Under the pieces are notes generated by a model. That model did no database searches, was not told the DNA's origin, and saw only the letters and a list, made by a program, of their open reading frames with translations. A program made the position numbers and the translations under genes. This document shows, one piece after another, positions 1 to 64,000 of a stretch of DNA of 64,000 bases (position 1 is its first letter; each line of letters starts with the position of its first letter). Source of the DNA: Polytrichum commune (taxonomy: Eukaryota; Streptophyta; Polytrichopsida; Polytrichales; Polytrichaceae); assembly GCA_950295325.1 (NCBI GenBank), contig OX485807.1, positions 31,589,666-31,653,665 on the forward strand, read 5' to 3'.

Positions 1-1434
1 TAACCCAATGAGACAATGCTTGATTTGATCCAATAGTAATAATGGTCTGTGGAGTTCACAGTAGAGTTCAATATACCTTTGTATATATATTTGAGTGACA
101 AATGGCAAGGCTTGTTGTCAAGAGTGGACACCAAAAAAACACATGATACGTTGAGATGGAATTATGTGTTGAATACATAAATATCATTCTAGGTAGTTCC
201 ATAGTTAACACAGTTGGGAAGGCCTATTGAATCACCTACAAAAGACAGAGATTGAATTTTCTTATGGACCTCTTCTAAATGTTTGCATCTCAACTCTAAT
301 CATGAAACCAGGAAATGGCAATCTTTGTGACTTGCAGTTGCTCACTGGATGAGAAACTTCCGGATCCAATCCAACGGTCAGAATTGTCCGTACAGTGAGA
401 AGTGCCCACAATAGGCTCACATACCTTATGGAAAGGTATGTCCCATGCAGACCTTTTCTATGACAAGTATTTTCACAGGAGAGATCAGTGAGAAGAGAAA
501 ACATCAAAATACACTCACCACTGACTCCGAATTGGATTTGGAGTACCGGTAGCTTAGTAAGTTCGGTTCTGGAAGAACATGGTGACTGGGGCTACCAGGA
601 TCCACCACTTTTTTTTTTAATGAACACATTCATTCAATAATTGAAAAATATTCAAATGAGGGCACATGCTTTCCGAACCTAGGCTGCAAGCTCCAACAGA
701 ATCTCATAAAGCGTGGGAAAAAGGGAGCAGGAAGCTTATCATCGCCACACATCACTTTCTGACAAATAGATTCTCAAGCTTACCTGCCACCTCTTGAAAA
801 CCTAATAATTAAGAGTGGAAACAGCCAACCGAGACTGTAGACACATCGAAGTCATATTTTGGACTTGGATTCACTTACTCCGGACAAGTCATCACATGAG
901 GTAGAGTCAGGGTTCGGAGGATACATAGTCTTGATGATGATGATGATGATGATGATGTGGGACCGGAGCTTCCTTCCATGAGTGGTCCGGATTGGCATGG
1001 GTAGACTCTTCATCACATTATTCACTTCACACGTCGATTCTTAACATGTCTGCCTAATCCTCCCCGATTGCTCACATTCCATGAACAGAAATTCTGTAAT
1101 CCCGCCGAGTCGGAAGTTTGCAGATGACGAAGAGTAAAAGCACTCCCATGTCAAATTTGGACTTGAAAGATCATTAGCACAAAGCATGTGGAATGTCTTG
1201 TTTGTTTCCGGGATTTTGCCAAGAGAAAGTGCAGATTTCGAGTGTTGGGCCTGTATTAGGTCTTGGTAGAAAGCTCAAGAGGGTTTGTTTGTTCGGTTAG
1301 CTGATGATCTTCATCTTGGATCTGAGATCAAACTGCACAATGTTCTAGTTTGTCTTGTACAACATTGCGGAGTGTTTACAATTTAAGTGGAGAACAATTG
1401 GGTTACACCTCACCCTTGCTTGTTGTGGTGAGCT
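1..1434. other. Upstream region without a recognised gene
   Basis: I see no coding exon here. Positions about 70-380 hold a minus-oriented copy of a roughly 300-bp dispersed repeat that recurs near 4.1, 32.2, 32.8, 37.5 and 40.7 kb. Positions 932-958 are a short GAT/ATG trinucleotide tract. The last few hundred bases presumably contain the promoter and leader of the BASS4-like gene, but no TATA box or other site stands out. Confidence 0.5.
70..380 (-). repeat. Dispersed repeat family R, copy 1
   Basis: The reverse complement matches segments at 37370-37640 and 40630-40880, sharing in order a TCACAAAGATT block, GTTGAGATGCAAA, a CTTCCCAACT-type block and an ACATGTG block. Further copies are at 4060-4380 (inside an intron of the BASS4-like gene), 32140-32300 and 32730-32900. 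No coding capacity or termini are evident, so this is an unclassified interspersed repeat. Confidence 0.5.
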
Positions 1435-4400
1435 ATGGCGTTCTTCACCATGACGCTTCAACGCGCCGCCTTGCTAACTTCGTCGTCTTCTTTATATTCT
1501 TCCCATCGTCTTCCTTGTTATTGTTCCTTGACCAAGACAACAATTCGGAGGAATGCTGCCTGGAAGCAATCGGGAGCTTCATACCTCAAGAGTTTTGATG
1601 CGAAGATTCCAATTTTTTTGTCAACTAACAGCTCCGGTGCTCAACCGCGAGCTCTCCAGGTACATCATCAATTTTATCTTCGGAAACAATGTGGGTCATC
1701 AAGTTGTACATGCAGATGTTCCTGTTTTACGTCAATGTCACGGGTGAATGTCATTGTTTCATTTTCTTGAGAATGTATGACGCTTCGCATAGAAATCGGT
1801 CACTTTACCCATTTCTTAGAGTCTTCACAAACTAACCTGAAGAGAAGGCTGACCTCATAGAGCTGATGTTTGATTGAGGACATTGTTTAACAAAATGTGA
1901 GTAAGTTAGGTAGTCATGCCCCTTAAGTGTTTTGACCTTGATTTCAGCCAAGACATTTGTGACTTAATTTCCGTAGCATTGTAATGGTCACTACTTATTT
2001 GTGATTATGCCTACTTTCAAAACTGCTGAAGTCGTGGGAAGAAGTACCTTAGATTTGATCCCTACATGTGTGGAAGCTTTGTTCTGGTGCCCACATTTTT
2101 ATCCTACAACTGAGGATTTTTTGGTTTCGAAGAGTTCAAGGAAAGACTATGTTTTGGTGTACGCAGGGGCCTTTGAAGGTAACTTCTGGGGACGATGTTC
2201 AAGTGGATCATTTGGAAGCTACCACTAAGTGGATCGCGGACTTTGCAGTTGCAAATTTCCTACCCATTGGTCAGCAGTTCTCATCCTGACAGAGAATTAA
2301 GCTATTTGCCTAATTTCTGGTTTCAGTTGGCAAATATATCTAATGCAATTAATAGGGTGCCGCCACAAATGGTGACAACACACAATAGATTAAACAAAGA
2401 GATGAGAATTTTTAGGCAGCTTTGTAATGTGGAAGATCTTCTTCAGGTCCTAAGGTACTCCTAAATTCACCAATAGGTTTTTGGAATGGTGGGTTCTGGG
2501 TGCTGAAACTTGAGCAGTTTGGTCATCAGTGTAAACCTCTGAATAGATATTGAAGGGGATATATCATGCTTCTAAGATGCAAACTCATCTTCAACTAAAT
2601 TTTTCTTGTCAATATCTTGATTAACTGATAGTGGTTTTCGGGTAATGCGGGGTAGCCCTTATCACTGGAGTGCTTATTGGATTAGCATACCCACGCCCTG
2701 GGCAGATTATGCAGCAGTGGGGTGTTTCCAGATGGACCACATCTGCCATTTTTGTTATTTCTGGTGAGCTTAATTTTATTTATGTTCACATCAATCTGAT
2801 TCTGTGCAATTCAAGGACTAAACTTAAAAATCTGCTGGCTTGTTAGATATATTTGTGCCACTATCGGAATGTTTCATGGAAGCATATGTGCGTGCACTTG
2901 TGCTTTACAGTCTGACAAAGATATGAGACCATTCCTTGAGACTAAATATGAATCTGCATGAATAATTGTGGAGTGCAGGGTTGACCCTGAAGACCGGAGA
3001 TATTGTTAAAGCGGCCAAAGCATGGCCTGCTGCTTTATTTGGCGTGGTAGGAATATAAACTTGGTAGAGCAGTGTCTATTTGAAATACAAATCTGTATAT
3101 GTATGGGCGCAGTGTGCAAAGAGATTTTCATAACAATTATGTAGCAAAAAATTGCAACTTTCTTAGTGTTGAATGCTATCTTTATACATCTGGAAGTCGA
3201 ATTTACTGGCTGTTCTTATACATACAAGTTTGTGTATGTGGTAAATTCAGGTGTCGATTCTATTCATCACACCATTGGCTGCAATCCCAGTATTGCAACT
3301 ACAATTATCTCCTCGAGAGCTTGTCACAGGTATGCTTACATACATATTGTAAACCCTCAGGCTTCAGTTCAATGATTATGATCCACTTTGATCTGTGTAC
3401 TTGATGACTTTGAGGTCGTTTTTTAGGTTTAGTGATCCTTGTACGTTGTGATATTTGGGGTAAGCATTTGACATGGGTTTGACAAGGGCAGTGCAGGACT
3501 TGCAATCTTCTGTTGTGTACCCACCACTCTCTCTAGTGGCATATCTCTAACTCAGGTATGACATAAGGTTTCCCTCATATTTATATTTTAAATTGTTTTC
3601 CAACCATCATCAATCTCCTCTGAGGACGGTTGAGCCTTAATCTGATTGTTGTGTGGATGGTTGGGCAGCTGGTGGGAGCAAATACGGCATTGGCCTTAGC
3701 TTTGACCATCACTTCAAATCTTCTCGGAATTTTGACTGTGAGTACTTTTTAAAGTGGCAAACTTGAATTAACAATGGTGAAATTTCTCTTCAGGCTGTAA
3801 TGGTCATGCCAAGGATTTTTCTGACGTGCCCATTTCTGAGTGAAAATGTGGAGGCACATTAGCACCCATAATCAATAACCCTAGCCATGGCGTGACCACT
3901 ACTATTCTATTAAGGTGGATGGGTCTTAAATGGATACTTTATCTGACTAGCCAACTTATCCCAAGATATGAAACATGTGATAATAAGTACGAGATGGTCA
4001 GCAAATTGAAATCAAGGCTGGAGCCACTTTCCTCATAATTTTTGGAGCTCATATGAATATACAACTCTTACAGTTCATTATCCAAGTGAAGATTCTTGTG
4101 CTCATTAAATGGTCATATAGGTCCCCTCAATTATGTTGACTATTGCTTTGCTTCCCCCGCACTCTTTTCAACAGGATTGAAAAAATAAGAAGACATTATA
4201 TATCAATGTAACTTACATACATAAGTTACGGCTGCTATTTAGCTCTGCCTCGATGTCGACTTGGTATTCTCCGCAAACCTTTAACTCCTCAAATACAATA
4301 AAATGGTTATCATACTTTGAGCATGCAGTCCAATCTCTTGTAAACACATGTCTTTTTGGTATCTGTTCTTAGAGCCAGCACAAATCATACCACTAAAATA

Positions 4401-7400
4401 TAAGGATGTAACGTAAGGGTTTTCTACTTTACTGCATTAAAATCACATTCAAAGCTTCATCACGTTGGGACATCTTGATTTTGCCACAGAACTTGAAGGT
4501 TTGCTTTTCTGGAGTTTTTGCAGATGCCTTACATTTTGTCTACTTTGGTGGGCCGTACTGTTGGGGTTTCACTTCCAGCAGGGCCTCTTTTGAAAGCCTT
4601 GGTGGAGACCTTACTTGTACCACTTCTACTTGGCAAAGTAAGAATGACTTTCAGGAATAATCCAGTATGCTTTAGCCCAGGTGTAGATTTCAGGAAATAA
4701 CAATACACGTAGATGCGAAAGGCAAAAACTTGTAGTAAGAGTCAATCAACTGTAAGAGTTCCTCAGGCGATTGTGTATTCAGTCAGTATTGTTATTATGG
4801 TGTGGAAAATGCTAAGACTTTACGTGGTTGGTGTGTGCACAGCTGATTCGAGAATTATCAGGTTAGCAGGACCTTTTATAACCTCATGATTTAATATAGG
4901 CAAAATTATGAATGGCCATTTGTTACTGAACAAGAGCGAAATCCAGAGTTCAAGCTAAAACAGTTTTGGGGAGATTTGCTTTTTTAGGACCATTTCAATG
5001 TGAAGCAGAGGAAACATTTTCCTTCTGCACATGGGGAAAGTCCACTTTATAATTCTCGGTGCTTAATTTTTATCCTTGACATGTGCACTTGGATTTAGTG
5101 TAATGCTGAATTTCTGTGAATTTGCAGGGTGGGGGAGCTTTCTAGACCAGAGAAAGAAGAATTTGTCCATTTTAACCAGCTCCCTCCTTAGTCTGGTATG
5201 TGATAAGTTACCATTGGGTTGAATCTTTATAGGTTACTTCGAGTTGAGCATGATGCACAAGAATAATTGCAATGGTAGTACATTCTTTATCGCTATTGCA
5301 GGGATTGTTCAGATTACAAAAGCTTTCTACAGGTTCCATGGATGCAAACAAGTTGTTCAAGAGAGATGTTACTACAAATTGAGCCAAGCCAAATATTAAC
5401 TGCTGTTGCCTGTGGCATGTAAGTGTCAAACTTCTTCTCACATTCTTCACTCAATCCCTTCAATGCATGCACTGTGCGGAGGTGTGGGCCTGCGTTCTGT
5501 TATACAATGAAGTTTTAGGTTAGATCACTATCAAGATAGTTTTCTCATCTATCAGAATTGCATATATTGACGAAGGCAGATGTGTCAGCACATGACAATC
5601 TTCATCTACTCGTCATTGTCTTCATAAATTTTTGGATACCACCAAAAGACCTTCTGCAGATAAGGAATGATTTGGTTATGTCTGGTCAAAAACTTCTACA
5701 TGTCATCACGTGATTGGCTGGAACCTTCTAAAAGATGACATGGAAATTTGAATATGTTGCAGATGCATACATGCAGTCTATCTGGCATGGAATTCTGCAG
5801 TGATGTGGTACTTACCTGCGTACTGGGGAAATGAAGGGGGTGATCAAGTTTCGGCAGCACGTGCTGTAATTCTAGTGGCAAGCCAGGTGCATTCTGCAGT
5901 GTTCCCTGCTGTGAATCAAGTCTATCTTTTTCTTCTCTGAATGCTAAGGAAGACGACACCTCAAAACTTTATACGGGAAAATGTTGGGCAAAATCTGTTG
6001 AGATCCAAGTGCTGATGAGTCCAACCGGTTCCATGTTGATATCTTTTGGTTTTCCTATTTAGGTGGATTCTGTAGATTCCTAAAAAATGATCGCAATTTG
6101 CCCAAAGTCTTGAACTTGAATCGGTCATTTCTCAAACACAACCGGCCACCTGTAACTAGCAGTCAGATCTCCCCGTTCGTAACCTCAAAGTGTGTGCTTT
6201 GGATGTAGAAAACTCTGCCGGTTCTTGTAGCAGTGGTGGCAAGACTTGGAGGTGGATTTGGTGAAGCAGGCTTGTTAGTGCTGCCTTGCATAGCTACTCA
6301 TCTCACTCAGGTTGGTCCCCTGCTTTGTCTCATTTTACCTTAATGCCATCTTTATCCCCAGCTTTGTTCTTCAACCCTTTGTTCTTCAAGGCCTGAGGGG
6401 TAAAGATCTCTCTAAGATATGGTATTAAATTATACCTTGGAGGGCTTCTTGAGAATTATCACAGAAGAGAAGTTATGAGGCACCGTCAAAGGTGTAAATT
6501 CACACCCATATAAAGTTGGGGCTTGGTGTTTATCCAATTTTCTTTTATTTACAAGGCATTCTTAAGTAGCATGTGCAGGTTTCAATGCAAATGGAATTAT
6601 TCTTATGTAATTTAGATAATGTACGAATGATTCCATTGAAGACTCACCTCTCGAAGTTTGGTAGTTGGAGGAAGGTTTTGTGTCTGAAGATGGCCCACAA
6701 TGAGGTGTTGACTAATGAGCTTGAATGGCACGACATTCATGCATGTACTCAAGGACCTTGATCCTAGAGTAGAAAGTGAACGTCCTTACACATGCTTCTG
6801 AATGCTATGTAGTGTGAGGTATGTAGGGTAGACGGATGCAATCTGGATGCAATTTTAAGCTCTTTTTGTTGAGAAGTGATTGGCCAAGAGTGAGAACTGT
6901 TACCCGATTAATCAACCTTCTAACCATGATCTTCTATGACTTTGATGAGGAGGTCATATTCTCGCATTTCTTTTCAAGAAACACAAGAATTGTGGTTTTT
7001 AGGTGTAGACTGGTTGGTCTGGCAATTATCTCAACACGTGAAGCATATTCTTCTATGAATGAGAAATCATGTAGATTGAACTGCCTGGATTTTCAGTTGA
7101 CATCAGTTAGGGTGGGTTTAATCTATGATCCAAGACCAAAGGAACTCCAATATCGAGCAATCCTCTTGGTTGTGATCAAAACTTCGGACCCAAGGAGTTT
7201 ACACTACACTCCAGGTCCAAGGTATGAAGAAAATGAAGCGGCGCTAACATGGCATCACTTTGCCAAGTCTTGTTGGTTCTGAGTGAAAAAATACTCCCCA
7301 TTTGAGAAACTGATGTCCAAGCTTTGGGTCTAATCTTGGGTTTGGAGATCCATTGAAGAATTTTGGATCTCAAGTTTCTTGGACCAAGACCCAAATTTTA

Positions 7401-7608
7401 ATCCACCCTTTATGTGATCTTCGTGGGTATACACTTTTTTAATTTTTTGGCTGACCTTGGGAGGATTGAATCGCCTTTGATCAAAAAATTGGTTGACCAA
7501 TAATTGTCTGGTGTGTGCTTATTGTGCGTGTTGCAGATAATGGTGGACTCGATGCTGGTCAGTTTCTGGCTCAACTCTGACAAGAGCAGGAAGATTTCAA
7601 CAGCCTGA
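1435..7608 (+). CDS. BASS4: BASS4-like chloroplast sodium/metabolite cotransporter
   Basis: Fourteen exons can be joined at GT-AG sites in consistent phase: 1435-1659, 2327-2423, 2656-2763, 2979-3046, 3251-3329, 3497-3555, 3669-3737, 4524-4637, 4843-4861, 5128-5195, 5333-5418, 5763-5886, 6209-6310 and 7537-7608. They give 429 residues, close to the roughly 436 I recall for Arabidopsis BASS4. Residues 1-75 are Ser/Arg-rich and look like a transit peptide. The rest is a chain of hydrophobic segments with family landmarks: SGLTLKTGDI, RELVTGLAIFCCVPTTLSSG (about 187-207), GANTALALALTITSNLLGILT, VAVVARLGGGFGEAGLLVLP and a C-terminal IMVDSMLVSFWL. BASS4 proteins are bile-acid:Na+ symporter relatives predicted to sit in the plastid envelope; their substrate is not established. 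The exon 2 donor (GTAATG) is chosen by phase and is the weakest junction. Exon 9 is only 19 nt. Introns contain dispersed repeats. Confidence 0.85.
4060..4380 (+). repeat. Dispersed repeat family R, intronic copy
   Basis: This copy lies in the 3738-4523 intron of the BASS4-like gene. It shares the GTGAAGATTCTTG, TCATATAGGTCCCCTCAA, CAGTCCAATCTCTTGTAA and ACATGTC blocks with the copies at 37.5 and 32.8 kb. Nothing suggests that it disturbs splicing. Confidence 0.45.
7180..7400 (+). repeat. Dispersed repeat family S, copy in last BASS4 intron
   Basis: The segment GGAGTTTACACTA...TTTGAGAAAC...AAGCTTTGGGTC matches the reverse complement of 38560-38780 over about 200 bp with scattered differences. 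It lies in the long final intron (6311-7536) of the BASS4-like gene. The open frames crossing it are not conserved between copies. Confidence 0.5.
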
Positions 7609-8615
7609 CTGTCTTCACAACATTGGAAGAGCAGCAAATAAATTATTTAACACAGTACTGAGCATTCTTGTGCACTTTAATCTCTTGGCATAAAACAAAA
7701 ACAAAAACAGCACAGATAGATAGGTCAAATTATTTTCTACAATGGATTTGCCCCATCATTTAAAAGAAGGATGAAGCCATTTTCATCTCTTCTGCTCTTG
7801 GAAGTCCTGAAATACACAAGCTACAAACACTCTCTTCACTTTGAGTACAACACGTAGCTCTCAATTCATAGCGTATTTCTTAACGTCATAGGCTCATCTA
7901 CAGTAGTTTTGAAATGATATCTGAGAAGTGGCCCTTGTTGGAGAAGATTATTGGGAGCTCTAAGTAGAACATGGAAGTTGAAGAGGCTGGATTGGAAGGT
8001 GAAATGGCCTTCCTTTCATGAGGTGAGGCCCCCTTCTAAGATACTGCAACTCTCTTCAAAACTTGTATTTATATATGTCTATCTATTGATCGTAATGGTT
8101 GTGGTAATTGGAAGGACTGCACATTCTGGCAAATCAAAATTTAAACACTCATTGTATGCTCACTCAGAGAAGGGTTCAAAGTCTTGTATTGTTTGCGACT
8201 TTGCATAAGGTAGGTTCTCTTATTAGTGTTGAAATATAAGATGCACATCGTGGCACTAAGACTCACTAGGTCATTGTTTTTTGAAAATCACCACGTGTTT
8301 ATTCTTGCCCCTTGGCCATATTATTCTCTTTCTTGAAGTGAGTGAGCATGAGGCCTAGCAATGTTATGGGCCCTTAAGGTGTATGAAAATCAACAAGAAG
8401 TCAAGCTAAAAGAACCTCATTTGTGACTACCCCTCACTTGTTGCTTATAATATCTTACATGGAGATACTTGAATTGGTTGAAATGTTTTGAGTTACTCTA
8501 CACCTACACGTCCTAAAAATCTATACAATTGGATTGGGCATTCAATTACTAGATGTGGGGACAAAAATCGCTAAAGTTTAGCTTTTGACATCAGGGCTTT
8601 CAAGATCATTTTGAA
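7609..8615. other. Region 3' of BASS4-like gene, no gene recognised
   Basis: The first part should be the 3' untranslated region of the BASS4-like gene. The remainder is AT-rich, with only short unconserved open frames. I see no RNA gene or mobile element before the SINE at about 8620. Confidence 0.4.
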
Positions 8616-8619
8616 CAAG

Positions 8620-8760
8620 CCACGATCCAAGATGACTTTAAACTATTGGGTGATAGTGGAGAGGCACCCATTGCCGAATGGAGTGGTTGGCGGTTCGATT
8701 CCTGCTGTGAAATCTTCTCTCTACTTGACGGGAAAAAAACTAGGTAGGTAGGTAGGAAGC
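8620..8760 (+). mobile_element. tRNA-derived SINE, copy 1
   Basis: The body holds a TAGTGGAGAGG block that fits a pol III A box and, about 45 nt downstream, GGTTCGATTCC, a near-perfect B box. The 3' segment GAAATCTTCTCTCTACTTGA is shared with the copies at 18938 and 19181, which also share the start GATGA..TAGTGGAGAGG. Ends and target duplication are not clear for this copy; it runs into GTAG repeats near 8740. Confidence 0.7.
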
Positions 8761-10079
8761 CAAGAGCCCACCGACCGCATGATAGGCAGTAAACCCTGCC
8801 CTATACCAAGAGGATTTTTGAGCAAGGTAGGGCCAACGGGCTCAAATTCACATTGGATTGCCCGACGTTTGTTATTTGTTTCGAACAAGCCAATGGGTAG
8901 GCATTTTAGGGGTCAAGAGTGGGAGCCAACTTTTGTACCATTCTAATTCCTTCACATGGAGCCTCTTCTACAATAAGTTTAATATTACAAAACAATATTT
9001 ACTTGTAACACTTGGAACCCTTGTAGATTACATTTTGTCTATCACAAAATGGTTCTTGGTTAATGTAGATATTCACTAATTAATAATAAACATTAACACG
9101 TGCAAAGTTTGTGGAAGGTGTTAAAGGTCAAATAATTATCAATGATGATTGTTAATAGTACATGTAAATGATTGTAATAGATGTAAATGAAGGCAATTTG
9201 AAAAGTAAGTGAGGAAGATGTGAAAGGACAATATTTTATAAAGGATCAGTCACCTAGTAATACACATACATGATTGAAATGGATGTGAGAAGATGGGTTT
9301 GAAAGGTAAGACGATGTGGGAGTTTTGAAATGTTTGAATATTCTAAATATTGCCATATGTCTAAATCTAAGACACAGACAACTTCCATGGGAGTCCTTTG
9401 AAATCTTCTAATATTGTAGAATGTTAAAAAGAAAGATGTGATAGGATTACATAACATTATTTAGCTAAGTTTGTGCGCTAAGTGGGACCAAGATTAAGCT
9501 AGAGTTTGCTTATTTTCATAATAGATTGTTACATTGACAAATTTAGACTTAAAAACTTGGGTGAAACAATGTATTAATATTATTAGAATGCAACGGTTGA
9601 TAGCAAGTGAATAATGTTATGTGCTTTGATTATGTTTTGAGCGCACTTCTAAATCCATATGGATGAAACAAAACAACGAATGTGTATGCATAAACAAATG
9701 GATGAGAAACAAAGAAACAATATCTCCCCCTACGTTAAAGTGGAAGTCTGGCCAGTTGATGCAACGAGAATCAAGACTTCTCATCCATGCCTCGCCTGGG
9801 AATATCTGTTACCCAGGGGGCACGCGCTATCCACACACCCGTATACCGGAAACATATCCAACACCGTCCGATTCCACAAACCCACGGCCACGATCGCGCG
9901 CAAGGATGCACGCCATAGCCACACAGCCCGACCGCCATAGCTATCCCCTTTTTCAATCCCTAGCCAGATTGCCCAAAGCACTCCCCAATCCTGACAACAA
10001 ATTGGTGGACATTCAACTGCAGTACCAGAATCGTTACAGGAACTTGAGAATTGTCTCAATTTGTGTTGAAATAGCCTGA
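8761..10079. other. Intergenic, AT-rich then GC-rich, no gene recognised
   Basis: Positions 8761-9650 are AT-rich without a recognisable feature. From about 9730 to 9960 the composition becomes C-rich with many CpG steps, and open frames occur on both strands. None resembles a known protein. This is best read as the upstream control region of SUFB. Confidence 0.4.
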
Positions 10080-10285
10080 ATTTTGCAAGTTAGAACAAGC
10101 AAGCAATCTCAGCAACAAGCAAGCAAGCAATCTCAACAACAAGCAACCTCGGGAGCAAGCTTTGGAAGCGTCCGAATTAGCAGGATTTTGTGGAAGAATC
10201 GTTTTTGCGAAGGAAGAAGCGGTGGGGTTTGAAGCAGGGGTGGAGGTTGGAGTTTGAGGTTTGGGGTTAGGATTTGGGGGAAGAG
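10080..10285 (+). promoter_or_regulatory. Probable SUFB leader with CAAGCAAG repeats
   Basis: Directly upstream of the SUFB start lies a stretch with repeated CAAGCAAGCAATCTCA-like units (about 10097-10150) followed by a G-rich purine tract. Its position suggests 5' untranslated sequence. No TATA box is evident, which is common for plant housekeeping genes. Confidence 0.35.
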
Positions 10286-12359
10286 ATGGCGATGGTGTTG
10301 GAGGCGGGGATGGGGGTGGGGGCGATGGCGAGCAGGCATTCTGCTACGGCGTCACCCTCCTCAAGCTCGCCGTGCATGGTAGGCATGAAGGTGAATGCGA
10401 AGGGTATGCGAGGGGCCATGGTGAAGAAGCATGGGATGGGGTTAGTGCGGTGCGACATGGCAGAAGAGGGAGCATCAGCGGTGATGGAGAGGGCAAACAT
10501 GAAGGAGAAGGCTCCAAGTAGCGATGACACCATACAGCAGTTTCTGAAACGGGATTACAAGTATGGGTTTGTGAGCGACATTGAATCCGTGTCCATTCCC
10601 AAGGGTTTATCAGAGGAGACAGTCCGGCTTATCTCAGCCAAGAAGAAGGAGCCGGACTGGATGTTGCAATTTCGGTTGAATGCGTACCGGCAGTGGTTGA
10701 AGATGAAGGAGCCCATGTGGAGTGATAATCATTACCCGGCCATTGATTTCCAGGACATGTGCTATTACACGGAACCCAAGCAGAAGGAAAAGAAGCAGAG
10801 CTTGGATGAGGTTGATCCGGACCTTTTGGAGACTTTTGCTAAGCTTGGAATTCCTCTGAGTGAGCAGAAACGTTTGACTAATGTGGCAGTGGATGCTGTG
10901 TTTGATAGTGTTTCCATTGCAACCACCCATAGGAAAACTTTGATGGCTGCAGGAGTGATTTTCTGCTCCATCTCTGAAGCCATCCACGATTATCCTGAGC
11001 TTGTGAAGAAATATCTTGGGAAGGTGGTGCCTGTGGCGGATAATTACTATGCTGCTTTGAATTCTGCCGTTTTCAGCGATGGGTCATTCTGTTATGTGCC
11101 CAAGGATACTGTCTCCCCCATGGAGATTTCGACTTACTTTAGAATTAATGCCATGGAGACAGGGCAATTTGAGAGAACCCTAATTGTTTGTGACGATAAT
11201 GCTTTTGTGAGCTACCTGGAAGGATGCACAGCTCCTTCATATGACAAGAACCAGCTACATGCAGCAGTTGTGGAGTTGTACTGTGCTTCCGGTGCGGAGA
11301 TTAAGTATTCAACTGTACAGAATTGGTATGCTGGTGACGAGAATGGTAAAGGTGGAATTTACAATTTCGTCACCAAGAGAGGGTTGTGCGATGGTGCAAA
11401 GTCTAAAATCTCTTGGACTCAAGTGGAAACAGGGTCAGCGATCACTTGGAAATACCCTAGTGTTGTGTTAAAAGGGGATAACTCAATTGGGGAGTTCTAT
11501 TCAGTTGCTCTTACCAACAATAAACAACAAGCAGACACTGGGACAAAAATGATTCATGTGGGCAAGAACACACGTAGTCGGATCGTTTCAAAAGGTATTT
11601 CGGCCGGGAAATCAGTGAATTGCTACAGAGGCCTTGTGCAGGTTTGTTTCTTTACCCACTTGTATTATTTTACCCGTAGGAGCTTACTTTGATGATTGAT
11701 TGAGCTCAAATCATAGCAAGGTAGAAATGCTAGAAGCTGTCATAGTTTGTATTCATATTATATATACATCTATACATTTACATATGTGCCTCTTGATCAT
11801 GAATTTGTTCATATGTTTTGCGAGGTTCTACTGGATCTCAATGGAATTGACATTGGGGGATGAATGAGGCTGGGAGGTAGGATTTTTGTGTTTAGGTGTA
11901 AGACTGAACATCGGGTATCTGAGTGCAGGTTCAACCATCAGCACATAATGCCAGGAATTTCTCGCAGTGTGACTCTATGCTAATTGGAGATCAAGCTGGA
12001 GCAAATACATATCCTTACATCACGGTATGCATCCTTGCATCAATTTTGTTTTGCCTTGATCATCTTCTAATTTTTTTTTAAAGTGCTTGTTGTGTGTCTG
12101 CATTCTCAGATTGAGACTCACAAGTGTTTGGTGTGTTCAGGTGAAGGATCCATCAGCTCGAGTAGAGCATGAAGCAAGTACTTCAAAGATTGGTGAGGAT
12201 CAATTATTTTATTTCCAACAAAGAGGAGTGGATGCAGAGAAGGCAGTTGCAGCTATTATTGGAGGATTTTGCAGGGAAGTATTCAAGGAGCTCCCTCTTG
12301 AGTTTGCTGCTGAGGTGAACCAGTTAATGAGCCTGAAATTGGAGGGCAGCGTTGGTTAA
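10286..12359 (+). CDS. SUFB: SufB, plastid Fe-S cluster scaffold subunit
   Basis: Three exons (10286-11641, 11929-12024, 12141-12359), all phase 0, give 556 residues, the usual length of chloroplast SUFB (ABCI8). I start at ATG 10286; the TTG twelve bases upstream is not a plant start. The first ~90 residues are Ala/Ser/Met-rich with few acids, as expected of a transit peptide. The SufB core follows: [71 protein letters not shown] and CYRGLVQ. Cys466 in SQCDSMLIG and His494-Glu495 in [16 protein letters not shown] correspond to conserved SufB residues that in bacteria act in cluster assembly with SufC and SufD. The product should work in the stroma in the SufBCD complex that builds Fe-S clusters for photosynthetic proteins. 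The gene looks intact. Confidence 0.97.
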
Positions 12360-14200
12360 TTCCATTGTACATTTGCTCATGAGTTGTATACAGTGTAGCT
12401 TGCTAGGTAGAAGAAATTTTTTCATGGGTCTCTCTTCAAAGATTGTCATGGATACTTTCAAATTATCAGTGATTCAGATTTTGACACAGGGAGGCATGTA
12501 GTTTCTATTTGAAAACGAGGGATAAATCTGTCACTGAACTTGAAGACCAAGTCAGGAATCTACTGGCAGTTGTGGTGCGAATCTGTTGAGCTTTTAAGAT
12601 TGTTTTTACCTTCTAGGCTCTACCGGTTTAAGTCATATGTACTTTAGCATACTAGATTACTAGATGAAAATGAGGGAGATCATCACAGGCCTTGAAAATA
12701 TGAGGCCTGAATGTGGAGAGGGCAATCGAATGTATCATGAAATCTGCAGTGGATATATATATGGTTTCTGTTGCAATTTGCTGTCGCATGGTTGTGGATT
12801 TGAAATTAGGGCATTTTTGGATTTGGAAAGTCTTGTGTTTTTTAGTTAGGAGTTTTGGAAGTTGGGAAGGGGATGGCAGGTAGATTTTGAAAGCATGTCA
12901 CGATTTTTGTGTTGATGACGTATCACTTCACCTTTGGTGTGTACTAGATCTAAATGCTGACCTTATTGTTCATTCAGGAGCACTTGACACAGGCTATTAA
13001 GGCTAAGGTTAAGATTTGCTTAGTGGCCTATATGCTTGTGCATGGAAATTAGGAACAGCTTATCACTTACTCTTGAGAGTTCAGGTTGTGTAGAAGAATC
13101 ATTCTTTGTGAATTATGGAAATATGCCCATTTCTGTGGTTCATCATGAAGCATGCCAGGTGGGATAGGCGGATTGTGTAAACCCTCACCAGTAAAATCCT
13201 CATCTAGCTCAAGTGCCTTATGATTTAGCACGATTCGATACAGCCATCTGACATATGAACATCTACACTGTTTTGTCTAATTAGTGTGGGTTGCCATTTG
13301 GAGTTATGCATTGCTATAACATGTTACTGAGAGTATCATTTTCTACCCAAATAACATAAGTAAGTAGTTTGCACTCCGAAGAACATGATATAACTTAATT
13401 GCAGATATGCGCGCGAAGAAAGATTGTTATTTGGAATGGTCATGACAGACACATTGTAGTTTTGATACATCCAAGTTTCAGGCATCACTATGTTCATTAA
13501 TGGCCACGTCTTGTGCATTCTATTCCCTCACATTCAAGGGTTTGAAAGCTGAAACCCCTTAACATTCAAAACTTATCAATGAAATTGTCCATAGAAAAGT
13601 TCAATCACACTTGAGACTATGAGCAAACACGAAATTGAATTTCAAGCCAGTTTGCTTCCCAAGCTTCACCAAAACTGATACACACTCATAATCTCTACCC
13701 GCAAAGGACTGTCTACAACAAATGCGAGGTTACAAACTTGACACCCAAAGGTGGACTTACTACCGATATCTTGTTGCAACTCGCCCAGATTCTCAAAGGT
13801 CACCTTCATTAATCTACAGGTTTCAGAATGAGGATACAGTGTCAGAGATGACGAGGATTTGCAAAACGCATCACAAAGCCTTTTACAGAGTTTGTCAAAC
13901 AATTCACAACTTTGATAATTGTTATGACATTGCAATATCTAATTCACAGCCAACTATGCATTAGTTTACCTGATATTGTAGGACCTACCAGGGCATTGAT
14001 CACCTTTTTTCTCCCAATCAATCTTTCATCAAAGTTGCACAGAACTCCACTGTAGAACCTGGCTCATAGACTACAGCAAAATCCTTCAATACTCCAAATA
14101 TTCCCGTTCTCTTCCAACATTTGAGCTTATCTGCTAAGGGGGATCTAGCAACTGGGAGCTCAGTTTCCCACAATCGTCATTCCTTACAGAAATCTGGACC
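12360..14200. other. Region 3' of SUFB, no gene recognised
   Basis: After the SUFB stop this stretch holds only short open frames without recognisable domains. The first few hundred bases probably include the SUFB 3' untranslated region. No repeat copy or RNA gene was noticed. Confidence 0.4.
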
Positions 14201-14742
14201 ATGCAAGTCATGTTTTACTGTTTGACCCCCAATACGTGGGCCTCGATCAATCTGGGGTCATAACCCCCATAGATATTTAGATTTATCACTATTTTGAAGC
14301 AAATGGATTTCCATTGCATTGAGAAATGCAAACGGGACCGGGACATTGGAACCCCGACACGAGCCGTGCTCGAAGGGGGACCGGGGGGAGGAGGCCAACA
14401 CCGGCACAAGACATAGGTGACCAAAACAAAGGGACCAAGAGAGACCGGAAAACAAGTGAGCAACCCAAAAGAGACCATGAGAAACCGAGCCCAAACCGGA
14501 GATTACTTGGAAATTAAATAGCAACAACCAATAAGAGCGATTGAGGGGTGATGAGGGGTATGACAACTATGGAGTAGGCTAGGAGAGTTGGGACAAGGGA
14601 AAATTAGGTCATGTGTTGAATATTCCTTAAACAATCATGACCATTGAAGTTGAATTGAAGGGATGCATTGGACAATCAGTATTATCAATGCAATATTTAT
14701 AATGTTGATTAGTAGTTGTATATCTTTTATTTTTTCTTGATT
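14201..14742. other. Short GC-rich segment in AT-rich DNA
   Basis: Positions 14325-14480 are much richer in G and C (GGGACCGGG, GGGGGACCGGGG) than the surroundings. Overlapping open frames exist on both strands but none is recognisable. It may be a piece of a transposon. Confidence 0.3.
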
Positions 14743-15078
14743 CCCGGGGAGGGTAGTCATTGGTTGGAGTAGCAATATACGTGCGAACAAATGATAGGGT
14801 ATTTTAAAAACATGGGGGCAAAAATTTATAATTGGACTTAAGAGTAATATAAGGTATCAAAAATGGCATTGGACATCTTTAAAGTACTATAGGGTATGGA
14901 ATAATAAGTAATTTGGAATTATAAGTAATGCAAGCCATTTTTCTATTAACCCAAAGTAGAAAATTATATAATGATAGCATGTGAAAAAAAAAAGAGAATT
15001 GAAAGCAATACCCCCCTATAAAATAGTGGTTGTTCGCACTTATATCCTTAACTTTTTAACACACTACCCTCCCCGGGC
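14743..15078. mobile_element. MITE with CCCGGGGAGGGTAGT TIRs
   Basis: The left end CCCGGGGAGGGTAGT (14743-14757) is matched inverted at 15063-15077. Similarity continues inward (GTGCGAACAA occurs in both arms). The element is flanked by a direct CTTGATT (14736-14742 and 15079-15085), a 7-bp target duplication. It has no coding capacity. The size of 336 bp, the TIRs and the 7-8 bp duplication suggest a non-autonomous DNA transposon, possibly hAT-like. Confidence 0.75.
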
Positions 15079-15085
15079 CTTGATT

Positions 15086-18000
15086 TAATCATTGATTTTT
15101 CACGAATTTGTATTTTCCATGGAATACATATTCAAATTCTCGGAACGTAGTAAAGCAAACTTGAACACATCATACATGAACGCAAGGAAGGATTCAAGGA
15201 ACGCTCTTTACATGGCATTGTGACACACTTGAGAGGCCATGCCTTCCATCCAAGTGGGCGCATCTTCTTGGTTGTTAATTCATTTGGTGTTCGCCTGTGA
15301 ACTTTTGTCTCTTGAATTATTATTTTAAATATTGAAAATGAAATAAAATGAAACTCAAGAGAGAGAGATGAGAGAGATGAAGGGAGAACTAGTATTCAAG
15401 TAAAATTGGACCAAGGCAAGCATTGCAACTTTTAATAGCTTCATTAGAGAATCTTCCAATTTAATTTTATGGCAAGATCCTCCCATACATTATGCACATA
15501 TGATTACGAGAATGTCAAAACATTGTTTAATTATAAATTTTCATTATTCCATTAATATTATATAGATCGAACTTCAAAAGGTGGTATATTCATTTATGTA
15601 TATTCATCATATACCAATATCCCCTAATATCATAGCATCAATGAATCATTGATGATTCGCATGTTTCTAATTAAATATAAATATATTGAAAGTGTATTGA
15701 CAAATCCACCTATAAAACTGAGGTAACCAAAAAGTCCAATTTTTAAAAATGTATCCATCTTTACCTAATATAAGTTGGAAGGAGGGAGGGAAAGTGGGTT
15801 TACCTTTTTTTACCTAGTTAAAAGCAATCATCTTTCCAATAGTGCGGCACCTCTACAAAATTCTCTTTCTCTTTATATGTTATGAGATATTGGTAAGCGG
15901 GGTGCACTATATTAGAAACAAAGATGGGTGAAAGTTCATGTGATGGAGACAACATGTCTTGGGATACTCTTTGCAATACCTTTGAAGGCATGGAGTTACT
16001 TAGGTGTTCATTGAGTTGATCTCCATCTGCACTCTCACCATGGTTTGACATGCTCATATTTAAAACTAAAAGACCATGTTGTCTTCAGTAATACTTAACC
16101 TAATTATTGGATTTCCATATTGGTGTAAAGTGTGAGTATGAGCCCAAATTGGTGTGCTCATATAGGTCTTAGCATTAGCGATTACACAATTGTTAGCATT
16201 GATGTTTTTATAAAAACATATAAAAGGTAAAAAGAGTGGCTTTGAAGTTTTGTTTTGATGATTGCACTTAGCCTCTAGAGTTTAGAACATAGTGTTAATT
16301 CTAATAGAATTTAGGTAAATCACATTGCGGGTGATGAGTAGTGTTAATTCGGAGATTTATTTACTTGTTGAATCAAAAACCTTAAGCTTTAAGGTTGGGT
16401 TGGAGGTGACTTAGATAGGTAGCGGGGATATCCGAATTAGGATTGGTTAGCACTAGTTGTGGGTAGGGGGTACTGTACCCCTAATAATTTCCGGAAGACG
16501 GAGGTGAGCGTTCGTTGGCAATTAGGAAGGTGCTGGCGGCCAGGAGAACTCTCTCTGTTCGGAACCAGGAAGGAGTTGCGGAGCGGGGGCGGAGTGCCTC
16601 GAATTCGGTTGACTGAAACCAATGTGGCTGAAGGTGGGTAGTTAGGGGGTAGCGTGAGGCTTGATTGGGAGCGGCACAAATTGCTGGCAGAAGATGGAAT
16701 TTGTGTAGTCTTCCTGATGAGAGATCATGAATAGGGGAATGGGCGATGAAGCTTCCTTCTTTGGATGCTTGGAGTGCCGAGACAAGGGCTGGGCTAGTGG
16801 ATTGGAGGTTCAGCACCCAGGGGCTACGGGATTCAGTTGCCGAAGGCTGGATTGGTGCACAAGGATGGTAATGGCGGCGAAAATCAACTCGAATTCGTTT
16901 CAAAGTGAGATTTGATGAACTCTGTATCTCGGCAGCATTGGCGAGTCAAGAATCAGAGGGATCAGAAGCCGAAACCTCCTGGGCTCCGACCAACTCCAGA
17001 TTCACATTGGCCTTCATCAGATTTGGGAGAACCAAGTCCAACACTATGAGGAAAAAAGGGCTAGTAGCTTAAGCATCTGTGGGTGACGACAGTAAGTGTG
17101 AAAGGAAGGTGACTTAGCGGGTCAGCCTTAGTTGACGGGCAATGAAGGGGCTTGACGGGCTCTGTGCCACCGAGAACAACGTGATTTTATTCTTGATTTA
17201 CGAAGACTGAAGGCCGGATGATTTAATTAGGGGTTAGATGATAGAGTTTAAGAGGTGGGATTAGGTGGTAGATGAAAGGATTGTTAGGATGCACACATGA
17301 ATTCTATCAATTAGAGGTTAGTTAGGTAGTTTAAGGCTACACTTGAAGGAGGAAGTGAATCTTGGAGTTTAAGAGGGATGGTAAAGTAGATTAGAAGGAT
17401 GACTACCTACTTAGAGCAAGGAGGTGAAGGGCACAGTTGAGGACCAAGTGCATACTTGGCCTAAATGGGGGGGTGCACTGAATTGCTTAGATGATTGTGA
17501 GGGTGTGCTGGACACAAGGTGTGAAGTATTCTTAAATACTGATTACCTTGTGATCCATAATAAAGAGTAGGATTTCTTTTGATACATTGGTCAATGACTC
17601 TTGAGGAGGATTCAAGACGTGAGAGGAAGGTTAAGGGCATGTGAGCTTTGGATCTTCACCTGGACTAGGATGCAAGCAAGGGTGGAGATTTAGGGCTGAC
17701 AGTGAGGGTTCCTAGGGGCTTGTGGCGGTCACTTGTTTCTCCTTGGTTAACATCTCTCTCCCTTCCTTTCTCAGCCATCCCCTTTTAAACAAAGTCCACG
17801 GTTGGGGGTTGTTGCTCTTGTTGTAATCTTAACCCCCAAATTCCAAGATGGACTTATTTGTCTGGGAGTCACATGTACCCGACCATACTACCGTACACAT
17901 TTACATTATAATCTTTTGATTATAAACACATGGATGGTTGAAAAATATGGGTTTAGGATCCTAACTTTTACGTAGATAACATCCGTACGGTCAGATTTTT

Positions 18001-18470
18001 CATAAGATGTGCATATTTCTTATTATAAGTTGTTGAATTGGACTGAGCTAGTTTAAGCGATTTTGGGGAGATTTCGCTTTCAGCTTTAGCAATTAGTTCT
18101 TTGGCTATGAAGAATTGTCATTGCCTAGTGATTTTATTTTGATTTGTAGTTACTAATCCTTTGGTAAGATGAATTCACACAAGTGCAAACTCAATTTCAT
18201 GATTTTATAAACCAATTTAGCAATAGGTTCTACCAATTTCATTGGAATTATGAACCAAGTTCACTATGTAGACAACCAATTTTACTTGAAATTTCAACCA
18301 GTTTCACTACACGTTGTGAACAATTTCATGATTTGGTACCCATATTCACAACTTCACAAAATCAACATCATGAACTGTATAAAATTAATTTCACAAAGAG
18401 CGGTACATCATGTACAAGATTAGCAACAACCATACACCACACTCCAAACACGTTTTGCACTATGCTCATG
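15086..18470. other. No gene recognised; includes GC-richer block
   Basis: The stretch 15086-16400 is AT-rich. From 16430 to about 17150 it is distinctly GC-richer, with open frames on both strands (the longest on the minus strand, 16481-16903), but no domain can be named. At 17514-17553 an inverted repeat CACAAGGT...ACCTTGTG with an inner AGTATT...AATACT forms a hairpin. Confidence 0.35.
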
Positions 18471-18479
18471 CGGCCAACA

Positions 18480-19164
18480 TTCTTCCCACAATCAAATCCA
18501 CGACCACACTACCCTCTCAAATCCACGAGATTGCGCATTCCAACTACATTGGCTTTGTGTTGCTTGCGTCGATGCACAATGTTCAAAGACCAATTTAGAC
18601 GAACCGGCACTACTTGCTTCCAACTTTGAGGACTAAGATGAAAGACCAAAGAAAAATGAATGTCAGGGCTAGAGGCTTCCAGGTGAACACAAAACAAAGA
18701 GCAACCAATGAACAACAAGAAGGCAAGGAATACGAAGCGAGGAGGCAAGAAGTTGAGAAGTCGAGAATACGAGAACCGCAAAGTGCGAAATTTTTTATGA
18801 AATTGGTTTGCAAGATTCATGAAGTTGCTAGAGGTAAAGGTCCACTATAATGAAATTGAGGTGTGCCACATGACAAGCCGGTTTAAGAAGAATCATGAAA
18901 TAATTTAGAAGGCTCATGGAATCGGTAGAACACTTGGTCTACGACGACCCTAAAACATTGGATGATAGTGGAGAGGTACCCAAAACCGAATTCAATGGTT
19001 TGCGGTTCAATTCTTGGTCATGAAATCTTCTCTCTACTTGACGAAAAAACTAGCCAGGTGGTCACGCACTTCATGTGTTCCAAAAGGAAAAAATTAAATA
19101 AAAATTAGTAAAACACTTTGGTAACATTGGTTGGAAGGTTTATGAACTAGCTTGGAATCGTCAT
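18480..19164 (+). repeat. Dispersed repeat family X, SINE-interrupted copy
   Basis: This stretch is the inverted counterpart of 63480-64000. Shared blocks include ACATTGGCTTTGTGTTGCTT, TAGAGGCTT, TTCATGAAGTTGCTAGAG, GGTGTGCCACATGACAAG and ACATTGGTTGGAAGG. The 63-kb copy lacks the segment 18938-19108 because that is a later SINE insertion. The repeat has no clear coding capacity and its full extent lies outside the window on the second copy. Confidence 0.7.
18938..19108 (+). mobile_element. tRNA-derived SINE, copy 2
   Basis: It contains TAGTGGAGAGG (A box), GGTTCAATTCT (diverged B box) and the family 3' block GAAATCTTCTCTCTACTTGA, then an A-rich tail. Near-identical flanks GTAGAACACTTGG (18925-18937) and GTAAAACACTTTGG (19109-19122) are the target duplication. 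The uninterrupted copy of the host repeat at 63.5 kb confirms the insertion. Confidence 0.8.
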
Positions 19165-19180
19165 GAAATTGAGTTTGCAC

Positions 19181-19351
19181 ATGTCCGAGATGACCCTGAA
19201 CTACTAGATGATAGTGGAGAGGTACCCAAAAAAACCAACTGAAGTAGTTGGCGGTTTGATTCCCGGCCATGAAATCTTCTCTCTACTTGACCCAATAAAA
19301 CTAGCCAGGTGGCCATGTGTCTCTTGTGTTCCCCAAAAAATAAAAATAAAA
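19181..19351 (+). mobile_element. tRNA-derived SINE, copy 3, with 16-bp TSD
   Basis: The element is bounded by a perfect direct repeat GAAATTGAGTTTGCAC (19165-19180 and 19352-19367). Inside are TAGTGGAGAGG (A box), GGTTTGATTCC (B box), the family 3' block and an A-rich tail (19335-19351). The size of 171 bp, the pol III promoter, the tail and the long target duplication are diagnostic of a SINE. It depends on a partner LINE for retrotransposition, which is not identified here. Confidence 0.9.
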
Positions 19352-19519
19352 GAAATTGAGTTTGCACTTCTGTGAAGTCATCTCTCCAAAAGAGTATTTT
19401 CAAAAAGGGGCGATAATTTTGTAGCCACTTTTCATGCATGGAACCCAAGGCAATATATTGGACATGCATCAGTATACAGTAGGTATACATACACAATACA
19501 CTAGTAGGCCCTTGCCACA

Positions 19520-19909
19520 ATACACTAAATATGATATGTAGTGTCATATGGCAATTAATGTCCCTATGGTAACTTTTCGGACGACACGTCTTATGAATAA
19601 GTGAACCAATATTGTCATGGATGATGGACAAGTTCGTCCATTGGCCAAAAACCCTACCTTCTCTCGTCAGCAACTTGTGACAAAATAGTGTCATGGATGA
19701 TTGAAATTTGGATGAAAAAACACTTGGTAAGTTACAGTAAATGTAACGCAATAAATCTAGAATCCCCCCCCCCCAAAAAAAAAACCACAACGAATGACAA
19801 CTAATGTTGGGTTCACATTTAGTGTTGGTGACACTACACCGCAGTTCACAATCAGTATTGCGCAACACAATCAGAAATTGGTGATACTAAGCATGATGTT
19901 TAGTGGAGC
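19520..19909. mobile_element. MITE family A, copy 1
   Basis: About 390 bp, co-linear with copies at 27450-27859 and 33174-33565. The ends are inverted versions of CTACACTAAATAT..TTTAGTGTCA, diverged in this copy. Shared internal blocks include GTCATATGGCAATTAATGTC, GATTGAAATTTGGATGAAAA and CACTTGGTAAGT. There is no coding capacity; the long minus-strand open frame crossing it and the SINE is a composite artefact. Confidence 0.75.
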
Positions 19910-22900
19910 TATTCTGGGCGTTGTTGGCCTTACGGAAGCATCTACATTACCACCTCGGAATCAGGTGTTGTGGGACCAGTGTATATGTTTGACAAAGTTT
20001 TTGCAAGTTTTTCTCTTTTGACATGCAAAAACTTGCACAAAAAAAAATGCACATCAATTGATACGCACAATCTAGAAATTGACACGTACTGTGACTTGTG
20101 AAGAAAGAAACCACACGTTAGTTGACACACTAGAAATTGAAATGACACGTATTACTTGAGTACTATAAAGTGCAGCTCAAGTATCCGGAAAACATAATCC
20201 ATAATAGTAGGAGTACTTCCTACACTCACTCACATACTTAAGTTCAACTTTGCTCTTGCAATTTCCTTTGTGACTGGGAGCTAAGACGGTGATCGGAGAG
20301 CGAGACTAACTAGGAACACGGGGAGGCAAATGTTTGTATCACCGTGGTGCTTGCACATCCTCCACTCCATATGAGTTTTTTCTTGCTTCCAACCAATGTG
20401 AGTTTTTTCTTGCTTTCAACCAAAGTTGTTTTGAGCAATTCCCTTTGAATCGCAAAGCTCCCTTGTTGAAAGCATTTGAATCCCTTTGAGCTTTCTTGGA
20501 GTTGGAGAGGCTTCTTATTGCAAAAATAATGCAGAAGTGGCACGAAGATCAGCGCATGCTTTTGGTGAGGATTGATTGTAGCGCACTTTGTTCCAGAGTG
20601 AATTGTTCTATTGGGATAATTAACCTGTAATTATGAAGTTGTGATTGTGTGGTTGTTTTCCACTTCCCCTGCCTCTCTGGAAACACCTGGAACCAATTAA
20701 TTCCCAATGATAACCAATATTCCTTCTTGTAACAACCTTTTGTTGGCCAGCGCACTAGAAGTGTTTCTATATTTCACAATTCCAGTTCAGAGACCTAGAT
20801 CAGACCTCACCAATTGAACAACTTTTTATTATTTTTCTTTACCACTAAAGGATATAATATGCTTCAAGAGGATATCGGTTGGTATTGATTGTTCAACACA
20901 TAGGTAGATAGATAAATAGATACATTCAACTAGAATCAAGCAAAGGGAGGAGCATACGTAATTGTGAGCCTCAGAGCCTCCGTACTGAAGTGCAAGAGAG
21001 TCACCCATGTTGATCACCTTTGAGAGTTTTTGTCCGTTGTTTTTGGCGGAGAGATAGCAGAGTCTGGCTGCAGATTTAGAAGCAAAAAGTGGAGAAAGAC
21101 GCCTAAATTCAAGGCTCTTGACTTCTTTTCCGTATGTCGTGCATTTCTCTCTAATCGCATTGCATAAGTGGAGAAACATGCGAGACTGAAGGATACTTAC
21201 GCTCGATTGATAGTTTTTTTTTGTTACAAATCAAGTTTGTTTTTTATTATTCAAAATATTAGTTTTCTAAAATATTGTGTAAGCCAAAAATTGAGGTGAC
21301 ATTTTGGAATAAAATGTAGATGTCAATTGACATTCATTTTTATTTTTGAAAACGTCATATGACACTTTGGATTCGAGGTTGAACGTCACATGAAATTTGT
21401 CAAACATACACACTGTGTAGGACCCCAGATAAGGAAAGTAGAATTTTAGCGGGGAGCTCTAGCTAAGCCTAGCAACATATATAAACGGATAGCGTGAGGG
21501 AATGGGGAAAATACTCCAGCATTTATTTACCAACCTCCAAACCCTAGTCTACACCCAAGTTCCACAATGCACCACATGCTCAATATGTGGATGGGTGGCC
21601 ATGATCATGGGCCTACCAGAATAGAGCGGTAACTGGGCTTGACTATTGTTTGGGCGTATGGGATAATTATAGAAATCCAGGGGACCAGAGGGTTCCTGGG
21701 GATTGGAATTCCCCTATATTCAAGGCCCCCTGCATTCCAGGTATGTTTCCGTGTCCCCACCACCATGACCAGCTTCACACCACTTTGTATAATAATAAGC
21801 AAGGGTACGCACGCGTCAAAGCTGGTAAGGTGAGGTGAACTTACGAAGCCTGGGGTATGTGCCCATTGGCGAGCTTCGGGTTTTGTTTTGAGCACAAAAT
21901 TAACCTCGATCATGGCGTGAGCATGGTGAAAAAGCTGTTGGCTGCTGCTGCTGCTGCTGATCGAGCTGCTCGATCATCACCATCACGTTTGCTTGCACAG
22001 TGGCTCTCCTCCTGTTGTTGGGTCTCATCATCAGCTTAACGACGGGATTTTTGGGCGAGCCCCCTGTGTTGTGATAGAGTTTAATGATGCCCTGATTATA
22101 ATACTGCACCCCATCATTCGACGAACGAGGCCACGCGAACGTGAAAGTAATCGCCCGTACAAGGTTGCTAATTGTGGGCCGAAATAACAGTCGAATGCCT
22201 GTTCAGCATCGGCCTGGCATTTAGATGAGGAGCCTCGGAGCATCGTGCCCTTGTTTCTCGAGTAGGTTAAATGTAGCAGCAAGGTTGTACTTAGTACTAC
22301 TGCTGCTGCTGCTGTTGCTGTTGCAGCAGCAACAGCAACAGCAGCAGCAGCAGCTCGTGTTGTGTAATGTAACGGCCAAATTCCATGATGATGGGCATGA
22401 AGTCACAGTAGTATTCTCCATACACAAATATCTAGGTGTGTGTAAATATCTATATAATCGTCTGATGATGTACATATCCTATGCATTTCTAGTTTTGTAT
22501 TGATCGAATCCGTTGCGAAAGCAATTGACTTTGAGATGTGTTGCTCCAATGAGGCCCCGTGAAGCTCCGTTTGATGCATATGAACTTTTTGGTTATGCCC
22601 CAGCCTCCAAGATCTTGGGACTTCTCCGAGTACAAATTACACGTTTTTGTAGAATTCCGTACCCTATGTGTGTGAATGTACACAATTAGGATAAGAGGGG
22701 AAGGACGTCGTGATTAATGGTGATGGTACACATGCCGAATCCCCGATCGGTCTATATATATATGCCTTTCTGGGCTCCACCCAAATCAAGATATTTGGGA
22801 CGTTCGCATAATAATAATACTACAACAAGCAGGTTGTTAATTAGTAATATCCCATGACGTTGTAAGTTGTTATCGTGTTGAGGAGAACGAAAAACGAAAA

Positions 22901-25900
22901 AAGAAAAGAAAATTAAACAATTGAAGCAGTTTCGGAAACTATGAATCTGCAATTGTTGTTTTCATGCCTTTTTAGTAATACAATGAACGGTCCCTAACAA
23001 CATAAACCCTTGAATGTACACTTAGAGTTATTGGAGTTATTGGTTAGATAAACTGTGATTAGGAGCTAGGGTCATAATGCCAATTCTAGCTAGGTCAAAA
23101 AGTACACCAATACTATGATGGTTGTGTGCTTCCGTATTCACCTTTATGGTTGACATGGTTCATTAAACCTACAGATTGGCGTGACTCATATATACCTATG
23201 CCATAATCATGTCATATTATATGCATGTGGCTAAGGCACAATATAATGAACCAGTTTAATTATTCTTGGAGGTTGCAATTGTAATTAGTGGTGAAGGTTT
23301 CAATGGGCTTTGTTTGGTGTCCAAATAGTCCCGAATCGTTGTCAAGATATTGTATATATGTCTCTAATTACAAAAACACTAAGAAATTAGTCACATAATC
23401 AATTTGAAGTCTCATATATAATTGCCTCTCCTAATGATCGAGCGCACACCACCAAGCTATGACCCATTCATGCATGCATGTTGTCTCAAGATCAAAGGAA
23501 TCTCATTACACGAGCATTTCGTCCTTTGAAGTCAACTCGACTTGGAAGTTGTTGCTCGTGCCACTGCCAAATGATACTATATATTGTATTGTCTCATCAA
23601 TAACCACGATGAGATTTTGTACTTACTGTTGATACAAGCTACACCATTGGTTCCAAATAATGTGGACCACACCAATTATAAGCATCCATGTCTTAAAGCC
23701 AAGGTGGACCACACTAGTCATGATAAAACCCAAAAAAATTATTTCTTACAAAAAGAATAACGGTGTGTACCACAAGAGACAATTTAATTATCAATTTTCA
23801 GAATGTATTGTGAAGTCAACCAATACAAAGAATCTTATGTATGTATCAAATGACACCCTCATGGCATCATTGTTGTCTTCAAATGTACATGATCACACTA
23901 AAACCCTTGACATGATATTTTTGTTCATAATAACATTTATTAGGACATCGAATAACGTGAGTTTCTTGTTCATATGCCATGTGGCACCACCTTATGTCAT
24001 TGGTGTGCATCACACCATGTGCCTTGCCACGATCACACTTTCTTTCATTTAAAAATCACTTCAACCGTACAACACATCATGCCACGTGCAATTTTCTTCA
24101 TATGGGGTTTTTATATATGTTCCACCCTATTTCTAAGGGACTTGGAATTGATGTGACTCACTCTATCTACTACTTGGAAGTCCAAACCACTTGAATGAAT
24201 CAAGCGCTAAATTCAATCACTCGTATTAAATGTACACGTATATTTAAGTAATAAAAAACTTAGACCAAACACTCGACTTTTGTTAACTATTCTAGACTCT
24301 CAATAGTCGACATAATCGGGTGGATGGGGTGGGATGGCAGGGGGGGGGAGAACTTATATGATCATTGAATAAAAAGGAGAATCTTCACTCTGACAAACTT
24401 GAATAAGATATTCATATGAGCTTCAAAAATTTACGAGGGAAATCGGCTACAACCTCCATTTGGATGTGCTAATCATCTCGTATTAATCGCTTGTTTCATA
24501 TCATGTGAGAAGTGGGTGTAGAGCTAACTTAAAAAGGTGTCCGCTTAAGGCTCCCTTACCTTAGGAGCCGGACCCACGGTTGCACCATCTCACTCTAAGG
24601 GGCACTTCACAAATAAGACTGAGAGCCCGTGACCATTACACTTCAAGCACTCTCATTGGTGGAAAAGGCGGAGCCGGTCCAAGTTTGGTTCACACTACGC
24701 TCGAGGGACCAACGGAGTATGTGAATGCAAGATGGGTGTAAAGTCTACATGGAGTCCTACACGGCATCGAATGGATCATGTTTCATGGTCACTTGGACTA
24801 TGTTCAAAAACCACCTCTTGGAGGTAGGTTTAACACAAAACTGGGAGACCATGGCACTCCAAACGCTCACAAGCTTTGGTTTATTCTATTTTATCATGGT
24901 GTGAGGACCCACATGAGTAGAAGTTCATTGAAGTAGCATTTGGTTAAGGGCCCGGTCACATATGACTGCACACTACACATGAGGATCCGTGACCACACTA
25001 CATGATTTTGGAGATGTCTTGGGACGACCTTGGGACACTTTCTTTTGGGCTCTCACAATTTCATGGTCGCGGCTCTTGGCTTGTGCGTGAAGTGGCCCTA
25101 ATTTCAAGACACTCTTCATTGTTTGATTGTGGGGCCTCAATCCTGCACCGACTCAAAACCAAGTACCCAAATCATGAAGATATACTTAGCATCAAATTTC
25201 AAAGGCTCGACAACCTAGCCTGGGGATATATAACTTAGTTTGGACCACACTAATCATGAGAAGTTTGATACTGTGTCATCACGCTTTTTATTTCAATCAT
25301 AACGTGACCCCGTATTTGGCATCCATGGGTAAGGGTGCATTCAATCTATTGAGAAGCAAAAAACGGCGAGACTATGATGTCATCTTGCATGTGATTTTAT
25401 TATTTCCAAACTTACAAGATAGCCACACTACTAAGTGACAACTGTTGAGTGATGAAGCCACGTATGGATGATAATACATGTTTTATCTTGAAGGTGAGAA
25501 AATTCATCCAAAATATGGTAATGATATGATTTATGGGTAGTGACTTGATAATGAAACGGATGAGAAGTGATAGAATATTCTTATTTTTATAGTTCTAGAG
25601 TCAAACATTGAGTGACGAATCGTCAAAAAAATCGTTGTCGTCTTGGTACCAATCTCTATGCAGATATCTACGAGCATTATTTCCTAGCTAGGTATTATAT
25701 TATAAAATTTTCACATCTCAAGGCTCATAACTAGTATATAATATCCTACATGATTTGAAAATTTGAGAAAAATGAAAATATTTGTAGAAACGATGTCTGA
25801 AAATACCATATGTAATAGAGAATTGTATGTTGTATTCCTTTATGTACTTGAATGTATTTTCTCCTTAATTTTGACTTATGGGGATTGTTAAATCGACCAC

Positions 25901-27449
25901 ACACTAGTTAAGAAGACCATAGTCAACATGCAAGGTGTCGACTAGGCTCTGACTTGTCAACCAAGTTGACCAAGTTCATAAATTCTAACACAAAGTTGTT
26001 ACCTTGCTCCTTTTCATGTGTGTGATGAAAATTTGAAAATTGAAAAGTCGTGTGACTACACAATGCATCACTTTCCTCATTTTAACAAACTATGTGGTCG
26101 ATTTAACAATTTCCTAACTTACTACGTTAAGATTTGGTCATTGGAAGGATGGAGTTATTTTAAAAAGGTACTTTTTTGAAAGGATTGACTGAATATGCCT
26201 CTAAAGTATCGTTGGGGTTTTTTCTTCGATGTAGAAGGGTTAGCCTTTAAACAGCAAGGGGGTTGACCAAAACTAAAAGATGTATTATATATGAACTATG
26301 ATTTGAATGTCTAGTGTGGAGTTGACTTGCTGAAGAAGATTGTGAAGAATAGTTTCTTTTAAAGATTCTTGGTTGGATGAAAGTATAGATAGATGGAATA
26401 AACAACATTGACGATTGCAAACTTATCATCCCATTCTGTTCGAAATCGCAATCAGAGTTTCAATAAAGAACTGAATTCACTTCAACCTTTACTTTAATTG
26501 GCTAAAGATACAAGTGACATACAAGGTTGACCTTTGGAAACATAAAATTCGTGATCGTGACCTCATTACTTCTCCACACACTAACTATAGATGAACTATT
26601 GTAACAATAGAAAAATATGAAGGGTGGACTGGGTCAAGCGGTGAGTACTTAAAAGGTGAAGTAGAGGGTAGAACACAATAGAATTTCTTAAGCTTCATAG
26701 GTAGTTCTATTCTTGGATAGCTTGTCTCTCATGTGTATTGCCTATAAATAAACACACATTCAAAGAGGTTTCCTCCCATTCTTGTCCTCACTAGAATTTA
26801 GCCCTCAATTTGGATGTTTTCTTGGGAACTGTAAATCGAGATTGATAACTTTTTGGGGTTACGAGGTTAGTGGGCCTACCATGTCTATATCTACTAAGAG
26901 AATTTGTTGATACATGAAAATATCCAGTTGACACTCCTAAAAGATAAGATATAGCTACCAATACCAGGTGGTTGCTCCATCCAAAGTTTAAGAATGACTT
27001 TCATCAAAGTGTACTATGTTATCAAGCAATCATTCACTAGTAGACCCCTTAGATGCAAACACCATAAACAATTCTCTATTTTAAAATGTGTTGAAAACCT
27101 AGGACTTCACGTACATGTCGCTTCACAAGATAACTTACTCTTTGACATCCCAAATATTTACCAAATAGAAGAAGTTGAAGAGTGCCACATCATTAAATCT
27201 TAATTTAATTGATGGGGAAAATCCAAAGGAAGGTAGGAGATCCCTCATCTTTCACCTCTCGTTGATGTTAATTCCAACTCCATTCGATGCAACCCAATGG
27301 CAACCATGTCAATGCAATAAAATCAATCCTCTCCCTCCCTCCCTCCCTCCCTCCCTGAGCTCTCGCCTCCTGATTCTCCCCCCTTATTGCCCACCTTACG
27401 CCTTCCTTGGGTCTTCCTTGTCCTCATATACATTTTGTTCATTGAAGCT
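19910..27449. other. Long region without a recognised gene
   Basis: No conserved coding exon was found in these 7.5 kb. A TATATAAA-like box at about 21477 and a telo-box-like AAACCCTAG near 21537 could mark a promoter, but the sequence downstream shows no convincing reading frame. Inverted triplets at 22300-22353 and a TGATCGAGC/GCTCGATCA palindrome at about 21958-21976 are the main local structures. A CCCT tract lies near 27331. Confidence 0.4.
22300..22353. repeat. Perfect inverted CTG/CAG triplet palindrome
   Basis: The arm 22300-22324, built of CTG units with two TTG interruptions, is the exact reverse complement of 22329-22353; the spacer is only AGCA. The TTG/CAA interruptions mirror each other, so the structure is not merely a simple CTG tract next to a CAG tract. 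It would form a strong cruciform or RNA hairpin. Confidence 0.95.
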
Positions 27450-27859
27450 CTACACTAGGTATTGTATTTAGTGTCATATGGTATTTCATGCCAATGGGGT
27501 AGGTTTTCTAGTGACATTTTTTGATGAATATGTTTACAACTATTGTCATAAAAGGTTGAAATTTGGAAGAGGCTCATGTTGATTATTGAAACAAAGTTTG
27601 GTATACTCTGCATGCTAACATTTGTATAAGGACAATTTATCATGAATAATTAAAAATTGGGAAAAAAAACACTTAGTAAGTCACCGTAATTGGGCAATGA
27701 TTGCAACATTGTAAATCTATAATGCCCGAATCCTTTTACAAGGAATGACAAATATTGTTAGGTTTACATGTAGTGTCCGCGACACTACATGGGTAGTTTA
27801 TGATTAGTATTGAGCAAGACAGATAAGGTTGGTGACACTAAATACAATATTTAGTGTAG
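27450..27859. mobile_element. MITE family A, copy 2
   Basis: The left end CTACACTAGGTATTGTATTT is matched inverted by AATACAATATTTAGTGTAG at the right, giving terminal repeats of about 28 bp. The interior aligns with the copies at 19520 and 33174. It is non-coding. No target duplication could be assigned. Confidence 0.75.
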
Positions 27860-28834
27860 TAAGTTCCAAAAGCATGACTATAAATGAAGAATTAAGTAAA
27901 GATGTGCAAGAAGCGGTGATATAACCCAAGGAAATATAACTCAAGTTACTACATGTTACTACCAGGAAATTGAACAATAAGGATTGCATTGAAGAACTCT
28001 CCAGACTATTTGTATAGAGAAAATCATACATGCAATATCTTAATTCTAAAGCTGGATTAGGAATTGCTCCCGGGTCCAAGTTCAACATTTGAAGAACACA
28101 TGAAGTGTCACAAGGGCCGCTCTTTCACAACTTGTTAAGGCTTTAGGTCACTCATGTTGACAATTTAGTTATCCGTAAAGTTTCTCAAAGAGGGATTAAA
28201 TCGTGGGTTTGATCCTTCTTTGAGAAAACTTTCTATTAAGAGCTTGTTAGCTCGTCATGTATCGGAGCCCGTTTTGAAAGTTGGGTGAAATTTGTGGGAC
28301 CTCCTCGTTGCACCTCTCAAACTTTGAGAGACTTTTAAGATTTAAAATAGGGTGTGCGCATGGGACCCGTCGTCCTAAATTCTAGATTGACTTATGTAAA
28401 GTTAGCTTTGGCCCACCCACCCTAGCAAGACAAGTTGGAAAACCGATTTTCAGTAGCCCAACACCACTCTTTGTGTATGATTATTCAAGCATCATGAAAA
28501 CTTGGGTGATTTTGTGTTGAGTTTTGTAAACTCATGCTTGGGACTAAACCCATGGTTTCATCTACTTTACTTCACAAATGACTCTGATGCCATGCTCCAA
28601 CTTTCAAACATCGGTGGGAGTAAATAGCTGCCTCAAGGCACAATTTCAAACTAATATTATAAATTTCCTTTATGAGTAACACTTAGTATGAAGCTTTTGG
28701 ATGCAATTCTGTTAAGAAAACAAATACCATCACACACAATACTCTCCTATTAAGTTGATGAATCATGTGGCACTTGTGAACATGTATGAATGTTGGCCAA
28801 TCCGACCGCTTTCAAGTATGATATGGAAGTTTCA
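27860..28834. other. No gene recognised
   Basis: AT-rich sequence between two MITEs, with only short frames lacking recognisable domains. I see no RNA gene or repeat copy. Confidence 0.4.
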
Positions 28835-29103
28835 TAGCCCTGCCACACCAGGGTTAGCTAAGTTCGGTGTGGCAGGGTACCACCATTATTTAAGCCAAGG
28901 CCTCGATGGGGTTGTGGCTGGGAATTGGTTACTTGCAAATCCTTCACTTGCTTGACATGCACGACTGGAGGCAACGGGCAGGTGCTTTGTCCCCAACTCC
29001 CTAGTTGGTTGATGCTTGCTTTAGGGGGCTCCCAATTTGGCGGGGGGGGGGGGGACTAGTTGGGTGGGACACTGGTCCCCCCCCCTGGCGGTGTGGTAGG
29101 GCT
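28835..29103. mobile_element. MITE family D with AGCCCTnCCACACC termini
   Basis: The left end AGCCCTGCCACACC (28836-28849) is matched inverted by GGTGTGGTAGGGCT (29090-29103). Directly inside the left end lies a second inverted partner GGTGTGGCAGGG (28866-28877), making a perfect 12-bp hairpin. TTTCA occurs on both flanks and may be a short target duplication. Long G and C runs occupy 29042-29086. No coding capacity. Confidence 0.6.
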
Positions 29104-29260
29104 TTCAGAGGTTGATGAAGTCAAAGTCAATGAAATAGGCTCCTCGGTGTCAACTCCCACCCTAGATGAAATCTGCAACAAATTATCTTTTACATGTACA
29201 TATGATACCTAGTCATAATCTCTCAACTATCATTCACACATTCAAATTCTCTTTGACTCT

Positions 29261-29786
29261 ATCATTTATGGTATTTAGTGTCACATGCACTATTTGCAAA
29301 GGCCTAGACTAGATGCCTCAAGGTCTCAAAGGACCATGTCCGCTAATTGCCAATATGATGCTATTCATCAACATAAGTAACTTTTTTTAAGTGAAAAATA
29401 TTTACATTATGACATTTTAGTATAGCACGTTGGGATACTTGAGATGATAGTTCTACGATATGTTTTAATATGCAAGGAGGAAGATATTATGGAGCATACT
29501 AATGGCAAGGGTCAAGTGTATACACTTTAGCAAGAAAGAGGAAGATATTCTTGAGCATATTGATGCCAAGTGTCATTTATGTGCACTTTAGATAACTGGT
29601 AGACTGGTGTGTAACATAGGCACACACCTCATAGCAAGTATTGAACATACTCATGCCAATATAAGCGCATGTGAATGCCATGGGCATGGGATGACACTAA
29701 TGGTGAAGTTGTTGGTTATTAGTGTAACCTAGCATACACCTCAAAATAGGGTAAGTGACACTAAATACCATAAACATTGTACTACA
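29261..29786. mobile_element. MITE family B, intact reference copy
   Basis: TTTATGGTATTTAGTGTCAC at the left is matched perfectly inverted by GTGACACTAAATACCATAAA at the right. The roughly 526-bp interior is the reverse complement of 42510-43041 plus 56366-56399. That pair is one copy split by the large retrotransposon, and this copy shows what the site looked like before insertion. Non-coding; its terminal motif is shared with family A. Confidence 0.8.
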
Positions 29787-31300
29787 ACGTGTGCAACCAA
29801 TGCATAGCCTTTACTTGTTTCCATTGTGCAAGTCTTGGGTAAATGTTCACAAACCCTATTGAGGGTTGGGGAGGGTGGAAACACTAATTTCAATTGTAGA
29901 GCATGGATGTTGCTATATTTGGATAATTAAACCCGATTTCAAAGGTCAAAGATCACAAATAACTCTAGTGAGCTTAAATTGGGATGATAAGCAACCATAA
30001 TATAAAGGGTTAGTTTCGCTATTTACCCCTTGGTAGGTGTTAGGAAACCAAACCGGCGAGTATCATAGTGGACCCCCTTACTGTTTTGGAGAATTTGGTT
30101 TCTAGATGGAGGAGTGAGAGAGTGTTCACCCTTGATCAAAGGTCACATGGGTTTAAACTTTGTCCGAGGTGGGTTTATAGAGCATGATTGAAGGTCAAAG
30201 CGTATTACAACATTTCCTAGGAGGCCTCTTTTGGGAAAGTTGAGGTCCAGGGGCCTTCAAGTAACTACTGGGCATAATTGGTATTTGGTGAGTGTGGGTG
30301 TTTAGGGTTGGTGGGTACATGTTGAAGTAGAGCGATAATGGGTGCTAAGGTTTATTGATGGGGCGGGGGGATTGTCAACTTGAGGTTGAGTAAGATGGTT
30401 GGTGGGTGCCTTGGTTTTTTTAGATTCTAAGGTCCATGTTCAAACCCATGCAACCTCTTCAGAAGTTTAATTGTGTAAGAAATTTGCTAACCCTTGATTG
30501 AGAATTTGGACATGTCCTATAAATTACGCCATTCATATCTACAAATTATGGCCCATTATTAGTTTGATATGCCATGATAATATTGGTCAATGTAGTTTTT
30601 TTAATCCACATCATTTTTGAGCCCCAAAATATCATCTTTTCAAGATTAGAAATATAGAATCCATTTGTTTTACAAACATGAATTATTATGGGTAGAAAAA
30701 CTATTGGGTAAATATTATACCAAAACATCATTTAAAATTATTCAACCCACACATAAAACACAATGGGCCTCATAATAACTACCCACTCTAATTGTCAACC
30801 CATGATATTAGCATGTGTGATTGGTGACCTTTCGCAACTTTTGAGTTTCGTTAATGTTGTTATAGTGCAATCCACACTAACTCCATAAATGCCCTCCAAA
30901 GTCTGCCAATTTCACTTGCCAATGTCAAAGCCATGTGGTGTCAATGGGTTGCCGCACCATGCATGTCTAGGCCACTCTCAACATTCTCAACTATGAGGTT
31001 CCATGCTCCGGTGGTGAACTCGCTTGCCACCCATAATTTACACTTGATGGGCTCTCACATACCATGAGAAGGTATGTCAAATTTATAGAGGACAATAGTA
31101 ATTGGTATAGATGTCACCTAGTCACGTCAAGCGAGCATAAGAAGGAAAGGAAGAATGGTCTAGAGTCTAAGTGGTTTGGCACCTCTATAGCATCACCTTA
31201 GAGGAATATTGATAAGGTTTTTTAACCACACCCAACGGGGCAAGTCCCAAGTAGGATATCTTATTTGGGATGAGTGCATCACGTACGCCAATTCTTTAGC
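29787..31300. other. No gene recognised
   Basis: AT-rich intergenic sequence. I see short frames only and no recognisable repeat copy, RNA gene or regulatory element. Confidence 0.4.
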
Positions 31301-31319
31301 TTGAAATTAGTGTGGGCCA

Positions 31320-31386
31320 CATTAATTTATTTCCTAGGAAATTGATGTGGGTGAATATTCTAATGTAGACTACTTTCAATCTAAGG

Positions 31387-31420
<34 letters not shown>

Positions 31421-32120
31421 ATTGTAAGGTGTTGGTCAGAATTCCCAAGGAAGATAGAGGGAAAGACCTAGGATTTTGGAGCTATGCTACTAACACCTTG
31501 ACTAAACAATTAGAGATTGTGGCATGTGTTAATTATAATCTATATTGGTTTTCCACCCACACTAATACGACTATTTAGTGTACTTAGGTGCAAACAAAAG
31601 AACAAAAATCAATGCACCCCTTTCATCATATTATATCTAGATTCGAGTTACTAGCATGGGAAACATTATTGCTAAGTAGTAGCTACTTTAAATAGTCCTT
31701 TTGGTGTGGGCTACATGAGTTCTCTAGAGAACCCATATTAATTCTCATATATGAGAATTAATGTGGGCCGAGTTTATCTTTAACCTACATAATATCTTTT
31801 GATTATAATCAGTGTAGGAGAGATTATTTTTTCTCATAGGAAATAAATGTGGGTAAATACTCTATTTATGCTACTTTGATGTAAGGTGACTACTTTATTT
31901 TATGTAAGTTGTTGGTTGGGAGTCTCAAAGAAGATTGAGGGGGGGGGGGACTGGGGTCTTGGACCCACGGTCTTTCCATCCTGACTAGGCAATTAGAGTG
32001 GCCCACATTGATTACTTCCATCCATATTCTCCAACCACACTAGCATGCATGTTTAGAGTACTTAGATGCAAGCAAAAAACCAAAAGGATCAAAGCAATAA
32101 AACCAATGCACTCCTTAAGA
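31320..32120 (+). repeat. Direct segmental duplication, two diverged units
   Basis: The unit 31345-31640 (GATGTGGGTGAATATTCTA ... TTTAGTGTACTTAGGTGCAA ... CAATGCACCCC) recurs at 31846-32115 in the same orientation with the same order of blocks. The first unit carries a TA dinucleotide tract (31389-31419). Between the units lie two perfect palindromes. Confidence 0.7.
31719..31762. repeat. Two perfect palindromes in tandem
   Basis: GTTCTCTAGAGAAC (31719-31732) is a perfect 14-bp palindrome, and 31737-31762 (13-nt half-site ATTAATTCTCATA) is a perfect 26-bp one. They sit only four bases apart between two duplicated segments. Confidence 0.9.
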
Positions 32121-32139
32121 TAGGCATGCTTAATTCCAA

Positions 32140-32900
32140 CATAGCAATAATATGGACATATGTATTTGAATGGTATGTGATTAGATGTTGATCTAAGAAC
32201 AAACACGAAAACATGTGTGTTCAAAAGGGATTGGATTACATGCTCAAAATATACTAACCATTCTAGATGTCTAGGGGAACCAAATGACCAAATGTTTGGA
32301 GGAACCGAATGCCCAACCTTGTCATATGTTAAGCAATGTGGCCGGATTTTAGGCCCCAATGTTTTTGAGGGGAAAGTGTAGTGAAGATAAATAACCTTTC
32401 ATGAACCGCCATTAGAGATGTTCATTATCCGATGGATGAGCCCAATCCGGCCCATGTTGAGAGTTCAGGCTAAAGAAAAGTTTATCGTGGTTTCTCCAAG
32501 CCATTCCGAAGGTTTGCCGCCAAGATTGTGTCACTTAGGACGTCACATGGGATGAATGAGTGTCTGGGCCCAACCATAGTATAATGTCCTTGGGGGCTAG
32601 ATTTGATGAAACCTGATGATCCTATTTTGCCAAATTCTTGGAGTTCGTGTCGGCCTTCAATCCAACCCCAAGTATAAAGTGGCACTTAGTGTAGTAGGGT
32701 AGATGGTCTTAAGTGGCTTGTTTCCTTAATTAGACCCCTATATTTGATTGGTATGTGGTTCGATGAGGATCAAAGAGCAAGCACAATAAATGCACATGTT
32801 TTAAAGAGATTGGACTACATCTTCAAATAATAATATCTATTCTACACTCAACAGTGAACATAGTTGGGAGGACCTATGTATTTAGTTAAGACATCAACAG
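32140..32900 (-). repeat. Dispersed repeat family R, two partial copies
   Basis: Segments 32140-32300 and 32730-32900, read on the minus strand, match the family R blocks seen at 4.1, 37.5 and 40.7 kb (CAATCTCTTTAAAACATGTG, TAGGTCCTCCCAACT). Between them (32300-32730) no feature is recognised. A long poly-T tract follows at about 32967-32991. Confidence 0.5.
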
Positions 32901-33173
32901 ACATGCACTTCCGATAACCATAACTAAAGCAGGGGAGGTCCGATTTTCAATATAATTTTTTTTGAATTTTTTTTTTTTTTTTTTTTTTTTTGAATTTGCA
33001 AATGTTTCATCATAGATTTGCTAATGCAACATGAGTTTTGTTGTGTACACCTGATTGGTTGAAGTTGGGAGAACATGAAAAATGAACCAAACAACACCCA
33101 CACACCTTAGTAGCTACTGCATCTCTCCACAAAGAATGATTTCACTGGCGTGTTGACCAACTGGGATGAACAA

Positions 33174-33565
33174 CTACACTAAATATGATATTTAGTGTCA
33201 TATGGCAATTAATGTCCCTATGGTAACTTTTCAGATGACACTTCTTATGATGAAGTGAACAAATACTGCCATGGACGATGGATGAGTTCATCCATTGGCC
33301 AAAACCCGACCTTCTCTTGTCAACAACTTGTGATGAAATAGTGTCATGGGTGATTGAAATTTGGATGAAAAACCACTTGGTAAGTGATAGTTTCTGTAAT
33401 TGCAAACTTCTAACTCTCTAATCCCCCAATTTTGTTTACAAGGAATAACAAATAATGTGGGGTTACCATTTAGTGTTGGTGACACAATACCGCGGTTTAC
33501 AATGAGTATAGAGCAAGACAATTAGAATTGGTGACACTAATAATAAGTACCATAATGTAGTGTAG
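33174..33565. mobile_element. MITE family A, copy 3
   Basis: The left end CTACACTAAATATGATATTT and the right end ...GTAGTGTAG are inverted. The interior is nearly co-linear with 19520-19909 and shares GTCATATGGCAATTAATGTC. It lies about 150 bp upstream of the putative promoter of the dioxygenase gene and so could contribute regulatory sequence. Confidence 0.75.
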
Positions 33566-33719
33566 TTTCATGGAAGTGGCAATTTACAAGATCGAAAGGA
33601 GTTGGAAGCCGCAGCAAGAACATGAGAATAGAACTAACTGAGCCTTTCCCCCTCTTCCCCGGAGGACCCCCCCCCCTTCCCCCTTTTCCCATCTTCCTCC
33701 TTCCGTCCCTTCGTCCCTC

Positions 33720-34655
33720 GAACTTATAAAATGCGAGCGCCGCACGTAGTCGTCTTGCTCTAACTAGTATCACTCCTCCGCGCTCGCATTCTCCCACTTC
33801 TCTCCTAAATCCCTCCCTGGTATCGGAGTACTTATACACGCTCACTCCCTTGGAAGGGATTGACTCACTCACCACCACGATTCTCCCTCGTATTCGTCAA
33901 CTTGGAACCGCTGTCTGCAAGCATCAGCCAGTTCACTAGTCACTGATCACCAGACATCTCCGCACCTTCCTTGCAGCTTGCTTCCGGCTACTTCCTTCCT
34001 TCGTATCCTGCCGTCAGGAGAACTTGCGAGATTGCGGTTGTGAGTTGACCTGGGTCCTGGTCGGGCTTGACTTCACCCTCAAGCTTTCATACCCAATTCT
34101 GTACCATGCGAGATTAGTTTAGAGCTGCTTCCGACTCCTAAGTTACTGTGACGATCATCAGAAGGTGCGGTGAAGTTGCTTCACCCCCGTGACGGTTGTT
34201 GGCGAGTGATCGAGATCAGTTGGTGCGGAGGGTTGACTGGACCCTTATTCTGTGGTAGTAAGTAAAGTGAGTTCGGACGTGATGAATGTGCGAAGGGGTC
34301 GCAATGTACAGAGAGTTGCGGCGATAAATTCGTAGGACGGCGGGGATCACTTTACCCGTTGCTGCAGCTGGAAGAGTTAAAAGTGACACGTAAGGCTGAT
34401 TGATTTTTGACTGAAGAATTGTCAACTAGGGCGTCGTGTGCGAAACAGCATCAACATAGCGAGCGGAGCAGCTGCTGATCATCCTGTACTAGTCGGAGCA
34501 GCTAGGTTACCTCGTAGTAGCTGAGCAGTTGTTGCGGACCATCACTCCAACGTCAGAGGCGAAGTTGGATTTATTCGAGGCAGCGATCAGGTGATCCTCA
34601 TCGTCGTCAACAGTAGGCAGAGAGGGCAGTTGGAAGAAGAGCTGTATTTCGATCC
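33720..34655 (+). promoter_or_regulatory. Candidate promoter and long leader of dioxygenase gene
   Basis: TATAAAA at 33725-33731 follows a C/T-rich tract and precedes GC-richer sequence, a typical core promoter arrangement. If transcription starts about 30 bp downstream, the leader is around 900 nt before ATG 34656. It may hold an intron, though none could be fixed. No other gene is visible in this interval. Confidence 0.35.
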
Positions 34656-36326
34656 ATGGCTATGACTGCGAGGCACAATGCTGCAGACCTGGCCGCAGTG
34701 TTGGGAAGCGCCAACACGACGCTCCGAAACGCAGGTCTGCTGTCAGCGCTCTTGCACAACTCGCAGCAGCTGCCTGCGATGTTCATCGATGCAGGCGAGA
34801 AGCAACGACCCGCTCTCAATGACTTCAAACTCTCGTCGTCTGCAAGTGAAAGGAGTAACCAAAGTGTCCAAATCCCGGTGATTGACCTGGAGTTGATGAA
34901 GTCTGATAACCCTGCGGTGCGTGCGGCGCTGGTGCGGTCAGTCTCCGAGGCTTGTGAGAAGTTTGGGTTCTTCCAGGTGGTGAATCACGGTGTTGACCAG
35001 AACTTGGTGCAGAAGTGTGAGAAGGAAGCGCACAGGATGTTCGAGCTTCCACTTGACGTGAAGGAGAGGGTGCACCGGCCGCCTGGAACCTCATTTGGGT
35101 ACGGTGCCAACACTTGGGTTAACCAGACTGTCATGCACTGGGCTGAGAGTTTCCACATGCAGCTTCACCCTACTTCCAACATTCGAGACTTCTCCGGGAA
35201 GCTCTTCACTGAAGATGATGCGTCCCAATTCAGGTACATGCATACATAAGTCACTCATTCCTCAAAATGAACTGTAAACAACAAATCTGGAACCGCAAGG
35301 AGGAGGATCTGCTATACAGATTCTTCCTTTTAAGCAAGCAGCAATAGGGTCACCTGTTTCTCCGAGTCTGAGTGTTATGTCAGAGGCAATGGAGTTTGTT
35401 TCCTGTTGTGAGGTCGAAGTTTCGAGGGGACTGGTGATGATGCATTGGAGATAATTGTTTTGTTTCGGAGGAATGTGTGTTGAGGATGCATCACTGACAA
35501 TGTTTAGTGATTGCATTTGCAGCTCGACAGTGGAGGAGTACATGGCAGAGATCGAGAGGCTGGCACGGCAGCTGCTAGAGCTTCTCACCGAAGGGCTAGG
35601 TCTGGAACCCACGCGCTTCAATCACTACGTGGACGAAGATAGGATGATGTCCATGCGCTTTAACCTATACCCGCCATGCCCGCAACCGGAGCTCGCCATC
35701 GGCTTGCGTGCACACACCGACCCCCACCTCCTCACCATCCTCCACCAGGACGAGATTGCAGGTCTGCAAGTGCACATTGATGACGAATGGGTCACCGTGA
35801 AGCCCCGCCCTGACTGCTTCGTCATCAACATCGGAGACCTCTTCCAAGTAAGAATTTCTGCCCCGTTTGCAGATTCTGTGGAAGTTATGGATTCTCATTC
35901 TGCAAACATGATGTCTGTGTGTGTGCTCTTTGTCATCAACATCGGCGCGCTCTTTTCTTAAGTAAGAATTTTTTTTCAGTTGCATACACTTGGGGATTTT
36001 GTAGAAGTTATGGGTTATCATTATTGTGTGTGTGTGTGATCTGACTATGTTTTTGTTTTCCGTTTTTGCAGGTTTTGAGCAATACAAGGTACAAGAGTGT
36101 GCTTCACAGAGCAGCAGTGAACAGCAGTTCGATGAGACTGTCCCTAGCGTGTTTCCTTAACCCACCTTTGAGTGCCACAGTGGAAGCTCCCCCGGAGCTC
36201 ATCACCGAGGAGAGGCCACAAGTGTACCGACCCTTCACATGGCTGGAGTATCTATCGAATGCTTACAAATTCCACCCGGCTAATGGAGGGGAGAGACATG
36301 AGCGATTCTTCCTGGCTCAGAGATGA
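34656..36326 (+). CDS. 2-oxoglutarate/Fe(II) dioxygenase, gibberellin-oxidase class
   Basis: Three exons (34656-35233, 35523-35847, 36072-36326) join in phase to 385 residues, the normal size for plant DOXC-class dioxygenases. The N-terminal DIOX_N part (VQIPVIDLELM, SEACEKFGFFQVVNHGVDQ) precedes the jelly-roll core. Ligands are visible: NLYPPCPQPELAIGLRAHTD gives His257 and Asp259, LSNTRYKSVLHRAAVNSS gives His313, and RLS at 323-325 is the 2-oxoglutarate-binding Arg-x-Ser. LTILHQDEIAGLQVHIDDEW is closest, from memory, to GA20-oxidases. It should be a soluble hydroxylase acting on a small molecule such as a gibberellin precursor or another diterpenoid, but the substrate cannot be set from sequence. 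Start ATG 34656 has a good plant context (CCATGGC). Intron 2 carries a partial duplicate of the exon 2 end. Confidence 0.9.
35819..36040 (+). repeat. Tandem duplication across exon 2 splice donor
   Basis: TTCGTCATCAACATCGG plus the following donor GTAAGAATTT (35819-35857) recurs as TTTGTCATCAACATCGG...GTAAGAATTT from 35929, and similarity continues through GGAAGTTATGG...GTGTGTG. The intron therefore contains a decayed second copy of the exon end and its donor. The first copy stays open for 37 codons if the intron is retained. Confidence 0.8.
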
Positions 36327-37369
36327 TAGATCTTCGGAGGAGCATCATCATCATTTCTCTGTCACATAATTTGTCTTTATGACTTTCTTCGCACATTCGG
36401 ATCAACGCTATCGTCATCCCTGCTGCTTAACATGTCACCCTCTCATCATCATCGCCGAGGGTTGGTCGACAAGCTGGGGCGAGTTATCATTTCGTGCATT
36501 GAGTTGGGAAAGAATCTTACTTGCTCAAAAGCCATAAATATTTGAAGCAAATGTCATATACAACTCCTTACATTGCACGAACCGGATTGTCAACTAGATT
36601 TGTTCGTGCAAAAGCTGCAAAAACAAAGTTCGGAAGGGTGTCTGCAATCAAACCCAAGGGATTCGGATTCGTATATAGTAAAAAAACAAATTGTACATTT
36701 TGAACAGATTGAGGCTGAAGAGGAGCGCAAGGATCCACTCGATCAATATAGAGAGCTTAGTGTCTGTAACCAAATTTTCGGAGTCCGCAAGATTATTAGT
36801 TTCAGTGGCACTCATTCACTTGTTGAGGCTTTTTTGGAGGCACGGTCAGAGAGGCTTAAGAGAAAGACAAAAAATCACATTTTCCTTGTGTAATATATGA
36901 TTCAAGCGGGTGCTGTCACTTATTGTTAATTGGGGATGATCATGGTTGAGTTACCGAGATTGCCTTCCATTTTTGAATAAAAGATCTCCTTGTCCTCCTC
37001 TATCATTCACCCATGTCTCCTTACAACAACTCATTCACTCACATCTCCTCACCTTATTCCTTTAATTAGTCTGTGATGTGCATACTGAGATATTGGAGAT
37101 GCGTATAAGGGCGGCTTCTTTCATTCTAATGAATTGCTTTTTCTAAAGCTTACTGGGTGCTGTTAGGGTTGAAGAGAACATTGGCTTCTGAATGAGGTAC
37201 TTCTACAATGATTGTGGTTTGGAACTAGGATGCGGTACAAAGTAAATATGCTGATCATGCATGTAGGCAACAGCACACAAGATCATGGCACATTAGTTGT
37301 TGTTATGGAAGTACACTATCACCTGCCACAACCAATGCACTTGTGGCTAAATAAGGTATGTGGACACTA
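36327..37369. other. Region 3' of dioxygenase gene, no gene recognised
   Basis: The first part is presumably 3' untranslated. At 36573-36893 there is an open frame with charged residues (EQIEAEEERKDPLDQYREL), but it has no ATG near its start and no recognised domain, so I do not call it a gene. The rest is AT-rich. Confidence 0.35.
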
Positions 37370-37640
37370 CCAACTCCACAAACATTTCCGAGGGTTGGGC
37401 CGGCTTGGGAAACATCTCGTCCTGTTAACAACTGCATATCACAAAGATTTCCATGTCAAGTTTCAAAATCAGAGTTGAGATGCAAAAGTTTATAATATGT
37501 CAAAGTGAAGATTCTCTCTTTAAACAATCACATAGACCCCTCCCAACTCCCGGATTGTGTTGGATCTTAATGAACCTAGAGTGGTTGAGATGCTTCGATC
37601 ACAAAATTCAATCTTCTCGTAACATGTGCCTTTTCAGTGT
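37370..37640 (+). repeat. Dispersed repeat family R, copy
   Basis: Direct-orientation relative of 40630-40880: both hold CACATTTCCGA/CACTTCCGA, TCACAAAGATT, GCAAAAGTT, TCAAAGTGAAGATT and CAATCACAT..CTCCCAA in order. It has no coding capacity. Confidence 0.6.
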
Positions 37641-38559
37641 CCTTTCTTAAATACAACCCCCTTGCCATATCCCACTCAAAAATTGAGTGTCCAATTAAGA
37701 AGGATGACCACACGAGGCCCACAAACCTTACCATTGTTCTGGAATTCAGTCTCATCGGAGCTTGTGTTGATAATTACTTCCGAGTACTCTTGGGATAAAT
37801 TTTTTCCAAGTGGAGATTAACAGTGCTCAAGATGATCCAGTGGCTTACCGAATGGCCAGACTTTCTCGCCAACTTTGTCCTTTCTCGCCATCCAAGGTGT
37901 AATCCCCGATCAGTTATTGTAGCAGGCCTGGATGAGGAATGACGCAGACTCAGGCATATTATGGGCTAGGGGCGGTGGATCAACTTTGAAATCCATCCCC
38001 ACAGGACTGGTCCTCAGGAAGAGATCTTTCCCTGCCATACAAAGTGAATGTTACATATGTTACAATATCACCCATAGATGTTACAATGTCACCCAATACT
38101 CTACCTGTGATGTGCTTGCTTATCACACTGATTTTTTTTCCATGCGTGGTGATGAAATCGAACGATGGCAGGCATTCACTCTCATAAGGGGCTCCAGAAG
38201 GAGGGGATTATTGCATGCGAGCTTACATCTCATTCATCCAACATATAAGCCCTGAAATAGTATGCAGATCAGATGATACTATTTTTGACTGATTTAACAC
38301 CAAAATTAACTTCGAAGATCCCATGTTATAGTCCAAGTTTTTTGAGATAAATTGGTCACAAACATATAGGGGGTCAAGTTTTCATGTTGGATGGATGAGA
38401 GGTACTTTTGTATACAATAATTTCCTCTTTCTCCTCATGAGAGTGGGTTCACATTAGGATACAAGTCCAAAAAATTTGGGGTTGAAAACACCTCTTAGAG
38501 CATGTCCTTGTAGCAAGCTTCCTGCAACATGAACATTACATTTGAGAGCCAATGGGTGA
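37641..38559. other. No gene recognised
   Basis: Only short frames without domains are present. No RNA gene or repeat was noticed. Confidence 0.35.
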
Positions 38560-38780
38560 ACTTGCTCTTAATGAACCTTATTTTCGGATTGAATATTGGA
38601 CCCAAGCTTGGGGAGGGGTTTCTCAAACTAGGGAGAGTGCTTTCTTGAGTTGGAACTCACAACAATTCACAACATTTGGCAAAAGTAGTGGTGCCACAAT
38701 AGTGCCCACTTCATTTTGTCATACTTTGGAACTAGATCCTAGTGTAAACTCCCTAGGAATATTTTGCTCTTGACCTTGCA
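38560..38780 (-). repeat. Dispersed repeat family S, second copy
   Basis: The reverse complement matches the intronic segment 7180-7400 (GGAGTTTACACTAG, CACTACTTTTGCCAAATGTT, GTTTGAGAAAC, AAGCTTGGGTCC). A perfect 13-bp hairpin GAGTCCCCTCTAA/TTAGAGGGGACTC (38785-38797 and 38807-38819, 9-nt loop) follows immediately. Confidence 0.5.
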
Positions 38781-39354
38781 CCTTGAGTCCCCTCTAATGC
38801 GACCGCTTAGAGGGGACTCCATGGAACCCCTCGAGCGCATCACTCCACCATGTCAAGAGAAAAAAACAAAGACACAAATGGGACCCCATTGAGGACAACC
38901 CACCAAGTCACCAACTAAAGACAACCCTGTACATTTACCTTGTAATAAAAATATTAACACTTATGGGGGTAACACTTGTAGATGGCAAACTATACCACTA
39001 AAAGGAAAAGAAGGGAAGAAAAATGCTCTTACAATAGTGAAGCTTCCAATTTCATTTAATCTTTGAGTTTGTTTTAACCCTATAAGGTCCAAGCAAAGGT
39101 TCTTGTCTTGGCAATCCATCTCTGCCCGATAATACCAACATACATGTTTACATTACAATCTTCTACTTTCGCACACATTGATGACTGAAAATTTGTATGA
39201 AAAGTCCTAACTGTACAAAGTTGTCATATGTATGGTCAAATCTAGCACAAGAAGTTCTGTTGGTTTTCATTACTGAGCTTCGAAGTACTGTACAAGGATT
39301 GAATTGTTTTAGGATATTTTGGGGGTGATGTTGCTTCAGCCCTCAGGGGCTAAG

Positions 39355-39860
39355 TTAACACAACACCTTCAGAATACACTCCTTGTCATTGTGAATTACA
39401 CATGTAATTCGCACATCGTCACCAATGACCATGTCCCCATCCAAATTATTGGGGGCTGAAATTTCTTGGCAAAGCGGAAGATATCTCACGTGAAGACCTG
39501 TCAACAATACTTGGAGGTTGGCATTTTTAGTACCTAGGAGGTGTTTCTGTGTTAAAACTTGCATAGAATACACATAAATATATGTGTGCGTGTACGACAT
39601 CCTTATCAGGCAAGACGTTCCAGTGCCCCAGAGATCAAATTTAGTGCACACAAGTTTGATGATCCCCGAAAGATCCAGCACAATAGATATGCTGGTCAAC
39701 TTTTGCAGCCTGCCAGCCTAAACCCCAGTAGTTTTAATAGTTGAAACAAATCCACCACTCACAGATTGCCACGCACCCTGAGCAAGAGCCGAACCAATTG
39801 GAAACCTGGCTTCCAAAGTGAGATTAAGTGTCCCAAAATACTCAAGAATCTAAGGAGCTC
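39355..39860 (-). pseudogene. Possible decayed gene of unknown family
   Basis: On the minus strand the frame ILEYFGTLNLTLEARFPI..GAWQSVSGGFVSTIKTTG is preceded by a plausible splice acceptor at about 39855 and followed, in the same frame, by a TAG (near 39719), then LTSISIVLDLSGIIKLVC, and finally LHVRYLPLCQEISAPNNLDG..DDVRITCVIHNDKEC before a stop at 39355. The residue usage looks protein-like rather than random, and hydrophobic and polar positions alternate as in a beta-rich domain. I cannot name the family. The internal stop and missing upstream exons suggest a fragment or a gene whose exon borders I could not place. Confidence 0.3.
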
Positions 39861-41478
39861 CTATATCTCCGTTCCCATGGTCCTCATAATCTAATGCTCT
39901 CATGCTCCCTCACCGCACATCTGCCGATGCTTGTCTGTGCAAAATTACACTAATCCTCTACTAAAAATGAGTTTGGGCCTAATAAAACCCTTTTTTATTA
40001 TCATCGCCTAATGATGAAGAGCATTTTATCCTCCAGATGTGCCCAGTAGTGTACACGTATCAGACACATTCTTTCTGTAAATATATGACTATGATTGGGT
40101 TAAGCATGTTTTCTAAGCTGATTAACGGAGCTATTAAAGGGTGCAAGGGTGGACGTCTGCAGGTCCCCGGAATTAAAATAACCATAGGGCTTGCAAGCAA
40201 CATCCCACTGATCCCGGGTCTCCCCCTCTTTAGACTAGGCATTGACTTTTTATAACGTCTTCACAATGAGATAAATAGTTCATGCTATATATTTAACAAG
40301 TTCTTGGATTGCTGTGGAAGCCACCCAAGCCTGGCAAAGTGACGATACCATATCAACAGGAAGCAATGAGTCAAATTACATTTTATGACATCATTATAAT
40401 CTCCCAACAGCAAGCAAGTGCTCCGTCATGACGTACACACACACATAAATAGACACATATAGATATATATGGATGGGGTTAAAGTTATTGTTTACCACTG
40501 TGTGGCAGCTAATTTGAGTTGCATGTGTTTCTACTAGGTAGTAGAAGATCTAGATTTTAACTAAACCCATTTCAAGTTCTGCCATGGAGGCCTGCTGTAC
40601 AGTCATGTAATGTATCTGGTCCTACTCCACAGACACTTCCGACCATTGCATCAACATGAGAATTGACTCACCCTATTAGCAATTGCAAATCACATAGATT
40701 TTAGTTTCAAGGTTCAAGATTGGTGTTCTAACGCAAAAGTTATACAAGATCAAAGTGAAGATTTCTTACTCTTCAAGCAATCACATTAGTTCTCCCAATT
40801 GTGTCCACATTGAAATCTAGAGCGGTGTCTATACTATGGCACACAATCCAATCTCATTGTTACCTATGTATGTCATTTTGGTGTATGCTCTTGACTACAA
40901 GCCTTGTCAATGTACTACTCAAATGTAGGTGATCGTTCAAGAAAGCGACCACACTAGTAGAAAACATGGGTCTAAACCACGCAAGAAAAATAGACATACT
41001 TGTCTCAAATGACGTGGTTCAGGACCATGGGTGTGTGGGACTTTGAAAGCGTCTTGTTTTCATGTGTAGTTTAGATCCATGTTCTCTACAAGGTACATAA
41101 GACCAACATAGTAAATATTGTACTCTGAACAAAGAGCCTACTACAAAGACAAGCATATCACCTATAATGATAGGTGTAATTAGATTGCCTTCATCAAAAG
41201 GTTGCATGTTTACACATGAAAATTACCTTGGGTCAAAATCATCTCATAAAAAATTACATTTATGTTCATTCATCCGTATGGCAACCACAATAAAAAAAAA
41301 ACCTTTTACTTTGTTACTGTTGCAATAAATATTCAAAATAATGTGGAATGTCAATAATACAGTGCGGGGCATCCTATTTGCACATATAAGTGTAGATAGA
41401 TATTTGGTTGCTTGTTGGTACATCCAATGTCATGACATATAATTCCCATGATTGGACACCAGTAGTAGAATTCTGCTA
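39861..41478. other. Repeat-bearing region, no gene recognised
   Basis: Apart from the family R copy at 40630-40880, no feature can be supported. Open frames are short and without domains. Confidence 0.35.
40630..40880 (+). repeat. Dispersed repeat family R, copy
   Basis: Co-linear with 37370-37640: CACTTCCGA, TCACATAGATTT, GCAAAAGTTATACAAGATCA, AGTGAAGATTT, CAATCACATTAG and CTCCCAATTGTG. Non-coding. Confidence 0.6.
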
Positions 41479-41640
41479 CAGTCTAACCTCGTTGACACGA
41501 CACTTGTTTATACGACACCCTTGATATTACAACACATTTTTGCGAGACCAAACTTTTTAGTTCAAAACTCCCTTTTTTATACAACTACGACACTCGATAA
41601 TGCGACATTTTGAATCCCCATTTTGTCATATTAAAGAGGT
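41479..41640 (+). mobile_element. One end of a pogo/Tigger-like DNA transposon
   Basis: CAGTCTAACCTCGTTGACAC directly follows a TA dinucleotide, and repeated ACGACAC units (about 41496-41610) form the subterminal region. CAGT termini with TA flanks and CGACAC-type subterminal repeats are typical of Tc1/mariner-pogo elements. No matching right end was found within the following 2 kb, so this is a truncated copy. Confidence 0.5.
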
Positions 41641-41721
41641 AGTTAATGCTAAAATTCCTTTCATCTATGTTATGTACATCTAAAATACATTAATTTTCAT
41701 TGGGGAACTACTTGGGAACTT

Positions 41722-41751
41722 CACTTATCATTAGGAACCTAATGATAAGTG
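41722..41751. repeat. 14-bp perfect inverted repeat
   Basis: CACTTATCATTAGG (41722-41735) and CCTAATGATAAGTG (41738-41751) are exact reverse complements separated by AA. Function unknown. Confidence 0.85.
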
Positions 41752-42029
41752 GGGTTACTAGTGTAGAATGGACATGGTTAGGGTTAGGGTGGCCTCCTGC
41801 CTAGTATGTTGTCTTGTACATAGGTGATATAGGGTCATACTAATGAGGAAGAACAATACTGCATTTTCTCCTCTTTGGAATTTGTGGATATCTCTCTCTC
41901 TCTCAAGGTGTGGATTTGAGAAACCCTGCTACAGTTCATTCTCAGAGCATTTATAAATATTAAAATACGATTGCATGCCCTACTACTATTTGATTTATTT
42001 GCAATTTTTTATTTAGAGGTTCAAAATTT

Positions 42030-42509
42030 TTTTTAATAAAATTTTAAGACAGAAGGCCAACACAGCCAACGCCAAAATGAACAAAGAACAGGTCCAAGTA
42101 GTTTTAGGTTCAGTTTTGCATTTGGACGTGGGGGAGAAAGTTACAGCAGCCTCTTGCACAAAATTCCCAGGTGAACACTCACCCAGCTCATAGAGTCGTG
42201 TGGCTGCCAATTATTCCAATTGTAGTACAATGCAGCACAAATATATTTTGTGAGGTAGAAAGTGGAAGTATAAGAGTATATGATTTGCCACTCATATATG
42301 ATACGTGCCACTCATGTAAGGGGGTCCTTTAAAAACCTAAGTACCCCTTGTAGATTTATTAGTTGGACATGTGTTGTTCTAATCCATTGCATATGTGGTC
42401 TCCCACTTTTTCAAAATGGTGGGCAACGGTGAAGACTAACGGGGCAACAGTCTCAACACCACCACCACATCTTTCGTTGTATATGGATGGTTGTAGTCAT
42501 CCTGACTTA
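42030..42509. other. Fragments of repeat families E and Y
   Basis: GACAGAAGGCCAACACAGCC at about 42050 matches one terminus of the MITE at 56484-56679 (family E). Positions 42366-42490 match 57580-57700 (family Y), sharing ATTGCATATGTGGTC, GGGCAACGGTGAAG, CAACACCACCA and TCGTTGTATAT. No gene is visible. Confidence 0.45.
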
Positions 42510-43041
42510 ATCTTAGTACATTGTTAATGATATTTAGTGTTACATGCACAATAATGTCATTGACCCTATTTTGAGGCGTGTGTTAGGTTATAATTAATTA
42601 TCAACAACTTCAACATTAATGTCACCTTATGACACTTGGCATTTAAGTGTGCTTACTACAGCTTGGCATGAGTATGTTTAGTAGTGTTATAAAGTGTGTG
42701 CCTATGTTACATAATGGTCTACAAGTTGACTAAAGTGTATACAAATGACACTTGGCATTAGTATGCTCAACATTGTTTTCCTTTTGCATACGAACATGTA
42801 ACCATATGACACTTGCCATTACAATAGTATGCTCAGTAATGTCTTCCCCTTGCACACTAAAACGTAGAACTATCATCTCAAGTATCCCAATGTGCTATGC
42901 TAAATGTCATAATGTTAATATTTTTCACATGAAAAACCTTCTTTTGTTGACATATAATATCATATTGGCAATTAACGAACATGACACTTTGAGACCTCTA
43001 AGCATCTAGTTTAAGTCCTTTGTAGATAATGTGTATGACAC
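42510..43041. mobile_element. MITE family B, left part of a split copy
   Basis: This segment is the inverted homologue of 29261-29786 nearly end to end. It stops at TGTGTATGACAC (43030-43041), and the missing terminus (TAAATATC...GTGTAGAC) continues at 56378, after the retrotransposon. The two parts together make one family B element. Confidence 0.8.
43030..43041 (+). repeat. Left target-site duplication of the retrotransposon
   Basis: TGTGTATGACAC is repeated perfectly at 56366-56377. Both lie within family B MITE sequence and define the ends of the 13.3-kb insertion. Confidence 0.93.
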
Positions 43042-44446
43042 GGGGGGAGATGGCCGGAGGCGGAGCTCTCGACTCGCAGCAGCGCCGCGCAGCCTCAACC
43101 ATAGAGCAACGGAAAGAAACCCTCGGCAAGCAACAGAACAACACCAAGCACAACCGCACCACACCGAGCACAGAAGCGCAGAGTCCCTCATCGAACTTGC
43201 AGAGTTTGAGTTCTACATCTACGCCAAGCATCGACACCAACAAAGAAGGGGCACAGAAGCATCACACACAACGAGATCTACACCAAAGGAAGAAGCAGAT
43301 CTCGCGCATCACCAAACTCAGAACCAACCGATGCGGCACAACCTGGAAACAATGCTTTACTTTCCTCAAAGTGTTATACACATTACTTTACATCAACCAA
43401 ATCTCCACACCTCTGAAGTTTCACCCCTGCGGCCTCACCTCTCCTGCCCCTACCCATCAACTACCCGCTGTAAGTGTCTGTGCTACCCTACCCCGACACC
43501 ACAAACGCTCCCCCGCAAGACCGCCAGCACCAGCGTCAACACCATGGAGCAGCTGCGGCTCCCAGGAACACCTCCGACCGCACAGCCTCAACTCACCACC
43601 CACCAGATCCGCTTCTTCCGCCAACTCAGAAGTCAGAGCGCACACCGCCCACACCACACACACCCACAACGATGAATCAGCGACAACCAAACTCACAGAA
43701 AGGTACATTGCAACTCTAAACCCTGACTCTCCTCCACATCTCAACACACACCATTCCGAAATGCCTCACAACGATCCACAGTCCACACAATGCCACTCCA
43801 CACGCAAAAACACCCAATGCCCCCTACACAATACTCAGACACGCAAAGACCTCAGACTGAGCTACAAACAGAAATATTCACTTACCTTACACAACCATCC
43901 GCCGCCGGCCGCCTCCCACGATCATACACCCACACATACACAACTCCTGTCGCGAATGATCACCCCCAGCACAGTCCCGCATTCTCCATCCGGTTTCACC
44001 CACTCATCCCTTACCGAACAGACGCCATGCCCGCCACACAAGCACATCCCAGCCCCTATCGAACAGACCCCCCCCCCAAACGAAAAAACTCACCCCCAAC
44101 AAGGAAGAACCAGAGACCACCGAACCCACACAAAGACACGCTGCTTCCCTAAACCCTGGATCCCCCCCTCTCACCATACTACATGTCGAAACACCTAGCA
44201 GACACACGCAGACACCCTGCCACTCCACACAAACAACGCACAATGCCCTCCACACAAAGGCCATAGCTGGAATCCCACACAGAAAAACTCACTTACCTTG
44301 TCCAGTCAACAGTCGCAGGCCGCCTCCATCGAACTTACAACCACACTGTCGCCATAGAAGTCGCGAACGGCTACCTCCAACACAGCCCAACACTCTTCAT
44401 CCGGCTCCACCCACCAAGCCCCTCCAGAACAGACACAATCCCCACC
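43042..44446 (+). other. A+C-rich 5' region of the retrotransposon
   Basis: Two overlapping frames are open here (frame 43029-44198 and frame 43031-43675), but both contain only low-complexity Pro/Thr/His/Ser sequence, and the first begins in the flanking MITE. With so little T, stop codons are rare by chance. I regard this as 5' untranslated or weakly coding sequence holding the internal promoter expected of a LINE. Confidence 0.5.
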
Positions 44447-47400
44447 ATGTCAACACAACCCAGCTCCAATCGAACAGACTCCCCCCCCGAAACTCCATCA
44501 CACACACACCATCTAAACTTCTACTATCTATACCCCAAAATACCCCTACCCCCACAGAAAACCCTTACACAGAACAAACAACAATACCACACAATCCCAA
44601 TCACGCCCTACTACCAACCTGCAACCCTACCCCGGCACCAGCCAGCTCACAATATTGCCATTCCCACTGCACCTGAGTTACCAAACAAACTAAAGATACC
44701 ATCTACCCAAAGAAAACCACACACAAACAAACCCCCCAGGCTGCCGCCCCAAAAACCATATGCCACCAAAAGCAACGCAGCAACACATACACACACCAAG
44801 TCAGAATTAAACCCTTCACACCCTGTACCTCCCAAAAAACGCTATCAAACAGCCACCCAGACAAACACCGCCAAACATCAACTACACAGACACACCCACA
44901 TTAACAATCAACTAATCCTACTTAAATCACACACCCACAAGCTCACAATCACTCAACAATCCACCTACTTGCTCATCCCCTCACACTGCCCACTCTCCTC
45001 ACTGCTCCCTCACACTCCCAAACTTCACACTCCTCTCCCCCACTCATTGCTCAAACATTCCACCAGTATTGCGACACCACTCCCGCCTCTCCTCACCATC
45101 TCCCCCCTCTGCCGCCTTCCTTCTAGACACAGCACTGACATTCCTCACAAGCACTCACCATCCACAATCACTCTAGATCCCTACTCCAAACTCCATCCCC
45201 GACTGGACACTACAAGCTACTCGGCATTTCGACCTCGGATACAGCATGCTACAGCAGAAGTGAAGACAAGACATCCACTGGCCCATGCTCGAAGCACCCC
45301 ACCGCCAGTTACAACAGCTCCGATCTCTCGCACAGCACCGAACGCTGCACTCCTGCAACCCACAGCGCACCACACACCCAACAGAGCCAGCACCGAGACA
45401 CCTACATACAGCTCCGAAGCTCCGGCACACCACCAAGCTACTGTGTGCCGAATTGGAGCCAGCACTGCGACGCCTACATCCAGCTCCGAATTTCCTGCAC
45501 ACCATCAAGAGATCGTGAGTCGACAATTCGACGCTGCCACCAGACCTGACCACAGTCACAAGGTACGCCCCATTCCTATCCACCCACACCCTTCCAACAC
45601 TCCGATCATCCCCACCAAACTCACACAGTGGCCAAACTCATGCAGACTCGCAAGCATAACAGGACAGACACCAGCAGCCGATCGCCACCAAGCGACCCAC
45701 AATCAATCCCCGGTTTGCTTCCCCAGACCACCACAGAATCAGCACAAGGAGCCACACCATCCAGGAAGCCGCGCAACCACTACACCCAACCTACAGCACC
45801 GAAACCAACACTACAGGCTGCAGCACCAGACTCTACCACCTGCAACTCCTCAACCCGCACCACCATCAAGACAATACCCACAACTACAACGTCGCACCAG
45901 CACCCACAACAATCCCAGCTCCCGACTCCCCACCAGCCTTACTCAAGATCAACAGCGAATTCCCCCGGATCAAGTAGGTAATCCCTGGCCCAAGCACCCG
46001 TTTCTCATGGAACACGCCAATCACTCCACAGGTACCAAGCAGCCGACATCACTCAACGACCAATACATGGAATTTCGCCAACAAGTCCTATCACAGCCGC
46101 CAATCCCACACCCGTCCCAGCTCTCGAATCTCGCACCACATGCCAATCAACCTCATGAGTTTGACGCCGAGGAGGACCTTGACATGGACGCGCAACTCGA
46201 GAACGTGTCCCCGGAACACGGAGGGAGCTCACTTCAATTAACATTTGATCGTACCTCACAACAAGCCGCCCATGCACCTCCCAACAACTCTTCACTCCAC
46301 ATCGAAAGCACACCTCCGACGCTCCATTACCGCAACCCTCGACTTGAAGACGTCTCGGAGAGCCAATCCACCAAACGGAGGAAGGCCGACGACTACACCG
46401 CCACCTCAACACCCGACGTCTCACACAAGCCCACCCCAACACCACCTAGCGTGCGAGCAAGGCGGATGGCCACCCTTAGCATCGACATGGCCGGACACAT
46501 GTGGCTCGGATTTCCAATGCATGAGGCATTAGCCATCCTACGTGGGAAGAAAGAATTGAAGGAGACACGTACCGATGAGGAGTTTGCCAACATCGGCACA
46601 CCCACCAATGAGATACAAGAATTTCGATCGCTACGAAGAGCATTCCCGAGAACCAAGCAATTCCTCTACCCCAACGAGCGTCCGGATGCGGTAACCGGAC
46701 AACACTTACACTTCACTCAAATCCCTATGTACGAGAAGACGTCCCAAGATACGGGCCTCACCGAAGGATTCCACGTCACCATCCGTTTTGATGGAGAATA
46801 CAAAAAACTCAACCGGAAAGAAGTCAAAACCGCATGCCTAGACCGACTCCGGATCATGAATATGCCTCTCGGATCCGCCTACTCCAACCCGATCGACATT
46901 GGCATCAACACGGTTACACGGAATTGGAGTGGGTTTGTCAAAATTCACCTCCAATTCCCCAAGAGAGACGGGCTAGCACTACTCCGCGGTGAAAGGGCCT
47001 TCGTCATGACAATGGGAGACGGAGTGAAGGTCATTGGGAAAGTGGAGAAAGGTTTTGAGCTCATTACCAAGGCAAAGAACATGAGGTTACATCTTAAGGG
47101 CGAAGCACTCCGCAACCACACGGCATTAGACATTCTCCGAAGCCTCATGAAGGATTTCTACTACGACGGGCGCGAAGTGGAAATCCTTTCCCTCACCAAG
47201 TCGGAGACGGAGCGGGATTTCGCCTTCATCACACTCACCACCGAGGAATCGAAGAATGACATCCTCACCAACGGGCTCACCTTTCATTTCAAAAAACTTA
47301 AGGTAAGCATCACAAGGGACAAGGACATGAGCAATCCTTCGGAATTAAAGATTAGTACCACACTTGTGGCCAATAACCTACCCCAACGCGAGTCCCAATC

Positions 47401-49231
47401 CACGATCACCGCAACACTCAAGAGGCTATTTGGCGAGGAGAACATCACCGGTGTCACCTTTGGCCACAAGACCGACCTCACCAACGACCGGCAAGCCGGG
47501 TGGTGCCATGTACAATGCCTCAATGCGGCGGTGTATACGGAGTGGCTACATAAGTCCGCATACGTACTAGGTAGGCGAGTGGACTTCGTACCACACAAAG
47601 GAAGCATAGATGGCACCGCACCAAACCAAACCGCCATTCGACTTGCACAAGCCCCCGTACGTGAGGTCCTCGCTCAAAAAGCCCAAGCAATGCACAACAC
47701 CGCCGCATCATCCCCGCTAGTCTCGGAGAAACTCTTCTCAAAGGCAATGAAGGAACTTGCCGAGACCATGGATGACAAGCTCACCACACTCACACACAAC
47801 ATCAACCACAATACGGACCTACGCATTGAGGCTTCCACGGACACGCTCAAGACTCATGCAACCAACATCCACAACATAATGAGTGCCATGGCGATGGAGT
47901 TCCAACAATCGAACAACCGCATGCACAACATAATGCAAACCTTGGCCGCCACCTCACCGGACCCCCCCCCCCCCCCCACACCAACATCGCAAGACTCCCA
48001 TCCGCACCAAGCACCTCCCTCACCACCACACATGCGGGAGACACTAACATGCCACAACAAGCTCCACCGGGTTTCCATAGTGTTCCCCTTAGAAACTCCC
48101 CATCAAGTTTCCACAAAGGTCAATATCCTCTTCATGAATAGGCTAGCCATAGTATACGCATGGTCGATAGTCATACATATCTTTTGTACTACCTATTTCT
48201 TTATTATAAATAAAATGTTTGCTCCTCCACCTATCATAATTACTCCACTTGCCTCATACACCAACACCCCTAGGCTTAAACACATAACAAAAAGACATCA
48301 CTCACACTCCAACAAATACAAAGACTTATACAACCAAAGTCGTACAATATCACACCACAAAATACTAATAAACAACACACAATCACACAATGCTCACACT
48401 ATACCTCACAAAACCATACTACCCACCCCACCCCAAGCTCACACCTTAATCATCCTCCTCACCCTCTCATTAGCATACGCCCATCACCACGTCTCAACCA
48501 TACATACGACAACACTACCCACAACACACCTAAACCCACCATATCAAACAAACCCCCACACCTACACCACCACTCCACACCACAACCTCTACCACCCCCA
48601 TAACGTACAAAACTCCACCTCAAGTACAACATTAAAACACCAAGCTAATCACAAATCTCCAATCACCTACACATACTACAACCATACACACGACCCACAA
48701 CACCTCACCCAACACCTACCCCAAACAAATACACCCCCCATCCCCCCCATCCCACCCATCCAACCCACCCATCCAACCCTCACACCCAATGCATCAATAA
48801 CATTTGTCCACTACAACACACCAATCCCACACTACACACCAAATGAAATAATACACCCAAACCACACACACCAACCTTATCATAAATCCACAACCACCTC
48901 CCCACACCACGACAACCCACATATCAAACAACACCTCACCCAACACATGCCTCATACAATCCTACCCCCTCTCATCCCACCCATTCAACCTATCATATAC
49001 ATATGTAGCATCCTCCACCTCACACACATACACCAAAAAACTCCTAAAACAAAACTCAAAAAATATTATATATGGAATAATACCACACTCATAACCCTTA
49101 GTGGGGACATTGAATCCAACCCTGGACCTATGCCCGACCTCCTAAACACACACCCCCCGACCACAAAAGAAGACAAACGACATATTTCATACCGAATACA
49201 ATCAAACTCCAACCCGAATACCAACACCTAG
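44447..49231 (+). CDS. Retrotransposon ORF1 region with C-terminal 2A motif
   Basis: The open frame is 1594 codons. Residues 1 to about 660 are Pro/Thr/Ser/His/Gln-rich and low in complexity; the true start may lie anywhere within them. Residues about 664-1090 change character to a normal globular protein (ARRMATLSIDMAGHMWLGFP, SGFVKIHLQFPKRDGLALLR, GWCHVQCLNAAVYTEWLH), which I read as RRM-like modules of an ORF1 nucleic-acid-binding protein. About 1130-1185 may be a coiled coil, followed by a poly-Pro run from a C16 tract. Residues about 1226-1258 form a hydrophobic, membrane-like segment, then comes a second low-complexity stretch. GDIESNPGP at 1553-1561 is a 2A motif. The frame ends 33 codons later, while another frame stays open. 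Confidence 0.75.
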   Translation: MSTQPSSNRTDSPPETPSHTHHLNFYYLYPKIPLPPQKTLTQNKQQYHTIPITPYYQPATLPRHQPAHNIAIPTAPELPNKLKIPSTQRKPHTNKPPRLPPQKPYATKSNAATHTHTKSELNPSHPVPPKKRYQTATQTNTAKHQLHRHTHINNQLILLKSHTHKLTITQQSTYLLIPSHCPLSSLLPHTPKLHTPLPHSLLKHSTSIATPLPPLLTISPLCRLPSRHSTDIPHKHSPSTITLDPYSKLHPRLDTTSYSAFRPRIQHATAEVKTRHPLAHARSTPPPVTTAPISRTAPNAALLQPTAHHTPNRASTETPTYSSEAPAHHQATVCRIGASTATPTSSSEFPAHHQEIVSRQFDAATRPDHSHKVRPIPIHPHPSNTPIIPTKLTQWPNSCRLASITGQTPAADRHQATHNQSPVCFPRPPQNQHKEPHHPGSRATTTPNLQHRNQHYRLQHQTLPPATPQPAPPSRQYPQLQRRTSTHNNPSSRLPTSLTQDQQRIPPDQVGNPWPKHPFLMEHANHSTGTKQPTSLNDQYMEFRQQVLSQPPIPHPSQLSNLAPHANQPHEFDAEEDLDMDAQLENVSPEHGGSSLQLTFDRTSQQAAHAPPNNSSLHIESTPPTLHYRNPRLEDVSESQSTKRRKADDYTATSTPDVSHKPTPTPPSVRARRMATLSIDMAGHMWLGFPMHEALAILRGKKELKETRTDEEFANIGTPTNEIQEFRSLRRAFPRTKQFLYPNERPDAVTGQHLHFTQIPMYEKTSQDTGLTEGFHVTIRFDGEYKKLNRKEVKTACLDRLRIMNMPLGSAYSNPIDIGINTVTRNWSGFVKIHLQFPKRDGLALLRGERAFVMTMGDGVKVIGKVEKGFELITKAKNMRLHLKGEALRNHTALDILRSLMKDFYYDGREVEILSLTKSETERDFAFITLTTEESKNDILTNGLTFHFKKLKVSITRDKDMSNPSELKISTTLVANNLPQRESQSTITATLKRLFGEENITGVTFGHKTDLTNDRQAGWCHVQCLNAAVYTEWLHKSAYVLGRRVDFVPHKGSIDGTAPNQTAIRLAQAPVREVLAQKAQAMHNTAASSPLVSEKLFSKAMKELAETMDDKLTTLTHNINHNTDLRIEASTDTLKTHATNIHNIMSAMAMEFQQSNNRMHNIMQTLAATSPDPPPPPTPTSQDSHPHQAPPSPPHMRETLTCHNKLHRVSIVFPLETPHQVSTKVNILFMNRLAIVYAWSIVIHIFCTTYFFIINKMFAPPPIIITPLASYTNTPRLKHITKRHHSHSNKYKDLYNQSRTISHHKILINNTQSHNAHTIPHKTILPTPPQAHTLIILLTLSLAYAHHHVSTIHTTTLPTTHLNPPYQTNPHTYTTTPHHNLYHPHNVQNSTSSTTLKHQANHKSPITYTYYNHTHDPQHLTQHLPQTNTPPIPPIPPIQPTHPTLTPNASITFVHYNTPIPHYTPNEIIHPNHTHQPYHKSTTTSPHHDNPHIKQHLTQHMPHTILPPLIPPIQPIIYICSILHLTHIHQKTPKTKLKKYYIWNNTTLITLSGDIESNPGPMPDLLNTHPPTTKEDKRHISYRIQSNSNPNTNT
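49103..49129 (+). other. 2A ribosome-skipping (StopGo) motif
   Basis: The codons spell GDIESNPGP, an exact fit to the 2A consensus D-(V/I)-E-x-N-P-G-P, preceded by TTLITLS. In known 2A peptides the ribosome fails to form the Gly-Pro bond and continues, releasing two proteins from one frame. Here the break would fall between ORF1 and the enzymatic polyprotein. 2A motifs are known in some animal and trypanosome non-LTR elements. Confidence 0.85.
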
Positions 49232-52200
49232 CCAAAACATTTCAACCCTTTTTTCAAGCATCACACCCACTACATGCACAAACAATACTCTCGCTCCCAT
49301 ACCTATACCAATATATACAAACACACGTAAATCACCCCCCACCACGAATCATTTACGCATTAATTACAACGATTAGCCCATCCATAGAAATATGTAACAC
49401 ATACCTACAACTACCGCCACCTCAAGATTGGACATCCCAACTACTAGAAACAATGACAACACTAACAAACCCTCCCGAAAGACATATATACACCCCGCAC
49501 CCATACACACAATTTCGCAACATATATAAAGACATAATAACACCACCCAACACCATACATAAAAAACTATACGACTACATGCATCTAAATCCCAACACAC
49601 TTACCATTCAAAACATGAGTGAGGCATTCCCATACTTACCAAGACAATTACTAATAGAAGCATTAAGATACAAAGAACCCATAAATGAATACACACACTC
49701 CAACCCCCCTCCGACACAAAGTCTACCTTCATCAACTAGCCTACCCCCGCTAACAAGCCAAGAATCATATGCTATCACATGGAACGCCTCCTCTCTTAAC
49801 ACCGCCATGCCTTGCCTACAAGACCTAATCATTAATCCCCAAAGACCACCCTCAATTATCGCCATACAAGAAACTAAGTTATCCGCCACCAAATCCACCA
49901 ACCATATCCAAAGATTATTCCTACAATACAAACTTTTCTTTAACAACACACATAACATCACAAGGGTCACACGCCAAAGAATGCCCTATAGAGGTTATAG
50001 AGGTGGCCTACTACTACTAATTCACAAAATACACGCATTTCCAGGTAACCTATCTAAAATCCCTACGCCCGCCGATATATCCCCATTCCTCCAAATCAAT
50101 CACATAGCAAACCAACCTTTGCAACCTTGGCTCCTAATCAATCTAAACATGCCCTCACATGAGGAGGATATTCCTCTTATCCTTCTCATACAAAATACCA
50201 TAACTAACCAAATAAACCTACACCCTAATCACACATATATACTATGTGGAGATTTTAATAGAGACGTCGCCCTAATTGGTAGGCAAAACGACCTACAAAC
50301 AACACCCCCACAACCGGAGGATCATATATGGCGGTCTTTTACAACCAACCTAGAATTATCCTACATCCCGACAAATACCACATTCTCAAGACAAGGAGGA
50401 CAAAACTATACACAACATAGTTTAATTGACGGCTTCTTCATCAAAACCCCCAACAACAACCAATACACCTCTATTACAAACCAAAATATTCAATTAAATT
50501 CCGGCCATTTTCCCATACACTTACAAATCCCCCCAAACACACTTATTGCCAAAGACCCACTTACAACTCCCGAACCTCCGCCTAGGATACTCAATCCCAT
50601 ACCAAAGGAGAACCTAGACGAATTCCGCACAAAATTCTTTGAAAGAAACTCCAACCAAATCGACGAACTTACACAACTCCTACAAAATAACCAATTGACA
50701 AGCGAACAATGGCAATTAGCTTGCAACTCATTTGACACACTCACCGACAACATCACCACTACTGTCCTAGAAACATGTAGTGCCACACCCATACCCACAC
50801 TTCCACCCCATATCGCTAAACAAGGCGAATATCTACCAAAGAAATCCCAAACGCAATGGAAACTACACTTATCTACCTACCACCTAATCCGTAAGACAAT
50901 ATATATCATAAAAAACAACCCGAATTGGCGCGCCCATCCCATTGTCACTCATGAATTAATCAACCACACTCACACTACTCTACCCCCACCACCTGACCCA
51001 TCACTAGAATACAACTCATGGATCGCTACACTAGCCACAATAGCAAAGGAAGCTAAACACAAAGCCCGGAAAATCACGAGTGACTATACTAACACACAAA
51101 TCAAAAAAACCATATCCAAATACCAACAATTATACGATAAGAGCCCCAAGAAAATCAACCGAAAAATCTTCAAAAGCAATGACAATCCCTCACTAGACTG
51201 TCTCATAGATAGATACGACAACATCCTCACAAACCCGAACAATATCGCACAATAACTACATATCCAACAATCAATTAGTAATCGACCCACCGTACCAACA
51301 TGCTACTATCAACCTGGCCACACACCACAATGCCTATGCGGAGTTAGACAATATCCGTGGCACGACTTGAATGGGTACACCATTGAAAAAAGAGGAGACG
51401 CGTTAATTCCCTTGCATACATATCTTGACCAAGAGACATATGACATATGCCTTAAAAACTTGGCCAATGGAAAAATTCCCGGACCTGATAAAATACCCAA
51501 TGCCATCTTGAAGGACATGCCCCCAAGATTCCACAAATTGCTTTTATTATTCTTCAAACATTGTTATAAGCAAAAACAAATCCCCGAATCTTGGAAAACA
51601 AGTCTCACAATACTTTTATACAAAAAGGAAAACCCCCACGACCTTATTAATCATAGACCCATAGCACTCGCTAATACAATTTATAAACTATTCACTAGCA
51701 CACTTACAAGTATCCTCTCCGCATACGGAGAAAAACACCAAATCCTACATGATAGTCAAGAGGGCTTTCGAGCCGAAAGATGCACCGCCCGACAATTACA
51801 AACCATAATCGCCGCATTAGAAGATGCACGATTCATCAACCAAGACATTTACATTCTCTACATTGATTTTAAAAATGCATTTGGATCTATTGACCACGCT
51901 AGACTCCTTGCTATTATGAAGGACCTAGGATACCCACTAGACGCGGTGGCCCTAGTCGGCAATATTTACGCACAGTCCACTACTACATTTACCGGAGAAC
52001 ATTTCGGCAAGACCCAACCTATACCCATACAACAAGGGACTATCCAAGGATATACATTAAGCCCGTACCTTTTTATCATCTTCCTTGAACCACTCCTTAG
52101 GTGGTTACAAAGGGGAAATAACGGCTACACCCTTAATACCTCAAATACCACACTAAACTCTGCAGCTTATGCCGACGACCTAGCAGTAATTTCCAACAAC

Positions 52201-52779
52201 CTAACCTCCCTCCAACTCCAACTAAACAAACTCGATAAATATTGCGACTGGGCAGGCATGGATCTTAGCATCTCCAAATGTGCCGTCACCGGATGCCCTA
52301 ACCAATCAAAACTTAGCCCCCAAGCCTTCAAAACGCATCTCAAAAACGCTAATATCAATTTCCGGGACCAACTCATCCCTACCCTAAGTCAACACGAACC
52401 ATATGTCTACCTAGGCATCAACTTAGTTCCATCACTACAATGGAAAATACAAACACACATAACAACCACCAAACTAACCCAACAATGCAAATTACTAACT
52501 TTATGTCCAGCCACTATGAAGCAAAAAATACAAATGATTGATACCGTCATACGAGCCGGCATTGCCTATAGTTTTTACGCGGTCCCCTATTCATTCCCCG
52601 CCATTAAAAAACTTGATAAAAAAATAATTGCCCTACACAAAATTATTTGTGGTCTCCCAAAATGTATGTCAAACGCGGTTACACAACTCCCCCAAGCTAT
52701 GTTTGGCATGGAAGCATTCTCATTAAAAAAATGCTTACACCACATGCATCGGAGAACAACTCATAAATGCCCTCAATGA
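49129..52779 (+). CDS. Retrotransposon APE endonuclease and reverse transcriptase
   Basis: The frame is open from 49129, though the first ATG is 49453, and is interrupted only by TAA at 51253-51255. The endonuclease shows AITWNASSL, IAIQETKLS, LCGDFNRD, LIDGFF and SGHFPIHL, the catalytic order of AP-type LINE endonucleases; the usual SDH is SGH here. The reverse transcriptase follows (about 51460-52300): GKIPGPDKIPNAIL, NHRPIALANTIYKLF, DSQEGFRAERCTARQLQTI, ILYIDFKNAFGSIDH, QGYTLSPYLF and AAYADDLAVIS, so both catalytic Asp blocks are intact. The upstream protein enters this frame from the 2A frame through a 1-nt shift near 49190-49215. The frame is lost at the A7 run 52728-52734. Confidence 0.9.
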
Positions 52780-53902
52780 CAAAGGAAGACTCGGGAAAAT
52801 ATACAATGGATTAACAAACTACATACTAACCAAACATGGCGGATCGCTAAACCTACCCCGCATAACCCAACACGATTGCATAAGATCGCCAATCACAAGA
52901 ACCCTCTACCTACTAAAAACAACTAGCGGAGCCCTTTTAAAAAGCACACTAGAAAAATTTCCCCTCCTTCCCACCCCCCTCGAAACACAATGGATGCAAC
53001 AAGCACAACATATCCCAACATTAACCCCTACAACCTCTCTAAAATATCTACATAAACTAATACTACACAACATAACCGAGCTCAAACATATAACCCACTC
53101 CAACGGCACACAATTAATGACCAATGACGAATTCAAGACTCACTATGTCACACCCACTAAAACAACTAAAGCCGCCTTAAACCAAGCCCGAATACTCTTT
53201 TGCGAACCACCATGCCCAAACCAATGCCCGAACACCCTTAAAGATGCATACAAAATACCAAATCGACATATAAATATAAGAACTAGTAACCACAACCTAC
53301 ACCCCCCACCGCCGCCGCCTCCACCCAAATACCCAAAACCACCACCGCACATCCTAAAAAACTACACACAATTCCCACTACACTCCATAATCAAGGACCA
53401 TTCACATACCTGCAAAGACAAAAACAAAATTACCAAAGAATATACATCCTATCTATGCCAATGGATACTCCCGAACGAATCAATATACAACAAATGGCTC
53501 ACTCAAAAAGACTTATTCCCTTGGGAGAGCCAAAATACCATAAACCATAACATATTATTACTAACACAATATTATACTCACAAACAAAATCAACACTTCA
53601 CCAACATTCTAAAATCTAACTTTGATGAAGCACAAACAAAAGACACAAGACACACTCCCCCTCCACAACTCATCCCTTTATGTCAAATCAATATTGGTGA
53701 ATGTAACCCCGATAATGACATCGCATGTACCCAACCCACCATCCAAAGCCAACATGGCGCATCACATATTTATGACGAGGATGGGCGCCATATAATTACC
53801 ATCCCGGAGCAAAGATTACAATGGTTATGGGAACAATATCAAAACGCACTCCCCCAATCGCACAATTTAGAACCCCCACACAATCCTTTGAAAAGGAAGT
53901 AA
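52735..53902 (+). CDS. Retrotransposon thumb/connection segment (shifted frame)
   Basis: After the A7 run the coding sense continues one frame over with CIGEQLINALNDKGRLGKIY and TRTLYLLKTTSGALLKS. It then runs through a Pro-rich patch (53302-53345) to GRHIITIPEQRLQWLWEQY before a stop at 53902. The segment connects the reverse transcriptase to RNase H and is not separately recognisable. The open frame's own ATG at 52994 is internal and not a real start. It overlaps the next frame because a second slip occurs in the C-rich stretch 53848-53880. Confidence 0.65.
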
Positions 53903-56130
53903 TATGGTTGTACCAACGGTACAAATATAGAATGCCTAAAAACGACCCTCTTAAACTCTCCCACTACACACTACCACATGCCATCCTTGAACACATCATT
54001 GACTCTTTCCAAATCACACACTCACATTTTTCATCCCCCGTAACATGCCCCACATCACTTAGACAATTCTCCTCCCCATTCCTTAGAGATAAAGTCTTTG
54101 GGTCTATAGGAAAAGCCTTCCAACATAAATGGATCGGGAATGGCTATGCCCACCCTCACTCCGAACAAGACATCCAACAAGCCCTCCATTGGGCACGACT
54201 TGCAGCTCAAAACGACCCAGATACAATAACAATACTCATAAACACCGACCCCAATTGGTACCACAACCTATATCCCCATAATGGTCCTTTTTCGGATTCA
54301 CACGTCATCACACTTTTTAAAGCCGATACCATTACATATGACGAACCCACAATACCACCCGAATTACAAATCGAACCCCGAATAGAAAGCCGCGACATTC
54401 AAGTATTATGCATACACCACAAAACCTCCCCTCCTAGGCCAATAAACTATACATGCCAAATGGACATCATTGGCGCCACACTACAAATACCCACCATATT
54501 CACCACAAACGCACCACCAACACCACCTAATACCATAGTAAATCGAAGTAAGAAATGGTCCCAACTCGCATACCCTCCTTCCCCACCGCCGATCCAAATT
54601 ACCAATATCCCCCTACTCACTAACCACAACATATGCCTACCCCTCAAATACCAACCGCAATTTTGCTATTATACAGATGGATCATTTATACCCCCCAAAG
54701 CAATAACCCAAGAACATTGGCGGCGAGAAAAAGCAGGGTATGGCATATACAACCCTTTCAAAAATCTCAAAATTGCGGAAAGACTACCCAGACTCCAGAA
54801 CATTTTAAGAGCAGATCTCATGGCTATACACCACACCCTCCGCCTTCTTACAACCACATATCATAATGAACCCGCGCATATTTTCACAGATTGTCTTAAT
54901 GTCTTATATCTCATAAATACACAAACAAAACACCCTACCATACACAATAGTCACCCAGACAAGAAAATACTCGAATCCATAGTAAAAATGCTACAAGCCC
55001 GCACACAAACCACCACACTTCATAAAGTCAAAGCCCACACGAACATTAGCGGCAACGAGCAAGCGGATAAATTAGCCAAAATGGGATGTGAATTAATACA
55101 TAGAGATGCACTAGCAACACACGAACATGCACATCCCACCCCCTATTATTTCCACAAAACGTGGTGGCACTCAATGCAAGACACACCCGATAAAGGTCCC
55201 ATACGACACCTTGGAAAATACATCCTTAAATACGACAAAAAGCACAACCTAACAATTATGGCATCCCAAACACACCAACTACACAAATGGCTTGACAACA
55301 AAGACATTGACAAACCACTATCAAATGCTTTTTGGAACAACCCGGTTATCACCGATAAACAAAAAACATGCCTAGTAAAATTTAGAACTGGCCAATATAT
55401 GGGACATGCCAGGAAACAACTTTTCTTTGGTAGAACCGCATATCCATCCCACACATGCCCTATCTGTAACTCATCCGAAGCAGATACATGGCTACATGTA
55501 CTCCTTAAGTGTAAACAACAACACATTCACGCACTAATCACAAATAGACATAACAAAGCGGTATGGGAAATCCGTAAACTTCTCATTTCAAACAAAATCA
55601 CTCGATATTTTACACTTATGAACGCAGGAACACACAACGATTCCCCACAAGAAAATACAGTACCTACATGGCTACTACCATGCACATGCGACACCCAACG
55701 ATGTCATTGCAATGCTCGACTCAAACCCGACATATTATGTGTCATCGGTCATCCATATAATACCCCACCACCAGAAGCACCCACACAAGCAGTCACAATA
55801 CAATACATAGAATTCACATATTGTAACGACAGGTTCTCGGCCGAAACACTCAAAAGAAAAACCACGAAATATCAACCACTTCTTAACAACCTCATTACAA
55901 GAGGATGGAAGGTTGCCCCACTCATAGTACTAGCTTCCGGCGCTAGGGCCACAACTCATATCCCTTCGATGAAGGCACTAGAGACACAACTCAAACTCCC
56001 CACATCACAAATCAAGCACACATTTCAACAAATCAACACAATCGCCATACAATATGCACACTCAATACTAATCCACAAAAGACGGATAGAAAATAAGCAA
56101 CCTATCAATAATCTACAAAACCTTACTTAA
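53821..56130 (+). CDS. Retrotransposon RNase H, CCHC knuckle and restriction-like endonuclease
   Basis: In 769 codons three domains are visible. RNase H spans about residues 280-420: CYYTDGSF, LRADLMAIHHTL, IFTDCLNVLYLI and HKVKAHTNISGNEQADKLAK; the usual catalytic Glu of the second block is Asp. A zinc knuckle follows at about 543-563 (CPIC...H...C). The C-terminal part has LKPDILCVIGHP (about 632), IEFTYCNDRF (about 662), RKTTKYQPLL and RGWKVAPLIVL, matching my memory of the PD-(D/E)XK restriction-like endonuclease of RandI, R2-type and similar elements. The first ~30 codons are out-of-frame sequence; real coding joins from the preceding frame near 53875. The stop at 56128-56130 is the natural end. 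Confidence 0.85.
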   Translation: MVMGTISKRTPPIAQFRTPTQSFEKEVIWLYQRYKYRMPKNDPLKLSHYTLPHAILEHIIDSFQITHSHFSSPVTCPTSLRQFSSPFLRDKVFGSIGKAFQHKWIGNGYAHPHSEQDIQQALHWARLAAQNDPDTITILINTDPNWYHNLYPHNGPFSDSHVITLFKADTITYDEPTIPPELQIEPRIESRDIQVLCIHHKTSPPRPINYTCQMDIIGATLQIPTIFTTNAPPTPPNTIVNRSKKWSQLAYPPSPPPIQITNIPLLTNHNICLPLKYQPQFCYYTDGSFIPPKAITQEHWRREKAGYGIYNPFKNLKIAERLPRLQNILRADLMAIHHTLRLLTTTYHNEPAHIFTDCLNVLYLINTQTKHPTIHNSHPDKKILESIVKMLQARTQTTTLHKVKAHTNISGNEQADKLAKMGCELIHRDALATHEHAHPTPYYFHKTWWHSMQDTPDKGPIRHLGKYILKYDKKHNLTIMASQTHQLHKWLDNKDIDKPLSNAFWNNPVITDKQKTCLVKFRTGQYMGHARKQLFFGRTAYPSHTCPICNSSEADTWLHVLLKCKQQHIHALITNRHNKAVWEIRKLLISNKITRYFTLMNAGTHNDSPQENTVPTWLLPCTCDTQRCHCNARLKPDILCVIGHPYNTPPPEAPTQAVTIQYIEFTYCNDRFSAETLKRKTTKYQPLLNNLITRGWKVAPLIVLASGARATTHIPSMKALETQLKLPTSQIKHTFQQINTIAIQYAHSILIHKRRIENKQPINNLQNLT

Positions 56131-56365
56131 ATCTTTAAAAGTCCAACATACTCACCCCCTTAGCCCATTCCACCGGTTAACCCGGTATATTAAAAAAAAT
56201 AAAAATAAAAAAATCGTTACTTAACATAGTATCTACTCCCTGAAAAGGGTGAAGTAGTAGTACACCCAACGCCATTACCCTGGGGTGTGGCTTAGGATGT
56301 CCTATGAACAGATACTCTATTCACTCCGGCCCTAAACGGGACCGGAGTTCTTCTTCTTCTTCTTC
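56131..56365 (+). other. Retrotransposon 3' UTR with terminal stem-loop and (TTC)6
   Basis: After an A-rich stretch a stem CTACT...AGTAG encloses CCC...GGG (about 56230-56260). Immediately before the tail ACTCCGGCCC (56323-56332) pairs with GGG-A-CCGGAGT (56338-56348) around TAAAC. The element ends in six TTC units (56348-56365). A 3' hairpin beside a microsatellite tail is the kind of structure used by LINE reverse transcriptases to recognise their own RNA. Confidence 0.7.
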
Positions 56366-56399
56366 TGTGTATGACACTAAATATCAAAGATAGTGTAGA
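56366..56399. mobile_element. Right target duplication and MITE family B remnant
   Basis: TGTGTATGACAC (56366-56377) is the second target duplication, and TAAATATCAAAGATAGTGTAGAC completes the terminal repeat of the family B MITE begun at 42510. Confidence 0.85.
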
Positions 56400-56483
56400 C
56401 TAATACAGATCCTTAGGTAAAATCTGAACCCAAAAAAAAAATCCTCCAAGTTATAAGGGTTTCCCAACATTTGCACTCACTAC

Positions 56484-56679
56484 TTTTTTTTTTTTTGAGA
56501 CAGAAGACCAAACGGCCAGCGCCAAAATGGATACCACAAAAGAAAAAACAGGCGCCCTCACAGAGGGGAGGCGGGCCCCATTTGCACTCACAACTTGACT
56601 TTGCAAAGTGCAAGGATGCTATGCAGCATTCAAAGTCAAAACAGCTTGGCTTTGTTGGCCTTCTGTCTCACAAAAAAAA
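56484..56679. mobile_element. MITE family E with GAGACAGAAG termini
   Basis: T-run plus GAGACAGAAGACCAAACGGCC at the left is matched inverted by GGCTTTGTTGGCCTTCTGTCTC plus an A-run at the right. A related terminus lies at about 42050. About 196 bp, no coding capacity. Confidence 0.6.
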
Positions 56680-57579
56680 TTCAAAATTAAAGAAAAAGAA
56701 TAAAAAAATTCAAAACAGAAAAACATGTTTTGTGCCATATTACACAGGGGCCTGACAAGGCAATTCAGATTCACTGCTCAGCTTCCTCGGTTTGGGCTCC
56801 ATGGTCTGATGATTCCTAACTGGCAAACATAAGCCTATTGTTTAACTAGGGTCGGTGTTGACAGAATGCACAAAAGTCCTGATCTGTTCTCTTCCTTCAA
56901 CAATTGGACACCTCCTATTGATGCAGTTTTCGTTGCGTTCAGGCCAGTGTCCGGGGAGATTTTTTGGCATAGACTAATCGGTCGAAATCCCAGCATTTCC
57001 ATGTCCAACTGGTTACCTGGTGTGATTCCGTTTTCTTTAATAATTTGAGGTTTATTCTATATGTATAAATTTCTGGGAAGATCAGTACTCTTCCTGAAGT
57101 CTTGAACTTCAACTGGCTAAATCTCACACTCAACCAGTTCATCTGTAACTAGCAGTCGGTTCACCTCCTTCATTGGTACTCAACCAGTTCATCTGTAACT
57201 AGCAGATGGTTCGCCTTGTTCATTGGTTTAGATCCATTTTACTACACTGACCACCTTATAAGTTCCATGCAGAGATCGAAGAGCATGATCAGTAGTTTTC
57301 CAGGAAACAAGAGACTGGCAGTAGGCAAAGATATCGACCTGCAATACTAATTACTACAAGGTAGGGACTGCTCCAGCAATCTCACATTGCAGATGAACTC
57401 AAATCGACATTTAGTAGTATTGTCATACAATGTCATCAGAGAGGATGTGAAGGTTTGGTGGTTCAATCACCACGTACTAGCATATGAGCCCTCAACAATC
57501 ATCCTACGTCTCTGGAAGAAATATGCAAATCAACCACTAGATTTGTTGATTTTCAGCGACGTAGGACATCACATTTGAC
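56680..57579. other. No gene recognised; short direct repeat
   Basis: CTCAACCAGTTCATCTGTAA occurs twice (about 57129 and 57180), followed each time by CTAGCAG and a GGTTC-C-CCT block, a small tandem duplication of about 50 bp. Related text (CACCTGTAACTAGCAGTCAG) occurs in the BASS4-like intron near 6150. No coding exon is visible. Confidence 0.35.
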
Positions 57580-57700
57580 CATGTTGTCCTAGCATATTGC
57601 ACATGTGATCCCCCATCTTTTGGGAACGGTAGGCAACGATGAAGGTAAGCAAGGCCATGGCTTCACCAACACCACCAGTGACGCGTCTTCCGTTGTATAT
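57580..57700 (+). repeat. Dispersed repeat family Y, second copy
   Basis: Matches 42366-42490 in the same orientation (ATTGCACATGTGATC, GGCAACGATGAAGG, ACCAACACCACCA, CCGTTGTATAT). It directly precedes the inverted-repeat element at 57705. Confidence 0.6.
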
Positions 57701-57704
57701 AGAT

Positions 57705-58345
57705 TTTCGAGTGATGCGGGTGCAAGGACGGTAAAGTGGACAACTCCTTATCCATGCATGGTGGTAAGTGAAAATGATTCAAAACTATATACTAACTTTG
57801 AAATTTGTGAAGAAAAAAATCATAGATATTTTTAAAATATTTTGATCTACAAAGCCAAGCAATTTATGATGACAACAACAATTCCAAGAAAAAGTCTACA
57901 TATTCTAGAAGACTGTGCAAGTGGTGTGCAAGTGGGCGATATTGAACAAGCAATTGATTAAAATTTGTTTAGAATATGATAAAAAATACATTAAATTGAT
58001 GGTTTTTTTAAACAATTTTCTATGATGCCCTCAAGTGTATAATGAATTCAAGGAATATGACATAAAAATTCCAACTTCAAAATATTTAAGGTCATGAAAT
58101 CTACGTCCAAAACCAATTTCAACACTTGCTTTTGAGCATCACTTTCAATGTTAAGTTTTGAAGATCTCAACTTGGTATTCTGCATTGAGTATTTAACACA
58201 ACAATAGAGGTCATCATGAAAAAAATAAAAATAAAAATAAAAATCTAATTTAAACAACACTTTGCTACTATGTTTAGGCCTTTGACCAATTTTTTTGGTC
58301 TTAGTATATTAGAGCACTATTTTGGTCCACTTTACCATGTTTGCA
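57705..58345. mobile_element. Inverted-repeat element, GGTAAAGTGGAC ends
   Basis: GGGTGCAAGGACGGTAAAGTGGAC (about 57717-57741) is matched inverted by GTCCACTTTACCATGTTTGCACCC (about 58325-58348). The interior is AT-rich and non-coding. This looks like a non-autonomous DNA transposon of about 640 bp, fused to the foldback that follows. Confidence 0.55.
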
Positions 58346-58346
58346 C

Positions 58347-58558
58347 CCATGCATGTCAATTACTCAACTCTCATATGCTTGTAGTAAATACAAATGGTCA
58401 CAAAAATTGGTGTAAATAATGCAGAGTAAACTAAATTACAATGTCAATACAATTCAAAATGCTCATGTGATTTAGTCTATTCTGCATAATTTAGACCAAT
58501 TTTTGCTACCACTTGCATTCACTACAACCATGAGTAGCGGGTGATTGACATGCATCAC
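58347..58558. repeat. Long imperfect foldback (about 90-bp arms)
   Basis: The arm 58347-58435 pairs with 58473-58558: CATGCATGTCAATTACTC, TTGTAGTAAATACAA, CACAAAAATTGGTGTAAAT and AATGCAGAGTAAACTAAA all have inverted partners. The loop is about 37 nt. It may be a foldback transposon or a source of small RNAs. Confidence 0.7.
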
Positions 58559-58562
58559 TGAA

Positions 58563-59338
58563 AATCTATATAAAATATGATAGTGTGTTTTACTTGTGGA
58601 ATTTTTCTAAGTTGACTTTCAACAAAACCAAAAATCAAAATCAAAATGTGCATGAGGCAAGTAGGGTTGAACCATTGCCTATCATACTACATCTGATTGC
58701 TCTACCACTGAGGTTGAATTACCCCCTTTGGGTTTTAAGAAAAACTTTTGAATAGACCTTGAAGCATGGAATCAATTGCATGCAAAAAAACCCCAAGAGG
58801 CTAGAGTGAAATGGATTACCTCAAAGATTCTTAGAAAGGATGTCTAGCTACTAAGAGTTTTGGAACAATGTGCCATAGATTAGTGCCCAACTAGCCATCA
58901 GGAACTGCCATAGTAGTCAAAATCATGACAATAAGCAATGAGGTCATACTCATAGTCAAAGAGACAATTGTGTCTTTCTTGATCCATTTTCTCCATAAGC
59001 AACTCAACTACAACAAAAGAAACCATGCCAAGAATTGAGGGTCGTTGTTGAAGGCTTAAAAAAAAGAAACATTGTCAAAAGCTAAGTGTTGGTAACAACA
59101 CCGTCATGCACCCAGAGGTCACACATATGCCATGTGTGTGAGTGTTCCATGAATTGACTTGGAAGAGATGGACCGTGAATGGGAATTGTAGGAAGGAAGT
59201 GGTGTTAAGTATGTAGGTGCATGATCCGGCAATTCCCTAAGAGTCATCCATATACCTTGAGTCTCACCTCTATTGGCCAACAAAGATGACACGTAAAATC
59301 AATCTGTTTGAGATGCTTTGTGACATGGGGGAATTTGT
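58563..59338. other. No gene recognised, tRNA-like remnant inside
   Basis: Apart from the tRNA-like segment at 58656-58723, only short unconserved frames are present. Confidence 0.35.
58656..58723 (-). tRNA. tRNA-like remnant or SINE head
   Basis: On the minus strand CTCAGTGGTAGAGCA fits a tRNA D-arm (A box), and GGTTCAACCCT about 30 nt downstream fits the T-arm (B box). GGTAA and TTGCC can pair as an acceptor stem. The anticodon stem has a mismatch and the length is 68 nt. This is more likely a pseudo-tRNA or SINE head than a working gene. Confidence 0.35.
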
Positions 59339-62150
59339 CTATTGTCCCACATAAAGGCCTTCATGTGCAACTTGGAAATTTGTATCAAATAAAATGCGTC
59401 TAAAATATTTTAAAAAGAAAAGAAAAAAGAAACATCCATTTGGGCATCTCTCTATTTGTAAGTGGCCTACCAATGTATTCCCCAATCTTCTCAATGGGGA
59501 TTCTCCATCATTGAAATCCCCTAGTACAACCCAATATGCATCCGCAATGGGCAATTCTGCCAATTGATTTCAAAAAGCAGGTTGGGAGTCAGGTTGTGTT
59601 GGGGCATATAAGTTAAATATACCCAAATAATATGTTCCAAACAATTGTAAGGCCACCAACCCTAGACATGATAAGAATGCTATGTTCTACAACCATGGGG
59701 GCTAGCCTTGCTCTCGCAATGAAACATAAACCACCCTATTAATGATCTAATTATGGTTTAAAGGTGGCCTTAGTCTAGTATGCATGACCATGTTAGAACT
59801 CTAATGGCTCCAACTTAGAGTAACAATCTTTATGTAGAAAGTGAGGTTCCTAGTAACAAAGATTATTGGATGTGCTTGAGCCTTATGCATAAAATTTGCA
59901 AGTGCTCAGTGTTTGCGAATGCCATCCTCACCTTGGCCTCCACATTGGTAATTATGTGATGATTTGCACAATTGTGCATTCATGTAATGGAAAGAGAACT
60001 GGAAAAATGTACTTAACCGGACAAAGGAGTTGTACAAAAAAATGTGCCTCGTTTTAATAGTAGATTGGTCAACGACCAGAGGTTGTGAAATGTAGGGAAA
60101 ATCAAGTTCCTCACACTATTCCCACTCCAATGTGGTGCCTCACTTACAAGTTCCATCATATAGCCACCCATTGAGTACTCCACCATATTGGTAAAAGAGA
60201 AATTCTACCAAGTAAACATCCATTCCGGGTCAAGTACCAAATTATGAAGGGAAGGAACAATGATGAATATCCACACACAAGTGTGTGAACACTTGCCTTC
60301 TTTTCACAAGTAGTGGAGCCAAATGGCCTAATCCCATTCTCAGAGAGACGCATGTTTTGTTCACTCAATGAGTGTAGAAACATTGCATGCTTTGAACCAT
60401 TTCAACAATGGTGTGTTCCTAGTTATTTTCATTGCTCACTAACATGGTGCTTCTAGTTTCATGATTTTGATGGAACCCATGAGGCCGTCCTTCAATTGTT
60501 ATAGGGGTAGATAATAAGTGGTAATTCTTAGTATACTTGTTGTTTGAGAATGAAAGTACGCCATAACAAAATGTTGTCTAAATAGGGGCAAACCTTAAAT
60601 GGCAAGAGACACCTAATATGCTTCCGAGAGGACCAAAATGGCAAAATTCCTTGGATAATTTCACCAAAAGTGAGCACCTCTATTGATTGGGCCCAGGAAC
60701 AATTTGTGGTTGCTACACAAAGGTTGGTGGTGTTGGAGCTTAAAATTTACATTGTGGTGATTTAGCATAAGACTTGGTGGGAGATAATTGTCGTCTATGA
60801 GATGTTGTATGGAACCACCTACCACCAATTGATAAGTAGTAGAATGACGAATGAAGAAGCCACTAAACCTTCAACTTTGACCACTCAAGAGCAAAGTAAA
60901 GGTTGAGGACTTGCTAACTTGTGCTCTGAGGAGAGAGATGCATGTTGGGCATTCCCCGGGGGTGGGGGGGAGGGGGGGGGGGGGGTAAAGCTCTTGCTTC
61001 ATTGGGCAAAACGACATTGACAAGAGCGTTTTGTCTTACCCGTGGGGTATTTTGTTGGTAAGAGAGGATGATGTTGTTCTCGTTGGTCAAGTCGTGCATG
61101 GGGCACATGGGTTATCCAAACCATGTGAATGTGTATGTTTCACCTGTGCATGAGTGCGGTTAATGAAGAGGGGAATCCTTCACCTAAAGTAGTGTCGAAT
61201 GACAACTATTACACTGTATTAGCAAACCATAATAATTGACACAATGAGAAATTTCACCAAGTCCATCAATTCATGGAAGGTGTACCCATTGAGGAAAATG
61301 ATGATAGTCATCTACCAACAAACAAATGCGAGGTCCCCAATTTTTTGACCAGTATTTCCTAGACATATCTACTTTGAGAACCTCTCCCAATCAATTGCTC
61401 ATGGAAGATAAAAACCTTGGAATGCAGAAATGGTCTACAAGAAGACCAACTTGAGCCCAAAGAGGAATTTGAAAAGGAAACTCCTTGTCCTTTTTAATCA
61501 AATATATAAGGGCTCCAAGGTTGCAACCAAACTATCTAGTTATGAAATTAAAGGTATCCTACAACTAAAATGTGACAACAACCATCCTCCCAAAAGAAAT
61601 GAGCTTTGAAAAAACATTTTTTTGACTCATGACTATTTTGTAAGAGAGGGATGGAGAGTCTCAAGTCACTATAATAAAGCAAAAAGAGAAGTTGTATGTC
61701 CTGTCATTTTTCCTAAGAAGGAAAAATTACAAGTGATGGAACATTGATCTTGTATCGCTAGAAAAACGCCTCCTAGAATTTCAACCTGAATCTCTACCAA
61801 GCCTAACAACTCACTATATCCTTGGTCTTGTGATGGAGGAGGACTTGGAAATGTAGCATCATTCACATGTGTCGCATGCCAAGGAACACAAGATCTTGCA
61901 TGTTCATTTGTTGCATGTATGAAATACAGGGGCAATGGTGTCACCGAATGGAAACCATTGCCGAAGAAGTGATAAACCCTTCTCATGGTGCAATGGCGTG
62001 GGCACCTTGAGTATGACTGTGACATGTGAAGGTGCGCCATTGATGAGATGAAGAAACAACATGATGTTGGTTGGCAACAATTAATGTCTAACAATGGAGA
62101 AGAAAGGTGCCTTGCAGCAATGATGGTGAATAAAGCTAGCTTAACCATAG
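59339..62150 (-). mobile_element. Decayed plant L1-type LINE, ORF1 and EN remnants
   Basis: Read on the minus strand, 61400-61560 gives FPFQIPLWAQVGLL and later WGPRICLLVDDYHHFPQW, typical of the DUF4283-type ORF1 of plant LINEs. Near 59640-59400 it gives LGIFNLYAPTQPDSQPAF followed by DAYWVVLGDFNDGESPLRR, the conserved core of an AP endonuclease. Many stops and shifts interrupt it, and no reverse transcriptase follows below 59339. It is unrelated in sequence to the 43-56 kb element. Confidence 0.65.
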
Positions 62151-62293
62151 TGAACCTAGGAGCGCCAGTGACACTACTTCCTTTTAAATTAAACTAAGTG
62201 AAAGTGGAAGAACTGCTATAGAGGGCACATGACGCGGAGCTCTTTTCTAACATTTGAGCTCTATCCACTACTTGAAGAAACTGAGCTAACAAG

Positions 62294-62350
62294 GTTGCTC
62301 TACCACTGAGCTTTACCTCCAAATCAACCAAAGCTCAGTGGTAGAGCAAC
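62294..62350. repeat. Head-to-head tRNA A-box inverted repeat
   Basis: GTTGCTCTACCACTGAGCTT (62294-62313) is the exact reverse complement of AAGCTCAGTGGTAGAGCAAC (62331-62350), separated by 17 nt. Each half equals the D-arm region of a eukaryotic tRNA, but neither is followed by a B box. Confidence 0.75.
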
Positions 62351-62471
62351 TATGCTTTCTTTGGAATAGGGTGTGTATATATAGACATTTTTTGCACCTT
62401 AGTAATTGACGAGCTGACCATGTGGTGAATTAAAAACAACTATTTACTAGATTCCTCTTTGAAGAAAGTTA

Positions 62472-63218
62472 CAGTCCACCCTCTATAAATGTTACACCTA
62501 TAAGTGTTAACCCTCTCTAAATGTTAACTTTCTTCTACTCCCCACATATTGCACACTATAAATGTTAAACATGTTAACTGTTAACAAAATGGTACTCCCT
62601 TCTTTGTAAATTTGACTCTATAAATGTTAACGAATGAAATACAACCATAATATGGATTGTGCCTCAAGAATGGAGGCACAAGAGTATGTGCAATACGAAT
62701 TAGACTTTGATTTGAACAATCCATATGAGGTCACCGAAGAGGATGTATGGGATGTTTTAGGCTCTATTGGTGGGACTTCTAATGTCTCAGATGATGATTG
62801 TGAGGGAGAGGAGTGTGAGGTGGAACCCATTCCATCTTATAGTGACTTGCAATCTAGTTTTGGTACCATTAGAAGGTACATGGAATCACGTTCATGTGAT
62901 GTGTCCAAGTACGTGGGTTTGTTGGTGCAGATTGAGAAATATTTGCAAGTTGTGCATGCAGATGAATCTCACCAAAGAACCATTGATTCATACTTCACCC
63001 GTGATTTGTAAACTTGATATTGAATAAAATTTTGATTGGGTTTGCACTTTTATGAATGGTATTCTCTCACAAGGACTCTTCACAATTGCTTATATTTATA
63101 AATGTTAAGATTTGTATATTGCTCAAAAAAGTAATTTTATAATTGTTAACTGTTAACACCTCTATAAATGTTAACTTTGATCCACTCCCGAGGGTTAACA
63201 TTTATAGAGGGTAGACTG
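62472..63218. mobile_element. pogo/Tigger-like DNA transposon, 747 bp
   Basis: CAGTCCACCCTCTATAAATG at the left (after TA) is matched inverted by CATTTATAGAGGGTAGACTG at the right, where the flanking TA has become TC. CTATAAATGTTAAC-type repeats occur several times beneath each end, together with GTTAACTGTTAAC at about 62574 and 63145. It encloses the tail of a transposase. Confidence 0.75.
62634..63011 (+). pseudogene. C-terminal remnant of pogo-type transposase
   Basis: An acidic 125-codon frame inside the TIR-bounded element. It carries an acidic stretch (DDDCEGEECEVE), a helical part (VGLLVQIEKYLQVV) and ends SHQRTIDSYFTRDL, resembling the tails of pogo/Tigger transposases, which end in a similar QRTI-D-FF motif. 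The DNA-binding and DDE catalytic domains are absent, so this is an internally deleted, non-autonomous copy. Confidence 0.5.
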
Positions 63219-63479
63219 TCAACTTCTTGGCAGTATTTCAGAGGTCCAGAATAAGTACCTAAGATGACCACTTATTAAAGACATTTTTTGAGGATTTCAG
63301 CCTAAGTTATGTTCATAACAAAATCAAATCTACTTGAGCACAAACCAGGAACGAGAGAGTTGAAACTTGAGCATGCTATCTTACAGATGTCTAAATTGAA
63401 ATTTACAAATGACTTGAAATGGTCCATTGTACTTGGCTTGAATATGTACTTTACATAAATACTCCTTTGGTAGGTTGAC
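63219..63479. other. Short intergenic spacer
   Basis: AT-rich, no feature seen between the pogo-like element and the family X repeat. Confidence 0.4.
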
Positions 63480-64000
63480 TTTACAAAAGTTCTCTATGAA
63501 GGTTTCAAGCTACTTCATGAACCTTCCAACCACTGTTACCAAGGTGTTCTACCAATTTCATGAACCTTCCAACCAATGTTACCAAAGGGTTCTACCAATT
63601 TCATGAACCTTCTAAATTATTTCATGATTCTTTTGAACCAACTTGTCATGTGGCACACCTCACTTGCACTATAGTGCACCTTTATCTCTAGCAACTTCAT
63701 GAATCTTCCAAACCAATTTCATAAATATTCTTACACTGTGTGGTTTTTGTATTCTCAGCTTCTGCCTCCTCCTTCACATTCTTTCTCTTCTCGTTCTTCA
63801 TTGATTCCTCTTTGTTTGTGTTCATCCAAAAGCCTCTAGCCTTGACATCAATTATTCTTTGATCTTTCACTATAGTACCTCAAAGCCAGAAGCAAGCAAT
63901 GTTGGTTCTTCTAAATTGGTCATTGAACACTCTACATCGAAGCAAGCAACACAAAGCCAATGTAGTTGTAGTGCGCAATCTCATGGATTTGATTGTAGGA
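63480..64000 (-). repeat. Dispersed repeat family X, copy cut by window end
   Basis: Inverted homologue of 18480-19164 without the SINE: CTTCATGAACCTTCCAACCA, GGCACACCTCA, CTCTAGCAACTTCATGAATC, AAGCCTCTAGCC and CACAAAGCCAATGTAGTTG. Internally, CCAATTTCATGAACCTTC is repeated in tandem (63514-63612). The repeat continues past the window edge. Confidence 0.7.

Follow-up and report, generated by a model that had tools for sequence, protein, structure and literature searches.

The DNA analysed here, a stretch of 64,000 nucleotides from Polytrichum commune (the window), contains a decayed full-length non-LTR retrotransposon (LINE) in which the following parts were recognized:

43030..43041, no strand: left target-site duplication (TSD), TGTGTATGACAC, the same 12-mer being repeated at 56366-56377
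43042..56365, plus strand: the full-length non-LTR retrotransposon, decayed, 13,324 bp (from TSD, 3' tail and GC skew)
46007..49129, plus strand: ORF1 region, continuous in frame with the 2A motif at its end (1654-codon frame)
49103..49129, plus strand: 2A/StopGo core GDIESNPGP, then M (from the sequence and homologues)
49774..50517, plus strand: AP-type endonuclease (APE) domain, PF03372 (Exo_endo_phos) 7.4e-7; PF14529 at 1.6e-5, just below its gathering score
51451..52728, plus strand: reverse transcriptase (RT), PF00078 (RVT_1) 4.7e-29
53872..54480, plus strand: PCIF1/CAPAM-like methyltransferase-fold domain with its NPPF replaced, PF12237 (PCIF1_WW) 6.2e-9, above the gathering score
54661..55089, plus strand: RNase H, PF00075 6.1e-14
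55456..55512, plus strand: CCHC zinc knuckle CX2CX9HX4C, read from the sequence and conserved in 23-24 of 25 homologues; model confidence low
55513..56112, plus strand: predicted restriction-like endonuclease (RLE), PD...E...KxxKY, from predicted structure and fold comparison
56324..56347, plus strand: 3' terminal hairpin, from the fold of 56236-56365
56348..56365, plus strand: 3' tail (TTC)6, read from the sequence
56366..56377, no strand: right TSD, TGTGTATGACAC, 12/12 identical to the left copy

The TSDs adjoin the element on both sides, exactly at the ends given in the original prediction (43042 and 56365), and all of the motifs quoted there were found on the plus strand within that interval. 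The last 130 nt (56236-56365) fold at -42.4 kcal/mol (z -2.1), with 4 of 200 shuffled sequences folding equally well. The TSD pair, the hairpin and the (TTC)6 tail are together the marks of a single full-length target-primed insertion. The sense strand is strongly C- and A-rich, with GC skew ranging from -0.2 to -0.68 in 2-kb bins between 42 and 56 kb. A search against Rfam at gathering thresholds gave no matches.

Elsewhere in the window, a coding stretch for the Fe-S assembly protein SufB, plastid-type and with an N-terminal extension, lies at 10271-11689 (TIGR01980, 490 bits against a cut-off of 346), and a plant-type dioxygenase gene, interrupted by an intron-like gap, has its DIOX_N and 2OG-Fe(II) oxygenase parts at 34617-35958. 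A SufB extended at its N-terminus, in DNA that has introns, is indicative of a green plant, and the two genes together suggest a photosynthetic host, probably a land plant. Two direct repeats of about 225 nt (19521-19746 and 33175-33399), 88-89% alike and 13.65 kb apart, may represent either old LTRs or copies of a dispersed repeat. Inverted repeat pairs with arms 85-86% complementary are found about 45 kb apart, at 18517-18886 and 63633-63992.

Relatives were sought among proteins from ena, jgi, lgn, eukprot and ncbi. With an RT profile, 972 proteins were retrieved (E up to 0.001), and the best 120 of these 972 share 57% identity or more with the query and hence belong to the same family; an APE-RT query returned 55 proteins, of which about 34 belong to the family and the rest to other LINEs, and a C-terminal query returned 59. 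Profile searches of viral and genome contigs with the C-terminal and RT alignments confirmed no relative's locus.

Along the element the Pfam matches are ordered AP-type endonuclease, RVT_1, PCIF1_WW and RNase_H. The frame-2 open reading frame, which ends shortly after GDIESNPGP, has 1654 codons against a maximum of 449 in 200 local dinucleotide shuffles, and one homologue, P0001, is 95% identical to the C-terminal query over 95% of that query; the coding signal is therefore not due to chance. Four breaks interrupt the frames: the reading frame changes just after the 2A, near 52750 and near 53850, and a stop lies at 51253-51255. Since these breaks separate the parts from one another, one may ask whether two LINEs, one inserted in the other, have been misread as one. 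There is just one TSD pair and one tail, and intact overlapping homologues cross the breaks: P0062 is a single open protein running from the APE through the RT into the thumb and linker, while P0001 (1289 aa), also a single open protein, spans the last two breaks, starting in the RT thumb and taking in the PCIF1-like domain, the RNase H and the RLE. A nested pair, contradicted by both proteins and by the single TSD pair and tail, was rejected as having next to no probability.

In 26 homologous proteins the frame is open across the first break, joining the 2A region to the APE, and the homologues being uninterrupted at all four sites, the breaks represent decay of the Polytrichum copy. For both P0064 (2A-APE-RT) and P0004 (thumb to the start of the RLE) the longest contig measures 13,377 bases, and from this equality they probably lie on one shared contig. 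The linkage of APE and RLE is thus based on the window itself, the overlapping proteins and this contig match, no single fetched protein, among candidates limited in size, covering both. The aspartates of the APE SDH and RT QGD motifs, present in 26/27 and 6/6 homologues respectively, are replaced in the Polytrichum copy; with these changes and its broken frames, activity is not to be inferred for this copy, which by its sequence is dead but young.

ORF1 was taken to start at the ATG at 46007, picked by eye; the frame is open from 44267 and has an earlier ATG at 44447. No known domain was found in it, Pfam and PDB searches giving nothing convincing, and BLASTP of the ORF1 core against the 229 fetched proteins (E 1e-3) gave no matches. 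By eye there is some resemblance to an RRM fold, which is not claimed here. A stop-free linker of 1 kb (48050-49100), very rich in C and A, joins ORF1 to the 2A; only its last part was matched, by six fetched homologues.

The 2A core has been defined, in an excerpt of PMC12846837, as (D/G/C/N)(V/I)ExNPGP, and this form is present in the window (DIESNPGP) and in 18 of the 26 homologues that cover the site. The wider pattern D[IVM][EHQ]xNPGP is seen in 24 of the 26, three of them with the motif doubled; the E is replaced by H or Q in six, and two (P0083 and P0088) have degenerate motifs. The paired motifs of P0065, P0066 and P0091 are spaced 159, 140 and 44 residues apart, respectively. By eye, the flanks of the 2A in the window are mixed, resembling one type upstream and the other downstream, which looks as though two had recombined. 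Another LINE with a 2A-like motif is P0113, a more distant APE element with GGIEPNPGP near its N-terminus.

Conservation of the APE was assessed in 32 family proteins, with each count referring to those covering the site in question. The catalytic residues are N in 26/26, E in 25/26, D in 29/29 and N in 28/29; the D of IDGF is kept in 25/27, and the SDH site has S in 26/27, D in 26/27 and H in 27/27. Judged from this pattern of substitution, the APE is under constraint. The RT gave 98 bits with R2 and 56 bits with L1 ORF2p in comparisons with PDB, making R2 the closest solved RT by score.

At the other end, residues 560-784 of the last protein form the C-terminal block, which no Pfam model matched at E up to 10. 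The fold of its structure model, built with 22 homologues (mean pLDDT 72, falling to about 53-56 around the zinc knuckle), matches R2 in VIA-align, the source of all of the fold results reported here. Profile-profile comparison of the RLE gave modest E values (9e-5 and 1e-3), with hhalign probabilities of 59% and 21%. The core characteristic of RLE LINEs, PD...E...KX2KY with a CCHC upstream, is present, and PD, E and KxxKY are fully conserved in the 18 to 20 homologues covering them. The knuckle is spaced CX2CX9HX4C as against the CX2-3CX7-8HX4C given for RLE LINEs in an excerpt of PMC5678591, and after strand 4, where R2Tg has GARGKW, the element has GAR without the W, so that GXW is absent.

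The lack of a Pfam match and of GXW might be taken to mean that this is an ordinary LINE with the APE as its sole endonuclease, the C-terminal domain being degenerate and not a nuclease. The R2-like fold and the completely conserved catalytic core speak against that reading, which we consider very improbable and have rejected; they support the identification of the C-terminal domain as a predicted restriction-like endonuclease of PD-(D/E)XK fold. With APE and RLE both conserved, neither looks vestigial. The original prediction of an APE and a restriction-like endonuclease in a single element holds up, on the Pfam match of the one, the fold match of the other and the conserved active sites of both, and the PD-(D/E)XK fold proposed for the C-terminal domain was indeed found, with R2 as its match.

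Between the RT and the RNase H lies the domain resembling PCIF1/CAPAM, the cap m6Am methyltransferase. PF12237 matches all 34 members (E up to 0.1), and in a fold comparison of homologue P0053 PCIF1 makes up the top six entries. Profiles without the RNase H part matched only PCIF1 in the PDB, weakly (E 0.2, 0.016 and 0.059); in PDB sequence searches with two family alignments the matches listed were to RNase H. The methyltransferase core fold of PCIF1/CAPAM is accordingly recognized by Pfam and by fold, with weak support from sequence. The domain differs from PCIF1/CAPAM in sitting within a retrotransposon protein and in having the catalytic NPPF replaced, mostly by AHPH: human ANPPF aligns with AHPH, and among homologues the four positions are A in 41/42, H in 40/42, P in 39/41 and H in 38/41. 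The parts first listed for the element, APE, RT, RNase H, knuckle and C-terminal block, were all recovered; that list was incomplete, missing the 2A (49103-49129), the PCIF1-like domain (about 53872-54480) and the frame breaks.

For the RT phylogeny 36 rows were prepared. P0113 and P0114, with more than one motif match, were removed before the first tree (34 rows), and P0110, P0107, P0112, P0104 and P0100, with long branches or long-branch joins, before the second (29 rows); P0109, in which no YxDD-like motif was found, is in neither. Both trees are without any RandI row, since none of the 229 fetched proteins is named RandI or Dualen. P0110 belongs to an RLE-type LINE and has a ubiquitin-specific protease domain behind its RLE; P0107, a long LINE protein, combines a ubiquitin-hydrolase domain with an RT and, by eye, an APE-like part.

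In the 29-row tree the family forms its own RT clade (100/100), and L1 and P0102 group without it at 96/94. In the 34-row tree L1 and P0102 exclude it at 85/69, or at 97/96 with P0112 added, and the attachment of the family is left open there as well. The best tree joins it to P0093 without support (22/2); a branch at 67/72, not significant, sets the twelve L1 and other APE rows apart from the family. An AU test rejected a grouping of the family with the five L1 rows without P0102 (p 0.003) and did not reject the same grouping with P0102 (p 0.071), nor groupings with four RLE rows (p 0.50), with P0092 (p 0.45) or with six other APE rows (p 0.35). The expectation that the RT would fall outside any ordinary APE-only clade is therefore borne out in part: the family is not placed firmly in one, having a clade of its own that L1 and P0102 exclude, while a sister relation to L1 and P0102 (p 0.07) or to the six other APE rows is not rejected.

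Such a tree leaves room for an independent lineage convergent with Dualen, in which an RLE-type LINE gained an APE or an APE-type LINE an RLE. The separate clade with its open attachment, the unrejected grouping with RLE rows and the higher RT score with R2 than with L1 all fit this; against it, parsimony favours a single origin of the dual state, the tree has no RandI rows, and sister relations to APE rows are likewise not rejected. We regard such convergence as possible but doubtful.

The known elements that combine an APE with an RLE are RandI/Dualen, of Chlamydomonas and its relatives, for which excerpts of PMC4640811, PMC3636483 and PMC3747384 report both nucleases, RNase H (PMC4640811) and a 3' repeat other than poly(A), the last in 8 of the 8 RandI families tabulated in PMC3747384; LINE/Dualen is reported from cryptophytes too in an excerpt of PMC12747079. 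The Polytrichum element resembles them in all of these respects, its short 3' repeat being (TTC)6, and differs in its plant host, its 2A and its PCIF1-like domain, neither module being mentioned in the excerpted RandI descriptions. The shared features would suit a true member of the RandI/Dualen clade whose algal relatives already carry the PCIF1-like domain and 2A, leaving the host alone as new; this is quite possible, if short of probable.

With the R2 group (solved for R2Bm, R2Tg and R2Pm) the element shares the linker, zinc knuckle, RLE fold and PD...E...KxxKY as well as the closest solved RT by score, and it differs in having an APE, an RNase H and a PCIF1-like domain and in being without GXW. 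R2 itself has no APE. LINEs with a 2A are described, in an excerpt of PMC4981915, for L1Tc of Trypanosoma and for sea-urchin elements; these likewise have D(V/I)ExNPGP in a LINE polyprotein, while in the present family the 2A separates ORF1 from ORF2, with two copies in some relatives, the host is a plant, and an RLE is present. No description of APE, RLE, 2A and PCIF1-like domain in combination was found in the titles and abstract openings of the open-licence papers listed, and a prior description may nonetheless exist; with that proviso, the 2A and the PCIF1-like domain are what is new in an otherwise known kind of dual-endonuclease element.

We are confident in reading the element as a decayed full-length dual-endonuclease LINE whose intact relatives probably encode one long polyprotein, with 2A skipping and target-primed spread as inferred steps. 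Such relatives would probably make an ORF1 protein, then the 2A, then a second protein ordered APE, RT, PCIF1-like domain, RNase H, zinc knuckle and RLE. At the 2A the ribosome would skip one peptide bond, giving ORF1p and ORF2p from one reading frame. Spread, as the family membership suggests, would be by target-primed reverse transcription: one nuclease would nick the first strand, the RT would copy the RNA starting at its hairpin-(TTC)n end, RNase H would remove the template, and the other nuclease might cut the second strand. As to the division of labour, our guess is that the APE cuts the first strand and the RLE the second. Because the PCIF1-like domain has kept its fold and lost NPPF, it seems likelier to bind the capped 5' end of the element's RNA than to methylate it.

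More speculatively, the family may be a diverse, undescribed clade of plant LINEs with two endonucleases, 2A skipping and a captured cap-methyltransferase domain that, without NPPF, would act as a reader of capped 5' ends favouring full-length copies, a reading that we regard as possible but less likely than not. A natural 2A in a plant LINE is notable because a 2026 survey (PMC12846837) reports, in excerpt, no evidence that plant viruses use StopGo, though it works in plants. From the position of Dualen it has been argued (PMC4640811, in excerpt) that L1 and other APE LINEs came about when an RLE gave way to an APE, and the present element could help to show how the two main DNA-cutting modes of LINEs are related. 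With more than 100 related protein clusters and conservation of both active sites, this plant family makes it possible to test what each nuclease does, and the presence in a LINE of a domain like a cap methyltransferase points to a means by which full-length, capped RNA may be selected.
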